NCBI GenBank assembly: GCA_029260575.1 | Contig: JAJDDB010000032.1 | Coordinates: 62,001 to 126,000 of the forward strand | Origin: Phycisphaerales bacterium | GTDB taxonomy: Bacteria > Planctomycetota > Phycisphaerae > Phycisphaerales > SM1A02 | Length of the DNA: 64,000 nucleotides | Reading direction: 5' to 3' | Part shown: piece after piece, positions 1 to 64,000 of the stretch | Layout of the letters: each line of letters begins with the position of its first letter | Numbering within the stretch: position 1 is the first letter of the stretch | The notes under the pieces: model-generated | What the model saw: only the letters and a program-made list of their open reading frames with translations | The model's database searches: none | What the model was told of the DNA's origin: nothing | Made by a program: the position numbers and the translations under genes

Positions 1-441
1 CTCTACATGCGCATTGCGCCGGTGCTGCGTCGCACGTCGATCCTGCTGCTCGGCGGCGTGCTGTTCATTGCCGCCGCTGTGCTGCTGGAAAATAGCGAAT
101 TCCTGCGCTACCTCGCATTGCCACTCGGTGCTTCGTGCATCATTGGCAGTGCCGTCGTGCAGTTGGACCAACCGCTTCTGCGGCCGTTGTGTGCTATGCC
201 CATGCGATACCTCGGCCGCATCTCCTACGGCATGTATGTCTTGCACCCGCTGGCTATCAGTGCGGTTACGCTTGCCATCGACGGGCAGTCTCTACTCCGG
301 AGCCTGCTGATCATTGGTACTGCAATCGGCCTCACCATTACGCTGTCCGCAGCGTCCTATCGCTGGTTCGAATCGCCGATCATGCGTCTGCGCACTCGGC
401 TGCCGATCCGCACCCCGCCGACGCCCGTACCCACAGCCTGA
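1..441 (+). CDS. Acyltransferase family 3 (OafA-like), C-terminal end
   Basis: The reading frame is open from the first base, so this is the 3' end of a longer gene. The roughly 146 visible residues hold several hydrophobic segments and the pattern YLGRISYGMYVLHPLAI, followed near the end by SYRWFESP. Both are typical of the last membrane helices of acyltransferase-3 proteins, integral membrane enzymes that acylate cell-surface sugars or secondary metabolites. The family is usually 350-650 residues long, so most of the protein lies outside the window. The substrate cannot be inferred. The gene is separated by about 100 bases from the dehydrogenase that follows on the same strand. Confidence 0.78.
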   Translation, partial: LYMRIAPVLRRTSILLLGGVLFIAAAVLLENSEFLRYLALPLGASCIIGSAVVQLDQPLLRPLCAMPMRYLGRISYGMYVLHPLAISAVTLAIDGQSLLRSLLIIGTAIGLTITLSAASYRWFESPIMRLRTRLPIRTPPTPVPTA

Positions 442-546
442 ACCAGTCAAAGATCAGTTTCGCCCGCTCCGGTTGATCCGCTACTATGCCCGCATCGATC
501 AGCCCCCAAACCCCGGAACCCCCTTATTTGGAGCGGATTTTCAGTT

Positions 547-1713
547 ATGGCAAAGTACAAGATCGCGTGGATGCCCGGTGACGGTGTCGGCAACGATGTC
601 ATGAACGCAACTCGAATCGTCCTGGATGCGCTCCAGTTCGATGCTGAGTACATTCCTGCGGACATCGGCTGGGAGTTCTGGTGCACCGAAGGCAACCCGC
701 TGCCCGACCGCACCATCGAAATTCTCAAGCAAACCGATTGCGCGCTCTTCGGCGCGATTACGAGTAAGCCGCGCGATGAAGCCAACGAAGAACTCGATCC
801 GTCGCTACGGGACAAGGGCCTGTCGTACTTCAGCCCGATCGTGAAGCTGCGCCAACTCTTCAATTTGCATACGAACCTCCGGCCGTGCAAGGCATATCCG
901 GGTAATCCGCTCAACAAGCTTGGCGATGACATCGATCTGGTCGTCTTCCGTGAAAACACCGAGGGCATGTACGGCGGCGTCGAGTGGTTCCCGCTCCCGG
1001 AGGAGATCTACACAGCAATGTGCGCCCCCGGATATGGCAACCCCAAGATGGTCAAGTGGAAAGACAAGGGGCTGGAGAATGTTGCGCTTTCCACGCGCAT
1101 CATGAGCAAGCAGGGCTGCGAATCGATCTGCAGGCAGGCGTTTGACTACGCCAAGAAATTCAACCGCAAGTCGGTCACGCTGGTGGAGAAGCCGAACGTG
1201 CTTCGCGAAACCGGCGGGCTGATGACGCGCGTGTTCCGTGATGTGGCTAAGGACTACACCGGGGGCGGGATCGAAGCGTGGGAAGCGAACATCGATGCCA
1301 TCTGCATGTGGATGATCAAGAACCCGCAGGATTACGATGTGCTCGTCGCAGAGAACATGTTCGGCGACATTGTCAGCGATCTGTGTGCCGGCCTCGTCGG
1401 CGGGCTCGGCTTTGCCTGTGCTGCGAACATCGGCGATGAATATGCAGTCTTCGAACCGACGCACGGCTCCGCGCCGAAATACGATGGCAAGAACTGCGTC
1501 AACCCTATAGCGATGATCCTGACTGCCAAGATGATGCTCGACTGGCTCGGCGAAGACGAACTCGCTCATCGTCTCGAAGCAGCCGTCGCAGAGGTCATCA
1601 AGGAAAACAAGATTGCCACGTACGATGTCAAGGGCCGGGACAACAACCCGAACTCGACAACGGAGGTGGCAGAGGAAGTCGCGCGGAAGGTGGCGCAACC
1701 GGTGGGGGCGTGA
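547..1713 (+). CDS. Isocitrate/isopropylmalate-family dehydrogenase (probably NAD-dependent isocitrate dehydrogenase)
   Basis: A 388-residue beta-decarboxylating dehydrogenase. Visible family motifs are the N-terminal PGDGVGNDV, the substrate-loop segment NLRPCKAYPG, the FRENTEGMYGG segment characteristic of NAD-type isocitrate dehydrogenases (isopropylmalate dehydrogenases have RELTGG here), the metal-binding AENMFGDIVSDL, and the nucleotide-site EPTHGSAPKYDGK. Full length for the family. The likely reaction is isocitrate to 2-oxoglutarate in the TCA cycle; a tartrate or homoisocitrate activity cannot be excluded from motifs alone. The ATG at 547 directly precedes the conserved N-terminus. 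The stop codon overlaps a possible GTG start of the next small gene. Confidence 0.85.
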   Translation: MAKYKIAWMPGDGVGNDVMNATRIVLDALQFDAEYIPADIGWEFWCTEGNPLPDRTIEILKQTDCALFGAITSKPRDEANEELDPSLRDKGLSYFSPIVKLRQLFNLHTNLRPCKAYPGNPLNKLGDDIDLVVFRENTEGMYGGVEWFPLPEEIYTAMCAPGYGNPKMVKWKDKGLENVALSTRIMSKQGCESICRQAFDYAKKFNRKSVTLVEKPNVLRETGGLMTRVFRDVAKDYTGGGIEAWEANIDAICMWMIKNPQDYDVLVAENMFGDIVSDLCAGLVGGLGFACAANIGDEYAVFEPTHGSAPKYDGKNCVNPIAMILTAKMMLDWLGEDELAHRLEAAVAEVIKENKIATYDVKGRDNNPNSTTEVAEEVARKVAQPVGA

Positions 1714-2018
1714 CCGCATTCATTATGGATCAGAAACTTTCGCCTCAGGACAAGGAACTCTGGCGTCGATGCGATGAGGTCTTGCATTACATCTGGGATC
1801 CAATCGGAGTTGCCGGCGCGCCGGGCGCACGGGATGAGTACGAGTCCTATCTGCTGGAGGTCTTTCATCTCGTTATGAAAGCAGCGTCGATTGATGAGAT
1901 TGCGGCTCACCTCAACGCGATTGTTGCGGAACAAATGGGAATAACATCGGACTTCGGACGCTGTCGTCAAACTGCGAAAGTAATGTTGGACTGGCGAAAC
2001 TGGACTCATAGGAATTAA
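1710..2018 (+). CDS. Small hypothetical protein downstream of the dehydrogenase
   Basis: A protein of 102 residues from a GTG at 1710, which overlaps the dehydrogenase stop codon, or 97 residues from the ATG at 1725. It is soluble, with no signal peptide or membrane segment, and is rich in acidic and aromatic residues (LWRRCDEVLHYIWDPIG near the start). The opening resembles small uncharacterised bacterial proteins in which 'D..LW.RCDEVLHYIWDPIGV' recurs, but I attach no function. The tight overlap suggests co-transcription and translational coupling with the dehydrogenase. A palindrome-pair repeat starts 8 bases after the stop. Confidence 0.6.
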   Translation: MTAFIMDQKLSPQDKELWRRCDEVLHYIWDPIGVAGAPGARDEYESYLLEVFHLVMKAASIDEIAAHLNAIVAEQMGITSDFGRCRQTAKVMLDWRNWTHRN

Positions 2019-2025
2019 TCGTGGT

Positions 2026-2110
2026 CCGTCATTCCCGCGCAGGCGGGAATCCAGTGATTTTGCTGACGATGTATGAACTGCCGCTGGGTTCCTGCCTGCG
2101 CAGGAACGAC
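2026..2110. repeat. REP-like palindrome pair, copy 1
   Basis: Two perfect 8-bp hairpins: 2031-2050 (ATTCCCGC, loop GCAG, GCGGGAAT) and 2088-2107 (GTTCCTGC, loop CTGC, GCAGGAAC), separated by 37 bases. The outer edges read CCGTC and GACAA, so the element begins with GTCATTCC and ends with GGAACGAC in mirrored orientation. The element at 44114-44203 has the same architecture. Its reverse-strand translation contains LDSRLRGND, a peptide commonly produced by bacterial palindromic repeats of this type. It fills the gap between two convergent genes. Confidence 0.8.
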
Positions 2111-2190
2111 AAATGCATTCACCTCGCACCATAAAGCCGCGGCCGGTGGCAGCGCGATTCACTACCGCAATCTACGCACCCTCTAACGAA

Positions 2191-2751
2191 TCACTTTTTC
2201 CGCGTGTACTCCGCCTCCAGAATCTTCATCCACGTGCCATCTTCCTGTTCAATGTGCGATGTAAACGTGCGATGATTCTTATCCTTGATCGTGATGACCT
2301 CTCTGTACCGCGCGGTTTTATCAGGTCCTTCCATGCTCGGGCCTTCGGTGCGAAGCATCAGGGCATCGCCGGCGTCGTTGAGCGCGCCTTCATACACCCA
2401 CAGGTGACCGCTCATCGTGTCCATCCACGTGGCGTTGAAATGCTCCTTCTGTCCGTTGTACCCGATCGAAAGCATGCCGCCGATCGGCGCATCCATAAAA
2501 GTTGATTCCATCTCGGCGAGGATCCAGTGATCGCCCAGCGCGCGAACACTGTCGCTTCCATCGGATTCCATCGGCGGCTGATCCTGCTGCATGTACATCT
2601 TGTACTGCGTGTCCCACTCACCCACGAGTTGCTTCAGCCACTTCTGTTGCGGGGACAATTCAGGAGCGGCATGCGTATCTTGTTTACTCACTGCGGTGGC
2701 GACGGCAGCGAACAGTGCAATAAAGAGAACGACAACGGCAGTGGATTTCAT
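2191..2751 (-). CDS. DUF1579-family exported protein
   Basis: A 186-residue protein with an N-terminal signal peptide (MKSTAVVVLFIALFAAVATA). The mature part opens with LSPQQKWLKQLVGEWD and continues with alternating strands such as GDHWILAEMES and GMLSIGYNGQKE, the pattern of DUF1579, a lipocalin-like beta barrel of unknown function often annotated from the phrase 'L.G.W'. The length matches the family. It is convergent with the small gene at 1710-2018, with the palindromic element in between. Function is unknown; export is inferred from the signal peptide. Confidence 0.72.
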   Translation of the reverse strand: MKSTAVVVLFIALFAAVATAVSKQDTHAAPELSPQQKWLKQLVGEWDTQYKMYMQQDQPPMESDGSDSVRALGDHWILAEMESTFMDAPIGGMLSIGYNGQKEHFNATWMDTMSGHLWVYEGALNDAGDALMLRTEGPSMEGPDKTARYREVITIKDKNHRTFTSHIEQEDGTWMKILEAEYTRKK

Positions 2752-2854
2752 GACTTTCTCCTGATGTGAGTTGGTTTCTGGCGCGTCACTTCAATGTCAA
2801 CAATCGATTGTACTACGGGGCAAGCTCCATCTTCAACAAGACGAACTCGTTCTA

Positions 2855-3037
2855 ATGCCAAATTCCATCGACAGATTCGTCATTCCCGTTCCCAAGGCCC
2901 GCGTCAACGACTACAAAGCCAATGAGAAGATCATGCCCGAACCGCGCTTCGCAGACTCGTTGATTCAGGATGATCCCGTCTTCGACACGAAGCGCATGTT
3001 CATCAGCGGATTTCAGCAGTTGGTGCATGCGCGATGA
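2855..3037 (+). pseudogene. DUF1428 gene with internal deletion
   Basis: From the ATG at 2855 the frame encodes about 60 residues that read like the two ends of a DUF1428 protein joined together. The first part, DRFVIPVPKARVNDY, matches the family N-terminus (Y.DGFV.PVPK...D.Y). It continues directly into NEKIMPEPRFADSL...KRMFISGFQQLV, which matches the family C-terminus (N.KVM.DPR...KRMF.GGF). DUF1428 proteins are about 115-120 residues, so about half is missing from the middle without loss of frame. It is probably a decayed gene, although a minimal expressed peptide cannot be ruled out. Confidence 0.65.
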
Positions 3038-3092
3038 TGGAGCATTTTCATTCTCGGTTCGCAGCGTCTAGTATGTCGTATCGAGGTGAAAC

Positions 3093-3419
3093 ATGAGAAA
3101 AGTCACAATCGCTATTGTTGCGATGCTCTTTCTGATCGCGTGTACTTCAACGCAAACAAATGACACAATGATCAGAAACCAGATCGTCGATGCATCCTGC
3201 GGGCAATGTCAATTTGGTATGAAGCCGCCCGGCAGTTGCGATCTGGCGGTGCGTATTGATGGCAAATCATATTTCGTCGATGGAGCTTCCATCGACGACT
3301 TCGGCGATGCGCATGCACAAGACGGCTTCTGTCAGGCGGTGCGCAGCGCAGTCGTCACCGGCACGATCAAAGATGGAAGATTTCACGCAACCGAAATAAC
3401 GGTGCAGCCGTCTGAGTAA
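3093..3419 (+). CDS. DUF6370-like lipoprotein
   Basis: A 108-residue protein with a clear lipobox, LIAC with the modified Cys at residue 17, so it is expected to be anchored in a membrane facing outwards. The mature domain has four cysteines in the pattern DASCGQCQFGM...SCDLAVRIDGKSYFVDG...FCQAVRSA, which I recognise as the small DUF6370-type family frequent in Planctomycetes and Bacteroidetes. A GAGGTGA ribosome site lies just upstream of the ATG. The molecular role is unknown; the CxxC pair and the metal-like cysteine spacing invite a redox or metal-binding guess only. Confidence 0.7.
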   Translation: MRKVTIAIVAMLFLIACTSTQTNDTMIRNQIVDASCGQCQFGMKPPGSCDLAVRIDGKSYFVDGASIDDFGDAHAQDGFCQAVRSAVVTGTIKDGRFHATEITVQPSE

Positions 3420-3711
3420 GCGCAGTCTGCCAAGCCGCAATAGCCAGCTCCATTCGTCAACGCTCCTGCAAACATATTACGAACGTGGCAGAGTCAAATT
3501 ACGACTTTCAGAATTTTTTGCGCGCAGGCAAAGTGCGTGTGCAACACTGGTTCCGCGCACCATTTGGTGTTCGTTCGTATATGGACAACTGCGCCATCAT
3601 GCATAGTTATGGCATAATGCCTCGTCGTGCGACTCTTGATTCGTTTGACGATGCCAACGTTTGGTGTCGGTAGTCCCCACCATGAACACGAGTATCACAG
3701 GAGAATTCACG

Positions 3712-4065
3712 ATGAGGAAAGTTAAACTGCTTGCGACATTGTTGTGCGCGGTTGTGCTGCTTTCAATTGCAGGTCCCGCGCCGAAGGCCGAGGCTGGGTT
3801 CACGAGCTTCCCGATCTTCCCGACGTTCTTTCCGCCATACGCCAACACGGGTACGGTCATCGAAGTCGAAGATCTTGATGGCGGCCCCAACTGCATCCTC
3901 TTTCTGGATGACGATGGCGGCCTGTTCTTCTTCAGCGGCGTGGATGCATTCGCACCAGGTACACGCCTGAGTGTCTCCGGCAATCTGTGTACGATCTGCC
4001 TGAGCACGTTGAGCTGCGGCCTGCCTGCATCGCCGATTCTCAACGCCGTTGCGATAGAGATTTGA
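3712..4065 (+). CDS. Small secreted protein of unknown function
   Basis: The ATG at 3712 follows an AGGAG at 3699-3703 with good spacing, which decides the start over the upstream ATG at 3682. The 117-residue product begins with a signal peptide (RKVKLLATLLCAVVLLSIAG) ending near PKAEA. The mature part is short, with VIEVEDLDGG, an acidic LDDDGGLFFFSG and four cysteines in the last third (NLCTICLSTLSCG), likely paired outside the cell. No family is recognised. It is followed by a strong intrinsic terminator, so it appears to be a single-gene transcript. Confidence 0.65.
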   Translation: MRKVKLLATLLCAVVLLSIAGPAPKAEAGFTSFPIFPTFFPPYANTGTVIEVEDLDGGPNCILFLDDDGGLFFFSGVDAFAPGTRLSVSGNLCTICLSTLSCGLPASPILNAVAIEI

Positions 4066-4091
4066 TCGCACTGACAATTCATGCCTGGATT

Positions 4092-4123
4092 CAACACGCC
4101 TCGCAGCAATGCGAGGCGTGTTG
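4092..4123 (+). terminator. Hairpin terminator after the small secreted gene
   Basis: A perfect 14-bp stem (CAACACGCCTCGCA, loop GCAA, TGCGAGGCGTGTTG) lies 27 bases after the stop codon at 4065. The following sequence is only weakly T-rich (TCGTTC), so it may act with Rho or as an mRNA 3'-end stabiliser. Confidence 0.7.
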
Positions 4124-4212
4124 TCGTTCACACCATCAGCAGCAATTGGTATTCTGGATCATGGTTCGCGACACCGATGTGATGTACCCAAGCACGCGAG
4201 TCGAGAATTGAG

Positions 4213-5145
4213 ATGCTGAACATGTCGAACAATCGAATTCAATCGGCATTCAAACCTCTTGCTGCAGTGGCTGGCGCAATCTTGATTTGCAGTTGCGGTG
4301 GGGGATGCTCGACCACACAACCATACGAAACCGTGACGCCCGGCCTTGAACTCTTCGAGCCGTTTGACGTTCCGCTCACCGTGAACGAGCAGGGCGTTGC
4401 CGTGGTGACCGTGTTAACATCAATGGGGCCGGTCGAGCTTATCCTCGATACCGGTGCCGATCAGGCGATTCTTCTTCGCACGGATTCTGAAGTCATCAAC
4501 AGCCTGCCGCGCACCGGGGCACAGTGGAAGTCATCTGCATCGGGTGTCTTGCGTCGAGCAGCTGCTTATCGAATAGAGGCGGTGAGCATCGGCCCGCTGC
4601 AGTTCACAGGCGTGGAAGCGGTCGAGGAAGAATCCTCGCTTCCGGAGTTCATGCCCGGCGATGGCGTGCTCGGCAGAGGACTCATCGAGGGGCTGACGCT
4701 TGACATCGATCTGCCGGCAAGTCGCCTGGGGATCTATCCTGCCGGCGTTCTTCCGCCGGACATCAACGATGACGGCTGGATCGTCGCTCCACTCGATTCC
4801 ATTCACAACGGTCCTGTTGTGAATGTACGACTCGATGACAGTACGACAATTCGTTCATTGGTGCTCGACACCGGCGCCATCGCGCTCGGCGATGACGGCC
4901 TGTACGGATTGATCGAGTTGCCCGATGATATTCGTCCGACGCGCAGCGCGGACAGTGACTATCCGGTCTTTGACGCACGGAACGTGCATGTCGGCGATGC
5001 TGACATCGGGCCGCTGTCGTTTTATGTCAAGGAATACAGCCAGCCGCCGGGTACGCATGGATTCCTCGGCAATGCATTGTTCGCTACACACCGCGTCATC
5101 ATCGATCCGCTGGGAAAACGGGTGTTCATTCGCTCGGCGGATTGA
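4213..5145 (+). CDS. Retropepsin-like aspartyl protease, exported
   Basis: A 310-residue protein with an N-terminal hydrophobic segment and a Cys-rich signal end (ICSCGGGCS), probably a secreted protein or lipoprotein. It carries two aspartyl protease signatures in one chain: LILDTGADQAILL with D79-T80-G81 and SLVLDTGAIALGDD with D219-T220-G221. Each is followed by the hydrophobic-hydrophobic-Gly segments of the fold (DGVLGRGLIEG; GFLGNALF). This makes it a single-chain tandem pepsin/retropepsin-like protein of the bacterial clan AA type. Substrates are unknown. An alternative start at 4222 is possible. Confidence 0.75.
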   Translation: MLNMSNNRIQSAFKPLAAVAGAILICSCGGGCSTTQPYETVTPGLELFEPFDVPLTVNEQGVAVVTVLTSMGPVELILDTGADQAILLRTDSEVINSLPRTGAQWKSSASGVLRRAAAYRIEAVSIGPLQFTGVEAVEEESSLPEFMPGDGVLGRGLIEGLTLDIDLPASRLGIYPAGVLPPDINDDGWIVAPLDSIHNGPVVNVRLDDSTTIRSLVLDTGAIALGDDGLYGLIELPDDIRPTRSADSDYPVFDARNVHVGDADIGPLSFYVKEYSQPPGTHGFLGNALFATHRVIIDPLGKRVFIRSAD

Positions 5146-5190
5146 CGACGACCCCATAACAACATTCGCATCATCGAAAGGACAGCATCA

Positions 5191-5604
5191 ATGGCAAAAG
5201 TCACCGGCATCGGCGGCGTGTTCTTCAAAAGCACAAGCGATCATGCAGCACTGGCCCAATGGTATAAAAAGCATCTCGGAATGCCGCTGGAGGATTGGGG
5301 CGGCGCTGTGCTGCGCTGGCCGGACGACACCGCCGAGGACAAGGGACTCACCGTCTGGCACGTCGCCAAGCCGGACACGCAGTGGTTCGCCCCCAGCGGC
5401 TCATCCTTCATGATCAACTACCGCGTTGACGACCTCATCGGCCTGCTCGCGCAGCTCGCTGCCAGCGGCATCGAACCCATCCAGCCCGGGGGGGGTCCGG
5501 AGTCGCATGAGAACGGCACATTCGCGTGGATCATGGACCCGGATGGCAACAAAGTGGAACTGTGGGAGCCGAAGAACTGGGATGAGAAGAACAAGGAGAA
5601 GTGA
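5191..5604 (+). CDS. VOC (glyoxalase-fold) family protein
   Basis: A 137-residue single-domain protein of the vicinal-oxygen-chelate superfamily. It opens with TGIGGVFFKSTSDHAALAQWY, typical of the first beta-alpha unit (an ion ligand is usual in the VFF-x-S strand). It ends with the diagnostic WIMDPDGNKVELWEP. The middle segment SFMINYRVDDLIGLLAQLAASGI is the second repeat. A good AAAGGA site precedes the ATG at 5191. The members are metal-dependent isomerases, dioxygenases or resistance proteins; substrate cannot be told here. Confidence 0.82.
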   Translation: MAKVTGIGGVFFKSTSDHAALAQWYKKHLGMPLEDWGGAVLRWPDDTAEDKGLTVWHVAKPDTQWFAPSGSSFMINYRVDDLIGLLAQLAASGIEPIQPGGGPESHENGTFAWIMDPDGNKVELWEPKNWDEKNKEK

Positions 5605-5798
5605 GAGGGACGCGGGGCACCCGCTTTCCGCATCGAGATTCGGCATCTTGACCGACACGACACGCATCACACTACATCGTCTACGGCGCCGAAGCGCGCG
5701 GGCTGGGTTTCGTTGTCCGTTTCAAGAATATGACCGAGAAACTTGAAACGCATGCTGGGTAGTTGTGAGCTACTGACCATTCATGCCTATGATCGGGC

Positions 5799-6548
5799 AT
5801 GTCGCTGCACGCCCGGAATCCGATGCCAGAAAACTTGGCCGAGAATCTCGCTGCGCATGGTTCAAGATGTCCAATTCCTGCGACACACGATCGCCTCTCG
5901 GAGTTGCATCATTGGTGGCATGAGATAGCGCGCTGGTATCACGAGCCAGATCCATTTCGGTACAGGCTGGGAGCATTCATTCAGGCGGGTCGAAGTGTGA
6001 CTTTTATGCTTCAGAACGAGAAGTCTGTATTCAAGGATTTTGCGTGGTATGAGCAATGGGCTGCAACGGCAAAGAATGATCCAGTCCTAAGGTGGCTGAA
6101 CGATGCTCGCGTTACGTTTGTACACCAGGACGCTCTTGCTCCGCATAGTTGGCTGAAGATGCGTTGTCTGAAGAACCCGGATGATCCCTTCGGCGAAGAC
6201 GACGGGCCAGTCTTGATAGAGGCTAGTCCGTTCGTCTGTACTCACATCTATATGCAGATGGGGCCGCATGGTAACCATGCGCACGAATACACGCGGCATT
6301 GGAGCATGGACGGGCTTAGTGGGCGGGAGATTCTTGAAGTGTGCGCTGACGTTTACGATCGCCTAGATGCATTGGTCCACACGGCTCATGAGCATGCTGG
6401 CACGAGTATGCTGGTTCATCGCAACGACGGTTCCATCCGCTCCCTTCCTTGCATGGAGAATGTGGAGGAATTCCGTGTAGTCCGGACGGAGCTTCGAGAT
6501 GGTAAGGAGATTTGGATAAACGAACCTCCCGGGCTTCACAGTCATTGA
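5799..6548 (+). CDS. Hypothetical protein upstream of the HNH gene
   Basis: A 249-residue soluble protein; the start could also be the ATG at 5823. The N-terminal third contains HWWHEIARWYHEPDPFRYRL followed by AFIQAGRSVTFMLQNEK, a pattern I have seen in uncharacterised bacterial proteins annotated only as hypothetical. The middle has KDFAWYEQWAATAKNDPVLRW. It ends 43 bases before the HNH protein and is probably in the same transcript. Codon use and base composition look less GC-rich than the housekeeping genes, consistent with acquisition. No catalytic motif is evident. Confidence 0.6.
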   Translation: MSLHARNPMPENLAENLAAHGSRCPIPATHDRLSELHHWWHEIARWYHEPDPFRYRLGAFIQAGRSVTFMLQNEKSVFKDFAWYEQWAATAKNDPVLRWLNDARVTFVHQDALAPHSWLKMRCLKNPDDPFGEDDGPVLIEASPFVCTHIYMQMGPHGNHAHEYTRHWSMDGLSGREILEVCADVYDRLDALVHTAHEHAGTSMLVHRNDGSIRSLPCMENVEEFRVVRTELRDGKEIWINEPPGLHSH

Positions 6549-6591
6549 TGCTACCGTTAGGACAATCAAGCATGAAGGTCCGGAGTGCCTG

Positions 6592-7452
6592 ATGGGTGTA
6601 TGTATAGCAACGCAAAAGGAAATGCTTGATCGTCGGCGATCAATAGCGAATTGCTACATTTGTGGAACACCCTTGCCTCCAAAGGGTCCCGGTTGGCGAA
6701 AGAAAGTTACCTTAGAGCATGTGATTCCGCGAGCTTTGCTACGCGCAGTTGAGGTACCGAATGGTGCTTGGCCGGTCGCGCTATATGTACATAGACAATG
6801 CGAGACTGAACACAAGCAGCACCGAGACCAACTTGTGAAGGTTATTCAACAGCTAGGTAGGAACATAGGCTCTTGGAGTCAAGAAGAAATTGGTCTGCTG
6901 CTCCGGGAGGTCAAGGTGTCTACTGACCTTGATAGAGAAGAAAAACGGATCCCTTACATAACCGGAGCTGATAGCGCTATGCAGGCACCAGTGTTATGGG
7001 CTAGAGGCATGCATGCGACTCTGTACGGGATGACGCTTCCATCTGACATGGGATACATAACGAACCCGCCTGTCCCCATATGGAGCGAGAAAGATGGTGA
7101 CGTATTGGCCGGTCTTGGGAATTACGAGGATCGCCGTCGAGTAATTCTAGGATTAATAAGAGTTGCGATACAATCGGACAAAGTGGATGAAGTTCAAGCA
7201 TGGAATGGCAATGTTCTGTATCAATGTGCCTGGCGCACAGCACTTCTACGGCATGACGGACACTGGGGTTGCATGTGGGCGCTCGAGGTTCCCGGGACCA
7301 ATGATTGGGCGATGAAGGCGACTGGAATAGATTCGCCTTGGCATGGTTACTACGAATCCAATCAGCTTCCGCCACAGGCTTCTACCGTCGGACAGGACGA
7401 CATCGATCGATTTAACCGGTTTGTCGAGGAATCTCGATCTGGCAAGTCTTAG
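6592..7452 (+). CDS. HNH-type zinc-finger protein, possible endonuclease
   Basis: A 286-residue protein with an HNH-like module near its N-terminus: C21-x2-C24 (CYICG), E42-H43 in LEHVIPRALL, then H67 and C70 in VHRQCETEHK. This is the layout of HNH endonucleases in which two CxxC-type pairs hold a zinc ion around the beta-beta-alpha metal fold, with H43 the expected general base. The remaining 200 residues are unrecognised. CCGGAG sits just upstream of the ATG. The gene is clearly AT-richer than its surroundings and is followed immediately by the tandem repeat array. Confidence 0.62.
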   Translation: MGVCIATQKEMLDRRRSIANCYICGTPLPPKGPGWRKKVTLEHVIPRALLRAVEVPNGAWPVALYVHRQCETEHKQHRDQLVKVIQQLGRNIGSWSQEEIGLLLREVKVSTDLDREEKRIPYITGADSAMQAPVLWARGMHATLYGMTLPSDMGYITNPPVPIWSEKDGDVLAGLGNYEDRRRVILGLIRVAIQSDKVDEVQAWNGNVLYQCAWRTALLRHDGHWGCMWALEVPGTNDWAMKATGIDSPWHGYYESNQLPPQASTVGQDDIDRFNRFVEESRSGKS

Positions 7453-7487
7453 TGGGTAGAGCGCAACGAGACCTGCCGCTTGTTTGG

Positions 7488-7697
7488 CAGAACGTTCTAT
7501 GTCGCATTCGAAGTGTAGAACATCGCATATCCACCCGGAACCCGCGCAGTCCACGCGTTGAACAGCGCACACCCACCGCAACACTATGCAAGAGAAGCTT
7601 GCCATAGCGCTCTGTGAATAGCACATGTTGAATGGTGAACGATTCTCAGCGCTGTATGGACCGTTAGATTCGCTCATCAATGCGTTCGCAGAACGAC
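7488..7697. repeat. 21-bp-period array at gene A, first (most diverged) sub-family
   Basis: Cut in the same 21-base register as the clearer array that follows, the segment gives ten units. Positions 15-19 stay close to (T/G)CGCA or GCGCT, and GAAC often occurs at positions 4-12. Units at 7488, 7509, 7530, 7551, 7593 and 7635 show the pattern best. Conservation is weak, so this part is less certain than the two later sub-arrays. It starts 36 bases after the HNH gene ends. Confidence 0.5.
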
Positions 7698-7907
7698 CCG
7701 GAACGTTCATCGTGCTCTACGATAATTCCGGGCGACTCTACGAACGGTTCGTGTTGTTCTACGAACCGTTCGTCGTGTTCTACGACATTTCCGGGCTGCT
7801 CTACGAACGATTCGTGATGTTCTACGAACCATCCGTCGTGCTCTACGACATTTCCGGGCGACTCTACCAACGTTTCGTCTCGCTCTACGAACAACTACCA
7901 GCCTAGT
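7698..7907. repeat. 21-bp tandem repeat array at gene A, second sub-family
   Basis: Ten consecutive 21-base units with starts at 7698, 7719, 7740 and so on to 7887. Most units share the core ACGAAC..TTCGT..TGTTCT; every third unit replaces the middle with TTCCGGG, giving a 63-base super-period. Several units contain the dyad ACGAAC-N-GTTCGT. Because 21 is divisible by three, frames stay open on both strands (heptads with a fixed Tyr on one, a fixed Val-Glu on the other), so apparent ORFs here are by-products or a low-complexity peptide. Confidence 0.85.
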
Positions 7908-7918
7908 GGCAATAGCTC

Positions 7919-8086
7919 ACAGCAGGTCAACGGCGGTTGACAGCAGGTTGGCAGCGGCTGGAAGCTGAATTTCAGTAACCAACTGCGGGGTTTCGCTCAA
8001 CACCAGCGCATCGGCGGCCGATGACAGCGGGTCGGCGATTGCTCCCAGCAGGTCGGCGGGGAGCGACAGCGCCTCGTTACAAACAG
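7919..8086. repeat. 21-bp tandem repeat array at gene A, third sub-family
   Basis: Eight 21-base units starting at 7919. The best-conserved part is ACAGCAGGTCGGCGG, seen in the units at 7919, 7940, 8024 and 8045; the units at 7961 and 7982 are diverged. The array stops 13 bases before the start codon of gene A, so it occupies the leader and promoter region of that gene. On the minus strand the units read as Leu-rich heptads. Confidence 0.8.
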
Positions 8087-8099
8087 AAAAGAGAACATC

Positions 8100-9038
8100 A
8101 TGTCCACCAAGCATCGTCGCAAGCCGTACATCCCCGATGACGACTACGGCAAGAAGGTCTGGATGGAGCGGTTCATCACAACCATCGAACGCGATCCGGA
8201 GCGCTACGGCTTCAGCGATGCGTACATGTTTGAATATTATCAGCGCACTATTCGCAACTTCATCAAGGCGTTTGATGCGGTGTCGAATCCTGCGACGCGT
8301 TCGCCGCATGCGACGCTGGTGAAGAACCAGGCCCGCCAGGAAGCGGTGGCTTTGTGCCGCAACTTTGCGATGCAGTTGAAGTGGGATTCATCGCTGACGG
8401 ATGAAGACAAGCGAGCGCTTGGGATTTATCCAGACGAAGCGACGCCGGAGCAGGCAAAGCTTCCCACGGGAGTGCTGGCGGGGACGCTTGGGTATCCTGA
8501 ACTGGCGGTGCAAAGCTCGCCGAACGGCGGGCATGTGATTCGGTACCGCGATCCTGTGACGCAATCGAAGGCCAAGCCGAAGGGTGTTTCGCATTTTCTT
8601 TTATATGGTGCGATCGGTGCGAAGCCGAGGATGCCGCGCACTCATGCGCGATTTATGTATCCGTACACAAAGCGGCCGTTTGAGGTCATGTATCCGATGG
8701 ACTGCGGCCTCGAGGGTTTGTATGTGACGTATTACGGCAGGTGGCTGACGACGCGCGGCGCAATGAGTCCGTGGTCGCCCGGCGTTTCGAAGATCATCGG
8801 CGCAGCGAACGTGCGTCTGCGCGAAAGCGAGTTCGCGCATCTGTTCGGAACGCAAGGATTTGTTGATGCACTGCCGGCCCTCCCACAGGATGAGGATCGC
8901 CGTTTGACGCAGGGAGTCACGCAGGTCATTGAAGACGATCCGCTGCTGCTGGAGCGCGGCATGAGCGAAGATTCAGCGGGCGATGGACTGTTCGCAGCGC
9001 TGGAAGCGGCAACGGTGCGGTTGCTCAATACAGCGTAA
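8100..9038 (+). CDS. Uncharacterised protein A, related to 41392-42399
   Basis: A 312-residue protein with no signal peptide or membrane segment. The N-terminal half is helical and matches protein B at 41392: IP..D, RYG(F/L), a row of Thr/Ser and Ala before KNQARQEA, then LCRNFAM, and a 'K..LGI' boundary near residue 107. The C-terminal half is beta-rich, with YTKRPFEVMYPMDCGLEG and LYVTYYGRWLTTRGAMSPWS. The sequence R-W-x-x-T-x-G near a final Ser-rich strand resembles an unnamed bacterial family with a fibronectin-III-like end. The 21-bp array abuts its start. Function unknown. Confidence 0.7.
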   Translation: MSTKHRRKPYIPDDDYGKKVWMERFITTIERDPERYGFSDAYMFEYYQRTIRNFIKAFDAVSNPATRSPHATLVKNQARQEAVALCRNFAMQLKWDSSLTDEDKRALGIYPDEATPEQAKLPTGVLAGTLGYPELAVQSSPNGGHVIRYRDPVTQSKAKPKGVSHFLLYGAIGAKPRMPRTHARFMYPYTKRPFEVMYPMDCGLEGLYVTYYGRWLTTRGAMSPWSPGVSKIIGAANVRLRESEFAHLFGTQGFVDALPALPQDEDRRLTQGVTQVIEDDPLLLERGMSEDSAGDGLFAALEAATVRLLNTA

Positions 9039-9049
9039 GATGCTCGACC

Positions 9050-9274
9050 ATGCTCTGCTACCACGATGGTCAAGAGGTGTGCATCGGGGACGAAGTAGAC
9101 TTCGACGGAACTTCAGCCACGGTGTTCGCCATCATTGAAACCAAAGAGCAGATGCATCGACACGGCTTCGACGAATCCGCGGTCGGTTTCCAAACGAAGC
9201 AATACGGTGAAGTCTATCAATCAACGCTAGACCCGGGGTGGGATGAATCTGTCGTGCTCCTGAAGCGCGCGTGA
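9050..9274 (+). CDS. Small KOW-like hypothetical protein
   Basis: A 74-residue protein 11 bases downstream of protein A. It opens with YHDGQEVCIGDEVDFDG and ends with DPGWDESVVLLKRA. This resembles a family of small bacterial proteins with 'DG.EV..GD.V......G.V' followed by an acidic middle and '..L.LI.RA', sometimes linked with immunity or housekeeping roles in toxin neighbourhoods. The short spacing suggests the same transcript as protein A. Function unknown. Confidence 0.55.
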   Translation: MLCYHDGQEVCIGDEVDFDGTSATVFAIIETKEQMHRHGFDESAVGFQTKQYGEVYQSTLDPGWDESVVLLKRA

Positions 9275-9390
9275 CGAGTAGTTTCGTTGGGCGCGATGGC
9301 TCGCCGAAACCGGGGGTGGGAGTTGAGGTCCGTTCCGATGGATCCCGGCACACCCGCTATCATGCCCGCCCAACTTCTACGGAGACACCA

Positions 9391-10818
9391 ATGGGCGGCC
9401 ACGACACGTCGAAAAAGAATACCGACTTCATCTCCTACAACCTTGCGGAGTGGGCGTCGAAGCTCACCTACGAACCGCTCAGCGATGACGCCATTCACAC
9501 CGCCAAGCTGTATCTCTATGACAGCTTCGGCTGCGCGCTGGGCGGCTCGCAGCAGCATGATCTGCAGATCATGCTCGAACACTTCAAAGCTATGGGCGGC
9601 GCGCCGACCTGCACCATCTTCGGCACCCCCGACGGCGGCTTCAAGACCGATCCCGTTTCCGCAGCGCTGCTCAACGCTTTGTGCATCCGCGCGATGGACT
9701 ACAACGACATCTACTGGAAGGCTGACCCGTCGCATCCGTCGGACATCATTCCCGCGGCGCTTTCCATTTGCGAAATGAATGGTCTTACTGGCCGTGATCT
9801 CATTCTCGGCACGGTCATCGGCCACGAGATCGAAATGCGCCTGGCAGAGTTCGGCGACCCCGGTGTGCGTGAATACGGCTGGCATCATGCAACTATTACA
9901 TGTATTGCATCGCCCATCGTTGCCGGGCGGATGCTGAACCTTCCGCCGGATCAGATTCAGCAGGCTATCGGCATCAGCGCTTCGCCATCCATGTGTCTCG
10001 GGGCTGTCACGGCAGGCAAACTCACGAATATGAAAAACACTGTCGATCCCATGGCGACGCGCTGCGGTGTCGAAGCGGCGCTGCTCGCGCAAAAGGGATA
10101 TTCCGGCCCGGAACATGTTATTGATGGCAAAGAAGGTCTCGTCCACTGCTTCGAGAAGTTCGGCGGCAAATTCCACCTCAACATGCTTACCAACAATCTG
10201 CCCACAAAGCCCGGTGATCATTACAAGATCATCGATTGCGGCATGAAGAGCTTCCCCATCGAAGCGCTCAGCCACGCGCCGCTGACTGCGATGATGAAGA
10301 TCGTCGCAGAGCACAATGTGAATCCTGATGATGTGCAGGAAATCAAAGTCGAAGTCATCGCCCGTGCTGCGGACATACTTGGCGACCCGGCAAAATATCG
10401 TCCCACCAGCAAAGAAACCGCAGATCATTCGCTGCCGTATTCACTCGCGGTTGGGTTGGTTGATGGCATGGTCACGCCGTTGCAGTTCAAGCAGGAGCGC
10501 ATCGACGATCCGAAGCTCATCCCGGTGATGGACAAGATCAAGGTCGTTCCGAACGATGAATTTGAAGCGCTGTTCCCAAAGTTCCAACCGTCGCAGGTGA
10601 CGATTACGCTCAGCGATGGTTCCAGTCATACGCAGCGCGTCGATGTCCCCAAGGGCGATCCGCGTGATCCGATGACTGAAGAGGAAATCGCAGTGAAGTT
10701 CAATGCACTCGGCAAGGGAGTTGTCGGCGAAAGTAAGTGCAAAGACCTGCGCACGCTGATTATGGCAATGGAAAAGGAAAGCAACCTTAATCGGTTGTTC
10801 GAGTTGATGACGGCGTAG
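9391..10818 (+). CDS. MmgE/PrpD family protein
   Basis: A 475-residue protein from the ATG at 9391, chosen because GGAG precedes it and because the family starts with helical residues such as LAEWASKLTYEPLSDDAIHTAK. Family motifs include DSFGCALGG, ALLNALCIRAMDYND, HPSDIIPAALSI, EYGWHHATI and MKNTVDPMATRCG. MmgE/PrpD proteins include 2-methylcitrate dehydratase, iminodisuccinate epimerase-like and cis-aconitate decarboxylase enzymes. The neighbourhood has no prp genes, so the substrate cannot be fixed. It is followed closely by the membrane gene at 10831. Confidence 0.85.
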   Translation: MGGHDTSKKNTDFISYNLAEWASKLTYEPLSDDAIHTAKLYLYDSFGCALGGSQQHDLQIMLEHFKAMGGAPTCTIFGTPDGGFKTDPVSAALLNALCIRAMDYNDIYWKADPSHPSDIIPAALSICEMNGLTGRDLILGTVIGHEIEMRLAEFGDPGVREYGWHHATITCIASPIVAGRMLNLPPDQIQQAIGISASPSMCLGAVTAGKLTNMKNTVDPMATRCGVEAALLAQKGYSGPEHVIDGKEGLVHCFEKFGGKFHLNMLTNNLPTKPGDHYKIIDCGMKSFPIEALSHAPLTAMMKIVAEHNVNPDDVQEIKVEVIARAADILGDPAKYRPTSKETADHSLPYSLAVGLVDGMVTPLQFKQERIDDPKLIPVMDKIKVVPNDEFEALFPKFQPSQVTITLSDGSSHTQRVDVPKGDPRDPMTEEEIAVKFNALGKGVVGESKCKDLRTLIMAMEKESNLNRLFELMTA

Positions 10819-10830
10819 AATCATCTGCGC

Positions 10831-11532
10831 ATGAAGCAGAGTGATGAAGCAATCGCGCAACGATCAAGACGCCGGCGTTTTCTGGGTATGCCAGTCGGCG
10901 CGTGGCTGTTGATTCTGGTCGTACTTGATTTGCCGCTGCTGGTCGTATCGACGGCGCGCACTCATTACATAGGCGGGACTGAAGAGCTTTGGCTGTACAA
11001 TTGTGATGACACCAGAGAAGTCGATTTCGAATTCAACGATGATGCCTGCGGTATCATTTGGTGCCGTTCACAATTAGTGCAGTACACATTTACTGAACAG
11101 CGGCGTATTTATGTGGAAGCATACATCAACGGGAGTTTCTTGCCAGCGTCTGACATCATCGAAATGCTCCCGCAGATCGAAGCCGAACTCGACAGTGGTC
11201 GTTACGATTTTGGGGAGATCAGAAACATAATGCCATTCACTGCCGAAGTTGAATTCGATCACGCGGATCCAATTTTTCGAATTCTCTGGTATCGGATTAT
11301 CTCGTTAGTAGGGTTTCTGATTATTGCAAGTGTGCAACTATGGTTGCTTGTCACTTGGATTCGCAATCTCCACTTCGACTTTCGACGAGCAAGACGAAAG
11401 GCAGCACTAGTCGATGCCCGATGCCCGTGCTGCAACTACGACATCCGCCAGCTTGCCGAGCACCGATGCCCTGAATGTGGCGAATCATGGAACGAGAACG
11501 AAGTCGTATCCGCACCAATTACGGAAGCGTGA
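10831..11532 (+). CDS. Membrane protein with C-terminal zinc ribbon
   Basis: A 233-residue protein. A basic N-terminus (QRSRRRRFLG) leads into a first membrane helix at about residues 20-42, a large extracytoplasmic or periplasmic-like domain of about 120 residues, and a second helix near residues 150-175. The tail carries CPCCNYDIRQLAEHRCPECGESW, a four-cysteine zinc ribbon. This resembles the small planctomycete membrane proteins at 58612 and 59163. The ribbon is predicted to lie in the cytoplasm. Function is unknown. Confidence 0.65.
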   Translation: MKQSDEAIAQRSRRRRFLGMPVGAWLLILVVLDLPLLVVSTARTHYIGGTEELWLYNCDDTREVDFEFNDDACGIIWCRSQLVQYTFTEQRRIYVEAYINGSFLPASDIIEMLPQIEAELDSGRYDFGEIRNIMPFTAEVEFDHADPIFRILWYRIISLVGFLIIASVQLWLLVTWIRNLHFDFRRARRKAALVDARCPCCNYDIRQLAEHRCPECGESWNENEVVSAPITEA

Positions 11533-11538
11533 TTTTTC

Positions 11539-12297
11539 TTAGTCACGCCCCACGTAATACCCCGCCCATGCGCTGAGCACATGCCCGAGGAACTGTGCAT
11601 CTGCGGGTTTGGACACCAGATGATCCGCACTACCGAGTGACACGAAACTCTTGGGGTGCCGCGCCGCTTTGTACAGTGCTTCCGCGTTGTCGATGCCCAC
11701 GATGCGATCCACCGGCGAATGAAAGATCATGAGCGGCTTGCGCATCGATCTGATTTCCGCTGCCAGATCGTGGCGCTGCAGATCATCGACAAACTGCTCG
11801 CCAATCCGAAACGACCGACCGCCGATTGAAATCTCTGCGCTGCCAGTGTCATCGAAATCAGCACCAGCGAGCAGGTGCTGAACATGCACGGGATCAGACG
11901 GCGCACCGATCGTCGCAACACATTGCACGCTGTCCATCGCGCCGGCTACCGCAAGCACAGCAGCTCCACCAAGGCTGTGGCCGATCAACACCTGCGGCGG
12001 CGCAAACGCATCTGCCAGGAAATTCGCAGATGTATGCAGATCATCCAGATTCGTTGCAAACGTCGTCTGGGCGAACTCACCCTCGCTTTGGCCGAGGCCG
12101 GTGAAGTCAAACCGCAGCAGCGCAATACCTTCAGCCGTGAGCGATTTGCTGATGTTGCGTATCGCAGCGACCGATTTCCCGCACGTAAAACAATGCGCGA
12201 ACAGTGCAAATGCGACCGGATCACCATCCGGCAGATCCAAAAGTCCTGACAGTTCCTGCCCCCGGCTGCCCGTAAAAGCCACCTTCTCAGTCTTCAT
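11539..12297 (-). CDS. Alpha/beta hydrolase
   Basis: A 252-residue hydrolase starting at the ATG at 12297 (MKTEKVAFTGSRGQ), where the family N-terminus begins; longer frames upstream are not supported. It shows the oxyanion segment ALFAHCFTCGKS, the acyl-pocket region DFTGLGQSEGEF, the nucleophile elbow GHSLGG, an acidic residue in FHSPVDRIVGIDNA and the catalytic His in LGSADHLV. This set fits the osmotically induced/'OsmC-associated' hydrolase group or general serine esterases. Convergent with the membrane gene at 10831, 6 bases away, and divergent from recQ. Confidence 0.82.
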   Translation of the reverse strand: MKTEKVAFTGSRGQELSGLLDLPDGDPVAFALFAHCFTCGKSVAAIRNISKSLTAEGIALLRFDFTGLGQSEGEFAQTTFATNLDDLHTSANFLADAFAPPQVLIGHSLGGAAVLAVAGAMDSVQCVATIGAPSDPVHVQHLLAGADFDDTGSAEISIGGRSFRIGEQFVDDLQRHDLAAEIRSMRKPLMIFHSPVDRIVGIDNAEALYKAARHPKSFVSLGSADHLVSKPADAQFLGHVLSAWAGYYVGRD

Positions 12298-12383
12298 GGT
12301 TGCATCGTAGCACCTGCAGGAACTTGTTGTCCGGTGCCATAGTGTTGTCACGACGTTGCCGATGCACCGGCTATGCTGGTTGC

Positions 12384-14663
12384 ATGATGACCGAACCGGA
12401 GCCTTCTGCAGACACATCAACGGACCGGCGCATTCTCAATGCGGTGCATTCCGTGTGGGGCTTTGACACGCTGCGCCCGTTGCAGATGGAAGCGATCCGT
12501 GCAGGGCTCGCGCAACAGGATTCACTCGTTGTCCTGCCCACTGGCGGCGGCAAGTCGCTGTGCTATCAGGTCCCGCCGCTCATCACTGATCGCATGGATG
12601 TCGTCGTGTCACCGCTCATCTCACTCATGCGCGATCAGGTTGATGCGCTGCGCCAGAACGGTTATCCCGCTGCTGCGATTCACAGTTCGCTGACGACTGC
12701 TGAACGCGACAGAATCCGACAGGGCATGCGCGACAATGTCTTTCGCCTCTTGTTTATCTCGCCGGAGCGGCTTGTTTCCGCAGGATTCATGAATTACCTG
12801 CAGCAGCAGAACATTCGTTCGTTTGCGATTGATGAAGCGCACTGCATCAGCCAGTGGGGCCATGACTTTCGCCCGGAATATCGCCAACTCGCGCAGCTTC
12901 GTGATCGCTTTCCCAATGCAAGCGTACATGCCTACACCGCAACTGCCACCGAGCGCGTTCGGGCTGACATTGTCGAACGCCTGTCACTGCGCACTCCGAA
13001 TGTTCTCGTCGGCACGTTCGATCGGCCGAACCTGACCTACCGCATCATTCCGATGATCGATGTCGAAGCCCAGACGCTTGAAGTCATTCGGCGACATGCA
13101 AACGAAGCTGTCATCGTGTATTGCCTCAGCCGTAAAGACACCGAAGCAATGGCGGAATTTCTCGCAGCCAACGGCGTCAACGCAGCGGCGTATCACGCAG
13201 GGATGGAATCCGTACGCCGCTGTGCTGTGCAGGATGCGTTTGCAGGCGAGCAACTTGATGTTGTGTGCGCAACCGTTGCCTTCGGCATGGGCATTGATCG
13301 CAGCAATGTCCGCTGCGTCATTCACGCTTCCATGCCCAAATCAATTGAACACTATCAGCAGGAAACCGGCAGAGCCGGCCGCGACGGCCTCGAAGCTGAG
13401 TGTGTCCTGTTCTATACCGCTGCGGGTGTGCTGCGCTGGGATCGTTTGATCCGAAAGAGTGCTGAACAATCCGACGATCCTGATGCGACCATTCGTGCAG
13501 CGACGGAACTGCTGAAACACATCTCCGCGTTCTGCACCATGGCGAAATGTCGACACCGGTCGCTCACCGAATATTTCGGGCAGAAGTACGACAAGACCGA
13601 CTGCGGCGCATGCGATGTGTGTCTGAATGAAGTCGAAATCATGGAGGACTCAACAACGATAGCGCAAAAGATTCTCTCCTGCGTCGCGCGGCTCGGTCAG
13701 CAGTTCGGCGTCAAGTATGTCGTCGATATTCTGCGCGGCGCAAATACTGAAACAGTGCGCCAGCGCGGTCACGACACGCTCAGTACATACGGAATCCTCA
13801 ATCAGTGGCAGGATAAAGTGCTCAATCAGCTTGTGTATCAGTTAATTGACCTAGGCGTATTGCAACGGACATCAGGCGATCGGCCGATCGTACAACTGAC
13901 CGAGCAATCCAGGTCCGTGCTGCGCGGCGAACAACCAGTGCAACTCGTCAAGCCGGCAGCAGTATTCAAGACCACGCAATCGCAGACGGAATCCTGGGAA
14001 GGTGTCGATCATGCTTTGTTCGATCACCTGCGCGAGTTGCGAAAGACGTATGCTGCCGAGCGGAGCGTGCCGGCATATGTGATATTCAGCGACGCAACGC
14101 TGCGCGATCTGGCCCGCCGTCGGCCGACCACGACACAAGCGATGCGCGAAGTGCACGGCGTCGGTGTGAAGAAACTCGCAGATTTCGGCGAGGCGTTCAC
14201 CATAGCGATTGCGGAGTATTGCACGGCGCATGAAATTGATGTGGATTGCGATGCTGATGCAGCCGGAATCACCATCACGCAAGTCGATATCGTTCGACCC
14301 AAGTCCGGCAGATCGCGCCCAAATCCTGAAAAGGAACGGGCGATGGACATGCTGCGCGATGGTGCAGCGCTTGCAGAAGTTGCTGAAGCAACCGGCCGGG
14401 CGCCGTCAACAATCGCAGGCTATCTCTGCGAATTGATCGCCGACGAGCCAACGATTGACATTCACAACTGGGTTGATGTCGCTACATATGAGCGCATCAT
14501 CAGCGCAGCGACGAAGATGAACGATCAACATCTACGGCCGTTGTTTGAAGCGCTCAATGAACAGGTGTCATACGAGACTATCAAGCTTGTGTTGGCCCAC
14601 TCCGAAGCGCAGTTCAGCGCAAACAGCACCGCTGACGATCAGTCGACCAGCGTCACGAACTGA
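12384..14663 (+). CDS. recQ: ATP-dependent DNA helicase RecQ
   Basis: A RecQ-type 3'-5' DNA helicase of about 759 residues. The start is ATG-ATG at 12384/12387. Walker A is PTGGGKS near residue 52, the DEAH box near 150, followed by a helicase C domain with ATVAFGMGIDRSNVR and QQETGRAGRDG. The RQC zinc site is CTMAKCRHR...DCGACDVC, and an HRDC domain (LRELRKTYAAERSVPAYVIF) comes next. After it there is an extra helix-turn-helix-like tail (DGAALAEVAEATGRAPSTIAGYL). It resolves recombination and replication intermediates. The 3' end overlaps the opposing phosphate transporter by 11 bases. Confidence 0.95.
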   Translation: MMTEPEPSADTSTDRRILNAVHSVWGFDTLRPLQMEAIRAGLAQQDSLVVLPTGGGKSLCYQVPPLITDRMDVVVSPLISLMRDQVDALRQNGYPAAAIHSSLTTAERDRIRQGMRDNVFRLLFISPERLVSAGFMNYLQQQNIRSFAIDEAHCISQWGHDFRPEYRQLAQLRDRFPNASVHAYTATATERVRADIVERLSLRTPNVLVGTFDRPNLTYRIIPMIDVEAQTLEVIRRHANEAVIVYCLSRKDTEAMAEFLAANGVNAAAYHAGMESVRRCAVQDAFAGEQLDVVCATVAFGMGIDRSNVRCVIHASMPKSIEHYQQETGRAGRDGLEAECVLFYTAAGVLRWDRLIRKSAEQSDDPDATIRAATELLKHISAFCTMAKCRHRSLTEYFGQKYDKTDCGACDVCLNEVEIMEDSTTIAQKILSCVARLGQQFGVKYVVDILRGANTETVRQRGHDTLSTYGILNQWQDKVLNQLVYQLIDLGVLQRTSGDRPIVQLTEQSRSVLRGEQPVQLVKPAAVFKTTQSQTESWEGVDHALFDHLRELRKTYAAERSVPAYVIFSDATLRDLARRRPTTTQAMREVHGVGVKKLADFGEAFTIAIAEYCTAHEIDVDCDADAAGITITQVDIVRPKSGRSRPNPEKERAMDMLRDGAALAEVAEATGRAPSTIAGYLCELIADEPTIDIHNWVDVATYERIISAATKMNDQHLRPLFEALNEQVSYETIKLVLAHSEAQFSANSTADDQSTSVTN

Positions 14664-15774
14664 ACAGTTTCCATGTACCAAACGCAATCAGCGCAGCCAC
14701 CGGCAGCGTTGTAATCCACGCCAATACGATAGTGCCGATGACTTTCCAATGTGCCCGGCCGTTGGCGGCGCCAATGCCGAATAAACTGCCGCAGCTTACA
14801 TGCGTTGTGCTCACCGGCATGCCCAGCCGCGATGCGACGATCACCAGTAATGCCGTGACAAGATTCGCGGTAAACGCCTGTCCGTCGTTCATGCCGGTAA
14901 TGCGATCGCTCATCGTTCGGCTGACGCGCCACACTGCGAGCAGGCCGCCTGCCGCCATTGCGATGCCAACCGTAATCAGCGCGACCTGCGGTTTGCCTCC
15001 GCTTCCCAGCGCGCCTGCAGCAACCATAAGCGCTGCGATCTTCGGCGTGTCATTCAAGCCGCGTGCGAAACTCACGGAACCTGCGGTAAACATATGCGAG
15101 TAATCAACAGCTTTCTGCGCATCAATACCGATGACGCGCCCGAAGTATTTCTCTCTGCAATGCGCTTTGTCATCGGTCGAAATGTGAAGGCCCGTTGCCG
15201 CGACCGACATTGATCCATCGTTGTGAATCGTCAACGGAACAGGTTCCGATCCGGCGCACAAACACGTCTGACTTGTCACGCCAAGCCGCAATCGCACAGT
15301 ACGGAAGATCTGATACAGCAGCCACGCGCCGATCAGCGCGATGAACGGCGACACGAGCAGCGGAATGAAAAACGAAGAAAACACACCGGACCAATGCAGC
15401 CCGCCCGCCGCAACACCGACGCCGATGATCGAACCGACCAATGCGTGTGTCGTCGAGATCGGCATTGCAATCCGTGTCGCCAGCAGAACCGTCAGGGCTG
15501 CGCCCAATCCGACCGCAACAGGAAACGTACTTGCTTCCACGGTCGCGGCATCGACGATGTCTTTGCCGCTGAACGCCTTGAGTAAGACTCCCGCAAGCAG
15601 CACTGATGCAATTGACCCGAGCAGTGTTGTGACTGCTGCGAAGAAGATTGCCGGCCGCCGCGCCAGCACGCCGCCGCCGATCAGCGTCGCCACCCCCTTG
15701 GAATTATCGTTCGCGCCGTTGGCATACGCCAGCATCAGCGCAAACGCCCCGGCAATCAACGTGGTCATCGACAT
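14653..15774 (-). CDS. pit: PiT-family inorganic phosphate transporter
   Basis: A 373-residue integral membrane protein with about ten hydrophobic helices. The N-terminal signature is YANGANDNSKGVAT and the duplicated C-terminal signature is FARGLNDTPKIAAL, the two GANDxxK / GxNDxPK repeats of the PiT (PF01384) family. The two halves contain matching ISTTHALVGS and VSTTHVSCGS. It imports phosphate with H+ or Na+. A longer hydrophilic loop in the middle (residues about 160-220) holds cysteines (TCLCAGS). It is convergent and overlapping with recQ. No regulator is adjacent. Confidence 0.92.
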   Translation of the reverse strand: MSMTTLIAGAFALMLAYANGANDNSKGVATLIGGGVLARRPAIFFAAVTTLLGSIASVLLAGVLLKAFSGKDIVDAATVEASTFPVAVGLGAALTVLLATRIAMPISTTHALVGSIIGVGVAAGGLHWSGVFSSFFIPLLVSPFIALIGAWLLYQIFRTVRLRLGVTSQTCLCAGSEPVPLTIHNDGSMSVAATGLHISTDDKAHCREKYFGRVIGIDAQKAVDYSHMFTAGSVSFARGLNDTPKIAALMVAAGALGSGGKPQVALITVGIAMAAGGLLAVWRVSRTMSDRITGMNDGQAFTANLVTALLVIVASRLGMPVSTTHVSCGSLFGIGAANGRAHWKVIGTIVLAWITTLPVAALIAFGTWKLFSS

Positions 15775-15902
15775 CGATCATCTGCTCCTGCGCAAGTCAG
15801 AGTACCTTCACAATCGGCGTCGAGGCCGCATTCCATTCTCACAGAGTCTGAACAGACTACGATCAATACCTATTTCATGGAATTGCAGACTCTCTTGCCG
15901 TT

Positions 15903-16601
15903 TCATTGGATGTCCAGATGCTTCGTCGCCTCGCGGAAGGACAACCCCGACAATTCTGCACGGTGTTTCAATGCAAATCGCTTCACTGCAGCCGGTTTCG
16001 TCTTTGCATATTCTCGCAGCGTCCAGCCGATCGCTTTGCGGATGAAGAATTCCGTCTCGTGCATGCGCCGCCGGCAATGGTCGAACAACTGCTGCTCATC
16101 TGTCGCATTCTTATGCAGGATCGGTGCGATCAGCGCGCTGCGCCGAATCCACATGTCACGATCATCGATCCACTTGTCCATCACCGGCCCAAACCGTTCG
16201 CGATATTCAAGCACAAGCGGACCCACCAGCCGAATCGCAAGATCATCAACCAGATCCCACCATGCGCCATCCTTTATAAGCCGTTTCCACACTGGCAGCA
16301 TCGCCGGCCCATTGAATTGATCCTTCCAATGCACTGCCAGTTGGATTGCCATATAGCGTTCCTCACGATGCGGCAGCGCCCACAGCCCTTCAATCACCGC
16401 GCGATACTGCTTCGCTGCATCAATTCCAAATTCCTTGTTCACTTCACGAACGATTGTTACCCGTAGCGGTTTCTGCACACCGTAGAACGGCATGTCCGTC
16501 TTCATATACGCCTGCATAGGCACGGCCTTGTCCGGGTCTGCCAACTGCCGAAGGCGCTGCTGCACATATTGCACGATGACATTCGTCGCATTGTGTCCCA
16601 T
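15903..16601 (-). CDS. DNA alkylation repair protein (AlkD-like)
   Basis: A 232-residue all-helical protein of the AlkC/AlkD family of HEAT-repeat DNA glycosylases that excise alkylated bases. The opening MQAYMKTDMPFYGV, the helix VNKEFGIDAAKQY, and WWDLVDDLAIRLVGP, which contains the acidic residue used by AlkD for catalysis, are all present. The segment EFFIRKAIGWTLREYAKTKP is also typical. It sits beside the phosphate transporter on the same strand, about 130 bases away, and shares no obvious pathway with it. Confidence 0.88.
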   Translation of the reverse strand: MGHNATNVIVQYVQQRLRQLADPDKAVPMQAYMKTDMPFYGVQKPLRVTIVREVNKEFGIDAAKQYRAVIEGLWALPHREERYMAIQLAVHWKDQFNGPAMLPVWKRLIKDGAWWDLVDDLAIRLVGPLVLEYRERFGPVMDKWIDDRDMWIRRSALIAPILHKNATDEQQLFDHCRRRMHETEFFIRKAIGWTLREYAKTKPAAVKRFALKHRAELSGLSFREATKHLDIQ

Positions 16602-16743
16602 TGTACGTGTCTCCCGTATTCCTTCTGCCCGGCAGTCGTGTTGATTCTCATCAATACAATATTGCTACTGCGACGCCGACCGCAACTTCGCAGTGAATGT
16701 CTTCGACCTGCCCAACGCCTGGGGTGCGTGCGTGAAGAACTAG

Positions 16744-16995
16744 CCGAATCTGACATTATACGGCGGCAAATTCAATAAATGGGATCCTGCAGAACGCGCC
16801 ACACTCATGGCAGAACTCGATGCCGCCTACTTCATTCTTTACGACATTGAACGCGAAGATGCCCAGTACATCCTCTCCACCTTCAAAGGCATCGACAACG
16901 CCAACCCACTTTTCCCCGGCCACCGCTCAACCAAAGACTTTATTCTCGACACGTACGACAACCTGCGCGCGCATTCGGGTAGTGGTAAAGTCTGA
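16744..16995 (+). pseudogene. Remnant of a type IIG restriction-modification enzyme, C-terminus
   Basis: An open stretch after an in-frame TAG at 16741. It translates as PNLTLYGGKFNKWDP, then AERATLMAELDAAYFILYDI, and later FILDTYDNLRAHS. The LMAELDAAYFILYDI...DAQYILSTF...T.DFILDTYDNL series matches the end of Eco57I-type restriction-methylases (AELDA.YF.LY.I.RDD..YIL.TF). Nothing recognisable as the methyltransferase or nuclease domain survives, because the preceding gene lies on the other strand. It is a fragment of a lost defence gene; a small expressed peptide from the ATG at 16807 is conceivable. Confidence 0.6.
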
Positions 16996-17043
16996 ATAAT
17001 GCCTACTCGGGCAAGCATACGGCGCTTTGCCTACAATCGGGCG

Positions 17044-17310
17044 ATGGCAAAGAAGAAGCGCCAAACCCGCAAGCCCGATCCGAACACCACTGCCAAGAGC
17101 ATGATAGATGAGATTGCGCGGCGTTCCGAGGATCGCCCTGCGCCAGAACCGGAGCCGGAGAAGCCGAAGAATAAGGCTGCTCAGGCGCTGTCGAAGCTTG
17201 GCGCGAAGAAGGGTGGAGAAGCACGCGCGAAGAAGTTGTCGGCCAAGAAGCGATCACAGATCGCTCGCAAGGCCGCGAAGGCGCGGTGGAAGAACAAGGA
17301 AACCGACTAG
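17044..17310 (+). CDS. Small basic Lys/Ala-rich protein
   Basis: An 88-residue, very basic protein starting at the ATG at 17044 (MAKKKRQTRKPDP). The C-terminal half reads AAQALSKLGAKKGGEARAKK then SQIARKAAKARW, a motif widespread in bacteria in short stand-alone proteins and at the ends of others (GG.ARA..LS...R..IA.KAA.ARW). The role is unknown; a nucleic-acid-binding function is a guess from charge. It converges on, and overlaps by four bases, the XRE-ImmA gene. In many genomes it sits near restriction and toxin genes, as here. Confidence 0.6.
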   Translation: MAKKKRQTRKPDPNTTAKSMIDEIARRSEDRPAPEPEPEKPKNKAAQALSKLGAKKGGEARAKKLSAKKRSQIARKAAKARWKNKETD

Positions 17311-18452
17311 CGAACCAGACGGAGCCTGACTCCATCATCCCATGTTGGGGCGCTGTGGTGGTCACCGAACGTCCTGTGCAATTCTTCCTCGGTCATTATC
17401 AGTAGCTGCGCCAATTCACTGAACGAGTAGCCCGCGTCCAAGTGCTCCTGTAGGAGTTGCTTGAACCGTTGCGGAGTTTCGCTTTCGATCGTTATCGGCT
17501 CAGTCTTGCGCCACCCCTTTCGAGACATCTGCACCATCAGTGATTGATAACGCCTCTTGTCAATCACATGGTGGGTAAAGGCGCACCGTACAATCGCCTG
17601 CATGGAGACTTTCCACTTTCGCTTCAGCGCGGCGAGATGTGCAAGATCAATGTAGCCGCGCAAATCCTTCTTGATTTCATGTGGCGGCAGTAGAAAAGCG
17701 GACGCGAATCTGTTGGCCTGTTCCTCTGCAACAGCAAGATCGTTGTCCTTCCCAAAGTGCATTACTGTGTGGCCAAGTTCGTGCGCGAGGCTGAAACGAA
17801 TACGGTCAGCAGATTTGAAACCGTTTATGAAGAACAGCTTCGGAAGTTCCGGAACCCAGCGACACAGGGCGTCAACTTCATCAACTTCAAGGTCGTGGTC
17901 AATGACAATTCCCCCGCATCGTTCAACAACTTCAACAAGATTCGCAACGGGTCCGTTGGGGACGCCCATTGCTGTGCGCGCCATCATTGCCACTCGATCA
18001 ACATCGCCCGCGTGATTGTCTGGATCAATGACAGGAATCTGATCGTCATCCGGTTCGCGAATGTTCAACAGGCGATCAATCTGCAGGTCCAGAAGATTGC
18101 AACGGGCATGAATTGCCTTTACGTCAGTTCTCTTCGCCTTCGACAGCGCGCGGTGATAATAGTCTGACATGCTCGCAGATTTTCGTGGTCGATCCACATA
18201 CAGAAGTTCTTCTCGAACAGAGAAGCACTTCGCGAGACCGGCAACATTCTCATCGCTTGGTTCTGACAGCCCGGCTTCCCACTTTCCTACAAGAGCCTGG
18301 CTCACGTGCAGCGCTTCAGCGACATCCTTCTGTGACATTCGTTGCGCCTGACGACACGTTGACAGCATGTCAGGATTGAAACGTGAGCCAATCGCTGCGC
18401 GTTGCGAGGCGCGCGCGATCGCCATCGGACTGTTTGTGCGCTTCGATTTCAT
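17307..18452 (-). CDS. XRE-family regulator with ImmA/IrrE metallopeptidase domain
   Basis: A 381-residue protein. Residues about 28-85 form an XRE helix-turn-helix (SQKDVAEALHVSQALVGKWE). After a linker, an ImmA/IrrE peptidase domain follows with the zinc motif HELGH (H224, E225, H228) inside RIRFSLAHELGHTVMHFG, and EEQANRFASAFLLP, which carries the third ligand. Such proteins repress phage or toxin operons and are relieved by cleavage of a partner. A GGGAG site precedes the ATG. It lies 22 bases downstream of a hypothetical gene on the same strand, the layout of a two-gene toxin-antitoxin-like or defence unit. Confidence 0.82.
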   Translation of the reverse strand: MKSKRTNSPMAIARASQRAAIGSRFNPDMLSTCRQAQRMSQKDVAEALHVSQALVGKWEAGLSEPSDENVAGLAKCFSVREELLYVDRPRKSASMSDYYHRALSKAKRTDVKAIHARCNLLDLQIDRLLNIREPDDDQIPVIDPDNHAGDVDRVAMMARTAMGVPNGPVANLVEVVERCGGIVIDHDLEVDEVDALCRWVPELPKLFFINGFKSADRIRFSLAHELGHTVMHFGKDNDLAVAEEQANRFASAFLLPPHEIKKDLRGYIDLAHLAALKRKWKVSMQAIVRCAFTHHVIDKRRYQSLMVQMSRKGWRKTEPITIESETPQRFKQLLQEHLDAGYSFSELAQLLIMTEEELHRTFGDHHSAPTWDDGVRLRLVR

Positions 18453-18474
18453 AGTTCTCCCATTACCTCGGCAA

Positions 18475-19131
18475 TCAAGCCGAACGAATGGCCCGTAGTT
18501 CTCTGACTCGATCGGCTACGGGCAACGGCAAACTTGCAAGAACCTGCTCGTCCGCTTCCGGCAACGACTCCTGCCACAGAAAGCCGGTCTTGCGTTCCAC
18601 GCCGATCATGACTTCCGTCAGTTCTTCGGACAGCTCATCAAGGTCGAATGTAGTCGTCAACCACAACCGATCGGCGTCGTCCATCACGACTGACAAGCCC
18701 CAGTACGGCAATGACATCTGTGCGCCGCAGAATGGCGACTTGATTTCAATCTGCCGTGCCGTATTGACGCTGGTTGTACGCCCGCTGCGGTTCTGCTTGG
18801 AGCGTTTGATGCGGACGGCCATGTACGGATCAATGTACGTCTCGGTCGCTCGCCGGTTCGCGCTGATCTTCCACCATAGCCGTCTGTCGGCGTCGTCAAC
18901 CGTGTCGATCAGGTCTCTCGTTACATGGGTAATCCGATCAATGAGCATGTTGGCGAGTGTGCAATCTGTGTAATGCACGTATGCCTCCGGATCGAGTTGC
19001 CTGCTCCTACGGAACATGAAGAATCCGGAATCGACCGACTCACGGAGCACCACCGGCATCACCGGGCCGAGCATTTCCATGATTCCAATCTGGTCATGTT
19101 CACGCGGCGGTCTGTCATGTGGGGTTGTCAT
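18475..19131 (-). CDS. Hypothetical partner of the XRE-ImmA regulator
   Basis: A 218-residue soluble protein from the ATG at 19131 (MTTPHDRPPREHD). Upstream in-frame extensions overlap the transposase and are not supported. It has mixed composition, with RESVDSGFFMFRRSRQL and several Trp-rich strands near SPFCGAQMSLPYWGLSVVMDDADRL. No family is recognised. It is the first gene of a two-gene leftward unit, with the XRE-ImmA regulator 22 bases behind, so it is a candidate toxin, effector or cleavage substrate of that regulator. That role is inferred from context alone. Confidence 0.55.
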   Translation of the reverse strand: MTTPHDRPPREHDQIGIMEMLGPVMPVVLRESVDSGFFMFRRSRQLDPEAYVHYTDCTLANMLIDRITHVTRDLIDTVDDADRRLWWKISANRRATETYIDPYMAVRIKRSKQNRSGRTTSVNTARQIEIKSPFCGAQMSLPYWGLSVVMDDADRLWLTTTFDLDELSEELTEVMIGVERKTGFLWQESLPEADEQVLASLPLPVADRVRELRAIRSA

Positions 19132-19251
19132 ACCCGAATCGTACCTCAGAGAGCGCCAGCTATCAAGAACCCGGTGCATTTTATTACGATTTCTACTACA
19201 ATCCTCCCGGATTCCCCTTGAAATCCGTGCCCGAGCAAGCATAATGGAAGT

Positions 19252-20148
19252 GTGAAAAGGTTGAGCACTGAGAAACGAGCCAGCGTCATTGCCGCCCTGT
19301 GCGAAGGATGCAGCATCAACGCCACCGCCCGGATGACCGGCGTGAGCAAGCCCACGATCCTGAAGCTCCTGCTCAACCTCGGTGCTGTCTGCCTGAATTT
19401 CGAGGATGCCGAAATCCGCGATATGTCCTGCCGGTCGATTCAGGCGGATGAAATCTGGGGCTTCTGCCACTCCAAAGAGAAGAACGTCCGCCCTGAAAAC
19501 GTCGGCAAGTCCGGTCACGGCTCCGTCTGGACGTGGTACGCCATCGACCGCGATACAAAGCTGATCCTGTCGTGGGTCATGGGCGACCGTGACGGCGAAC
19601 ATGCCCGCGCATTCATGCACGATCTGGCCGGTCGCCTGTCCACCCGCCCACAATTGACTACCGATGCTCTAGGCGCATATCGCAGCGCTGTCCGTGAAGC
19701 GTTTGACGAGCTTGGAGTCAACTACGCTCAGGTCCACAAAGTCTATGCCGCTGATCGCGCTGAAGAGGCACGCTACAGCCCGTCAACGTGCGTCGGCTGC
19801 GAGAAGAAGGCCGTCTACGGTCGTTCGCTGACCAGTGACGTAACCACCAGTCATGTTGAGCGGGCCAATCTCACGCTCCGCATGTCTCAGCGCCGGTGGA
19901 CCCGGCTTACGAATGCCCACAGCAAGAAATTCGACAACATGGAAGCCGCGTTTGCGATCCATTCGTTCTACTACAATTGGTGCAGAAAGCACATGACGTT
20001 GGGAACTAGCCCGGCGGCTGCTGCGGGTCTGGCCGACCACGTTTGGACGATCGAAGAAATGGTCGGCCTGCTCGAAGCACAAGAACAAGCTCAGATTGAT
20101 GCAGGAGCTTTGAAACGTGGACCTTACGGGGCAAGGTCGAAATCGTGA
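19252..20148 (+). mobile_element. IS1-like transposase
   Basis: A 298-residue protein from a GTG at 19252. The N-terminus holds a helix-turn-helix (INATARMTGVSKPTILKLL). The catalytic region contains SIQADEIWGF, a first acidic residue, DALGAYRSAV, the second, and DVTTSHVERANLTLR, the final E of a DDE triad, followed by YYNWCRKHMTLGTSPA. This matches transposases annotated as IS1 family in Planctomycetes and cyanobacteria. Inverted repeats and target duplications were not found by eye, so it may be a single immobile copy. It adjoins the XRE-ImmA unit head-to-head. Confidence 0.7.
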
Positions 20149-20509
20149 CTTTCAGACATTACCAGTACCCGCATTCGCTGGGTTGATCAGACCCGTAGAA
20201 TTCATTGCATATCAAACCTATAGTTCCCGCTATGCGCGCCGGCAACTCCTCCATTGTGAATCACACGGCAAACCTTTTTCCGCGCTCGTGTGCGCGCCAG
20301 AGCGAGTTGCGCCGATGCGCGCGCCGCGCGCGCAAATCTGTTGTCCTGGCAACTGCCGTGCGCGCAATGGCGCAACTCGCCCCTGATATTCCTTCGCAAT
20401 CCGCCTTCGGCACCGTGGCGCGCACACACCTAACCACCCCTGAAAATCTCGCGCGCGCCAGCCGCTGCGCCTTGCGGCCGGCCGGTGGCCATCCGCTATA
20501 CTCAATGCC
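20149..20509. other. Non-coding gap rich in GCGCGC
   Basis: No credible gene. From about 20276 to 20470 the sequence is packed with GCGC and GCGCGC runs, including GCGCGCCGCGCGCGC near 20320. Short frames here are composition artefacts. A similar GCGC-rich gap lies at 53560-53860. The upstream region of the PfkB kinase is included; no promoter could be read with confidence. Confidence 0.5.
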
Positions 20510-21448
20510 ATGTCACTACTTGTAACCGGAACAATCGGAATCGACACTATTCACACGCCCACCGGCTCTGCGGAGCGGGTCATGGGCGGTTCGTGTTCGT
20601 ATTTTGCTGCTGCGGCGTCCTTCCATGCCCCGGTGCGCGTCATCGGTGCGGTCGGTGCGGACTGGCCGGACGACCACCGCGACCTTTTCAGCAGTTTTGA
20701 AGGCGTGAATCTCGATGGCCTCGAATATCGGCCGAACTCGAAAACTTTTGCCTGGGGCGGCAAGTACTTCGACAACATGAACAAGCGGGAAACGCTTTTT
20801 ACAGAGCTCGGCGTGCTCGAGGAAGACCCGCCGAAGGTGCCCGATTCATACCGCGACAGCGCCTTCATCTTTCTTGCGAACACGCATCCAGCGGTGCAGT
20901 TGGAATTGCTCAGTCACTTTCCGCAGCGGCGACTGGCAGTGGCGGACACGATGGATCTGTGGATTAACATCGCCCGCGATGAATTGGAACAATTGTTTCG
21001 GCAGATTGACGGCGTGATTATCAACGACTCTGAAGCGGAGCAGTTGACGGAAGTCACAAACGCGGTGACTGCGGCGCGCATGATCGTCGAGATGGGACCA
21101 AAGTTCGTCATCGTCAAGAAAGGTGAGCACGGCGCAGTGCTGGCGACCAAGGACGGTATCGGCGTTGTGCCTGCGTACCCGGCTGAACTGCACCAGGTCG
21201 TTGATCCGACCGGCGCCGGCGACAGTTTTGCAGGCGGCATCATGGGCCATCTCGCAGCAGTCGATCGCAGTGACCTTGATGCAATTCAGACCGCACTGGC
21301 ATGGGGAACCGTGACTGCAAGCTTTACGATCGAAGCGTTCGGCCTGTCGCGGTTGGCTTCAATCAGTCGTGCTGATATTGACAATCGTATGCGACAGTTT
21401 CAGTCAGCAGCCCGCATCGGCGAGTTGGAGAACATTTCCCAGGTGTAA
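20510..21448 (+). CDS. PfkB-family carbohydrate or nucleoside kinase
   Basis: A 312-residue ribokinase-like protein. It opens with LLVTGTIGIDTIHTP and has the G-rich segment MGGSCSYFAAAAS, KYFDNMNKRETLFTELGV over the substrate lid, and the C-terminal PfkB signature VDPTGAGDSFAGG, where the Asp is the catalytic base. These members phosphorylate sugars or nucleosides with ATP; the substrate is not determined by motifs. It is followed 17 bases downstream by the S9 peptidase on the same strand. Confidence 0.88.
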   Translation: MSLLVTGTIGIDTIHTPTGSAERVMGGSCSYFAAAASFHAPVRVIGAVGADWPDDHRDLFSSFEGVNLDGLEYRPNSKTFAWGGKYFDNMNKRETLFTELGVLEEDPPKVPDSYRDSAFIFLANTHPAVQLELLSHFPQRRLAVADTMDLWINIARDELEQLFRQIDGVIINDSEAEQLTEVTNAVTAARMIVEMGPKFVIVKKGEHGAVLATKDGIGVVPAYPAELHQVVDPTGAGDSFAGGIMGHLAAVDRSDLDAIQTALAWGTVTASFTIEAFGLSRLASISRADIDNRMRQFQSAARIGELENISQV

Positions 21449-21465
21449 ATAAATTCGAAAGGCCG

Positions 21466-23544
21466 GTGTTCGTGACTGCCAGGCAATTTCTGACATTGAG
21501 TGTTCTTTCGTTGCTGATGCTGATCGGCAACGCAACAGCGCAATCGTCGTTGCAGGATTTCCCGGGGTATGACCGTTATCAGGCAGTGCAGAAAGCATCG
21601 CGCGAGCTCGCGCGACAGGGGCGCATTCGCAGCGTCGAATGGTCGGCCGATGGTCGCTCCCTGACCTATCGCAGGGACGATGAGGACGTTCGTTTTGATC
21701 TCGTCAACCTCACGTTTGATGCGCCGCCGGCTGCTGATGAAGAAGTGACTCCGACGGCACAGCAGCGTTCGCGCAATCGCAGGCCGGCCCGCGGTCGACA
21801 GCGTGATATCGAAACATCGCCGAACGGTAGGTGGACAGCGCGCAGCATTGATTGGAATGTCACAATCACCGACAACGAAACCGCTGATGTGATCGTTGTC
21901 ACCGTCGACGGCTGGCGCAAGTTCCGCTACGGCACCGCAAGTTGGGTGTACGGCGAGGAGCTCGATCAGAATCAGGCCATGTGGTGGTCGCCCGATTCGA
22001 CAACGCTTGCGTTTTATGAGTTTGATGAACGTGATGTGCCGGATCATCACCTTGTCACCGGCTGGGTTGACCTGCACACGACCCCGCAGATCGAGGGATA
22101 TCCGAAACCCGGCGAGCCGAATCCCGTTCCCGCGCTGATTCTGTACAACGTGCAGACAAACAAGCAGACGCGCATTGATGCAGCGGCCGACCCGGATCAG
22201 TACGTCTACAGAGTGCAGTTTGCCGATGACGGTGATGACCTGCTGTACTCGCGCACGAATCGTCGCCAGAACGAACTGTATGTTCTGGCGTACAACATTG
22301 AATCAGATTTTGAACGAGTAGTTGTGCGTGAAGAACAGTCGTCATGGCAGAACAATCGGCCGACGATGCGCTTTCTTGAAGATGGTGAGCGCTTTATCTG
22401 GGAAACTGAACGAAGCGGATTTTCGCAGTACGAATTGCGCACTCTCAATGGTGATGTGCTCTATGAGCTGACGAGCGGCGCATATCCGACACGGCGCATC
22501 GTGCATGTCGATGAAACTCGAAACGAATTGTGGTACACCGCGTTCAGTGGAGGCAACCCGTTGAACGCGCAGGTGCATCGGACGGCACTCGATGGTTCAG
22601 GCTCGGTGCAGTTGACCGATCACGATGCGAATCACACGAGTGTGTATGTATCGCCGGATGGCAACTGGTTTATTACGACTTTTGAGACTATCCACACGCC
22701 GGCGCGTACGGTTCTGTTCAATCGCACAGGCGATGAAGCAGCAGTGCTCGCAGAGGCCGACGCCGCGGCGGTCGATGATGCGCCGATCGTGCTTCCTGAG
22801 TTGTTCACGTTCAGAGCAGCCGATGGCGAAACTGTTTTGTATGGCGTGCTGTACAAACCGTCGGATTTTGATTCGACTCGAACGTACCCACTTCTGATCG
22901 ATGTGTACGGTGGTCCGTTTTCACAAGGGGTTCGCAATCGTTTCAGCGGTGCAAGGGCGGAATGCGAATTCGGATATTTGGTCGCCAAGATGGACAACCG
23001 AGGCACGATCAATCGGGGCAAGGCATTTGAGTCTGCGACGTACCTCAAGCTCGGCGACGTTGATATTGCGGATCAGGTGGCAGGTGTACGAGAACTCACC
23101 AGCCGCGCATATGTCGATGGCAGTCGAGTCGGCATTTATGGCTCTTCCTACGGCGGATACATGGCTGCGCTTGCAGTCCTGAAATATCCGGAGGTGTTTC
23201 ATGTTGCAGTGGCAGGCGCATCCGTGACCGACTGGCGGCAATACGATTCGATCTACACAGAGCGGTATATGCGCACGCCTCAGGAAAATGAAGAGGGGTA
23301 TGACGGCGGTTCATGCATGACGTATGCCGATCAACTTCAAGGGCATCTCTTGCTGCAGCATGGCCTGCTCGACAACAACGTTCATCCAAGTAACACATTC
23401 GCGCTCGCCAAGGCGATTCGTGATGGCGGCGGTGACGTGGACGTGACGATTTATCCTGAGCACGGCCACGGCATGGGAATGGGTGCATTCATTGAACGGT
23501 TGAAATACCTGCACGATCACTTGCTCGACGCTTCGGAAAATTGA
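21466..23544 (+). CDS. S9 family peptidase (dipeptidyl peptidase IV-like)
   Basis: A 692-residue exported peptidase. A GTG at 21466 or 21472 starts a signal peptide (TLSVLSLLMLIGNATA). The N-terminal beta-propeller shows PNGRWTARSIDWNVTI and SWVYGEELDQNQAMWWSPD, the latter close to the DPP IV double-Glu motif (WVYEEE). The catalytic domain has the Ser nucleophile S561 in GSSYGGY, D636 in HGLLDNNVH and H666/H668 in YPEHGHGM. It most likely cleaves dipeptides from N-termini outside the cytoplasm. Its 3' end overlaps the opposing sulfotransferase by 28 bases. Confidence 0.9.
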   Translation: MFVTARQFLTLSVLSLLMLIGNATAQSSLQDFPGYDRYQAVQKASRELARQGRIRSVEWSADGRSLTYRRDDEDVRFDLVNLTFDAPPAADEEVTPTAQQRSRNRRPARGRQRDIETSPNGRWTARSIDWNVTITDNETADVIVVTVDGWRKFRYGTASWVYGEELDQNQAMWWSPDSTTLAFYEFDERDVPDHHLVTGWVDLHTTPQIEGYPKPGEPNPVPALILYNVQTNKQTRIDAAADPDQYVYRVQFADDGDDLLYSRTNRRQNELYVLAYNIESDFERVVVREEQSSWQNNRPTMRFLEDGERFIWETERSGFSQYELRTLNGDVLYELTSGAYPTRRIVHVDETRNELWYTAFSGGNPLNAQVHRTALDGSGSVQLTDHDANHTSVYVSPDGNWFITTFETIHTPARTVLFNRTGDEAAVLAEADAAAVDDAPIVLPELFTFRAADGETVLYGVLYKPSDFDSTRTYPLLIDVYGGPFSQGVRNRFSGARAECEFGYLVAKMDNRGTINRGKAFESATYLKLGDVDIADQVAGVRELTSRAYVDGSRVGIYGSSYGGYMAALAVLKYPEVFHVAVAGASVTDWRQYDSIYTERYMRTPQENEEGYDGGSCMTYADQLQGHLLLQHGLLDNNVHPSNTFALAKAIRDGGGDVDVTIYPEHGHGMGMGAFIERLKYLHDHLLDASEN

Positions 23545-24425
23545 AGAACATCATCTGGTATCTCATACCCTTCGGCGCGCATCTGTTTGTGTAAAATTGG
23601 CAGGCAGTCACGCAGGATTTGTTCGTCAAGGCGCCGCCACTTGTTCTGCCTGCCGGGGTCGACCGTTTCCCGCAATGCACATTCGATGGCGGGTGTTACT
23701 TCGATGTCAAAGTGCCGGGCAATCTCCTGGAATTGATCGACCGGCGATGCAACAAAATCTTCATATCGAATGCGCAGCACTCTGGCGGGATCTATTTCGG
23801 CGAGATCTGCTGATGCCTGTTGACAACACTTGACCCACTGTTTTGCGATGACTTGTTCCGTCGTAAGTGTATTGAGATCGTCGTATACACCCGGGTAACG
23901 GACACCCCAGACAGAGACATGCTTCCGCTTGAGAATACGCACGCTGATGTTATCGTACAGGAACCGTCCGAGATAGAAATGCAGTTGCAGCTTCGGCGTC
24001 TCGCGCAGACGTTCCAGCGTGTGCTGCATATGAATCGGCGTGCGCCAGCGGATCTCCGATGAGCTGAGATTCGCCAGCGGCTCGCGAACCATGTAAACGT
24101 ATTTCGCTTCCGGAAATATTGCATCGACATACGGTATGCGCAGCAGGTTCGACGGTGTCTTCTCCATGATGCGGCGGTTGCCGTGGGTGCGCTGGAATTT
24201 CAGAAAGCGCTTGCGGATATAGCGCTTGACGCGCGGCGTTGCATCGGACGCGTCGAATCGATCGTGCTTGCGGGCGGGGTCGGCGTAGACCCAGACGGTG
24301 CGCGGTTCATACCAACTCTTGATCTGCGGGTGCAGATCAAACAGGTCGTGCATCATCGATGTGCCGCTGCGCACGTTGCCGAAGAGAATAATTGGTGGTT
24401 TCAGTTGCTCTGCCACACCGGTCAC
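23517..24425 (-). CDS. Sulfotransferase family protein
   Basis: A 302-residue P-loop sulfotransferase. The 5'-phosphosulfate-binding loop is GNVRSGTSMMHDLFDLHP near residues 16-33, and the 3'-phosphate region is RIMEKTPSNLLRIPYVDAIF followed by YVYMVREPLANL with its Arg-Glu-Pro. RVLRIRYEDFVASP is the later family motif. It transfers sulfate from PAPS to an acceptor such as a carbohydrate or lipid. The acceptor is unknown. It overlaps the MurQ gene by four bases (ATGA), so translational coupling is likely. Confidence 0.82.
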   Translation of the reverse strand: MTGVAEQLKPPIILFGNVRSGTSMMHDLFDLHPQIKSWYEPRTVWVYADPARKHDRFDASDATPRVKRYIRKRFLKFQRTHGNRRIMEKTPSNLLRIPYVDAIFPEAKYVYMVREPLANLSSSEIRWRTPIHMQHTLERLRETPKLQLHFYLGRFLYDNISVRILKRKHVSVWGVRYPGVYDDLNTLTTEQVIAKQWVKCCQQASADLAEIDPARVLRIRYEDFVASPVDQFQEIARHFDIEVTPAIECALRETVDPGRQNKWRRLDEQILRDCLPILHKQMRAEGYEIPDDVLQFSEASSK

Positions 24426-25369
24426 GATACCGGCGACCTATGGGCCGATTCAAGTGCGCGGCGCAACTTGCCCGCATGCTCATCTAGGAGTGTGCGGGCT
24501 GCGGGCTGATCCAATTGCAGATGATGCATGACGATTGCGGTCTTGCATTCACCAGATGCTGCGTGCAGAAGTTCTGCTGCAGCGGGGCGATCGAGATCCG
24601 GACACAAGTCGCAAAGGATTCGAATGGCCCGGTCGGTAAGTTTGTCGTTGGTGGCGCGCAGGTCCACCATGAGGTTGCTGTACGTCTTGCCGAGTTGCAC
24701 AAACACAGCAGTCGTGATGATGTTCAGTGCGAGTTTGGTTGCCGAGCCGGCCTTGAGGCGGGTTGATCCTGTCAGAATCTCGGGGCCGGTATCGAGCAGG
24801 ATCAAGTGATCGCAATCCACCGGCGGTTTCTTGAAGGAAGCGCATGTGAGAAGGCCAGTCATCGCGCCGGTTCGTGCTGCGATTTTCAAGCTGCCCAGAA
24901 CGTATGGCGTTGTGCCGCCGGCGGCTATTCCCATGACAGTGTCATGCTGGCTAAGTCCCAGCACATTGAACGCTTCGGCGGCGCCATTGGGGTCGTCTTC
25001 CATGGCTTCGCTGGAACGGCGCAATGACGCATCGCCGCCTGCGATGATGCCGATGATCGTATTCGGATCGGATTGAAACGTGGGCGGACATTCCGAAGCG
25101 TCGAGCACGCCGAGCCTGCCGCTTGTGCCGGCTCCTACGTATATGAGCCTGCCTCCGGCGCGCACACGCGGCACAAGTTTCGTGATGAACTGCGTGAGCT
25201 GTGTTCGCGACGCTTCGACAGCTTCACGCACGCGGCGATGATCGTCAATCATCAGCGCAATGCATTCGTCAATCGGCAACTCGTCAAGGCGCATGGCATC
25301 GGGATGCCGTTGCTCAGTGGCAATGTGCCCACGATCCGATGGAAGTTCGTGTGTATCGACTTCGTGCAT
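24422..25369 (-). CDS. murQ: N-acetylmuramic acid 6-phosphate etherase
   Basis: A protein of about 315 residues from the ATG at 25369 (MHEVDTHELPS). A TTG at 25399 is an alternative but would lie inside a hairpin. It shows EQRHPDAMRLDELP, the SIS-domain sugar-binding loop GAGTSGRLGVLDASECPPTF, GGDASLRRSSEAMEDD, and GSTRLKAGSATKLALN, all characteristic of MurQ. The enzyme removes the lactyl ether from MurNAc-6-P during cell-wall recycling. It forms a leftward pair with the sulfotransferase. Planctomycetes vary in peptidoglycan content, so its presence together with PBP2 supports a wall-containing cell. Confidence 0.93.
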   Translation of the reverse strand: MHEVDTHELPSDRGHIATEQRHPDAMRLDELPIDECIALMIDDHRRVREAVEASRTQLTQFITKLVPRVRAGGRLIYVGAGTSGRLGVLDASECPPTFQSDPNTIIGIIAGGDASLRRSSEAMEDDPNGAAEAFNVLGLSQHDTVMGIAAGGTTPYVLGSLKIAARTGAMTGLLTCASFKKPPVDCDHLILLDTGPEILTGSTRLKAGSATKLALNIITTAVFVQLGKTYSNLMVDLRATNDKLTDRAIRILCDLCPDLDRPAAAELLHAASGECKTAIVMHHLQLDQPAARTLLDEHAGKLRRALESAHRSPVS

Positions 25370-25394
25370 CACCAAGAGCGTACCCGATGCGCGT

Positions 25395-25427
25395 GACAAC
25401 GTCCGACCGAAGTGGCCGGACGTTGTC
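25395..25427 (-). terminator. Hairpin between the exported Tyr/Gly protein gene and murQ
   Basis: A perfect 11-bp stem GACAACGTCCG / CGGACGTTGTC with an 11-base loop, just downstream of the gene at 25490-26017. There is no long T-run, so termination is plausible but not certain. Confidence 0.55.
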
Positions 25428-25489
25428 GTTTGCAGCGGGCGAGTTGAATCCCATCCACCCGCCGCCGATTCAGGAATCGGGGTGCAGAG

Positions 25490-26017
25490 TCAGTGTCGAT
25501 AGTGCGGGCGCCGCGGTCGACAGGAGTCGTACCTGGCGTATCGACCACGGTCATAGCCATCGCGATATGCGGACTGGTAGCCGGCGATAAAGCCTCGGCG
25601 TTCGGCTGCGGAACACCTCGGGACACGCGGAACCACACCACAGAAACTTCGCCCGTAACGACCGTCGCTGTAGCCGTCGTCATATCCAAGCTTGGCGCCG
25701 CGCCGGTATCCGGCCCAGTAGGCGGCATTGGAGTAACGATTGTCGTGTCGATCGCGACGATCATAATGGGCGTGGTCTGATCGGGACCGCGCTCTCGAAT
25801 CTGTGTGGCGAAAGACCGAGCCGCGTCCGTGGTGTTTGAGATTGCAGCTTTTTTCAACACACACCGGAGCGTTGTGTGCGCGCGGTTTGCGTGTATTTTC
25901 ATGTGCAGCGTCAGCGGTTTGTGCCCCGGCAACAAACAACGCTGCTGTTGCGAGCATGGCAAATGCGATTCTGCGTGTGCGTCTCGTTGCATGCGCACGG
26001 TATCTGTAGAGTTTCAC
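25490..26017 (-). CDS. Exported Tyr/Gly/Arg-rich protein
   Basis: A 175-residue protein starting at a GTG (26017) after a near-perfect Shine-Dalgarno AAAGGAGG on the minus strand. The signal peptide (residues about 15-38) ends near AGAQTADAA. The mature part is a low-complexity basic chain with AYWAGYRRGAKLGYDDGYSDG and, later, GFIAGYQSAYRDGYDRGRY, two degenerate copies of an aromatic Gly repeat (x-G-Y-x-x-x). Three cysteines lie around FCGVVPRVPRC. No enzymatic domain is visible; an envelope-associated or matrix role is a guess. Confidence 0.6.
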   Translation of the reverse strand: MKLYRYRAHATRRTRRIAFAMLATAALFVAGAQTADAAHENTRKPRAHNAPVCVEKSCNLKHHGRGSVFRHTDSRARSRSDHAHYDRRDRHDNRYSNAAYWAGYRRGAKLGYDDGYSDGRYGRSFCGVVPRVPRCSAAERRGFIAGYQSAYRDGYDRGRYARYDSCRPRRPHYRH

Positions 26018-26166
26018 GGTCGCCTCCTTTGCGCAATGCGCAAGAGTGGTTGGTGATTTACGCGCTCGAACAGTTCAAGCGCATATGCAGCGACCGGCCG
26101 GTCGTGTATGAGACACGGCAGTAACAGCATCATTCCGCTGCTATCCCAGCAAATACACAGGCGCAT

Positions 26167-26202
26167 GAAAAAAGACGACCACCGAGGAAGCGGCAATCGT
26201 CT
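26167..26202 (-). terminator. Intrinsic terminator after the HU gene
   Basis: On the minus strand GACGA..GCCG, a short loop, CGGTGG..TCGTC, with an internal mismatch, is followed by TTTTTTC. It lies about 45 bases after the HU stop codon at 26249. Confidence 0.7.
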
Positions 26203-26248
26203 CTTGTGTGTTTGTTCGCTGATCAATGCGATCAGCATTGCGTCAGAG

Positions 26249-26611
26249 TCAGACCATTTCCTTCAGCTTCTTAAGCGGCGTGACTTTGACGACGTTGTGC
26301 GCGGGCTTGGCTTTGAACATCATCTCTTCACCAGTGAAGGGATTGACGCCCTTGCGCGCAGCTCGGCGGGGTTTGTGAATCTTGCGAACTTTCATAAGGC
26401 CGGGCACAGTAAACGTTCCCGGTCCGGTGCGGCCGAGATCTTTCTTGATCATCTTCTCCATCTCGGTGAAGACTTCAGAGACTTCGCGTCGTGTCAGGCC
26501 GGTGGTGTCAGCGATAGCGCCGAAGATCTGAGTCTTGGTGCGCGGCTTGAGTTCGGTCGACCGTGCGGACTTGCGGGTTGTCTTCTTTTTGGTTTTCTTC
26601 CTCGGTGGCAT
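26249..26611 (-). CDS. HU/IHF-family DNA-binding protein
   Basis: A 120-residue protein from the ATG at 26611, preceded by AAAGGA. Upstream in-frame residues are not conserved. It has a basic N-terminal extension of about 25 residues rich in Lys (KKTKKKTTRKS). The HU fold follows with TGLTRREVSEVFTEMEKMIKKDL, FTVPGLMKVRKI and the DNA-binding arm region HKPRRAARKGVNPFTGEEM, and a C-terminal VKVTPLKKLKEMV. HU-like proteins bend and compact the nucleoid. The Lys-rich extension is unusual for canonical HU and more like planctomycete and other long-tailed members. Confidence 0.88.
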   Translation of the reverse strand: MPPRKKTKKKTTRKSARSTELKPRTKTQIFGAIADTTGLTRREVSEVFTEMEKMIKKDLGRTGPGTFTVPGLMKVRKIHKPRRAARKGVNPFTGEEMMFKAKPAHNVVKVTPLKKLKEMV

Positions 26612-26836
26612 TGTTTGAATCCTTTCTGCTTGGCTTGCGGGTCGATCCCCGACCCGTCTGAATCGAACAGTACTGAGGGCCATTGTCGGCCACAAGTGAT
26701 TTCATCCTACAAAAATAGGGCTTTTTTGCACCTTTTCCACACTCGGAATTGTCGCATGATTTGCATGAACTGCAATTGTGCGGTTTTTCGCAGTCCAGTT
26801 GACGTGCTGGTGCTGCGGTGCAATCATCTATTCGCT

Positions 26837-26926
26837 GGACAGGTGGCCGAGCGGCTGAAGGCACCGGTTTGCTAAACCGGCGTAGGGCTATTCGCTCTAC
26901 CGCGGGTTCGAATCCCGCCCTGTCCG
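26837..26926 (+). tRNA. tRNA-Ser (anticodon GCT)
   Basis: A 90-base class II tRNA. The acceptor strands are GGACAGG at 26837 and CCTGTCC ending at 26925 with discriminator G. The anticodon loop reads TTGCTAA in ...GGTTTGCTAAACC..., giving GCT, which decodes AGC/AGU serine. The long variable arm CGTAGGGCTATTCGCTCTACC and the T arm CGGGTTCGAATCC are present. No encoded CCA is seen. Confidence 0.95.
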
Positions 26927-27174
26927 CTTTGCTCGATTCGGTCTTCAGGCCGCCTTTTCGCCGCGCCAGGGCAGTTTTCGTCCGAAAACCAAGGCGAATA
27001 CCCTTCAAAAAGCGAACGAAACGTTGCCAGAGCCATCTTTCTGCGTGACAATGTCACCTGTGCGCCAGCGAGTGCTGTGCGGCGCGGAGCATTGATTTGG
27101 AGGGTGGGCCGTCGATCGCCGGATCAACACTTGATTTTGATCGATACGGCGTTTGTCACCAGAGGGAAAGATAC

Positions 27175-29268
27175 ATGTTGAAGAATCGAGAATTGTCCCG
27201 GCGGGTATCAACTCGGCTGGCTGTATGTGTAATGATCGGGGCTTTGTGCCTTCCAGCCACCATTACGATGGCGGGGCCACCGCCGCAGCATTCCGTCGCC
27301 AGGCAATGGAACGACGCAATGCTGGACGCCATCCGTGGAGACTTTGCCCGGCCGACGGTGCATGCCAGAAATCTGTATCACGTCTCGGTTGCGATGTGGG
27401 ACGCCTGGGCAGCGTATGACCCGGCAGCGCTGCCGCTGATTACAGTCGAAAGTCATACTGCCAAGAACGTTACTGCGGCGCGAAACATGGCGATCAGCTA
27501 TGCAGCGTATCGTCTTCTGCGGCATCGCTTTGCTGCATCTCCCAACGGCGAAGACACGCAGGCAGAATTTGATGCGTTGATGGATTCATTGGGCTACGAC
27601 AAGACCTATACCGACACCGTCGGCAATGATCCCGCTTCCTTTGGAAATCGCATAGCGCAGACGATGATCTTCCACGGCCTGGCGGATGGTTCCAATGAAG
27701 CAAATGGGTATGTGAATCGGTTTTACAATCCATTGAATCCGCCGCTGTTGCCGGAGTTCCCGGGCAACCCGGATCTGTTGTTGCCCAATCGGTGGCAGCC
27801 GTTGGCATTGGAGTACTTCAAGGATCAGGGCGGCAATCCGATTCCGCTCGGCTATCCGGAATTCCTCAACCCGGAGTGGGGCGTTGTGACACCATTTTCG
27901 CTGCAGCCGGGCGATGCAACGTTCTATCAGCGCGACAACTTCACGTATTGGGTGTATCACGATCCCGGTCCGCCGCCGATGCATGACGGCGTTGGTGATG
28001 CGGATTACAAGTGGGGCTTTGAACTCGTTACGATCTGGGGCGCGCATTTGGATGCCAGCGATGGTGTGATGTGGGACATCTCACCAGCGACGCTTGGCAA
28101 CTGCCCATTGCCCGCTGTTGGCAATGATACTGCGCTCTATGAACGATTTGACGGCGGCGATTGGGGAACGGGGTACGCCCAAAATCCCGTCACCGGCCAG
28201 CCGTACACACCGCAGATGGTTCCGCGCGGCGATTATGCCCGAGTGCTGGCTGAATTCTGGGCTGACGGTCCGGATAGTGAAACGCCGCCCGGCCACTGGT
28301 TTACGATTTTGAATTACGTTTCAGACCACCCGATGACGGTCAAACGCCTCGGTGATGAGGGTCCGATCCTCGATGATCTGGAATGGGATGTGAAGTGCTA
28401 CCTCGCTATGGGCGGCACGATGCACGATGTGGCGATCACAGCCTGGGGTGTCAAGGGTTGGTACGACTACATCCGGCCGGTCTCTGCGATTCGCTATCTC
28501 TGTGATCTTGGACAAAGTTCAGATAAAGGACAGCCGTCGTATAACGAAGGTGGCATCAGTCTGGTTCCGGGATACATCGAAGTAGTAACGAAAGCGACAA
28601 CTGCTGTCGGCCAGCGGCACGAACATCTCGCCGGCAGCGAAGGCAAGATCGCGCTGTTTACATGGCGTGGTCATGAATTCATCAACGACCCGATGACTGA
28701 CGAAGCAGGCGTCGGCTGGATTCTGGGCGAGAACTGGTGGCCGTATCAGCGGCCATCATTCGTGACCCCGCCGTTTGCCGGGTATGTTTCTGGTCACAGT
28801 GTCTACAGCCGGGCTGCAGCATTAATCATGGAAATGCTGACCGGTAGTGAATATTTCCCCGGCGGGCTTGGCGAATTCGTTTGCCCGCAGGAAGAGTTTC
28901 TCGTCTTTGAAGATGGCCCGAGCCAGACTATCACGCTGCAATGGGCGCGCTATATGGACGCGTCGGATCAGACGAGCTTGTCACGCATCTGGGGTGGCAT
29001 TCACCCGCCGGCTGATGATATTCCCGGCAGGCGCATGGGCAACATCATCGGGCCCGATGCGTTTGCGTATGCCGAAGCGTTGTACAACAAGACGCTGGGC
29101 GATACGGATGGCAACAGCCGTGTTGACGTGTTTGATCTGCTGGATGTCTTGCGTGGCTACGGCCCTTGCGACACCTGCCCGCCATCGTGCAAAGGTGATG
29201 TCAACGGCGATTGCGTCGTAGACAGTGCGGACATAATGATGATTCTTGAACGCTGGAATGTGAAGTGA
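27175..29268 (+). CDS. Vanadium haloperoxidase/PAP2-family secreted protein with dockerin-like tail
   Basis: A 697-residue protein from the ATG at 27175 (GAGGG upstream). The signal peptide ends around ITMAG. The core follows the vanadium-dependent haloperoxidase plan: PFAGYVSGHSVYSRAA with H541, and SRIWGGIHPPADD with R604 and H610, which match the vanadate/phosphate ligands of the family. The C-terminus (about residues 640-697) has two calcium-binding-like repeats, DTDGNSRVDVFDLLDVL and DVNGDCVVDSADIMMIL, like the dockerin or EF-hand modules of Phycisphaerae. The enzyme could be a halogenase or an acid phosphatase. Followed by a good terminator. Confidence 0.8.
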   Translation: MLKNRELSRRVSTRLAVCVMIGALCLPATITMAGPPPQHSVARQWNDAMLDAIRGDFARPTVHARNLYHVSVAMWDAWAAYDPAALPLITVESHTAKNVTAARNMAISYAAYRLLRHRFAASPNGEDTQAEFDALMDSLGYDKTYTDTVGNDPASFGNRIAQTMIFHGLADGSNEANGYVNRFYNPLNPPLLPEFPGNPDLLLPNRWQPLALEYFKDQGGNPIPLGYPEFLNPEWGVVTPFSLQPGDATFYQRDNFTYWVYHDPGPPPMHDGVGDADYKWGFELVTIWGAHLDASDGVMWDISPATLGNCPLPAVGNDTALYERFDGGDWGTGYAQNPVTGQPYTPQMVPRGDYARVLAEFWADGPDSETPPGHWFTILNYVSDHPMTVKRLGDEGPILDDLEWDVKCYLAMGGTMHDVAITAWGVKGWYDYIRPVSAIRYLCDLGQSSDKGQPSYNEGGISLVPGYIEVVTKATTAVGQRHEHLAGSEGKIALFTWRGHEFINDPMTDEAGVGWILGENWWPYQRPSFVTPPFAGYVSGHSVYSRAAALIMEMLTGSEYFPGGLGEFVCPQEEFLVFEDGPSQTITLQWARYMDASDQTSLSRIWGGIHPPADDIPGRRMGNIIGPDAFAYAEALYNKTLGDTDGNSRVDVFDLLDVLRGYGPCDTCPPSCKGDVNGDCVVDSADIMMILERWNVK

Positions 29269-29293
29269 TTCGAAATTGACGCATGAGTTTCTG

Positions 29294-29321
29294 AACCGCT
29301 CTGCGTTGCAGGGCGGTTTTT
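29294..29321 (+). terminator. Intrinsic terminator after the haloperoxidase-like gene
   Basis: AACCGCTCTGC, loop GTT, GCAGGGCGGTT (one G.T pair) followed by TTTTTC. A classical Rho-independent terminator 25 bases after the stop. Confidence 0.85.
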
Positions 29322-29550
29322 CAATTATCGAGACACGATTCGTGCTATGCACGCGCGTATCACCCACTGCGACGGGTGGTATACCGGTGGCGTACATGCG
29401 CAGCTCTGATGTTCCACAGTTTGCGTTCGATGCTAGTGGCTTCTTGTCGAGTCAGTCACCAGTATGGCGCAAACCTTTTCTCGCGCAGGCGGTACCGTCA
29501 ATCGCGCATAAGACCGCCACGCCGGAATGACGGAATGTCACTACGAGAGA

Positions 29551-30549
29551 TCAGTGCAGCAGGCGCTCATCGAACAGCCACCTGCCGGGATGCTGCAGGT
29601 CCGCAGGCGGCACCAACAGGTCGCGCACAGTTTCGACAAGGGCAGTGATTCCGGTGCCGGTTGTATTGCTGATGTTCAGATCGGCATCGCCGCGCTGAGC
29701 GATGTCGCACTTGCATGCGATACGAAGATCTGAACTTCGCGGCAAAGCGGGCCAATCGTGTTCGTGATCTGTCATCGCAACAAGCAGGTCTGCCTGCTGC
29801 ATGAGATTGCGAGCAAGTTCGATTGCTTCGCGCTCAATGGGATCATCAGTGTCCCGCAACCCCGGTGTGTCGTGCCAGTGTACAACCACCCCCTTGAGAT
29901 CAATCAGCCCAGCCGTGTAGTCACGAGTCGTCCCCGGCTGATTCACAGCAATAGACATCGTCCAGCCCAACAGCGCATTGCTCAACGTGCTCTTGCCGAC
30001 GTTCGCTGGCCCCGTCAGCACTACGAGCGGCGGATCAATCAGCCGATTCAATCGGTGCGAGCGCACGCTGTCTTCTTCAGTCAGCGTTGCCCGATCGGTC
30101 CACCGATTCGGTTGATCCAGCAGTAATTCGATTGCCAGCGGGCTGCGCGATTTGGCAAGTGCTGCCAACATCAGCGCATCAACATCATCATCAGCTTCGG
30201 GATACAGCGCCCTTGCCGGCAAAGTACCTGCCTGTTGAATCTGCGCGCCAACGGCAGCGCATTGCCCCAGCAACCGCTGCATCACACGCATCCCGCCATG
30301 CGGCATCAGATGTATGATCTGCGAGTCGACACGCACGACCAGTCCCTCATCAATATTGCCCGCATCATCGCGAAACGTCGCCAGTCGCATCGCGCTGACA
30401 GAAGGCGGCGGTGCGCCGGTCAACGCCTCGACACACGACTCAAGTTCGCTCGACGTCCCGTTCAATTGCACAATCGCAATCGCGCCGGGTTGGTTCGGCG
30501 TGAGCAGCGCTGCATTCAAGGCGGCGGGCTGTCGTGTCGAATTCGACAT
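29551..30549 (-). CDS. MnmE/TrmE-like GTPase
   Basis: A 332-residue protein that resembles a shortened MnmE (tRNA-modifying GTPase). The N-terminal third has PGAIAIVQLNGTSSEL and MPHGGMRVMQRLLGQCAAVG, echoing the MnmE tetrahydrofolate-binding domain. The G domain shows Walker A GPANVGKSTLSNALLG, PGTTRDYTAG (G2) and DTPGLRD (G3). MnmE's C-terminal CxGK motif is absent; the chain ends with GRWLFDERLLH. It is likely a paralogue of altered role rather than true MnmE. It overlaps nothing but sits three bases from coaX, so the two are probably co-transcribed. Confidence 0.72.
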   Translation of the reverse strand: MSNSTRQPAALNAALLTPNQPGAIAIVQLNGTSSELESCVEALTGAPPPSVSAMRLATFRDDAGNIDEGLVVRVDSQIIHLMPHGGMRVMQRLLGQCAAVGAQIQQAGTLPARALYPEADDDVDALMLAALAKSRSPLAIELLLDQPNRWTDRATLTEEDSVRSHRLNRLIDPPLVVLTGPANVGKSTLSNALLGWTMSIAVNQPGTTRDYTAGLIDLKGVVVHWHDTPGLRDTDDPIEREAIELARNLMQQADLLVAMTDHEHDWPALPRSSDLRIACKCDIAQRGDADLNISNTTGTGITALVETVRDLLVPPADLQHPGRWLFDERLLH

Positions 30550-30552
30550 TAC

Positions 30553-31341
30553 TCAGAGTGATTCGCTGTCCACGTTCATTGCGAATCGCACCGCCACTGC
30601 AATGCCGTTGAGCGTCAGATCGGTGACAACTCGATCGAACAGTTCATCTTCGCTGAACAGCACTACAGCATCGCCACCGGTTGCCACGACCGTCGGATAT
30701 GCCCCGTACTTCTCAGCATATTGTTCACTGAGCCGTTGCACCATCCCCCGGATGCCGTGGAATACGCCGTGCAACATCGCCTGAGCAGTGTTGCGACCAA
30801 TCGCATCATCTTCGGGTGCTGCGAACGTCATCTCCGGCAAGGCTTCGGTGTGTTCGTGCAATGCGTTGAGCTGCATCTGCGCGCCGGGCGCGATTGCGCC
30901 GCCGTGGAATGTGCCTTCGCCGTCGATGAAATCAATCGTCACCGCAGTGCCTGCATCAACAACAATGCATGCCTGCTTGAGTGTGTCATACGCCGCCGCT
31001 GCGTTGAGCAGGCGATCGACGCCGGTAATCGTCTCGGGATCGAGTTGCCTTCCGATCGGGATGGGTATATCGGTGCCGATGTTGTAGATGCTGACGGACA
31101 GTTGATCTTCCAGTGCTGATCGTATCGGCGTCGCCAACGCGTTGTTGTCCGAAGCGATGACGATGCACGCGCCTTCCAGCGCGGAAACTTTCGGCCAGCT
31201 ATTGACGATGTGCTCGACAATTGTCGACTGATTGTCGTTGGCAAATCGCTTGATCGCCGAGAGTTCGCCGTGTTCGAACACGCCGACCTGGGTCCGGCTG
31301 TTTCCGACGTTGATGGCGACGATATTCGGTGCATCTGACAT
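30553..31341 (-). CDS. coaX: Type III pantothenate kinase
   Basis: A 262-residue CoaX-type kinase starting at the ATG at 31341 (MSDAPNIVAINVGNSRTQVG). The N-terminal phosphate loop is AINVGNSRTQVGVFEHG; the PAZ-like segment is PETITGVDRLLNAAAAYDT; and the second ATPase motif is CIVVDAGTAVTIDFIDGEGTF, followed by GGAIAPGAQM. The enzyme phosphorylates pantothenate as the first step of coenzyme A synthesis. The frame runs on upstream for 320 more residues, but that part is antisense to folD and is not coding. It leads directly into the GTPase gene. Confidence 0.9.
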   Translation of the reverse strand: MSDAPNIVAINVGNSRTQVGVFEHGELSAIKRFANDNQSTIVEHIVNSWPKVSALEGACIVIASDNNALATPIRSALEDQLSVSIYNIGTDIPIPIGRQLDPETITGVDRLLNAAAAYDTLKQACIVVDAGTAVTIDFIDGEGTFHGGAIAPGAQMQLNALHEHTEALPEMTFAAPEDDAIGRNTAQAMLHGVFHGIRGMVQRLSEQYAEKYGAYPTVVATGGDAVVLFSEDELFDRVVTDLTLNGIAVAVRFAMNVDSESL

Positions 31342-31443
31342 GGCCGTAGTGTAGGCGCTTCCTCCAGTATTGCGGTGAGTGGAGAACCGGCCGGGAGTCG
31401 AGGATTGCACGCCCCAAGGCGGCGGGGCGACTATGCTCCGGTT

Positions 31444-32319
31444 GTGGTGATAACTCAGCAGGCGAAGATTATTGATGGAAAAGCCCTGGCCCAAGCGGTC
31501 AAAGCGGATGTGAAACGCCGGGCGGCTGCGCTGCGCGATGCCGGCCGGCCGCCGCGGCTCGATGCGCTGCTGGTTGGCGGCGACAGCGGGGCGGTTCTGT
31601 ATGCAAGAAACCAGGCAAGGACCTGCCGCGAATTGAACATCGATCACGAACTGCACCGCCTCCCAGCAGCAGCGAGCTTCCAGGACATCGCCGGGCGCGT
31701 GCTGCTGCTCAACGAAGACGCAAATGTTCAAGCAATCATGATCCACCTGCCGCTGCCTGATGCGGTCGACACCGAGAAAATCCAATCGTTGATTGCGGTG
31801 GAAAAAGACGTCGAAGGCGTCAACCCTGCGAACATCGGCAACATTGTTTACGGCAGACGCAGCCTCGTGCCATGCACAGCCCTTGCTGTCATGCAGGCAA
31901 TCGAATCGACCGGTATCGAATTGCCGGGCGCGCTGTGTGTGTGTGTCGGTGCAAGCAACATCGTTGGCAAACCCGTGGTTGTGCTGTTGATGAGCGTCGA
32001 TGCAACCGTCGTCAGCACGAACATTCACACTACTGCTATCGAAGCACTGACCAGCCAGGCGGATGTCCTGGTATCCGCAGCAGGCGTTCCCGGCCTTGTG
32101 CAAAAGCACTGGGTGAAGCCAGGCGCGGTTGTTATTGATGTGGGTATTCGCCGAGTGCAAGACGCCGGCGGAAAAATGATCACCACAGGCGATGTCGCAT
32201 TTGATGAAGTTGCAGCAGTGGCGGGGCACATCACGCCCGTGCCCGGCGGTATTGGGCCGATGACTGTTTCGATGTTGATGCGAAACGTTGTTGACGCCGC
32301 TGAACACGCTCGTGCGTAA
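31444..32319 (+). CDS. folD: FolD-type methylenetetrahydrofolate dehydrogenase with altered active site
   Basis: A protein of about 291 residues beginning at tandem GTG codons (31444/31447). The NADP domain shows VGASNIVGKP and the end shows ITPVPGGIGPMTV, so the family is clear. The catalytic Lys of the YxxxK motif is replaced: YARNQ with Gln57. The usual QLPLP is HLPLP (His101), and the KDVDG Asp is Glu (KDVEG, Glu124). The Lys is required for cyclohydrolase activity, so this protein may retain only dehydrogenase function or do something else. Divergent from coaX, about 100 bases away. Confidence 0.85.
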   Translation: MVITQQAKIIDGKALAQAVKADVKRRAAALRDAGRPPRLDALLVGGDSGAVLYARNQARTCRELNIDHELHRLPAAASFQDIAGRVLLLNEDANVQAIMIHLPLPDAVDTEKIQSLIAVEKDVEGVNPANIGNIVYGRRSLVPCTALAVMQAIESTGIELPGALCVCVGASNIVGKPVVVLLMSVDATVVSTNIHTTAIEALTSQADVLVSAAGVPGLVQKHWVKPGAVVIDVGIRRVQDAGGKMITTGDVAFDEVAAVAGHITPVPGGIGPMTVSMLMRNVVDAAEHARA

Positions 32320-32862
32320 GCGGGCTGTCTACAGAAATCTTCGACGGCAACCAAAATTGCGAGCGAACTGTAAGTTGTTGCAAATCAGCCGCTTGCGGCT
32401 TGTATAAAGCCCTCCAAAGCCGAGGCGGACTGTTTTTTGGTTGAATTCCGATGTGGCGTTGGTAGTCTGGCAATCGTTCGAGAAGAGAGCCGCGCCGGTA
32501 TTTTTGTGTCGAGCGCGACAGTTTGAAGAGAGAGACTCGTGAAGACCCCTTAACAGATCTTGTGTTGTGGCGATGGGTGTGCGTCGATTGACGCACACCT
32601 TGCGCTCAGCACACCGTAAGCCAACTTCAGGTGGACACCGCACATGTCCTGCCTGACGTTCCTTTTTCCTCCTGCCTACTCTGAGAAGAGAGGCAATGAA
32701 CACACTGCTCAGGATGAGCATCGAATGGGCCCGTTGTCGAGAGAGCGATGGGCCTGTTCGATTTTTGGGCAACGCAATTTTTGTCGAGAGATGCGCGTAC
32801 AACAACCAAGCCCCAGGAAAACTTTCCCGGAGCTTCACGTGCTTGCGTTCAATCTCTGAACC
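32320..32862. other. Long intergenic region with stable hairpins; possible structured RNA
   Basis: No credible protein gene in 540 bases. Hairpins seen by eye: 32577-32598 (GTGTGCGTC, loop GATT, GACGCACAC, perfect 9-bp stem) and a weaker one near 32723-32764 (GAATGGGCCC ... GGGCCTGTTC) followed by TTTTTGG. It is not tmRNA, RNase P RNA or SRP RNA by their conserved cores. A small structured RNA such as 6S-like RNA is possible but not shown. Confidence 0.3.
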
Positions 32863-33831
32863 TCATGCAGTATCACCAAACAACCGATCACGCGCCTCCA
32901 CATACCGCAGCAACGTGTTGCGCGCAACTTCATCAGGTAACTGCGGCCCCGGCGGCGTCTTGTCCCATTGCCCAGCCTGCACCAGCGTCAACAGGTAGTT
33001 GCGCACGTACTGTTTGTCGAAGCTGTCCTGATCGCGCCCCGGCTCATACTCAGCAGCCGGCCAATATCGTGAACTGTCAGGCGTCAGCGCTTCATCAATC
33101 AACATTACTTCGTCAGTGGCATTGCCCGCATCATCCAATGCGTAGCCGAACTCGAACTTTGTATCCGCAAGAATCACACCGCGCTGCCGCGCTCGGTCTG
33201 CGCCGAAGTTGTAGAGCGCAAACGAGACATCACGCAGACGCTGCATGACATCTTTGCCGGCTATGCCGCACGCAGTTTCGAAATTGATGTTCTCATCGTG
33301 CCCCTCTTCAGCCTTGGTTGCCGGAGTGAAAATCGGCTCCGGCAGCTTGTCACATTGCTTCAGCCCGGCCGGCAACTTGATCCCACAGACCGTTTGGCTT
33401 TGCTGGTATTCCTTCCATCCCGAGCCTGCGAGATACCCGCGAACCACGAATTCGACCGGTATCACCTGCGCAGCTCGCCCGATCATGCACCGACCTTCGA
33501 TCAACTCCGCCTCGTCAGCCGTCAATTCAGACAGATCCGTCGGCTCGGTCGAAAGCAGGTGATGTTCAATCATGCCCGCTTTGCGAATCAAATCGAACCA
33601 GCGCACGCTGATATCCGTCAGAAGCCGCCCCTTGCCGGGGATCGGCGTGGGAAGCACAACATCAAATGCGCTGATGCGATCGGTCGCAATGATCAGTACA
33701 CGTCGCGGCTGGCCGTCAGCCGCAGGCAGGAGATAGATGTCGCGAACCTTGCCCTGTCGGCGGTTGGGAAGCGTCAGATTCGTCTCGAGTACCGGTTTCA
33801 TATCCAACTCAGGAAGTGTTGCGGGTATCAT
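32863..33831 (-). CDS. purC: Phosphoribosylaminoimidazole-succinocarboxamide synthase
   Basis: About 322 residues from the ATG at 33831; an inner ATG at 33801 (MKPVLETNLTLP) also fits the family start. It carries RQGKVRDIYLLPAADGQPRR, the SAICAR synthase signature IATDRISAFDVVLPTPIPGKG, EFVVRGYLAGSGWKEYQ, and ADTKFEFGYALDD near the end, all canonical. PurC joins CAIR and aspartate in purine synthesis. The length matches the longer plant/yeast-type PurC (about 300 residues) rather than the 240-residue short form. Confidence 0.93.
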   Translation of the reverse strand: MIPATLPELDMKPVLETNLTLPNRRQGKVRDIYLLPAADGQPRRVLIIATDRISAFDVVLPTPIPGKGRLLTDISVRWFDLIRKAGMIEHHLLSTEPTDLSELTADEAELIEGRCMIGRAAQVIPVEFVVRGYLAGSGWKEYQQSQTVCGIKLPAGLKQCDKLPEPIFTPATKAEEGHDENINFETACGIAGKDVMQRLRDVSFALYNFGADRARQRGVILADTKFEFGYALDDAGNATDEVMLIDEALTPDSSRYWPAAEYEPGRDQDSFDKQYVRNYLLTLVQAGQWDKTPPGPQLPDEVARNTLLRYVEARDRLFGDTA

Positions 33832-34029
33832 GTGGGGCAATTTAGCAACCTTCCACGGTGTTGGGGCGCATACGTCACTACACCCACCTTCAACGGTTGC
33901 GGCGCGACGAAATCACGCAACAATGGGTATCCCGGCGAGGGGCGTTCCAGGTCTTCTCCGGCTCGTGTGTTTCGCTTCACTATCACCCCGCGCTCCTGCC
34001 TGCGCATCTTCCGGACCGGCGCCCTCCAC

Positions 34030-35535
34030 ATGCTTCGATTTGCGGTGTATGACGAAACCGGGCTTGCTGACAGCTATCCGCTGAACAACGCCCATCTCAT
34101 CGGCCCTGATGATGTCGTCGTGCCCGGCGATGTGCTGTTTGAGGACGGCCACATTGTCTGCCGAAAGAAGACCAGCCAGGCTGTCGGGGTTGAAGTTCTC
34201 GCAGATGCCGGCCAGATGGGCCAGCTCATGCTGCCGACGTGTCTGCTTCCGGATCGCGAACGGCCATATGTTCTCAACGTCGAACTTGCGCGCCACCGCA
34301 TAAAGATGTTCATCGCCAAGAGCGAGGACTGGCAGATGTTCGACATAGCTGCTGATCACCCCGCGATGCTGCAGTGGGAAAAAGCTCGGCAGATCTTTAC
34401 CCGCGCCCTCACCATGCCGGACCCGATCAAGGCAGATCAGTTTGCCCGTCAGGCGCTGACGTTCGGCATCGATGCCACCGAGCGACTTGCGCTCGCCCAC
34501 GCGGACATCCTGCTGCATCGCCGTTACGCGCAGCGGCCTGCATCATCCACAACCCTTGGCGTGTGCATCTGGCCCGGGCGCGATTCCAAACCGCTCCGCG
34601 ATATTGTCTCCAGGGAGTTCGATGTCGTTTCGATTCCCATGCGCTGGCGCGATCTCGAAGTTGAAGAGGGGTCATACAACTGGGAGCAGGTCGATCGCTG
34701 GGTGCATTGGGCTCAGAAGCAGAAGAAGCCCGTCGTCGGCGGGCCGCTGCTGGATTTCTCACATGCTGCAACGCCGCAGTGGATGCACGTCTGGCAAAAC
34801 GATTACGACACCTGTCGCGATCTTGCATATGACCACATCGAACGCGTTGTGCAGCGCTATCGCGGCGCGGTTGGTTTGTGGAACATCGCATCCGGCCTGA
34901 ATGCCAATCAGAATTTTCGCTTTACGTTCGAACAGATGATGGATATGGCCCGCATGGCTGCGCTGGTTGTGCGCCAGGCCCGGCCGGGTGCGCGCATCCT
35001 CGTTGAACTGGTCCAGCCCTTCGGCGATCACCTTGCGTTTCACAAGGACTCACTGCCGCCGGCACGGTTTGTTGAGCGCCTTTTGCAGGAAGGCATTCGC
35101 CTCGATGCCATCGGTATACAACTGCTGTTCGGCAACGGCACCATCGGTCACACCACCCGCGATCTCATGCAGATCAGTAACGTCATCGATCGCTTTGCGT
35201 TTCTGGAACAACCGATTCTGATCTCCGCCCTCGGCGCGCCCAGTGAAAATATCGATCCAGATGGCGGGTACTGGCACAAGCACTGGACCGCAGAATCGCA
35301 AGGCCTGTGGGTGTCCCGCGTCTTTGCGATGATGATGAGCAAGCCGTTCGTCGAATCCGTGTTCTGGGGCGAGTTGTACGATCACCATCATGCGGCTCTG
35401 CCGATGGGCGGGCTGGTCAGCGAAGAAGGCAAAGCCAAACCGGCGTTGGCGCGTTTGATCGGCGCCCGTAGACGCCTGCGCAAACCGCTCGGCGCAGCAA
35501 CCGCAGCACCGGCCGAACAGAATGCGCCGCAATAA
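34030..35535 (+). CDS. GH10-like protein without catalytic glutamates
   Basis: A 501-residue protein from the ATG at 34030. An N-terminal non-catalytic domain of about 170 residues is followed by a TIM-barrel like GH10 xylanases: LGVCIWPGRDS, then VSIPMRWRDLEVEEGSYNWEQVD, WVHWAQKQKKPVVGGPLLDF and LLQEGIRLDAIGIQLLF. The acid/base position, normally W-x-x-x-x-E, reads WNIASG with Gly289. The nucleophile position, normally TELD, reads ISALGA with Ala400. No signal peptide is visible. It is probably a non-catalytic carbohydrate-binding or regulatory relative. Divergent from purC. Confidence 0.65.
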   Translation: MLRFAVYDETGLADSYPLNNAHLIGPDDVVVPGDVLFEDGHIVCRKKTSQAVGVEVLADAGQMGQLMLPTCLLPDRERPYVLNVELARHRIKMFIAKSEDWQMFDIAADHPAMLQWEKARQIFTRALTMPDPIKADQFARQALTFGIDATERLALAHADILLHRRYAQRPASSTTLGVCIWPGRDSKPLRDIVSREFDVVSIPMRWRDLEVEEGSYNWEQVDRWVHWAQKQKKPVVGGPLLDFSHAATPQWMHVWQNDYDTCRDLAYDHIERVVQRYRGAVGLWNIASGLNANQNFRFTFEQMMDMARMAALVVRQARPGARILVELVQPFGDHLAFHKDSLPPARFVERLLQEGIRLDAIGIQLLFGNGTIGHTTRDLMQISNVIDRFAFLEQPILISALGAPSENIDPDGGYWHKHWTAESQGLWVSRVFAMMMSKPFVESVFWGELYDHHHAALPMGGLVSEEGKAKPALARLIGARRRLRKPLGAATAAPAEQNAPQ

Positions 35536-35543
35536 GAAGATCA

Positions 35544-35921
35544 ATGCCGCAGCACTCGCAACAACTCGAATCCATCCCCGGCCACATACTCATCGTTGTC
35601 GCGTTGTTGCTGTTCATCATCATCGCAGGCATTCGGCGCATGACCGCTGCCGTGTCGTGGGATGCACTCAGTGCTTCGATCACCGCCCCAGCCGGTGCCT
35701 TGCAGCATTGGCCGGACGGTCGTCTGGATATCAACCGTGCGAGTGAAGCCGAGTTGTGCCTGTTGCCTGGTGTTGGCCCGGCTCGTGCCCGAGCCATTAT
35801 CGAAGAACGCGACCGCAGCGGCGGCTTTTCCACAACGCTCGATCTGGATCGCGTCTACGGTATCGGCATCAAGACCATCGACTGGTTCGATGAAGCCATT
35901 GTGCTTCATCCCGCTGAATAA
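35544..35921 (+). CDS. ComEA-like helix-hairpin-helix membrane protein
   Basis: A 125-residue protein 8 bases after the GH10-like gene, so likely the same transcript. One membrane helix (residues 14-29, IVVALLLFIIIAG) anchors it, with a C-terminal pair of helix-hairpin-helix motifs: INRASEAELCLLPGVGPARA and LDRVYGIGIKTIDWFDEAI. This matches the DNA-binding domain of ComEA, the periplasmic receptor for DNA uptake, with the anchor at the N-terminus. In planctomycetes such proteins are common without a full competence operon, so DNA-binding is inferred and uptake is not established. Confidence 0.78.
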   Translation: MPQHSQQLESIPGHILIVVALLLFIIIAGIRRMTAAVSWDALSASITAPAGALQHWPDGRLDINRASEAELCLLPGVGPARARAIIEERDRSGGFSTTLDLDRVYGIGIKTIDWFDEAIVLHPAE

Positions 35922-36168
35922 GCCAATTCCACCATCACATCAGCGGGGTTCTATAAACCCGGCATTCTGCGGGTGTACCACACCGGCGCACGGCATCACA
36001 GACGCCGGCTCGCACCGCGGAATTGATCCGCCGTCCACGCAAACTTGATTTGGCGGTTGCCACAATTCGATTCCCGCCTACGATCGTGACGATGAGCAAA
36101 CCATTGGCGGCAGCCGAGCACGCAGCTTTGGCTGGTCGCCCCTGCGCGCTCGACTCGAACCGGAGCCT

Positions 36169-39100
36169 GTGACAACAACGCCCGGACAAACCTGGTTGCG
36201 ACAGATTGCCGGCCACCCCGCAATCGACGCCCTCGCTGCGCGCATCAGCTCCGGCGGCCACCTCGCAGCCCGCGGCATTGCCGGCTCCAGCGCTGTCATC
36301 ACTGCTGCACTGCTGCAACAACGCACCGCTGCGCCGCTGCTGCTTGTGCTGCCGCACATTGACGATGCCGATGAAGCATTTGATGAATTGACCGGCCTGG
36401 GTGTTGATGCAGCGCAGCTTCCGGTGATGGAATTGCTTCCAGGGGAGAGTTCGGTCAATCCGGATCTGCTCGCCGAACGCCTCGCGCTTGTCGATCGTGT
36501 GCGCGCAGCAAACATGCCGCAGGTCATATGCGCATCGTTCGCAGCACTCATGCAGGGTGTCCCCGACGATGAAAGTCTCAAGCGCATGCACCGCGTCATC
36601 CGTCCCGGTGATTCGATCGAACAGGGTGAATTTATCTGTTGGCTCACCGACGTCGGCTACACGCGCGTCGATGCCATTGCTGCTGCAGGCGAATTTGCTG
36701 TGCGCGGCGGCATTCTCGATATATTCCCCCCCGGTGCGGAACCGACGCGCATTGATCTCTTCGGCGACGATGTCGAGCAGATCAACGTGATCGATCTGGA
36801 AACAATGGGTTCGGACCGCAAACTCGATGATGTCATGATCGTCGGCGCGTCGCTGGAACAATTGCAGACCGATCGCGGCGCGATTCTGTTTCCAAGTTTG
36901 TTGCCGAACAATGCTGTTGCGGTGCTCGTTGAAGTTGCGGAGCTCACCGAACAGGGCCGCAGTTATTTCGACCGCGCCACCGAGACCGGCGGCATTTTCG
37001 GCCCGCCTGCCGTGTTCAAATCGCTCGATGAATCACTGCACAGCGTTGTGCAGATCAACCATTTTTCGCCGGGCGCCGGCTCCGGTGATGAGATTTCGCT
37101 ACCCGTTGAATCGCTTCCCACGTTCGCTGAAACCGCCGGTAATGCAGTCCGCGAACTTGGTGAATTGGCCGCAACATCTACGATATTCGCCCTCTGTCAG
37201 AACGATGGTGAACTGCAACGCCTCGGCGAGTTGATCATCCAACACGCAGGCAGCACCGCAATTGCGCTGCAGAAAATCTATCTGCACCGCGGGTTCATCT
37301 GGGCAGGCGATTCACAGTCGATCGCGCTTGTGCCGCAGCACGAACTGCTGCATCGCTATCAATTGCGCAGGTCTGTGCGCCGCGTCGCAGCGGGGCGTGC
37401 AGTCGATGCATTCATCGATCTGCAGCCGGGCGATTATGTCGTACACCGCGACCACGGCATCGCGCGCTTTGCGGGTGTGCGCACAATGAAACCTTCGCCG
37501 GGCAAGCCCAGCGAAGAATATCTCACGCTCGAATTCGCCAGGAGCGCAAAACTCCATGTCGCTGCGACCAAGATCGAGCTCGTCCAGAAATACATCGGCG
37601 CGTTTCGCGGCCAACCCGAATTGTCCACGCTCGGCGGGCGCAAGTGGAAAACCCAAAAGGAAAAGGTCAAGGAAGCGGTTCGCGATCTTGCCAAGGAGAT
37701 GCTGCAACTGCAGGCAACCCGTGAATCAATGCCCGGCATTCGCTATCCCGCAGACACCATCTGGCAGAAGGAATTCGAAGCTGAGTTTCCCTACGACGAA
37801 ACCGAAGATCAACTCACCGCCATTGCCTCGGTCAAACGCGATATGGCCGAACCTCGCCCGATGGATAGACTTATCTGCGGCGATGTCGGCTTCGGCAAGA
37901 CTGAAGTCGCCATCCGCGCTGCTTTCAAAGCAGCGGAATTTGGCAGGCAGGTTGCAGTGCTCGTGCCGACAACTGTGTTGGCTGAGCAACACGAACGAAC
38001 CTTCCGGGGGCGGTTTGCTGCGTATCCGTTTCGCATTGAATCTCTCAGTCGCTTCAAGACCGCAAAGCAGCAGAAGCAGACGCTCGAAGCACTCGCGCGC
38101 AGCGAAGTCGACATCATCATCGGCACGCATCGTTTGCTCAGCAAGGATGTTCACTTCGCAGACCTCGGCCTTGTGATTGTCGATGAAGAACAACGCTTCG
38201 GCGTCGAGCACAAACAGCGATTGCTGACGATGCGCACAACTGTTGATGTCATCACCATGAGCGCCACGCCGATTCCGCGCACGCTGCACATGTCCATGCT
38301 CGGCCTGCGCGATATCAGTTCGCTGACCACTGCTCCCGCAGATCGGCGCGCGATCGTGACGGAAGTCATCGCACATAACGAACATCGCCTCAGGCAGGCG
38401 ATCGAACGTGAACTTGCCCGCGAGGGGCAGGTGTTTTACGTCCACAACCGCGTACACAATATTCGTGAAGTTGCGGATTTCGTGCAGAAGCTTGCCCCCA
38501 AAGCGAAGATCCTCATCGGCCACGGCCAGATGCCCGCGCGTGAACTCGAATCTGTCATGCTCAAGTTTGTCCGAGGCGATGCGGACATACTTGTCAGCAC
38601 CACAATCATCGAAAGCGGCATTGACATTCCCACCGCCAACACGATGATCATCAACGAAGCCCAGATGTTCGGCCTCTCGGAGCTGCATCAACTGCGCGGC
38701 AGAGTCGGCCGGCACAAACATCGTGCGTATTGCTATCTCATGCTCCCGCAGAATGCGACGATCAGCGAAACAGCGGTGAAGCGATTGCGCGCGCTCGAAA
38801 GTTTCTCGATGCTCGGCGCCGGCTTCAAGATTGCCATGCGCGATCTGGAAATTCGCGGCGCGGGAAATCTGCTTGGTGCAGAACAGTCCGGCCACATCTC
38901 CGCAGTTGGTTACGAAATGTATTGTCAACTGCTGCAGCAGTCTGTGGAAGAACTCAAACACCAGCCGCGCACCAATGTCATTGATACGACGATTGACATG
39001 GGCATCGCCGGTTCGATTCCCAAGGGCTATATTCCCGCTGATGCCCGGCGTCTTGATGCGTATCGCAGGATCAGTCAGGCGACGAGTTACGAGGAGCTTG

Positions 39101-39450
39101 AACAGGTGCAGCGCGATCTCGAAAGCGCCTACGGCAGTCCGCCCACCGGCGTGCAGCATCTGCTGGAATTGTCCGAGATTCGTATTGCAGCAGCAGAACT
39201 CGGCGTGGTCTCGCTCACCCGCCATGATGATGATCTCATCTTCCGCACGCGCCACCCCCGCAAACTGGAACAGGCAATGGGCGATGCAAAAGGCACGCTG
39301 CGCCTCGTAGGCCAGCCGGATGCAAGCGGCCTCAGCGAAGTGTATTACCGCCCGCCGAAGAACTATTTTGAAGGCACGACAATCCTGACGGTCCTGCGGC
39401 ATCGGTTGCACGCGACCGTTTCAGCGGAACCCAGTGTTGCGATTGTCTAA
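36169..39450 (+). CDS. mfd: Transcription-repair coupling factor
   Basis: A 1093-residue protein from a GTG at 36169 with GGAG just upstream. It follows the Mfd plan: a UvrB-homology region with FAVRGGILDIFPPG near residues 178-191 (RGGIxDIFPP), then an RNA polymerase-interaction domain with PGDYVVHRDHGIARFAGV, and the translocase: Walker A CGDVGFGKTEVAIRAA, DEEQRFGVEHKQ, TMSATPIPRTLHMS, and TRG motif region. It removes stalled RNA polymerase at lesions and recruits UvrA. A large antisense frame from 37726 is a shadow. The gene stands alone between non-coding gaps. Confidence 0.95.
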   Translation: MTTTPGQTWLRQIAGHPAIDALAARISSGGHLAARGIAGSSAVITAALLQQRTAAPLLLVLPHIDDADEAFDELTGLGVDAAQLPVMELLPGESSVNPDLLAERLALVDRVRAANMPQVICASFAALMQGVPDDESLKRMHRVIRPGDSIEQGEFICWLTDVGYTRVDAIAAAGEFAVRGGILDIFPPGAEPTRIDLFGDDVEQINVIDLETMGSDRKLDDVMIVGASLEQLQTDRGAILFPSLLPNNAVAVLVEVAELTEQGRSYFDRATETGGIFGPPAVFKSLDESLHSVVQINHFSPGAGSGDEISLPVESLPTFAETAGNAVRELGELAATSTIFALCQNDGELQRLGELIIQHAGSTAIALQKIYLHRGFIWAGDSQSIALVPQHELLHRYQLRRSVRRVAAGRAVDAFIDLQPGDYVVHRDHGIARFAGVRTMKPSPGKPSEEYLTLEFARSAKLHVAATKIELVQKYIGAFRGQPELSTLGGRKWKTQKEKVKEAVRDLAKEMLQLQATRESMPGIRYPADTIWQKEFEAEFPYDETEDQLTAIASVKRDMAEPRPMDRLICGDVGFGKTEVAIRAAFKAAEFGRQVAVLVPTTVLAEQHERTFRGRFAAYPFRIESLSRFKTAKQQKQTLEALARSEVDIIIGTHRLLSKDVHFADLGLVIVDEEQRFGVEHKQRLLTMRTTVDVITMSATPIPRTLHMSMLGLRDISSLTTAPADRRAIVTEVIAHNEHRLRQAIERELAREGQVFYVHNRVHNIREVADFVQKLAPKAKILIGHGQMPARELESVMLKFVRGDADILVSTTIIESGIDIPTANTMIINEAQMFGLSELHQLRGRVGRHKHRAYCYLMLPQNATISETAVKRLRALESFSMLGAGFKIAMRDLEIRGAGNLLGAEQSGHISAVGYEMYCQLLQQSVEELKHQPRTNVIDTTIDMGIAGSIPKGYIPADARRLDAYRRISQATSYEELEQVQRDLESAYGSPPTGVQHLLELSEIRIAAAELGVVSLTRHDDDLIFRTRHPRKLEQAMGDAKGTLRLVGQPDASGLSEVYYRPPKNYFEGTTILTVLRHRLHATVSAEPSVAIV

Positions 39451-39487
39451 CGATCGTTGATTTCTAGCGAATCTACATCTGCACTTC

Positions 39488-40612
39488 TTATGAGATCGAC
39501 GCCTTGTCAGCGAGCTGACGGAGCAGTTCTGTCACGAGATCAGGTTGTTTGATTTTGGATAGCGTGCTTCGACGAAAACGATCTTTGAGAACCGCCTGAT
39601 CTTTTTCCACGGCATGGATCCAGTTGACCCGAACGCACCAATCGCATCGATCTTCATCGTGAAGTCGTTGGTCGTCGTAAACCGCGCTCACTTCAAGATC
39701 GGGCAGTGGTTTCGTGAATCCAACTGGTACAAACTCTCTGAGCGGGCAGGCTTTCTCTGTCACTTCACCATACCCAACGTATCCTTTGCCGCTGAGATAC
39801 GCGAATACTTTGTCCCCTTTGCGTAGAGTCTGGGCGTGGCCAATGTACTTCTGTCCTCCACCAGCCTGCAGGAAACCGTAACGTTTGCAGTCTTCCCACG
39901 ATCGATTTTGGTCTTCCGGTTTATCACCGGTATTCATAAACCAGTACCCAGTGTCTTTACGGGCAGCCTCTCGTCGTTCGTGCTCTTTCTCACGCACACG
40001 GACTATGTAATCCTCCGCATCGGGAAAAGGAATGACTTGTTGCACATCGAGGATCGTGTCGTTGGCAATCTGATAAGGTTCAAGTCGAACACATCGGATA
40101 TCTAGACCTGTCTCATTGAGCCACAGCACCGACGTGGTCAACTCCTTCTGAAAACCAGCAGCGACGAGGATAATTCGCACAGAATTTCCAAATTCATCCT
40201 CGCGAGGTTCATCCCACTGCAAGAAATCCAACAGTTCCGTCTGGGCGTCTAACTCAGAGTCGGTCTTGTCCAAGTGGAGTTGAAACACATCAACGGCGCG
40301 GTCAAATCTCATCTTTGCGACCATCGAGGCGTACCTGATCGCTTGAAGTTCCATGTGTCCGCCACGCCGACCGCGCTTCAGTTCAATGACAACGATGTTT
40401 GCCTGCCTATCGATGCCGAGAAGATCGATACGCCGTCGTGATTCATCCCAATCACAGAATTCTTCGCTGATCACTAGAACATCGGGCGCAACGACTTTGA
40501 TGTTCGCCTGCAAGAGACGTTGGAGATCAGAGCGTTCATAGACGCCAATGTCTGGGAAGGTCGTGGGACGTATTGATGCGATTGACTCAGATGTAAGACG
40601 GTAAAGGGACAT
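39488..40612 (-). CDS. Nuclease (PD-(D/E)XK) fused to a PUA/EVE-like domain
   Basis: A 374-residue two-domain protein. The N-terminal domain has the restriction-like core RRIDLLGIDRQANIVVIELKRG (D63, E77-x-K79, earlier E50) and HMELQAIRYASMV, reminiscent of NucS/RecB-like nucleases. After a helical linker rich in Glu/Arg (residues about 205-220), the C-terminal domain begins YWFMNTGDKPEDQNRSWEDCK and continues KYIGHAQTLRKGDKVFAYLS, a PUA/EVE-type fold that in other proteins reads modified bases. The fusion suggests a modification-dependent restriction nuclease. No partner methylase or helicase is nearby. Confidence 0.65.
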   Translation of the reverse strand: MSLYRLTSESIASIRPTTFPDIGVYERSDLQRLLQANIKVVAPDVLVISEEFCDWDESRRRIDLLGIDRQANIVVIELKRGRRGGHMELQAIRYASMVAKMRFDRAVDVFQLHLDKTDSELDAQTELLDFLQWDEPREDEFGNSVRIILVAAGFQKELTTSVLWLNETGLDIRCVRLEPYQIANDTILDVQQVIPFPDAEDYIVRVREKEHERREAARKDTGYWFMNTGDKPEDQNRSWEDCKRYGFLQAGGGQKYIGHAQTLRKGDKVFAYLSGKGYVGYGEVTEKACPLREFVPVGFTKPLPDLEVSAVYDDQRLHDEDRCDWCVRVNWIHAVEKDQAVLKDRFRRSTLSKIKQPDLVTELLRQLADKASIS

Positions 40613-40847
40613 TGCTCGATCCAGTTGAAGTGGTAGTCAGTGATTCGGCGCGCAAAGTGGTGGTGCTGTAACACGCATCGAATGAAGATCGACACTGCTC
40701 AATATTGCTGAGGCCTAGATCGCTGATACTACCAAAACGGCAATTGATGGAGCAACCCGAGCAGTGAGGATTGCGACTTGGTCGATTGGTGGGCCGACTC
40801 GATCGGTTGAGTATGTCCGATGTTCATGTGCGGTTGCGACCTGCAAG
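40613..40847. other. Gap between nuclease gene and 21-bp array
   Basis: No gene seen. It holds the leader of the minus-strand nuclease and possibly two more diverged 21-base units just before 40848. Confidence 0.4.
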
Positions 40848-41204
40848 CTTCCTTTCGCTCCTTCGAGCGTTCCCTTCGCGTTCTCGAACAACGACAGCGC
40901 GACCGGAACTTCTCGCCGCGCGCGAGGGCGCAATCCGGACGCTCGTGCGGACATTGACGGTGAGCATGCGACCATTCGCGGCGGGCGTGGAACCAATCCG
41001 GGAGCGCATGCGGGAATTCCGGGAGCGCGTGCACCATTTCACGAAGCGCGTTGGCGCGGGTGACTGTGTTGTCAGTGTGACAGGTTGTATTACCAAAACC
41101 GGGGGTTGTGGTTTCTGCGATGCTGGGAGTGTTACCCGTTGTGGCGACTGTGTTGTCCGGGCGATGGGTCGTGTTGTCGGCGTGCATGACAACACTTCCG
41201 GGAG
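40848..41204. repeat. 21-bp tandem repeat array at gene B
   Basis: Seventeen consecutive 21-base units in one register. Three successive sub-families are visible: four T/C-rich units from 40848 (TTC..TTCGCG), six units from 40932 sharing ATTC/AATC..GGAGCGCGTGCGG, and seven from 41058 sharing GACTGTGTTGTC. Minus-strand frames give heptads with a fixed His then a fixed Asn-Thr. The units are unrelated in sequence to those at 7698-8086 but have the same period and the same place before a member of one gene family. Confidence 0.78.
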
Positions 41205-41391
41205 CGGCGGCTTTGAAGCCGGTTGGGTGGACCGTGATGCCGATTGTGTATTTGTACGAGTTTTCGGACTTTCGGTGAAGTGGTGCAGCGGCAAAGACGA
41301 TTCGAGACTGGATTCTCGTTCTCCTGAGGCGAATCTTCGACCTGCGCGGGAATGACGGAGTGGGGCGGGAAGGATGTGCAGGAGCATTGTC

Positions 41392-42399
41392 ATGCACAAG
41401 AAACGCCGACATCGAAGCAAACGCCGCGATCATCGTGCCCGAACGCCGAAGAAGCGCAGGCTGCGGAATCTGGACCGATTCATCCCACGAGCGGACAGTG
41501 ACTTTGCGTATACCGCAAAGAGCTTTGTTCATTATGTATCGAAGCAGCCGCAGCGCTATGGTCTGACGGCCGACGATGCGGCGACAATCGAGAAGGCGGT
41601 GGCTGCGTTCCGCGAGGCGCTGGCGGTGGCCCAGAAGCGGCGGACGAGTACGATGGAGTTGGTTCTGGCCAAGGACGCCGCCCGCCAACATGCTGAGTTG
41701 GTCGTGCGGCAGGCGGGGGACATCGTCCGCGCGAACCCGGACGTGTCGGCCGCATCCAAGCGCATGCTGCGCATCAAACAGCGGCCGACGAAGAACAAAC
41801 GCCGTGATTGTCCGAGCGATCCGCCGGTGCTGAAGTACGTGCAAACGAAGGAAGGTGTGGTCGTGATGCATGATGGCGGCCAGTCCGTCGCTCGTGGCGT
41901 GCATGTGATTTCGTATGAAATTTTCGAACAGAGGATTGCACAAGGCAGGATTCGCACGCGCGCCGGCACCGGCAAACCTGACGGGGCTGTGCGGGTGGAG
42001 GTGTTTTGCGATCTCGTGCCGCCGGAGATGCCGGTGCCGAAGCACCCCGGCGAATATGGGCGCTGGCCGCTGTATTTGCGGTCGTACACGCGCAGTCCGA
42101 TGGAGGTGGAGTTTCCGCTGCCATCGCAGCCGATGCGTGTGGTGTATTGGGCGCGGTGGGCGAATGCGACGGGGCAGGTGAGCAGGTGTTCGAAGACGTG
42201 TGTCGGGCCGATTGTGGGCGGGCCGCCACCGGTGAAGCGACTGGATGCGCAGGAACCGGATCGCCTGATGGAGCCGAAGTTCACTGTCGTGCAGATGCCG
42301 GAGTTCGCGCTGCCTGCGGCTGATGATGCAGCGGGGCGGGAAATGCAGATGTTGTTACCTGCGATGGTGGAAGAGAAGAGACTGCCTGCGCAGCAATGA
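41392..42399 (+). CDS. Uncharacterised protein B, related to 8100-9038
   Basis: About 335 residues from the ATG at 41392, chosen because AGGAG at 41380-41384 has ideal spacing; the upstream ATG at 41374 does not. A basic start (MHKKRRHRSKRRDH) leads into IPRADSDFAYTAKSFVHYV, QRYGLTADDA, KDAARQHAELVVRQAGDIVRA and a 'K.MLRI' boundary, which align with protein A. The second half is beta-rich with YTRSPMEVEFPLPSQPMRVV and YWARWANATGQVS, aligning with A's last third. No signal peptide is visible. It lies 188 bases after the array. Function unknown. Confidence 0.68.
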   Translation: MHKKRRHRSKRRDHRARTPKKRRLRNLDRFIPRADSDFAYTAKSFVHYVSKQPQRYGLTADDAATIEKAVAAFREALAVAQKRRTSTMELVLAKDAARQHAELVVRQAGDIVRANPDVSAASKRMLRIKQRPTKNKRRDCPSDPPVLKYVQTKEGVVVMHDGGQSVARGVHVISYEIFEQRIAQGRIRTRAGTGKPDGAVRVEVFCDLVPPEMPVPKHPGEYGRWPLYLRSYTRSPMEVEFPLPSQPMRVVYWARWANATGQVSRCSKTCVGPIVGGPPPVKRLDAQEPDRLMEPKFTVVQMPEFALPAADDAAGREMQMLLPAMVEEKRLPAQQ

Positions 42400-42435
42400 C
42401 GGAGGCAGTGATCCGTCGTTACACTCCGAGTCCGC

Positions 42436-43413
42436 GTGTTCGGCATCACTCCCACAATCTGGCTGATCGTGCAGATCGCGCTTGCGTGTGTGACGATTGT
42501 GATCTGGTTTGTGCGAGTGTTGCCGAACCTGTATCGCGCGCCGCAGCCGCGCCTGCTGCTGGAAGTCTGGGCGCCGGTTGCGCTGATCGTGCCTGTACTC
42601 TGCGGGCTTGGGTTTGTCGGCACAGGTATACATGAACAGCAGCACTGGATGCCGACGGCGGGAGTTGTACTCGCAGCAATGTGCGCGGTGGGTGTTGTTT
42701 TGCTGCGCAATGATGTGCATGACAATACAGCCAGACGGTTTATACACAGCGGATTTGCAGGGGTCGTGTGGACGATTGCCGGCATCATGCTGCTCATGCT
42801 GGCTGCGGCGGATGTGCTGACCGTCATCGTCGGCCAATGTGTGTTTGCAGTCGCAGCGATTCTTCTCTGGATGAACACACCCAGCGAACAGGAGCTTGCA
42901 ACAATTGTTCGAGCTGATGATGACCTGCAAGCACAGCGGGCTGCATCCATCGGCATGTTGCTGATTGTCGTGATCGCAATAGGTCACGGCATCGCAGTCG
43001 TCGGCGGCGGGCAGGAACACGCATTCACATCCGCCGGTATTGCGCTGGGAACTGCGCTGCTGATCATGATTGCGACATCGATATACGGGCCGGCTACCGG
43101 CGGGTTGCGACTTGCAGGCTGGACTGCATCGCTGGGGGTATTGTTTGCGATCGGTGTGTTGTCGATGCTGCACATGTTGCCGCACGCCATTGCGATCGCC
43201 AGCAATGGCAAAGAAGAGGCAACAGCGATAGGGCGGCTGCCTTCCATTGAAGTGGCACGCGGGTTCGCAGCAGTCGCGCCGGAAGCGGCGGGGCTGATCG
43301 CGGTCGGATTGCTCGGGCTGGTCGGCGATCGGCTGTCGATTGCAGGTCGGCGGGCGGCGGGCGCAATTCTGGCATTGGTGAGCGTCTGTCTGCTGTTGTG
43401 GCGATTGTTGTAA
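42436..43413 (+). CDS. Multi-pass membrane protein of unknown function
   Basis: A 325-residue protein starting at GTG 42436, with about nine to ten hydrophobic helices (for example TIWLIVQIALACVTIVIWFV and LIVVIAIGHGIAVVGGG). Short polar loops contain HEQQHWMPTA and RNDVHDNTARRF. No recognised transporter or enzyme signature is visible. It is close behind protein B (about 37 bases) and may be co-transcribed with it, which could make it part of the same unit. That link is inferred from spacing only. Confidence 0.55.
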   Translation: MFGITPTIWLIVQIALACVTIVIWFVRVLPNLYRAPQPRLLLEVWAPVALIVPVLCGLGFVGTGIHEQQHWMPTAGVVLAAMCAVGVVLLRNDVHDNTARRFIHSGFAGVVWTIAGIMLLMLAAADVLTVIVGQCVFAVAAILLWMNTPSEQELATIVRADDDLQAQRAASIGMLLIVVIAIGHGIAVVGGGQEHAFTSAGIALGTALLIMIATSIYGPATGGLRLAGWTASLGVLFAIGVLSMLHMLPHAIAIASNGKEEATAIGRLPSIEVARGFAAVAPEAAGLIAVGLLGLVGDRLSIAGRRAAGAILALVSVCLLLWRLL

Positions 43414-43598
43414 GGCCGTGACAGGCCGGTAGCATGAACGACCCGCCGGACCCTCGGATTTCGCCGGACCACCCGGAATTGTGAAGGCGGGGCCGCCGGC
43501 CGGTCGAAGGTACATTGCACTATTGGTGGTGTTGACACCGCCTCTTGCCTACCAGATCGTGGATTCTGGTGGTTTTAGCGTTCAGGAGAAGGACACAC

Positions 43599-43994
43599 GT
43601 GGCTCAGCTTGGCACCCAGAAGCAGACTTCGACATCCGGGCCCCGGCACTGCCTGCCGGAGACGCGGCAGTCGCTGACGCACAAGTTCGAGATCGGCGGC
43701 CACGAGGGGTACCTCACAGTCGGGCTGTTCGACGACGGCCAGCCGGGCGAGGTCTTCATCAAGATGAGTAAGGAAGGTTCGACGCTGTCGGGCCTGATTC
43801 AGGGATTCTGCAGGGCGTTCAGTTTGGCGCTGCAATACGGCCTGAGCACGCGTGATGCGGTGGATCGATTCCGCGGGATGCGATTTGAACCCAGCGGGCA
43901 GACGAACAACCCCGACATTCCCGAAGCGTCGAGCATTCTGGATTATGTCGCGCGGTATCTCGAGTTGAATTTTCTGAGCGACGCTGCACACTGA
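43599..43994 (+). CDS. TSCPD-domain protein (ribonucleotide-reductase-like C-terminal module)
   Basis: A 131-residue protein starting at a GTG (43599) after AGGAG at 43584-43588. It contains a TSCPD-type domain: LTHKFEIGGHEGYLTVGLFDD, then GEVFIKMSKEGSTLSGLIQG, with SLALQYGLSTRDAVDRF at the end. This module is normally the C-terminus of B12-dependent ribonucleotide reductases (NrdJ). Here it is a free-standing protein, as in several other planctomycetes where it accompanies a large subunit elsewhere. The catalytic subunit is not in the window. Confidence 0.75.
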   Translation: MAQLGTQKQTSTSGPRHCLPETRQSLTHKFEIGGHEGYLTVGLFDDGQPGEVFIKMSKEGSTLSGLIQGFCRAFSLALQYGLSTRDAVDRFRGMRFEPSGQTNNPDIPEASSILDYVARYLELNFLSDAAH

Positions 43995-44001
43995 TTGTGT
44001 G

Positions 44002-44113
44002 ATGGATTCCAACACCTGGCAATGCCCGCACTGTGGCGAAGATGTGCAGTGCATTCTTGCGCGGTTTGACTAGCACACGATGTCCGGAATGTGGATCGAC
44101 GTTTGATACGCAC
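44002..44113 (+). pseudogene. Frameshifted mini zinc-ribbon gene
   Basis: ATG at 44002 encodes NTWQCPHCGEDVQCILARF, then a stop at 44071. In the next frame the same region continues TRCPECGSTFDT. Together the pieces form a CPHCG...CPECG zinc ribbon, the module found at 11400, 59080 and 59640. A one-base shift splits it. The palindromic element begins immediately after. It may be a decayed tail of a membrane ribbon protein. Confidence 0.5.
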
Positions 44114-44203
44114 TCCGTCATCCCTGCGCAGGCAGGGATCCAGTTGCGTTTACGAACACCTGCCGCGCGACATCTGGATTCCCGCATTCGCGGGAATGAC
44201 GAT
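44114..44203. repeat. REP-like palindrome pair, copy 2
   Basis: Two perfect 8-bp hairpins, 44120-44139 (ATCCCTGC, loop GCAG, GCAGGGAT) and 44178-44197 (ATTCCCGC, loop ATTC, GCGGGAAT), flanked by CCGTC and TGACGA. Same plan and spacing (38 bases between) as copy 1 at 2026-2110, in the same relative orientation of the outer arms. It fills the gap before the leftward ribosomal gene cluster. Confidence 0.8.
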
Positions 44204-44230
44204 GTCTTCTGCGACTCTTCATGCGCGCAA

Positions 44231-44258
44231 AGAAAAAACCGGCGTCACAGACGCCGGC
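44231..44258 (-). terminator. Intrinsic terminator of the rplY-rplI cluster
   Basis: Read leftwards: CCGGCGTC, loop TGT, GACGCCGG, then TTTTTTC. An 8-bp GC-rich stem with a six-T tail, 33 bases after the rplI stop; a strong Rho-independent terminator closing the cluster. Confidence 0.9.
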
Positions 44259-44290
44259 TCGCTTTTGTTGAGAGAGTTGTCGCTTGAGGG

Positions 44291-44839
44291 TCAACCAGCC
44301 GCTGCGGGTTCGGCGGCAGCGGGGGCGCTCGCCGGTGCTGCGTCTTTGGTCTGTTCATCTTCCAGCATCTCGGCCGGCGGCTGATCCGCGTTGATAACCA
44401 ACTCGACTTCCACCTTGAGTTCCTTTTCGTACTGAATGACGATGTGATGTTCACCAACTCTGCGAATCGCAGCAGGCAATCGCACTGCTGCTGCTTCGAC
44501 TCCGAAGCCCGCATCATTGAGTGCATCGGAGATATCGCGCTGCGTGACCGAGCCGTACAGAACGCCCTGATCGTTGGCTGCGCGGATGAGCGTGAGGTGT
44601 ACATCTTCCAGACGTTCGACGAGTGCGACACGATCCTTGCGGATGCAGTCGACTTCGGCCTGCGCCTTCGCGCGGGCTTCCTTTAGTGCATCAATCTTTG
44701 CGGTCGTGGGGGCTTCAGCCATGCCGTGCGGGAGCAGGTAGTTTCGCGCGTAGCCGGCCTTGACCTTGACGACATCGCCGACGATGCCGAGGTTCTCAAC
44801 GTTTTCCAGTAGCAGAAGTTCAATCGTTTTCCGTGCCAT
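44291..44839 (-). CDS. rplI: 50S ribosomal protein L9
   Basis: A 182-residue L9. The N-terminal RNA-binding domain holds IELLLLENVENLGIVGDVV then KAGYARNYLLPHGMA, the L9 signature. The central helix is KIDALKEARAKAQAEVD. The C-terminal domain has VLYGSVTQRDISDAL and AIRRVGEHHIVIQYE. It ends with an Ala/Pro-rich tail of about 25 residues, longer than the 150-residue classic form. It is the last gene before the terminator. In most bacteria rpsR lies just upstream; here ssb does. Confidence 0.95.
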   Translation of the reverse strand: MARKTIELLLLENVENLGIVGDVVKVKAGYARNYLLPHGMAEAPTTAKIDALKEARAKAQAEVDCIRKDRVALVERLEDVHLTLIRAANDQGVLYGSVTQRDISDALNDAGFGVEAAAVRLPAAIRRVGEHHIVIQYEKELKVEVELVINADQPPAEMLEDEQTKDAAPASAPAAAEPAAAG

Positions 44840-44955
44840 GATTCGCTGTCCTTTATGGAATCAAGTTAGGAGCGTCGCTCGCGCCCCAGCGTGTTATGAA
44901 AATTCAGTGCGGTGAAGCGAAAGCCGCAAATCGCAAAGTACAAGTGCAATCAAAT

Positions 44956-45438
44956 TCAGAACGGGATGTCATCTTCGCTGATCGGTTCGTGACCGCCGCC
45001 TCCGCCGCCGTCGCCGCCGTCGCCACCGCCGCTGCCGGAGCGACTGCCGGAATACTGCTTGCTCCCGCCGCCGGAACCACCACCGGAACCACCGCCTTCG
45101 CCGCCGCCCCGCGAATCGACGAACTGGAAATTCTCGACAACGACGCGCAGCTTCGATTTCTTGGAGCCGTCCTTGTCTTCCCACTGATCGAGCTTGAGCC
45201 GGCCTTCGATGAACACCGGCCGACCCTTCGCGAGGTATTCGTTCATCACCTCCGCAGTTCGGCCCCACGCTTCGCAATCAACGAATGTGGTTTCTTCTCG
45301 CTTCTCGCCTTCTTTGGTCTGGTAGCGCCGGTTGACCGCAAGGCCGAGATTTGCAACCGCCTGGTTGCCGCTCGTGTAGCGCATCTCGACATCACGAGTG
45401 AGATTGCCCATCAGGAAGACTTTATTGAAGTTGGCCAT
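44956..45438 (-). CDS. ssb: Single-stranded DNA-binding protein
   Basis: A 160-residue SSB. The OB fold shows FNKVFLMGNLTRDVEMRYTS and FVDCEAWGRTAEVMNEYLAKG. A Gly/Ser-rich linker of about 40 residues is followed by the acidic tip SEDDIPF that recruits repair and replication proteins. The gene lies between rpsF and rplI, as expected, although rpsR is missing from the order. SSB protects single strands in replication, recombination and repair. Confidence 0.95.
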   Translation of the reverse strand: MANFNKVFLMGNLTRDVEMRYTSGNQAVANLGLAVNRRYQTKEGEKREETTFVDCEAWGRTAEVMNEYLAKGRPVFIEGRLKLDQWEDKDGSKKSKLRVVVENFQFVDSRGGGEGGGSGGGSGGGSKQYSGSRSGSGGGDGGDGGGGGGHEPISEDDIPF

Positions 45439-45512
45439 CAGTCGGCCCTCCGTTGTCAGAGTGCAGGTGTGGCGTGCATGAAACGATCAGCACCCGTGCA
45501 AGATCATACCGC

Positions 45513-46106
45513 TCATGCGCCGCTCTCAGATTCCGTGCCGCCGACAACGGCAGGTTCACGAGCAGTATCATCGTTTTCAGAATCGTCGTCATCACCTGAA
45601 TCCGCGTCGGTTGTCATGGTCTTTTCAGGCTTGGCGGACTGCTCAGCAGCAGCAATTCGGGCTTCACGATCGGTGCGTGATTCGACAACGGATGTGCCGG
45701 CTGTGGATGTATCACTAGCGGCTTCGCCTTGCTCAGCACGCAGTTTGATTTCATCTGCGAGTTCAGCTCGGCCGTCCGCTGCTTCGATCTGTTCCTGCTT
45801 GAGGTGATCGGTGCGCGTGATCATCGAACGCAGCAGCATTTCCGAAAGATTGCACGCGCGATCGACATCGGACATCTTCTCTGCAAGCGCTTTGAAGAAC
45901 ACGAGGAAATACACCCCGCGCTTGTTGCCTTTGATTTCATAGGCAAGCTTGCGCTCATCCCATTTTTTCAGGCTGATGATTTCCGAATCAGCGCGATCGA
46001 GAATCTGGGTGATGTGATCGACCGCATCCTGAAGGTTTGAGGTCAAGGCCTGCGGGAACAGAAACATCCCCTCGTACACATTGGTTTTTGCTGTTTGGGT
46101 AGCCAT
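45513..46106 (-). CDS. rpsF: 30S ribosomal protein S6 with long acidic tail
   Basis: The first 110 residues are S6: NVYEGMFLFPQALTSNLQDA, then WDERKLAYEIKGNKRGVYFL, and SEMLLRSMITRTDHL. A tail of about 90 residues follows, acidic and low in complexity (DADSGDDDDSENDDTAREP). E. coli S6 carries a shorter glutamate tail added after translation, so a genetically encoded acidic tail is a parallel. It is co-directional with pth upstream (15 bases) and ssb downstream. Confidence 0.93.
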   Translation of the reverse strand: MATQTAKTNVYEGMFLFPQALTSNLQDAVDHITQILDRADSEIISLKKWDERKLAYEIKGNKRGVYFLVFFKALAEKMSDVDRACNLSEMLLRSMITRTDHLKQEQIEAADGRAELADEIKLRAEQGEAASDTSTAGTSVVESRTDREARIAAAEQSAKPEKTMTTDADSGDDDDSENDDTAREPAVVGGTESESGA

Positions 46107-46121
46107 ACCTGCTCCGAATTC

Positions 46122-46721
46122 CTACGGCGTCGCCGTATTCGTATTTGTTGCACTTTGCTTACGGTTGTAACGGTTCATTGCCTCGGTAATGCCATCGCGA
46201 GCCCAGCAGACTGCTGCGCCGACGGAATCATCGAGTGCGGTTTCTATTGCATCGCGCTGTTCGGGACGAAACCTGCCCAGCACGTAATCTTTCTGCGGGA
46301 TAGTGCCCGGTTGGCCGACGCCGATGCGAATGCGCGCGTATTCGCGCGTGCCGATGCGCTGTTCAATATCTGCCAGGCCGTTATGACCGCCGGACGAACC
46401 CTCACCGCGAAGGCGGATTATGCCGCATTCCAGCGCGACATCATCAACAATCACAAGCAGGTCGCTTTCCGGCTGCAGCTTATAGAAGCGGGCAATCTCG
46501 CTGATCGCTGTGCCCGACTGATTCATGTATGTGGTCGGTTTGGACAGCAGTATCTTTTCGCCGGCAATGTTGGCGTCGATGAGCAGACTGTGGAACTTGG
46601 CGCGTGCAACTTCCGCCGCAGCAAAACGCCGGGCCAGTGAATCGACAACCTCGAACCCGACGTTGTGCCGGGTTCGGTCGTATTCAGTGCCGGGATTGCC
46701 AAGTCCTACGATCAGCTTCAT
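46122..46721 (-). CDS. pth: Peptidyl-tRNA hydrolase
   Basis: A 199-residue Pth. It starts KLIVGLGNPGTEYDRTRHNV, the active-site loop containing the catalytic His and the Asn. It also has KPTTYMNQSGTAISEIARFY and SGGHNGLADIEQRIGTREYAR, with the second Asn and Arg of the family. It releases peptides from prematurely dropped peptidyl-tRNA. The ATG overlaps the rplY stop codon by one base (TGATG), so the two are translated in coupling. Confidence 0.95.
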   Translation of the reverse strand: MKLIVGLGNPGTEYDRTRHNVGFEVVDSLARRFAAAEVARAKFHSLLIDANIAGEKILLSKPTTYMNQSGTAISEIARFYKLQPESDLLVIVDDVALECGIIRLRGEGSSGGHNGLADIEQRIGTREYARIRIGVGQPGTIPQKDYVLGRFRPEQRDAIETALDDSVGAAVCWARDGITEAMNRYNRKQSATNTNTATP

Positions 46722-47374
46722 CAGTCAGATGACTCCTTACTCTCGTCGCCGTCATCCTTGGCTTCGGTGATGACTTCCGGCTGTGCGCCTTCAGCTTCGA
46801 CTTCAGCCTCTTCGCCTGATGCGTCTTCCTGGACATAGGTAATGTGCGCGATCGCTGTATCCGGATCGGCAACAGCCCGAACGCCCGGCGGCAAAATGAT
46901 GTCAGCGACAGTCAACACCGTTTCCATGTCGCTTTGATCCACACGAATCTCTTCGGGAATCGCGTTCACCTTGCAGATGACTTCCAGTTCCGTCATTTCG
47001 TGCGTCAGGACAGCACCGGGTTTTTCCGCCTCAGCCGGCGTACCGGAGTAGCGCAGATGCACATTCACCGTCACTTCTTCATCCAGATTCACACGGGTGA
47101 AGTCTGCATGAATGACGTTGTCGCCGAGGTACCCGAACTGCAGATCCTTGACGAGGCAAGTCTGCGCGGCGCCTTTGATCTTCAGGTTCATAACGTGTGC
47201 GCCCTGGAGCAGGTGTCGCACGAGTGCGGTTTCATCGACGCTGACAGCGACAGGATCCTGGCCGTGTCCATAGACGATCGCAGGAAGCTGCCCCAGCTTG
47301 CGCAGCCGCTGGGCATATCGACTGCCGGTGCGCTCGCGCACTGCAGCTTCCAGTGTGGGGGTTTCATGACTCAT
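46721..47374 (-). CDS. rplY: 50S ribosomal protein L25 (CTC/TL5 type)
   Basis: A 217-residue L25 with the 5S-RNA-binding N-domain RTGSRYAQRLRKLGQLPAIVYG and the beta-rich C-terminal CTC domain (EKPGAVLTHEMTELEVICKV; LPPGVRAVADPDTAIAHITY). It ends with an acidic tail, as in longer CTC-type L25. It directly precedes pth, a pairing seen across bacteria. Confidence 0.93.
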   Translation of the reverse strand: MSHETPTLEAAVRERTGSRYAQRLRKLGQLPAIVYGHGQDPVAVSVDETALVRHLLQGAHVMNLKIKGAAQTCLVKDLQFGYLGDNVIHADFTRVNLDEEVTVNVHLRYSGTPAEAEKPGAVLTHEMTELEVICKVNAIPEEIRVDQSDMETVLTVADIILPPGVRAVADPDTAIAHITYVQEDASGEEAEVEAEGAQPEVITEAKDDGDESKESSD

Positions 47375-47419
47375 TTCAGCGGTTCCTTCTTTACGTTACG
47401 AAACAATTGTTGTTGGGTT

Positions 47420-48403
47420 CTATCGTTTGGATTCGCCCCCGCTGCGAAACAGCGCGGAGACGGACATGTCATGGTGAATGCGATGCACAGCATCGCCAAG
47501 CAAACCTGCAATTGTCAGCACTTCAAGTTTGTGTTCGATCGGTTTGAAACGATCGCCGTTGGGAATCGTATCGCTGACCACGACTTTCTCAATCGGCGCA
47601 TCATTCAAACGCTGCATCGCAAGCCCGACCAACACCGGATGCGTGGCCGATGAAATCACACGGGCGGCGCCCTTTTCCATAACCAACCGGGCAGCTTCGC
47701 AGACTGTTCCCGCAGTGGAAATCATGTCGTCGACCATCAGCACGTTACGGCCCTTGACATCGCCGATGAGGTTGCGCGATGCGACCTTCATGCCCGATTC
47801 GCGGCGCTTGTCGATGATTGCCAGATCAGCATCCAGCATGCTTGCGAACATGTTTGCGACTTTCACGTTGCCAACGTCCGGCGAGACGATGACCAAATCG
47901 CCGAACTCGCCTCGCATCGCTTCAAAGTGTTCACAGAACAGCGTCGCAGCGGAAAGGTGATCGACGGGGATATCGAAAAACCCCTGGATTTGTGCTGCGT
48001 GCAGATCAACGCACAACACACGGTCCGCCCCGGCTGCGGTGATCAAATTCGCAACGAGCTTCGCGGTGATCGGTGTTCGGCCTTCATCTTTGCGATCCTG
48101 CCGGGCGTATCCGAAATATGGAATCACCGCAGTGATGCGCTTCACTGATGCCCGCCGTAGACAATCAATGTAGATCAACAGCTCCATCAGGTTTGCGTTG
48201 ACCGGATCACTCGTCGATTGCACAACGAAACAATCACGGCCGCGCACATCTTCATTGACCTTCACGAGCAACTCACCATCGGGAAACAGTTCGGTATGCC
48301 CGTCACCCAACGGCAGATTGAGATGATCACACATGCGCTGCGCCAGTGCCTGACTGGCCCGGCCGGCAAAAATCTTGATGTGATCGCGATCGCCTGCGCT
48401 CAT
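47420..48403 (-). CDS. prs: Ribose-phosphate pyrophosphokinase
   Basis: A 327-residue PRPP synthetase. Motifs: IKIFAGRASQALAQRMCDHL, FVVQSTSDPVNANLMELLI, the flexible-loop PYFGYARQDRKDEGRTPITA, VDLHAAQIQGFFDIPVDHL and the PRPP-binding loop VLMVDDMISTAGTV. It makes PRPP from ribose-5-phosphate and ATP for purine, pyrimidine, NAD, His and Trp synthesis. It overlaps the upstream GlmU-like gene by four bases (ATGA), and leads into rplY. Confidence 0.95.
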   Translation of the reverse strand: MSAGDRDHIKIFAGRASQALAQRMCDHLNLPLGDGHTELFPDGELLVKVNEDVRGRDCFVVQSTSDPVNANLMELLIYIDCLRRASVKRITAVIPYFGYARQDRKDEGRTPITAKLVANLITAAGADRVLCVDLHAAQIQGFFDIPVDHLSAATLFCEHFEAMRGEFGDLVIVSPDVGNVKVANMFASMLDADLAIIDKRRESGMKVASRNLIGDVKGRNVLMVDDMISTAGTVCEAARLVMEKGAARVISSATHPVLVGLAMQRLNDAPIEKVVVSDTIPNGDRFKPIEHKLEVLTIAGLLGDAVHRIHHDMSVSALFRSGGESKR

Positions 48404-49206
48404 GACGAAGACTCCTGCCTGCTGCGCAGCATCCGGTCAACTTCCGAAAGCTGCTGCGGGGTATTGATCGACAGCACATCCTCCGGCGGGACCGAATCGA
48501 TCAATTCGACAGGCCTGCCGGCATCGCGCAGCATTGCCGGGATGTCCGTGATGTAATACTCACCCGTCAGCGCATTCGGTTCCAATGCGCGAAGCAGTTC
48601 AAATAATTCCCCAGCCTGAAAACACGCGTAACTCGGGTAAATCTCGCGGATCGCTTTCTGTTCATCCGTCGCGTTCTTCTGCTCGACGATCGCTTCGAAA
48701 CGATTGTCAGCATCGCGCACAACTCTGCCGTACCCGGTTGGGTCGTCAATCACCGACGTCGCGAGCGTCGCTGCTGCATCGGTCTTCAGGTGGGTACTGC
48801 GCATCGCCGATATCGTCGCAGCGCGAATCAGCGGCCCGTCACCGGCCAGCACAACAACATCGCCGACGAATTTGCGCAGCACCGGTTCCGCGCACAATGT
48901 CGCATGACCTGTGCCGAGCTGTTCGGTCTGCTCGACATAACGAATATCCGCATCATCACCTTTGAAGGTGTCGCGGATGATATCGCTGCCGTGGCCGACG
49001 ACTAAGACAATCGGATCAGCGCCGGCTTGGCGCACCGCATCAACAACCCAGCAAACCATCGGCCGGCCGGCAACTTCATGGGCAACCTTCGGCAGGTCAC
49101 TGTTCATGCGCGTGCCTTTGCCCGCAGCAAGAATCACCGCAGCAAGCGGCCGCGTTGCTGTGGACGGTGTCGACGTCTGTGAAGTTGATGCGCTGGACTG
49201 CGTCAT
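48400..49206 (-). CDS. Nucleotidyltransferase, GlmU N-terminal domain only
   Basis: About 268 residues from the ATG at 49206. It has the uridylyltransferase signature PLAAVILAAGKGTRMNSDLPKV, the base-binding VEQTEQLGTGHA, and PTGYGRVVRD and TGEYYITDIPAMLRD, all from the pyrophosphorylase half of GlmU. The left-handed beta-helix acetyltransferase half is absent, so GlcNAc-1-P acetylation must come from another protein. The likely role is UDP-GlcNAc synthesis for wall or glycan precursors. It is adjacent to prs (ATGA overlap) and to tRNA-Gln upstream. Confidence 0.88.
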   Translation of the reverse strand: MTQSSASTSQTSTPSTATRPLAAVILAAGKGTRMNSDLPKVAHEVAGRPMVCWVVDAVRQAGADPIVLVVGHGSDIIRDTFKGDDADIRYVEQTEQLGTGHATLCAEPVLRKFVGDVVVLAGDGPLIRAATISAMRSTHLKTDAAATLATSVIDDPTGYGRVVRDADNRFEAIVEQKNATDEQKAIREIYPSYACFQAGELFELLRALEPNALTGEYYITDIPAMLRDAGRPVELIDSVPPEDVLSINTPQQLSEVDRMLRSRQESSS

Positions 49207-49264
49207 GCGATCGTCGTCTCCGCTCCCGCACGGTTGCGGCTCGTCCACGATTGCAACTCAAAAG

Positions 49265-49336
49265 CTGGCCCGCAAGGACTTGAACCTTGAATGCCTGTAC
49301 CAAAAACAGGTGTGTTGCCAATTACACCACGGGCCA
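49265..49336 (-). tRNA. tRNA-Gln (anticodon TTG)
   Basis: A 72-base tRNA on the minus strand. Acceptor strands TGGCCCG and CGGGCCA with discriminator G. The anticodon loop TTTTGGT within CCTGTTTTTGGTACAGG gives TTG, glutamine. D-arm GTGTAATTGGCAACAC and T-loop GGTTCAAGTCC are present. No encoded CCA. It precedes the GlmU-like gene by about 60 bases. Confidence 0.93.
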
Positions 49337-49707
49337 ATTGATCGTTTTGGTTACGTATTGTAAGTGCGAGAGGCATCGACTCCGGACCCCTGCGTGCGAT
49401 ACTGTAGCGCGGCTGGGGTCGGCGACACCGACGAAGAAACCAGAACCGCGGCCGAAAATTCTCCAAGGCGGGAGCATCCGTCAGCCGCGACGGGACGCCC
49501 CATGCAGTGCCTCATCTGCCGAGTCCGATCTCATAGAGACCAACTCGCCGAATCATCACTGACGGCCCTCCAAGGGAGAATCGAAGATTGTAGATCAACC
49601 ACACTCCGCGTCAAGAAGCGACACCCAAACCCGGCATATCTCTTCAGCAACCCTCACACCACCCCAAAGCCCGGCATCTCCAGATACCGGGAACTGACGC
49701 TCAACAA
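49337..49707. other. Non-coding gap with a terminator-like hairpin
   Basis: No credible gene. At 49670-49691 the minus strand reads CCCGGTATC, loop TGGA, GATGCCGGG, a 9-bp stem with one G.T pair about 17 bases after the stop of the giant beta-helix gene, followed by CTTTGG. It probably acts as that gene's terminator. Nothing else was recognised. Confidence 0.5.
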
Positions 49708-52700
49708 TCAACAATTACCCCACGCGCTGAGCAGATCCAGCAAATCAAACACATCCACGGTGTCGTTCGGCGGTGCCGCGATGTTCGCGCCGTTGCCGTT
49801 CGTTCCCCAGTTGGCGAGCAGTTCCAACAAGTCAAAAACGTTGACTGTTCCATCCGGCATCGCGCTGCTCGAATCAGCAATGTCAGCGGGACATGCGGGA
49901 ACATCCGGATACCCGACCGCAAAGTCGCCCGCATGATCAAGGTTCGCCCAGACGTATCCTTTGCCGAGAGTCGGGTTCCAGAACACGCCGTAGTCACCGA
50001 AGTCGAACAACCCGACAGGTGGCGCCGGCGCTGGTGAAGTCGACTCGGTAATTTCGTAGCGAATGCCAAGCGGATCAACATTCAACTCACCGGCAAGAAC
50101 CCACGCAGTACTCTTTGCATCGTATTCAACAAGATCGAACGCAAGTGGATCAGCGATGCCCGCAGCATCAAGATCAGCTTGTGAAAACGGCATCGTCGGC
50201 TGCAGCCAGAAGTCTCCGGGAGTCAGAGATGTCTGAACATCGAGAGTCGTGTTGAACGTGGCGAAGCCAGTCGCGGTTGGGTGTAGTGCAGGTTCATAGA
50301 TCGCCGCACTGACTTGAGCGGCCGGTCCTCCGAGGATATTGAGAAATTTTGCAACGCTGACCATCGCGCGATCGGTTCCACCCTCGGGATGCAGGATTTC
50401 AATTTCCTTCTGATCGACACTTGGTTCGACTTCCGCGAGCACCTCATACGCGCCGACATCCACCACGTCGTTCGTGATGCGGGGATTGCCAACGACGTCG
50501 AGAGATCCGGCACTGATGACAGCGTTATCGCCGGTGTTGAGTGCGGGCGAATCGAGCTGAATTCGGAGATCATCATCTTCGGTGCCAGGAATGTCGTCGA
50601 GACCATTGGCATCAATGAACAACGGATCGCTGGTATTGTTGCCCTTTCCGGGTTCGTCCGTGATGCTGTGTGTAATGACACTGGTGGACGGAAGCTGGAT
50701 GGTGTCGTTCCAAATGATGCAGTTTGTGAGTACAGCATCACCTTCGACAACAAGCGCGGACCAATTGCCTTCAGCTTGATTCTGAGACCACGTGCAATTC
50801 CACCACTGCATGTGTAATACCGCAAAACCGAAACCAGTCGCGGTAAATGCTCCTCCGCCATCGTCGCCAGCGCTATTGCCTGTGAACGAGCAGTTCGAAA
50901 TTTCTTGATCGATGAAGCCTTGTGGGCCCGTTAAGCGCGTGTACAAACCTCCACCGTCGCCACTTGCGTCATTGTCCAGGAATCGGCAGCGATCAATAGC
51001 GTAGCCGTCGTCATCCTTATCAAAGAGTATGTAGATTGCACCACCGTTTGTTGCCGAATTCGCAATGAACGAACAGTCTGTGATATCCAGTCCTGTGGCG
51101 GAGATCGCACCGCCGGAAATTGATGAATTGTCACGAAACGTGCATCGTTCGATCGACACGCACCTATTGTAGATTTCAAGTGCGCCACCACTTTGCGTGG
51201 ACGAATTGTCGAAGAAATCACATTCAGAGAGACGCGCGCAGATGCCGGCCATCGCCCCACCATGCACAGCTGTGTTCAGAGTGAATCGGCAAGATACAAT
51301 CGACGGATTTGAACCGGAATGCGCGATCACGCCGCCGCCGGAGTCATCGGGGAAAGAGACGCCGTTGGCGTTACCGCCGGTAATTGTGAAGCCGGCGAGG
51401 ACGGAATCCTGAAGTTCTCCACTGTCAAAGGTGACAACGTGCGGCGCGCCATTGCCGTCGATGATCGTCGCAGTGACGACTGCGGAATCGGTGGGGTCAG
51501 TACTGCGCACGGTGATGTGTTTTCCATTAAAGTTGATTGTCTCGACATACGTGCCGGGATGGACGACGATCTCATCACCGAAGCAGGCGCTGTCAATTGC
51601 AGTTTGAATTGATTCACCGGGCATGACATCGATCGTCGAGTTTGCGAATCGAAAAAAGTACGCAGTGCCGGAGTTGAACGCGCCGGCAAGGGGAGAGCCG
51701 ATGATGGCGAATTGGTCATTGATCGCGCCGCCGTCACTGAAGACATCGCCGGCGTCGCCGTCGGATCCGTTGATCTTCTGGTCCATAATCCATAGCGAGC
51801 CGTCCCACCGATAAAGGTACGCGGAGCCGGAGTTGTCCCCGAGATCATCATCCTGCGGCGACCCGACGAGCGCGAGGTCGCCGTAGATTGAGACCATGTT
51901 GCCGAAGACGTCATCCGTCGCGCCATCGAATGCAGTGAGCTTCTGTTGGAGATCCCAGGAGGAACCGCTCCAGGCGTAGATGTAGGCGGTGCCGGTGCGG
52001 GGATTCACGCCGTCGTCGAATCGTGCGCCGATGATGAAGCGATCACCATCCATCGAGAGGTCGTAACCGAATTGCGCGTCCTGGATGGAAGTCGGCGCGA
52101 GCGTGTCTTCCCAAATCCATGAGCTGCCGTTGTGTCGGAAGATGTGGACTTCGCCGGAGTTGGGGCCGGCGTCGTCGGCATCGGAAGCAGCGACGACGAT
52201 GACATCGTCGGAGATGGCGACAGCGTTGCCGAACCGATCACCGGCGAGCGGAGTCGGTGAGACAAGATTCTGTTCCTCGATCCAGTCTAGACCGTCGAAT
52301 CGATAGACATACACTGAACCTGACGACACGATCGCGGTGTCATCAATCCATGATCCGACGATGGCCAGATCGCCTTCGATGGCGACGTCGTGGCCGAATT
52401 CATCGTTGGCATCACCATCTGCTGCTGCGGTGAGCTTCTTCTCCTCGATCCAGTTGGTGCCGTTGTACCGAAAGATGTACGCAGAGCCGGAGGCATTCCC
52501 GTTGTCATCATCAAGGGGCGCGCCGATGATGGCGAGATCGCCGCGGAAAGCGAGCGAGCCGCCGAAGAGATCATCGGTGGCGCCATCGGATGCAAAGAGC
52601 GTATCGATCTTCTGCCAGGCAAAGTTCGAATGTTCCCAGACCTCGACAGCGCCGACAGCAGCAGGCGCAGCGGCGGGCATGCCGATGAACGCGGTGGTTC

Positions 52701-53310
52701 CCTCGATCATGATCGGGCGGCCGAAGTTCGCGCTGACCGCATTGCCAACAGCGATGTTGAGTTCGCAGGGCGGACGACCGTTGACACGAATGTTGTCGAT
52801 GCCGTGTATCTCCAGCGGATCGCCCGGCGTGTTTGCAGCGGCATTGGTCAGGTCCAGGCGAATTCGGAATGACGTCACGTTTGCGAGCAGTGCCGAGAAA
52901 TCGTCGGTGAATGACCATGCTGACCGCTCAAGCGGCGCGATGAGCGTGCGCCACTGACCAGCAACAACATCACCCACGGCAAAGGTGTACAGAATGTTGC
53001 CGGCCGGACCGGAAAGTTCTAACTGCACAGGAAATAGAATGGGGGAGTTCGTATCGCCGAGGATATCAAACGTAACGCTGCCGCAGGCTGACCAGTCGCC
53101 GAAGTAGTCGGGTCCGGCTTCGATCCAAACCCAGTCGCTATCCAGATCCCTGACGGTAATGTGATCGCCTGTATGGACTATCTCGCAGCTCGTGTCCGTC
53201 GGCTGCCAGCCGTCGACGCCGGTGTCGAACGCGGATCCTGGTGGGCAGGCAGATGCAGACTCCGTGACCGCGAGAAGCAGTGTTGTCAAAATGAATTTGA
53301 AGCGCTTCAT
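49708..53310 (-). CDS. Giant secreted FG-GAP / beta-helix protein with dockerin-like end
   Basis: A 1200-residue protein. The signal peptide is residues about 1-21 (TTLLLAVTESASA). A beta-sandwich follows (residues 25-180). Residues about 200-560 hold at least six FG-GAP-like units built on F(G/S)xxVAIxGDLAIVGxxxDD and YxYRFDGxxWIEE. Residues about 565-930 form a parallel beta-helix-like domain (VHPGTYVETINFNGKHITVR; GGAISATGLDITDCSFI). The end has VNVFDLLELLANWGTNGNG and VDVFDLLDLLSAWG, a pair of calcium-binding-type repeats. Probably a surface or secreted adhesin or polysaccharide-binding protein. Confidence 0.8.
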   Translation of the reverse strand: MKRFKFILTTLLLAVTESASACPPGSAFDTGVDGWQPTDTSCEIVHTGDHITVRDLDSDWVWIEAGPDYFGDWSACGSVTFDILGDTNSPILFPVQLELSGPAGNILYTFAVGDVVAGQWRTLIAPLERSAWSFTDDFSALLANVTSFRIRLDLTNAAANTPGDPLEIHGIDNIRVNGRPPCELNIAVGNAVSANFGRPIMIEGTTAFIGMPAAAPAAVGAVEVWEHSNFAWQKIDTLFASDGATDDLFGGSLAFRGDLAIIGAPLDDDNGNASGSAYIFRYNGTNWIEEKKLTAAADGDANDEFGHDVAIEGDLAIVGSWIDDTAIVSSGSVYVYRFDGLDWIEEQNLVSPTPLAGDRFGNAVAISDDVIVVAASDADDAGPNSGEVHIFRHNGSSWIWEDTLAPTSIQDAQFGYDLSMDGDRFIIGARFDDGVNPRTGTAYIYAWSGSSWDLQQKLTAFDGATDDVFGNMVSIYGDLALVGSPQDDDLGDNSGSAYLYRWDGSLWIMDQKINGSDGDAGDVFSDGGAINDQFAIIGSPLAGAFNSGTAYFFRFANSTIDVMPGESIQTAIDSACFGDEIVVHPGTYVETINFNGKHITVRSTDPTDSAVVTATIIDGNGAPHVVTFDSGELQDSVLAGFTITGGNANGVSFPDDSGGGVIAHSGSNPSIVSCRFTLNTAVHGGAMAGICARLSECDFFDNSSTQSGGALEIYNRCVSIERCTFRDNSSISGGAISATGLDITDCSFIANSATNGGAIYILFDKDDDGYAIDRCRFLDNDASGDGGGLYTRLTGPQGFIDQEISNCSFTGNSAGDDGGGAFTATGFGFAVLHMQWWNCTWSQNQAEGNWSALVVEGDAVLTNCIIWNDTIQLPSTSVITHSITDEPGKGNNTSDPLFIDANGLDDIPGTEDDDLRIQLDSPALNTGDNAVISAGSLDVVGNPRITNDVVDVGAYEVLAEVEPSVDQKEIEILHPEGGTDRAMVSVAKFLNILGGPAAQVSAAIYEPALHPTATGFATFNTTLDVQTSLTPGDFWLQPTMPFSQADLDAAGIADPLAFDLVEYDAKSTAWVLAGELNVDPLGIRYEITESTSPAPAPPVGLFDFGDYGVFWNPTLGKGYVWANLDHAGDFAVGYPDVPACPADIADSSSAMPDGTVNVFDLLELLANWGTNGNGANIAAPPNDTVDVFDLLDLLSAWGNC

Positions 53311-53882
53311 GGTGAACCGTCCTCAAGCAGAGAACTGAAAGCCCGGTCGGGCGCATGACCTGAACCGCACAATGCCCGCGTTCGGTGCGCGTGAACACTC
53401 GTATCACTCGTAGTATCAAATGTGTATTCGAGTCGCAAGCATAAACGCAATTCTTGCGAAATAGAAGCCGATACAGGGTCCGTATACGTTTCTGGAACGG
53501 AGCTCCAGTGAGCGATTTCGGTTTCGTTGCACGATTACGCACTGTAATTGAGAATGCCAGCGACTGGCGCGCGCAGCGTCCAAAACGGCTGCAAAGATTG
53601 TCTCAGATCAGCAGCAGATTGTTCTCGATTGTTGTTTAGCGCAGAACGTTTCCACAGCAGAAGTGTTCGGATTGTCCCGGATTCGCACAGCACGAACGCA
53701 AAATATTGCGTGTGGCGCGCGCAGCGATGTTGCATGCGTCGATTGCGCCGCGCCAGCACGGTTGACCCCCCGAAAAGACCGCCGTCCGGAGGTCGCGCGC
53801 GCGCCGCAGCGCTGACTCTTTTCATCGCCTCCAGCGCGCACAAACGCGCTCGCAGCGATCAGCATCTGGAGCTTTCTTCTTA
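53311..53882. other. Non-coding gap rich in GCGC
   Basis: Upstream of the giant secreted gene. From about 53560 to 53860 GCGCGC runs are dense. No credible gene or RNA was recognised; frames here are compositional. Confidence 0.45.
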
Positions 53883-54923
53883 TTAGCGTGTTGACGATTC
53901 GGCGTTTTTCCCCGCCCACGCAGCAGCAATCGTCTGCCGCATTGCCGGCGTGTACATCAGAAAATTCCCGCGGTTTGGTTCACCCGGGAACCACTTCCAC
54001 AAGAACGCACCGACGACCGTATCGCTGTCATCAATCGCGTCGAGCGCAGCTTTCAGACAGCGCTGTTGCACGAGTTCAGCATCCGGGCCGCCCGTGCGAT
54101 AGTCCCACGGCTGACGTGCTGCGTTTGCGGAATTGTTGTACCCCAACTCGCTGAGCACGATCTTCTTGTTATGGGTTTCGGAATAGCGCTCCAGCCGGTC
54201 GATCAGATTTGTCCACGCGCGATCAAGTTCTTCGGGTTCCGGAACGCGATCATGGTTGACCAGCGGAAAATACCCCTGGATGCCGATGACATCGACCGCA
54301 TCCCAGAACGAGATTTTTTCGTAGCGATCCCAGTTTGCGCAGTACGTGAGTGGGGCATTGGTTTTGATGCGCACCGCAGCAATGATGTCGCGCCATTGTT
54401 GTTCGTGCTGCGTGGTACCTTCGAGTTCGGTGCCGACCGCAAAGGCGTCCGCATCCGCAGTGATCTCCGCCACGGTTGTAATCCACAGTTGATACGTCTC
54501 GAAGAACCGCTGCCACTGCGCATCTGTCTCGAAAGTGATTTCGCCTCGCCAGCGGAACTGCGAACCCCAGTAGGCGATGTGGGGTTTGATCATGATCTTC
54601 AAACCGAGGCGATGGGCTTCAGCGATCGGCCGAGTCAGCCAGGTGGGGTCGTCGTACAGCCGATTCATCCGCCCGCCCACCGTGCCGTCGGAACCGATGC
54701 CGGCGTATGGGTGGATAGTGACCCAATTGCAGCCGAGGGTTTTGAGTTCTTCAAACGCTTCGACCGTGGCATCGGTGCCCCAGATTCGACCAGCACCCGG
54801 ACAGGAAATGGTCATGCCGCGCACAATCGCATGGGGATCGGTTTCGTTGGTAGCGCCATTGGCGTGCGGCGCTGCAACAATTGTCCAGAGCAATGCCAGA
54901 GTTGATGCGATGATGTATTTCAC
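53883..54923 (-). CDS. GH113-like glycoside hydrolase, secreted
   Basis: A 346-residue protein with a signal peptide (residues 1-23). The TIM barrel shows GCNWVTIHPYAGI, RLGLKIMIKPHIAYWG, FAVGTELEGT with E166 as likely acid/base, and KIVLSELGYNN with E259 as likely nucleophile. This is the GH113 (mannanase) family plan. Aromatic residues for sugar stacking (W49, W119, W125) are in expected places. The substrate is probably a mannan or related polysaccharide but is not proven. No neighbouring transport genes are seen. Confidence 0.82.
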   Translation of the reverse strand: MKYIIASTLALLWTIVAAPHANGATNETDPHAIVRGMTISCPGAGRIWGTDATVEAFEELKTLGCNWVTIHPYAGIGSDGTVGGRMNRLYDDPTWLTRPIAEAHRLGLKIMIKPHIAYWGSQFRWRGEITFETDAQWQRFFETYQLWITTVAEITADADAFAVGTELEGTTQHEQQWRDIIAAVRIKTNAPLTYCANWDRYEKISFWDAVDVIGIQGYFPLVNHDRVPEPEELDRAWTNLIDRLERYSETHNKKIVLSELGYNNSANAARQPWDYRTGGPDAELVQQRCLKAALDAIDDSDTVVGAFLWKWFPGEPNRGNFLMYTPAMRQTIAAAWAGKNAESSTR

Positions 54924-54983
54924 GACTGAAGATGATAGACCGGTTCAGTCGCAGAGCAATTGAGATCTGCTCGATGCGTATAT

Positions 54984-55889
54984 TCACTCGGCGATGGGAA
55001 TGGCGGGCGTTTCGATTTCCTGCCATGCGCCATTGTCAAATTGAATTGTCATCTTGATCGTTCTGATTGTGTTTTCTTCTGCTGGAATGCTGTAATTCAA
55101 TACCAGCGGTACAACTGTGCCGCCCAGAAGGTCAGCGCTGGACTGTTGTTCCCCTGCGTAGGTGAACGAGTCCGGTGCATATTCTCTGCCCTGCATGTCG
55201 ACTGCACGGATGAAACTACGGCTTGACGGATGAAACGCCACTCTGACATCACGTGCTGGGACAAGCTGCAATTCAACGCGCACGCTGCTGGACGACTTGC
55301 GGTCGCTTTTTTTCAGGTGAAACGCGACAGCGTCTTCATCAAGGATCAATTGGCCCGGCTGCACCACGCGGATGTCCCCGGTTTTCAGGGGGGTGATTCG
55401 TGCAGTAGCTTCAACAGCGTCAAGTCGCTTTTCAATCTCTTGAATCTGTGCGTTCTCAACGGCGGAATCTGATCCATCGCCCGAGCGATTGATCTTCGTT
55501 TCCAGTTCATCCAGTTTCTCGCGAGCGCTGGCGAGTTGGTTCTGTAGTTGCTGAACTGCTGCTGCGCCACAACGCTCCGGGTAGCGCTCGCAGAATGTTT
55601 CAATCTCTCGGCGAATCGCTTGCGGCGAGACGACATTGCCTTGTACCTGTGGAGTGGTTTCAATTCTCAGCACACGATCATCCAGGTTACCGACTCGTGC
55701 CTTCAGTCCGTCGGGGCCGTCTTTGCCATCGGCACCATTGACCGCAGTCATCAGATTCTCAACATGAACCGTCTGTCTGCCGAAGGATATGAACACCACA
55801 CCAAGGCTGATGAGACCCCCGAGCACTGCTCCCACAAGTGCACCAACTACTGATGAGCCCCGTCTGTGTCGTTTCGTTGCAGTTGTCAT
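54984..55889 (-). CDS. Membrane-anchored coiled-coil protein
   Basis: About 301 residues from the ATG at 55889 (MTTATKRHRRGSS). A basic start and one membrane helix (VGALVGAVLGGLISLGVVF) anchor it. It has a short GADGKDGPDG collagen-like run, then a coiled coil (LQNQLASAREKLDELETKI) and a C-terminal beta-rich domain with VRVELQLVPARDVRVAFHP and GTVVPLVLNYSIPAEEN. No family is recognised. It may sit in the envelope with the C-domain outside. The gene is separate from its neighbours. Confidence 0.58.
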   Translation of the reverse strand: MTTATKRHRRGSSVVGALVGAVLGGLISLGVVFISFGRQTVHVENLMTAVNGADGKDGPDGLKARVGNLDDRVLRIETTPQVQGNVVSPQAIRREIETFCERYPERCGAAAVQQLQNQLASAREKLDELETKINRSGDGSDSAVENAQIQEIEKRLDAVEATARITPLKTGDIRVVQPGQLILDEDAVAFHLKKSDRKSSSSVRVELQLVPARDVRVAFHPSSRSFIRAVDMQGREYAPDSFTYAGEQQSSADLLGGTVVPLVLNYSIPAEENTIRTIKMTIQFDNGAWQEIETPAIPIAE

Positions 55890-56009
55890 GACAAAGGTCC
55901 GCTCGCTAAAGTTCTGATTCTGGTCGCCACATACGGTTCGCTTGTGACCACTAAAATACATCCTGGAGAAGGCAAGAGTCAACGCTCAACATCCCCACCT
56001 CGTGCGTAA

Positions 56010-56966
56010 TCACCCGCCAAGGATGGCATCTATGCGTTCTGTCACATTTTCATCCAGTTCCAGATCACTTGCCGCAGCATTGTCAAGAATCTGGCTGGAT
56101 TTACTTGCGCCGATGATCACGCTGGTGAGTTCGCGCCTGCGCAGACACCACGCAATGGCAAGCGTGGCCATGGGTACGCCGAGGCCGTCTGCAATGTCTG
56201 TCAATTTGCGCACGATTTTCAGGTTGTCTTCGGTCATGCGTTCCTTGATGAACTTGCCATACTGCTCGTGTGCAGCGCGGGTGTTTTTCGGCACGCCATT
56301 GTTGTACTTGCCGGTCAGCAACCCTTCGCACAACGGTGAGAAGTTCACAATACCAAGGCCCAGTCGTGCGCACGTTGGAAAGACTTCCGCTTCCCAGTGG
56401 CGCTCCAGCATGTTGTACAATGGCTGATTACTGACAGGCCGATGCCAGTTGTGGTCATCGCAGATTTCCACCGCTTCAGCAATCTGTTCAGCGTTCCATT
56501 CGCTGACGCCCCAGTACAGCACCTTGCCCTGGGTTATGAGATCGTTCATCGCTCGGCAGGTTTCGGCGACAGGTGTTTCATTGTCATACCGATGGCATTG
56601 ATACAGGTCGATGTACTCGGTGTCGAGCCGTTGCAATGAAGCATGGCATTGTTCGAAGATGTGTTTACGGCTGAGGCCGCGATCATTGGCGCCGGGGAAC
56701 GGCCAGTTCTGTTCAAACGGCCAGAAGAGTTTTGTTGCCAGCACATAGCTGTCGCGGCGAAACGGCTCCAACGCCTTGCCGACGAGCACTTCGGCGCGGC
56801 CGCGGCCATACGCGTTGGCGGTGTCGAAGAAGTTGATGCCGTTCTCGTACGCGGTGCGATGCAAGTCCGCAGCGTGATCGAGTTCCGAATCGTTCAGCGT
56901 CAGCCACGATCCGAAACCGACTTCGGAAAGTTTGACGCCCCAAATGCCAAGTCGCCGGTACTTCAT
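56010..56966 (-). CDS. Aldo/keto reductase
   Basis: A 318-residue AKR. Motifs: KYRRLGIWGVKLSEVGFGS, INFFDTANAYGRGRAEVLVG with the catalytic Asp and Tyr, VLATKLF with the Lys, DLYQCHRYDNETP with the His, and KVLYWGVSEWNAEQIAEAVE. It resembles the KCNAB/YghZ group that reduces aldehydes or ketones with NADPH. The C-terminal IIGASKSSQILDNA is the family end. No pathway partners are seen. Confidence 0.9.
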   Translation of the reverse strand: MKYRRLGIWGVKLSEVGFGSWLTLNDSELDHAADLHRTAYENGINFFDTANAYGRGRAEVLVGKALEPFRRDSYVLATKLFWPFEQNWPFPGANDRGLSRKHIFEQCHASLQRLDTEYIDLYQCHRYDNETPVAETCRAMNDLITQGKVLYWGVSEWNAEQIAEAVEICDDHNWHRPVSNQPLYNMLERHWEAEVFPTCARLGLGIVNFSPLCEGLLTGKYNNGVPKNTRAAHEQYGKFIKERMTEDNLKIVRKLTDIADGLGVPMATLAIAWCLRRRELTSVIIGASKSSQILDNAAASDLELDENVTERIDAILGG

Positions 56967-57030
56967 GCGGATAGAACAACGTCAACAGGTCGTATTGTCA
57001 AAACCGCACTGCCGAGCGCTGCTGAATCGC

Positions 57031-57828
57031 TCAGGAATCTTCGGGATCTGTTTCCGGCTCGGATTCGGTTGGTGATTGCGCGGGTTGCGTCTCCGAAGTA
57101 GCACCAGGATCGGCAGTTCGGCCGGTGTCGATCAGCTCTGCAAGGCCTTCAACATGCCCCGGCGAGCCGATATCCGCTGCGCTGAAGATCGGCGTGGTAA
57201 CAGGCTTGCGAGCCCCGTGTGAACCGTCTGCGCTACTGCTCCAGAGTTCGCCCTTGTTCAGATCGGTTGCGGTGAGGTCATTCAGCCAGATGCTGGGGCC
57301 GTCCGGGCGCGATACATCCGGCCAGTCATCTGCTTTGCGATAATTTACTTCGCAGACGATGTCATCATGTTCATCGAGCAGGTGCAGAATCTCGTTGGTT
57401 TCGGTGGGGCTGTTTGCAAGTGAAGCCCATGTGACGCCAATGACTTGATACGTCGGGTCTGCTGCGGATTCGGTGCCGAAGTCTGCATCCCATGCTGCGC
57501 GGAAATCGTCTTCTGTGACGGCGTCACTATTGACGAGCACAACTACGCCGCCGGGCGCGATCGTGCAGGAGAATCGTCCCCAGTTCTGGTCGTCTTCATC
57601 GTCAAGCCGCCAGTCCTTGATTTCGATCGGCTCGGCGCTGAGGTTTGCGATTTCAACCCACTCCGTCTGGCCCGTGCTTTCTTTGGAGGCGGGGTTGTAC
57701 ATGATCTCGGTGATGACGATCCGCCATTCGTGGTCGAGCGTGTTGGCAGGAGCGGGGCCGGCGAGCAGCAGCGTGCTGACAATTGTGAGCCCAAGAAACG
57801 GCGATTGAATTGTTTGTTGGTTTAGCAT
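57031..57828 (-). CDS. Lamin-tail-domain secreted protein
   Basis: A 265-residue protein with a signal peptide (ends near GPAPA). One lamin-tail domain covers residues about 35-170: IVITEIMYNPASKES, EWVEIANLSAEPIEIKDWRL, and a later RPDGPSIWLND. In bacteria this Ig-like fold is found in secreted and surface proteins, often with nuclease or phosphatase partners, none of which are here. An acidic, Pro/Thr-rich tail ends the protein (EPETDPEDS). Confidence 0.72.
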   Translation of the reverse strand: MLNQQTIQSPFLGLTIVSTLLLAGPAPANTLDHEWRIVITEIMYNPASKESTGQTEWVEIANLSAEPIEIKDWRLDDEDDQNWGRFSCTIAPGGVVVLVNSDAVTEDDFRAAWDADFGTESAADPTYQVIGVTWASLANSPTETNEILHLLDEHDDIVCEVNYRKADDWPDVSRPDGPSIWLNDLTATDLNKGELWSSSADGSHGARKPVTTPIFSAADIGSPGHVEGLAELIDTGRTADPGATSETQPAQSPTESEPETDPEDS

Positions 57829-57924
57829 GGTTGATTCCTCCTCAGTGGTGCGTCAGCATTGGATTGCCTGCTGCGATGTGAACATTCTACCGTATTGGTG
57901 AGTAGGCCTTATGAGAGCATCTTC

Positions 57925-58569
57925 ATGACGCGCACGCCGGAGCATGGTGACAGCAGGACGGCACTGACGCCGAAGATTCTGCTGTGGGCGTATGAACGCG
58001 GCATTTTCCCGATGGCTGATCCGGAGACCGGCAGCATCGACTGGTATTGCCCGGACCCGCGGGCGGTGTTGCCGATTGAGAATCTTCCAGTTTCGAAGAA
58101 CCTTGCAAGGGTTGTGCGGCAGCAGTCGTTTGCGATTCGCTGTGATACAGCATTTGCTGAAGTGATGCAGGCGTGCGCGCAGCCGAGGATTGATGATCCG
58201 CAGACGTGGATTGATGAGACACTTCTCGATGCGTATTGTGGTCTGCATGAGCAGGGTCATGCGCACAGCGTTGAAGCGTGGAAGGATGGAACACTTGTCG
58301 GCGGGCTATATGGTGTGCATGTCGGCAGCGCGTTCTGTGGCGAATCCATGTTCGTTCGGCAGGACCTCGGCGGAACGAATGCATCAAAGGTGTGTCTGGT
58401 GCATCTTGTGAAGCACCTGCGTCAGCAGGAGTTCACGCTACTGGATACGCAGTTCTGGAATCCGCATCTGCAGCAGTTTGGTTGTGTCGAAATTCCGGCG
58501 CAGCGGTATTTGAATCAGTTGCACTCGGGGTTGGAAGAACCAGCGCAGTGGGGGGAGTTTGTGCTTTGA
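57925..58569 (+). CDS. aat: Leucyl/phenylalanyl-tRNA-protein transferase
   Basis: A 214-residue protein from the ATG at 57925. It shows AYERGIFPMADPETGSIDWY, CPDPRAVLPIENLPVSKNL and later DLGGTNASKVCLVHLVKHL, LLDTQFWNPHLQQFGCVEIP, all matching Aat. The enzyme adds Leu or Phe to N-terminal Arg/Lys, marking proteins for ClpS/ClpAP. Length and motifs are complete. It is followed closely by two zinc-ribbon membrane genes on the same strand. Confidence 0.93.
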   Translation: MTRTPEHGDSRTALTPKILLWAYERGIFPMADPETGSIDWYCPDPRAVLPIENLPVSKNLARVVRQQSFAIRCDTAFAEVMQACAQPRIDDPQTWIDETLLDAYCGLHEQGHAHSVEAWKDGTLVGGLYGVHVGSAFCGESMFVRQDLGGTNASKVCLVHLVKHLRQQEFTLLDTQFWNPHLQQFGCVEIPAQRYLNQLHSGLEEPAQWGEFVL

Positions 58570-58611
58570 TTCGCAGCTTCGAATACAAGTTGTTTCAGCG
58601 TGACTGCGGCG

Positions 58612-59166
58612 ATGCGTAACACAATTACGAGTCATCCCGTTGCATTTGAGAAGCGCGTTGTGTTTCAGAACGCGATAGATCGGCAGGAAACGATCATTGT
58701 GTGGACGACGCTGATCGCCACTGCGGGGCTGGGTGTTGCCGTTGCCGTGCTGTACCACATGAAACGTGGCTATTCGATATTTAGCACCGAGATGATTTTT
58801 ACGGCAGGAGTTGCTGCGTATCTCGCGCTGGCCGCTGCTGTATTCCTGCTGCCAATTCACATCACATGCTTGCGGCGTAAGTCAATGCTTGGTGCAGGTC
58901 CGTTGCTGTACGGAATCGGTCTGGCGTGGATGGCCGCGACGCAGTATCTCATGGTAGATGATTCGGTTTTCCAGTTTATGAGTATGACGATTGGAACACT
59001 CGGCATAGTGATCATCATGGCAGTTGGGTGTCGGTTTCTACTTCCGGATACTCCGAGACTCGTCGCGCCGCAGCTTTGTCCGACCTGTGGATACGACTTG
59101 CGCGGGAGCAGCGCAGATGGCTGTCCGGAGTGCGGGTGGGGGCGCGATGAGCAGTGCGACGCATGA
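58612..59166 (+). CDS. Four-helix membrane protein with CGYDLRG zinc ribbon (1 of 2)
   Basis: About 184 residues from the ATG at 58612. There are four membrane helices (for example VWTTLIATAGLGVAVAVLY and MIFTAGVAAYLALAAAVFLL). The tail is CPTCGYDLRGSSADGCPECG, a zinc ribbon. The next gene is a tandem relative with ATGA overlap. The CPxCGYDLRG motif is frequent in Planctomycetes. The ribbon is predicted in the cytoplasm. Function unknown. Confidence 0.7.
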   Translation: MRNTITSHPVAFEKRVVFQNAIDRQETIIVWTTLIATAGLGVAVAVLYHMKRGYSIFSTEMIFTAGVAAYLALAAAVFLLPIHITCLRRKSMLGAGPLLYGIGLAWMAATQYLMVDDSVFQFMSMTIGTLGIVIIMAVGCRFLLPDTPRLVAPQLCPTCGYDLRGSSADGCPECGWGRDEQCDA

Positions 59167-59705
59167 AGCTGATGCGCACAAAACTCGGCTTGCACGAAGA
59201 CCCCTGGTCGATTCAGTCGTCGCGGATCATTGTCTTGACGTATCTGCCCATGTTCATCATGGCAATGCTCGGCGGCGTAGCGATGATTGTGTTTATAGCG
59301 CAACAACAGCGATTGTTGCCGTTTTCACTGGGAATGATTGGTCCGGTTGCGCTCGTATTTCTAGCGATGGGAATCGGGTTGATTGTCAGCATCACGACTG
59401 TACCGATACTGCTGATTTGTGTTCGCAAGAAACGGTTGATCTGGTCGCTGCCGATCGTCTTTGTACCGACCGTGATTGCGGTATTGTGGTACGTTCTCAA
59501 GCCATGGTTCGGCAATGGCTGGTATCCAGCATCATCGGCTCTGGTTGCTGTGATGGTTATGCATGTTATGGCGATTCTTTGTTGTTTTGCTTTGCCCGAT
59601 CATTTGCATTCCGAAGCGTTGGTGAACTGTCCGAGGTGTGGGTATGATCTTCGCGGAACGCGCGACACCGGCTGCCCGGAATGCGGGTGGGGACGTGATG
59701 CCTGA
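59163..59705 (+). CDS. Four-helix membrane protein with CGYDLRG zinc ribbon (2 of 2)
   Basis: 180 residues from the ATG at 59163, overlapping the previous stop by four bases. Four helices (MFIMAMLGGVAMIVFIAQQ; LIWSLPIVFVPTVIAVLWYV) and the tail CPRCGYDLRGTRDTGCPECG. Duplicate of the gene before it in plan though diverged in helices. The pair is probably translated together; a heterodimer is an attractive but untested idea. Confidence 0.7.
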   Translation: MKLMRTKLGLHEDPWSIQSSRIIVLTYLPMFIMAMLGGVAMIVFIAQQQRLLPFSLGMIGPVALVFLAMGIGLIVSITTVPILLICVRKKRLIWSLPIVFVPTVIAVLWYVLKPWFGNGWYPASSALVAVMVMHVMAILCCFALPDHLHSEALVNCPRCGYDLRGTRDTGCPECGWGRDA

Positions 59706-59821
59706 CCGGGAATCGAGAAGAGGGCGGTGCTACGCCGCAAGCAGCGAACGATTGCAGTTGCTGACTGCGTCTGTGTGGTCTGGTCGCGGACAAGCAGGGG
59801 CGCCGCTACACTTCCCGCCCT

Positions 59822-60883
59822 ATGGAAGTTGGAATCATCGGACTGCCCGGTTGCGGCAAGACAACACTGTTCAATTCGCTTACCGGCCTGAACGTCGATC
59901 CGTTTGCCGGCGGGCAGAAACCCAACGTGGGTATGGCAAACATCCCTGACCCCCGGCTGGGCACGATCGCGCAGTACATCCCGCCGCAGAAGATCATCCA
60001 CGCGCCGCTGCAGATTGTTGATCTGCCCGGCGTGGCGGCAGGCGGCGGCGCGGAGAAACTCAATTCGTTTCTGAGTCATGTACGCACAGTCGATGCGATC
60101 TGCCATGTTGTGCGCTGCTTTGATGATGGCAATGCCGTCCAGCCAATCCGCGATATTGAATCAATGAACACCGAGCTGATCCTTGCGGATCTCGTCGTTG
60201 CGGAAGGATCGCTTGACAAGGCCCAGCGATCAGCCCGTACCGGCGAGCGTGAAGCCAAGGCCAGGCTTGCGCTGTTGGAACAGGTCGCAGGTATTCTCAA
60301 TGATGACAAGCCTGTCTCAGCGATTGTTGATTTACTGAGCGATGAAGAGCGGGGCATGCTCAAGAGCTATGGCATGGTCAGCGCCAAGCCGGTGCTGTAT
60401 GTCGCAAACATCGGCGAGGACGATCTCGGCGGTGAAAGCGCCGCAGCAATACAGGTGGCTGAATTCGCAGCGGCACATGAATGTGAATGTGTGACGCTTT
60501 GCGCCAAGCTCGAAGCGGAACTGGCGGAGCTTGATGATGCTGATCGGACCGAGATGCTGCAGTCCATGGGATTGGGTGAGCCGGCGATCGGTCCTTTGGC
60601 GAGGGCTGCGAACAAGTCGCTGGGTTTGACAACCTTTTATACGGCTGGTGAAAAGGAAGTTCGGGCCTGGCCGGTGCGGATCGGTGCGTCGGCTCCTGAG
60701 GCTGCGGGTGTGATTCACAGCGACCTGCAGCGGGGGTTCATCCGAGCCGAGTGCTACAGCGTGGATGAACTCGTACAGTACAAGAGCGAAAAGGCCATCA
60801 AAGAGGCTGGGAAGATGCGAAGCGAAGGCAAGAGCTATTTGATTCAGGATGGTGATGTCGTGCACTTCCTGTTCAATGTGTAG
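59822..60883 (+). CDS. ychF: Redox-regulated ATPase/GTPase YchF (OLA1)
   Basis: A 353-residue Obg-type protein. The P-loop is IIGLPGCGKTTLFNSLTG at residues 4-21, followed by the ANIPDPRLGTIAQ insertion and DLPGVAAGGG G3 region. The TGS domain is at the end (SVDELVQYKSEKAIKEAG...SYLIQDGDVVHFLFNV). YchF/OLA1 binds ATP in preference to GTP and associates with ribosomes. The Gly-rich G4/G5 motifs are typical. No operon partner other than the downstream wall genes. Confidence 0.95.
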   Translation: MEVGIIGLPGCGKTTLFNSLTGLNVDPFAGGQKPNVGMANIPDPRLGTIAQYIPPQKIIHAPLQIVDLPGVAAGGGAEKLNSFLSHVRTVDAICHVVRCFDDGNAVQPIRDIESMNTELILADLVVAEGSLDKAQRSARTGEREAKARLALLEQVAGILNDDKPVSAIVDLLSDEERGMLKSYGMVSAKPVLYVANIGEDDLGGESAAAIQVAEFAAAHECECVTLCAKLEAELAELDDADRTEMLQSMGLGEPAIGPLARAANKSLGLTTFYTAGEKEVRAWPVRIGASAPEAAGVIHSDLQRGFIRAECYSVDELVQYKSEKAIKEAGKMRSEGKSYLIQDGDVVHFLFNV

Positions 60884-60985
60884 CGGCAGGCTGGTAGCGG
60901 ACGATGCACCAATAGACTGAATCCATCGTGTGGGGCGGTCGGTGCGCGCCGGCCGAGTGTCCTGTTCTCGCTTCGCATACTTGCC

Positions 60986-63274
60986 ATGGCCATTGTCACG
61001 CATCGAGCACCACCGACGCACTTTCACCGCAGGCTGATCCTGTTGGGTGGTGGTGTGTTGATCGTGATGCTGGTGTTGTTCGTGCAGATCACAAAGTTGA
61101 CAATCGTGCAGGGCGCGGAGTTTCGCCGTGAGGCGGAAGCTGTGTTGGAACAGCGGACGTACCTGCCGACCTATCGCGGGCAGATTGTGGATCGCGAGGG
61201 CAGAGTGCTCGCGCGTGATCAGGCAAGCTATGACATTGCGCTGGCATACCCCGTCATCACTGGGGCGTGGGTCACCGAGAGGGCGGAGTCGGCAGCGCGT
61301 ACCGAAGTCGGCGGCGCGTGGAGCGAGATGCCGGAACGAGATCGCGCATTCGTGATTGAAAAACACCTGCCGTACTTCGAAGCACAGCGAGATGGATTAC
61401 TTGCCAGAATCGCGCAGCTCGGCGGGATTGGCGCTGATGAACTGGACAGCCGAATGAATCGCATCCGCCGGCGGGTGCAGCGTCTTGCTGCGGAAGTCTG
61501 GGAGAATCAGCGACTTGCGGAGATGAAGCGGCGCGGCGAAGACCCCGAATCGTTCGATTTTCAACCCGCCCCGATTCTGGAACAGGTGCAGGCGCACGTC
61601 GTGCTGACGGACCTGTCTGATGAAGCCGCGTTCGAGTTCATGGTCTTGGCCGATGCGAATCCGGACATGTTGACCGTTCGTGATGCGCGCCGCCGGGTGA
61701 CGCCGTTTGATGAGCAGGTTGTCTCGCTAGATCAATCGGCACTTCCTAAACCACTGCGCAGTGACAACCCCGCGGTCATACACGTCACCGGCGTGCTTGA
61801 TCATGTGCTGGGTAGCGTGCGCGACGATGTATGGAAGGAAGATGTCGATCGCCGGCCGTTCCATAATCCCCAGACCGGCGAAATTGATCTTGGCGGGTAT
61901 CGGCGTGATGACGTCGTCGGCAACTCCGGCCTCGAAAAAGTTTTTGAAGATCACCTGCGAGGGTTGCGCGGCATGGTGCATGAACGCCGGGACACCGGCG
62001 ACCGCACGCGCACCGAACCACAGCCGGGTAGCGATTTGCGTTTGACGATTGATGTGATGTTGCAGGCAAAGATTCAGGCGATACTTTCGCCGGACTTCGG
62101 TTTGACGCTCGTGCAGCCGTGGCATCGCAACGGTGTGCTTCCGAAGAAGTACCCGCTGAACAGCGCAGCGGTTGTGCTTGAAGTTGAGACCGGTGAAGTG
62201 CTCGCGATGGTGTCGATGCCGACTGTGCAGATGGGCCGGCAAATGTCGGCTCAGCGACGCGCGTTTGATATGCCGATGATCAATCGCCCGGTCGAAGCTG
62301 TCTACCCGCCGGGGTCGATCATCAAACCGCTGGTGCTCGTGGCCGGCATCAGCGAGGGGCAATATGCTCTTGGTTCGGAGATTCGGTGTAACGGTTCGTA
62401 TTATGAAGACCGTACGCGACCGCGCTGCTGGATATACCGCGAAGCGCACAACTTTCAAACACATGGCGATCTTCATGCGGTAGATGCGATTGCGCGTTCG
62501 TGCAATGTGTTTTTCTACACGCTTGCGGATCGGTTGGAGTTGGAACGCTTGCTCGATTGGTATTCGTTCTTCGGGCTGGGTCAGCCGATCGATATTGGTT
62601 TGTCGTATGACGTGCGGCGCGAAGACGGGGCGATGATTCCTGCAGGGCAGACTGCTGGGCATATTCCGTCAACGGAAGTTCTCTCCAAGTGGCGGATGCT
62701 GGGTCAATATGAATTCAACACGCTGATCATGGGCATCGGGCAGGGACCAATGACGTGGACGCCGCTGCACGCTGCCAATGCCTACGCCACGTTAGCCCGC
62801 GGCGGCATTGTGCGTGATGCCACGATCGTTGCCAGCGAAGTGCGCAGTGATCGCCCACAGCATACAAAATCGCGACGCATTGATTCGCGGGCTGTGCAGA
62901 CTGCTCTTGAAGGTCTGCGGCGCTCGGTGGCGGAGAAATACGGCACATCACATGCGTTGCGATACGACGATCTGTCAACCGAGCCGATTTTCAACGCGGA
63001 GGGCGTCACTGTCTGGGCGAAGACCGGTACCGCGCAGGCGCCGCTTGTTGATCTGGACATGAACGGCACGATTGATGAAACCGAGAAGAACAATCGCCTC
63101 GATCATGCGTGGTGTGTCGGACTGGTCGGGCCGGCGGGATCAACGCGCCCGCTGCATGCGTTTGCAGTGATCGTTGAATACGGCGGCAGCGGCGGGCGTG
63201 TTGCGGGGCCGGTGGCCAACCAGATTATTCATGTCATGCAGCAGCTTGGATATCTGCCGGGAGGAGATTCGTGA
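60986..63274 (+). CDS. mrdA: Penicillin-binding protein 2
   Basis: A 762-residue class B PBP. One N-terminal membrane helix (RLILLGGGVLIVMLVLFV) is followed by the pedestal (YLPTYRGQIVDREGRVLARD). The transpeptidase domain has SxxK at S444-x-x-K447 (PPGSIIKP), SxN at S505-C-N507, and KTGT at K679-T-G-T682. Its length exceeds the 630 residues of E. coli PBP2 owing to a helical insert around residues 90-200. PBP2 crosslinks peptidoglycan in elongation, with RodA. The next gene, a RodA/FtsW family protein, overlaps it by four bases. Confidence 0.93.
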   Translation: MAIVTHRAPPTHFHRRLILLGGGVLIVMLVLFVQITKLTIVQGAEFRREAEAVLEQRTYLPTYRGQIVDREGRVLARDQASYDIALAYPVITGAWVTERAESAARTEVGGAWSEMPERDRAFVIEKHLPYFEAQRDGLLARIAQLGGIGADELDSRMNRIRRRVQRLAAEVWENQRLAEMKRRGEDPESFDFQPAPILEQVQAHVVLTDLSDEAAFEFMVLADANPDMLTVRDARRRVTPFDEQVVSLDQSALPKPLRSDNPAVIHVTGVLDHVLGSVRDDVWKEDVDRRPFHNPQTGEIDLGGYRRDDVVGNSGLEKVFEDHLRGLRGMVHERRDTGDRTRTEPQPGSDLRLTIDVMLQAKIQAILSPDFGLTLVQPWHRNGVLPKKYPLNSAAVVLEVETGEVLAMVSMPTVQMGRQMSAQRRAFDMPMINRPVEAVYPPGSIIKPLVLVAGISEGQYALGSEIRCNGSYYEDRTRPRCWIYREAHNFQTHGDLHAVDAIARSCNVFFYTLADRLELERLLDWYSFFGLGQPIDIGLSYDVRREDGAMIPAGQTAGHIPSTEVLSKWRMLGQYEFNTLIMGIGQGPMTWTPLHAANAYATLARGGIVRDATIVASEVRSDRPQHTKSRRIDSRAVQTALEGLRRSVAEKYGTSHALRYDDLSTEPIFNAEGVTVWAKTGTAQAPLVDLDMNGTIDETEKNNRLDHAWCVGLVGPAGSTRPLHAFAVIVEYGGSGGRVAGPVANQIIHVMQQLGYLPGGDS

Positions 63275-64000
63275 GCCAGCTTGCGAATGCAACCGCAGCA
63301 GGTGCAAACGTGCAAACTCCGCCGCGAGCAGTGCCGTTTGGCCGTGCGACGACGCCAGCGGAGTTGCATGAACGGGTGCGCTCGATTCACCAGCGCGGGT
63401 TGCGTTTCTATAACCCCGGGTGGTTATGTGTTGTTGCTGCGCTCGGTTTGTCGTTGCTCGGAGTCATGGCGATCAGCACGACGGAATCGTCGTATGCAAC
63501 AAAACATCTGGTGCATCTCGGCCTGGGTTTGCTGGCTGCGGGTGTTGCGGCGACGCCTAACATGCGCTGGATGCAGCACTTTGCGTATCCGATGTTCGGT
63601 TTATCGCTGCTGCTGCTTGTGTTTGTACTGATTCCGTTTGTACCGGAAGAAATCGTTCGGCCGCGCAACAACGCACGGCGCTGGATCAATCTGGTCGTCT
63701 TTGATCTACAGCCGTCCGAGCTTGCCAAGATAGCGTATGTGTTGGCTCTAGCATGTTATTTCAAGAGGCATCGAAACTATCGAACGCTGCGTGGATTAGT
63801 ACCGTTGCTGGCGGTGACATTCGTGCCGATGGCGCTGATCGTTATCGAGCCGGACCTCGGCACGTCGATGGTGTTCCTGCCGACGATGTTTGCCATGTTG
63901 ATCGTTGCAGGCGGCAAGATTCGGCATGTTCTTCTGATCATCGTGCTGGGGCTGGCGCTCGCTCCGGCCATGTATCCGCTGCTCAAGCCGCACCAGAAAG
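63271..64000 (+). CDS. rodA: RodA/FtsW-family glycosyltransferase, 5' part
   Basis: GTG at 63271 overlaps the PBP2 stop (GTGA), with GGGAGGAG just upstream. The frame is open to the window end, giving about 243 residues. The N-terminal about 40 residues are cytoplasmic. Several membrane helices follow (WLCVVAALGLSLLGVMAIS; LIVIEPDLGTSMVFLP). RNNARRWINLVVFDLQPSELAK and EPDLGTSMVFLPTMF are RodA/FtsW signatures. With PBP2 it forms the elongasome polymerase/transpeptidase pair. The 3' end lies outside. Confidence 0.92.
   Translation, partial: MSQLANATAAGANVQTPPRAVPFGRATTPAELHERVRSIHQRGLRFYNPGWLCVVAALGLSLLGVMAISTTESSYATKHLVHLGLGLLAAGVAATPNMRWMQHFAYPMFGLSLLLLVFVLIPFVPEEIVRPRNNARRWINLVVFDLQPSELAKIAYVLALACYFKRHRNYRTLRGLVPLLAVTFVPMALIVIEPDLGTSMVFLPTMFAMLIVAGGKIRHVLLIIVLGLALAPAMYPLLKPHQK

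Follow-up and report, generated by a model that had tools for sequence, protein, structure and literature searches.

Iterons are direct repeats, each about 21 bp or two helical turns long, that lie upstream of one gene, the repeat being specific to its module. The REP/RAYT systems and the heptamer STRR repeats of cyanobacteria are short, partly palindromic intergenic repeats found at many loci. Heptameric repeats are noted in PMC4692102, and two further papers concern defence-gene hotspots, namely genomic-island hotspots of Pseudomonas (PMC12629846) and the cargo of Tn7-like transposons (PMC8649781). Here we describe a 21-bp array in the window (the whole stretch of 64,000 nucleotides from a Phycisphaerales bacterium that was analysed), one of about 20 such arrays in its genome, each of which looks like part of a previously undescribed gene-exchange site. 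No description of this module was found in open-licence papers, which is weak evidence of absence.

The 21-bp array in the window

The tandem array consists of nine units that begin with TCTACG or TCTACC, occupies positions 7716-7904 and keeps a spacing of exactly 21 bp according to TRF, a listing of the units and a sequence model. It reaches further than originally described and opens with inverted units (7683-7708). The features of the array are as follows:

7683-7708, minus strand: units in inverted orientation at the cargo-side end of the array (match to model R1, E=0.0032)
7704-7892, plus strand: three 63-bp super-repeats composed of three unit types, with TTCCGGG in the third (TRF)
7716, 7737, 7758, 7779, 7800, 7821, 7842, 7863 and 7884 (starts), plus strand: the 21-bp units (TRF, unit listing, sequence model)
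7740-7752, strandless: perfect dyad ACGAAC-G-GTTCGT, ACGAACGGTTCGT (exact match)
7761-7773, strandless: perfect dyad ACGAAC-C-GTTCGT, ACGAACCGTTCGT (exact match)

The original prediction placed ACGAAC-N-GTTCGT dyads at 7740 and 7761, and both are exact; the dyad at 7803 carries one mismatch (ACGAACGATTCGT) and that at 7824 carries two (ACGAACCATCCGT). It also proposed that each third unit contains TTCCGGG and that this creates a 63-bp super-period, which agrees with the positions of the motif (units at 7716, 7779 and 7842) and with the TRF result for the window (63 bp x 3.0 copies, 7704-7892, score 273, 84% match). This 63-bp triplication looks recent. The further statement about near reverse complementarity between neighbouring units holds but is trivial, because an odd-centred palindrome is self-complementary except at its centre base. 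Against joint column shuffles of the unit, the dyad score of the array was higher than expected, with p=0.006 for a 1-base centre, p=0.013 for a centre of 0-1 and p=0.037 for any loop of 0-8, and the predicted symmetry thus exceeds that of shuffled units. Because the units share ancestry, the dyad evidence from this array on its own is modest.

Two further arrays with the TCTACGAAC core, L002 and L012, were found in the genome by BLAST and with a sequence model of the units. They are homologous to each other (257 bp, 75.9%, E=4e-47) and follow one plan, in which inverted units (matches at C3:20872 and C16:72740) are followed by a 33-base junction and then by eight direct units at exact 21-bp spacing; although the two arrays have diverged, their spacing contains no indels. 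Of the three arrays found first, only the homologous L002 and L012 share a count of exactly eight units, and the idea that all three do so was dropped. Neither L002 nor L012 retains the ACGAAC-N-GTTCGT dyad. Genome-wide, its exact form occurs at two places outside the window array, and with at most one mismatch it gave 36 matches, compared with 24 for a reversed-pattern control. Since these counts are near background, a regulon of scattered dyads was rejected.

A cross-phylum family of CTACGAAC arrays was also considered and dropped, as many of the matches were 7-bp arrays or coding repeats and the rest were sporadic; the core shared by these arrays is uninformative because the search pattern selected for it. 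Tandem 7-bp arrays of the ACTACGA type, which read NYELRTT, are spread over many phyla (stretches L054-L130), and some Bacteroidetes carry intergenic 21-bp arrays (L112, L077, L095, L130) with no family gene, as defined below, in the stretch examined. No viral, phage or plasmid relatives of the array or of the family protein were found.

Array-gene linkage and private units

A lag autocorrelation scan across the window gave 21 as the standout lag and revealed a second array. Each of the two arrays is followed by an open reading frame:

8100-9038, plus strand: family ORF, 312 aa (tblastn to the L012 protein, E=1e-23)
40862-41180, plus strand: second 21-bp array, sequence-unrelated, with two lobes of different units (lag autocorrelation scan)
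41374-42399, plus strand: second family ORF, 341 aa (tblastn, profile search)

These two ORFs and the ORF after the L012 array belong to one protein family (tblastn E=1e-23, 1e-6). A profile search returned 22 family matches in this genome and family copies in 10 of 60 related genomes; G059 is a genome without copies. The family is previously undescribed: no credible match to a Pfam or NCBIfam model was obtained, and no Pfam domain was detected in 32 members. In the predicted structure, a confident N-terminal helical bundle spans about residues 10-110, followed by a C-terminal beta domain of low confidence with weak matches to Ig-chain profiles, which is probably Ig/FN3-like. The predicted fold is mostly of low confidence, and a structure search gave no fold match. 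The original prediction had suggested looking for a DNA-binding protein encoded near homologous arrays; the gene of one family does adjoin almost every array, but no recognisable DNA-binding or catalytic domain was found in its product.

Linkage was evaluated for 39 family copies in ten genomes (19 in this genome and 20 in relatives). An array was called when, no more than 700 bp upstream of the matched gene region, the strongest tandem lag equalled 20 or 21, or twice either value, and scored at least 0.46. By this rule, a 20/21-bp array lies upstream of 33 of the 39 copies, compared with 3 of 151 control windows drawn from further upstream, the gene body and downstream (Fisher p=2e-27). Seventeen of the 19 copies in this genome have one, and no array was detectable at the family copies L224 and L226. 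With respect to the gene start, the array is always upstream (0/38 downstream). The module comprises about 8-12 phased 20/21-bp units and, after a variable gap, a gene start 150-700 bp later; periods of 20 and 41 bp occur at some other loci. At L260, a near-perfect 21-bp tandem repeat (lag-21 identity 0.95) is found over 1.2 kb upstream, farther from the family gene than the arrays usually are. The L002 array (L167 7930-8170) has an AbiJ-like gene on one side and an AddA/UvrD-like helicase-nuclease on the other; its 16 kb contain no family gene, and no remnant of one lies nearby.

Each locus has unit sequences of its own (TCGTACGAGGTGACGAGCCGT, GCTCTGAACGCGGCGTTCATA, GATTCTGGGAACTCCCTGCGC, etc.). 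Consensus units of different loci are alike at 7.6 of 21 positions, compared with 7.3 for shuffled units, and are no closer than chance, with the exception of a few locus pairs, two of them orthologous. Dyad symmetry was then compared with column shuffles over 29 arrays, giving a combined p=2.4e-6, which is somewhat optimistic as a few of the arrays are orthologous; 8 of the 29 fell below 0.05. The same statistic under mirror, transition and keto pairing was negative (0.91, 0.10 and 0.97). Palindromic, helically phased units are therefore common to arrays without shared sequence, and the original idea of phased palindromic sites extends to about 30 arrays that have a 20/21-bp period and a dyad excess in common. 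Judged from sequence, such arrays look as dimer-binding sites of different specificity would, and their units are probably sites of this kind; the cooperative dimer-binding array of the original prediction is supported in part.

Cargo at the edge of the modules

The side of the array away from the family gene, here called the cargo side, carries the following genes in the window and at other loci:

6592-7452, plus strand: HNH-like gene (CxxC...EHVIPR) on the cargo side of the window array (motif by eye, weak PHROG HNH match, E=0.045)
39488-40612, minus strand: PDC-S11 candidate defence protein, NucS-like, on the cargo side of the second module (PADLOC, E=1e-121)
L240, cargo side: C5-methylase (C5-MTase) with HNH and Vsr
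L227, cargo side: PDC-S28
L229, cargo side: pPIWI-associated nuclease
L231, cargo side: caspase PDC-S65
L234, cargo side: BglII with MT-A70 methylase
L235, cargo side: PDC-M11B
L002, cargo side: AbiJ beside the orphan array

Defence matches in Pfam or PADLOC, the latter run on cargo-side genes only, were obtained at at least 7 of 19 loci and at the orphan array. The cargo side is poor in G+C: in this genome it has 0.529, compared with 0.575 downstream (p=6e-6) and 0.597 in the family gene (p=2e-6), and in the relatives 0.571, compared with 0.645 downstream (p=8e-6) and 0.668 in the family gene. On the cargo side of L228, an ORF at 3148-3825 (minus-strand gene context) resembles REP-associated tyrosine transposases by eye (WYRDNQVYFITARCRDGYPAF) and has no Pfam match to them.

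Exchange of cargo was compared at two orthologous loci in one genus of the same order. At site 1, homology covers the family gene and the array, breaks, and returns 2.1-2.2 kb later before an SMC-type gene; one species has an Mrr-type PDC-S02 nuclease as cargo, and the cargo of the other is an unknown gene. Site 2 runs from the module to the stop codon of a VOC-like gene and is occupied in four species by four unrelated cargos, which encode AIPR/AbiU, an HNH-like protein (by eye), two Zn-ribbon or membrane-like proteins, and an 844-aa protein; neither blastn nor tblastx detected similarity among the four. The G+C of this cargo is 0.56-0.60, compared with 0.635 in the flanks. Cargo size is roughly 2-3 kb. 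Moreover, a 92.8-kb collinear block of one species pair contains 11 gaps of at least 300 bp, nine of which are one-sided indels, and its only two reciprocal replacements (at least 1 kb) are those at the two modules. At site 1, the local periodicity stops at the junction; at site 2 it stops within 100-200 bp of it, the junction there lying 100-200 bp past the clearest periodicity. The cargo junctions showed no direct repeats or target duplications, and the longest matches, 6-10 bp, were inconsistent between the sites. Unrelated cargo at the same locus between conserved flanks, a feature of defence hotspots, was thus observed at two loci (in four species and in two species). The original prediction did not foresee this position of the arrays at the edge of exchanged defence-type cargo.

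Two observations concern the surroundings of site 2. A serine-recombinase-like ORF (VWARVSSREQREGYSIDAQLRATREKAEREGW) lies just past its boundary gene (L263 10272-12041), and because the DNA around this ORF matches several places in related genomes, the region resembles a mobile element in its own right. One species has two copies of the 3' end of the VOC-like gene (L266 677-1070 and 1362-1470), separated by about 300 bp, as if the cargo had carried one in.

Proposed module, rival readings and known systems

The reading that we favour, and regard as moderately probable, is that the array and the family gene form a two-part module marking one edge of a site at which foreign, often antiviral, DNA is exchanged as cargo. 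The array would be the cargo-side half and the family gene the other half; the units are predicted sites for protein dimers, most simply of the adjacent family protein, and each family copy would recognise its own array. We infer that the resulting nucleoprotein array may turn the site into a landing or exchange point for cargo, with the module and the flanking core genes persisting as cargo is exchanged. Cargo could enter through a recombinase acting in trans or by homologous recombination between the flanks; no recombinase or transposase domain was found in the module, and no mobilisation step is visible. More tentatively, the whole could be a previously undescribed cargo-capture system, possible rather than probable, in which each chromosomal site has a private palindromic 21-bp array and, matched to it, a DNA-binding protein from a new family, the pair recruiting and exchanging antiviral cargo with no integrase resident at the site. 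If true, a 21-bp period together with one protein family would provide a sequence-independent handle for antiviral gene pockets in poorly studied bacteria. This raises the questions of how cargo can be exchanged where no integrase is visible and by what means each of dozens of paralogous proteins might fit a repeat private to its locus, and the array-protein pairs would be natural material for studies of DNA-recognition specificity.

The main rival is pure gene regulation, which as a complete explanation we consider rather unlikely. The array would then be an operator only, with multiple dimer sites for auto- or cross-regulation of the downstream family gene, and cargo would gather where insertions spare the gene and be swapped by ordinary homologous recombination between flanks. 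The constant position upstream of the gene start, the palindromic and phased sites and the lack of repeats at the cargo junctions all fit an operator, but an operator alone leaves unaccounted for the location of both replacements in 92.8 kb at modules, the G+C-poor cargo side across copies and the different unit sequence of each paralogue.

It is improbable that the array is a functionless repeat, whether selfish or built up in intergenic DNA by neutral slippage. Tandem arrays are prone to slip, 7-bp and 21-bp arrays of the CTACGAA type are present in many phyla and the triplication in the window array looks recent; however, the period is fixed at 20/21 bp though the units are unrelated, a dyad excess extends across arrays, the diverged L002 and L012 arrays differ by no spacing indel, and the linkage to genes of one family (p=2e-27) disfavours this reading. 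Still less credible is a structured RNA element or an array of RNA hairpins in the gene leader. Each of the three arrays examined folds better than its shuffled versions (z -2.5 to -3.8) and inverted units stand at the cargo end, but such z-scores arise by construction from inverted or palindromic repeats, the gap to the gene is variable and the array start can be as much as 700 bp away from it, and RNA families were rejected for want of an Rfam match. Finally, a heptad-repeat peptide encoded by the array (LYERFVL FYEPFVV ...; ORF 7625-7906) can practically be dismissed: its frame is open in the window and nearly open in the two homologous arrays, but differences between homologous arrays are even over codon positions 1/2/3 (13/14/16 for L002 and L012; 20/28/26 and 20/27/23 for the other comparisons), so that, given also an in-frame stop in L002, the open frame is not a protein under selection, and periods of 20 and 41 bp occur elsewhere and no Pfam or PHROG match was found.

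Considered as the edge of a cargo-exchange site, the module resembles a chromosomal integron (an intI-attI platform with gene cassettes) in having a conserved gene by a recombination-prone site where unrelated accessory or defence genes turn over. It differs in that no integrase or recombinase is seen in the module, in having about 22 single sites spread over a genome where an integron has one long cassette array, and in a site sequence that changes at each locus. With defence-gene hotspots (PMC12629846, PMC8649781) it shares variable antiviral cargo and conserved flanks, whereas its edge consists of an array and a single ORF, a combination that recurs at many loci, with no integrase or Tns proteins seen and no terminal repeats. 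The flanking genes scanned included no IntI tyrosine integrase, and the 32 members of the protein family lack a Pfam domain; attC-type common-core sites were not found either, with no direct repeat common to two cargo junctions and units unrelated between loci. Hallmarks of transposons or islands (terminal inverted repeats, target duplication, att repeats) were likewise absent from the junctions, where matches of 6-10 bp were inconsistent. The defining features of integrons and transposons that were tested were not found here.

Iteron-controlled plasmid rep modules are similar in their repeats of about 21 bp upstream of one gene and in their module-specific sequence; in contrast, the arrays described here are chromosomal and present in many copies per genome, and the protein is not Rep-like (no Pfam match) and has no plasmid or phage relative that we could find. 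The REP/RAYT and STRR repeats are similar as short, partly palindromic intergenic repeats at many loci, but whereas REP has one unit family per genome, the units here are private to each locus and it is the period and the gene partner that stay constant.
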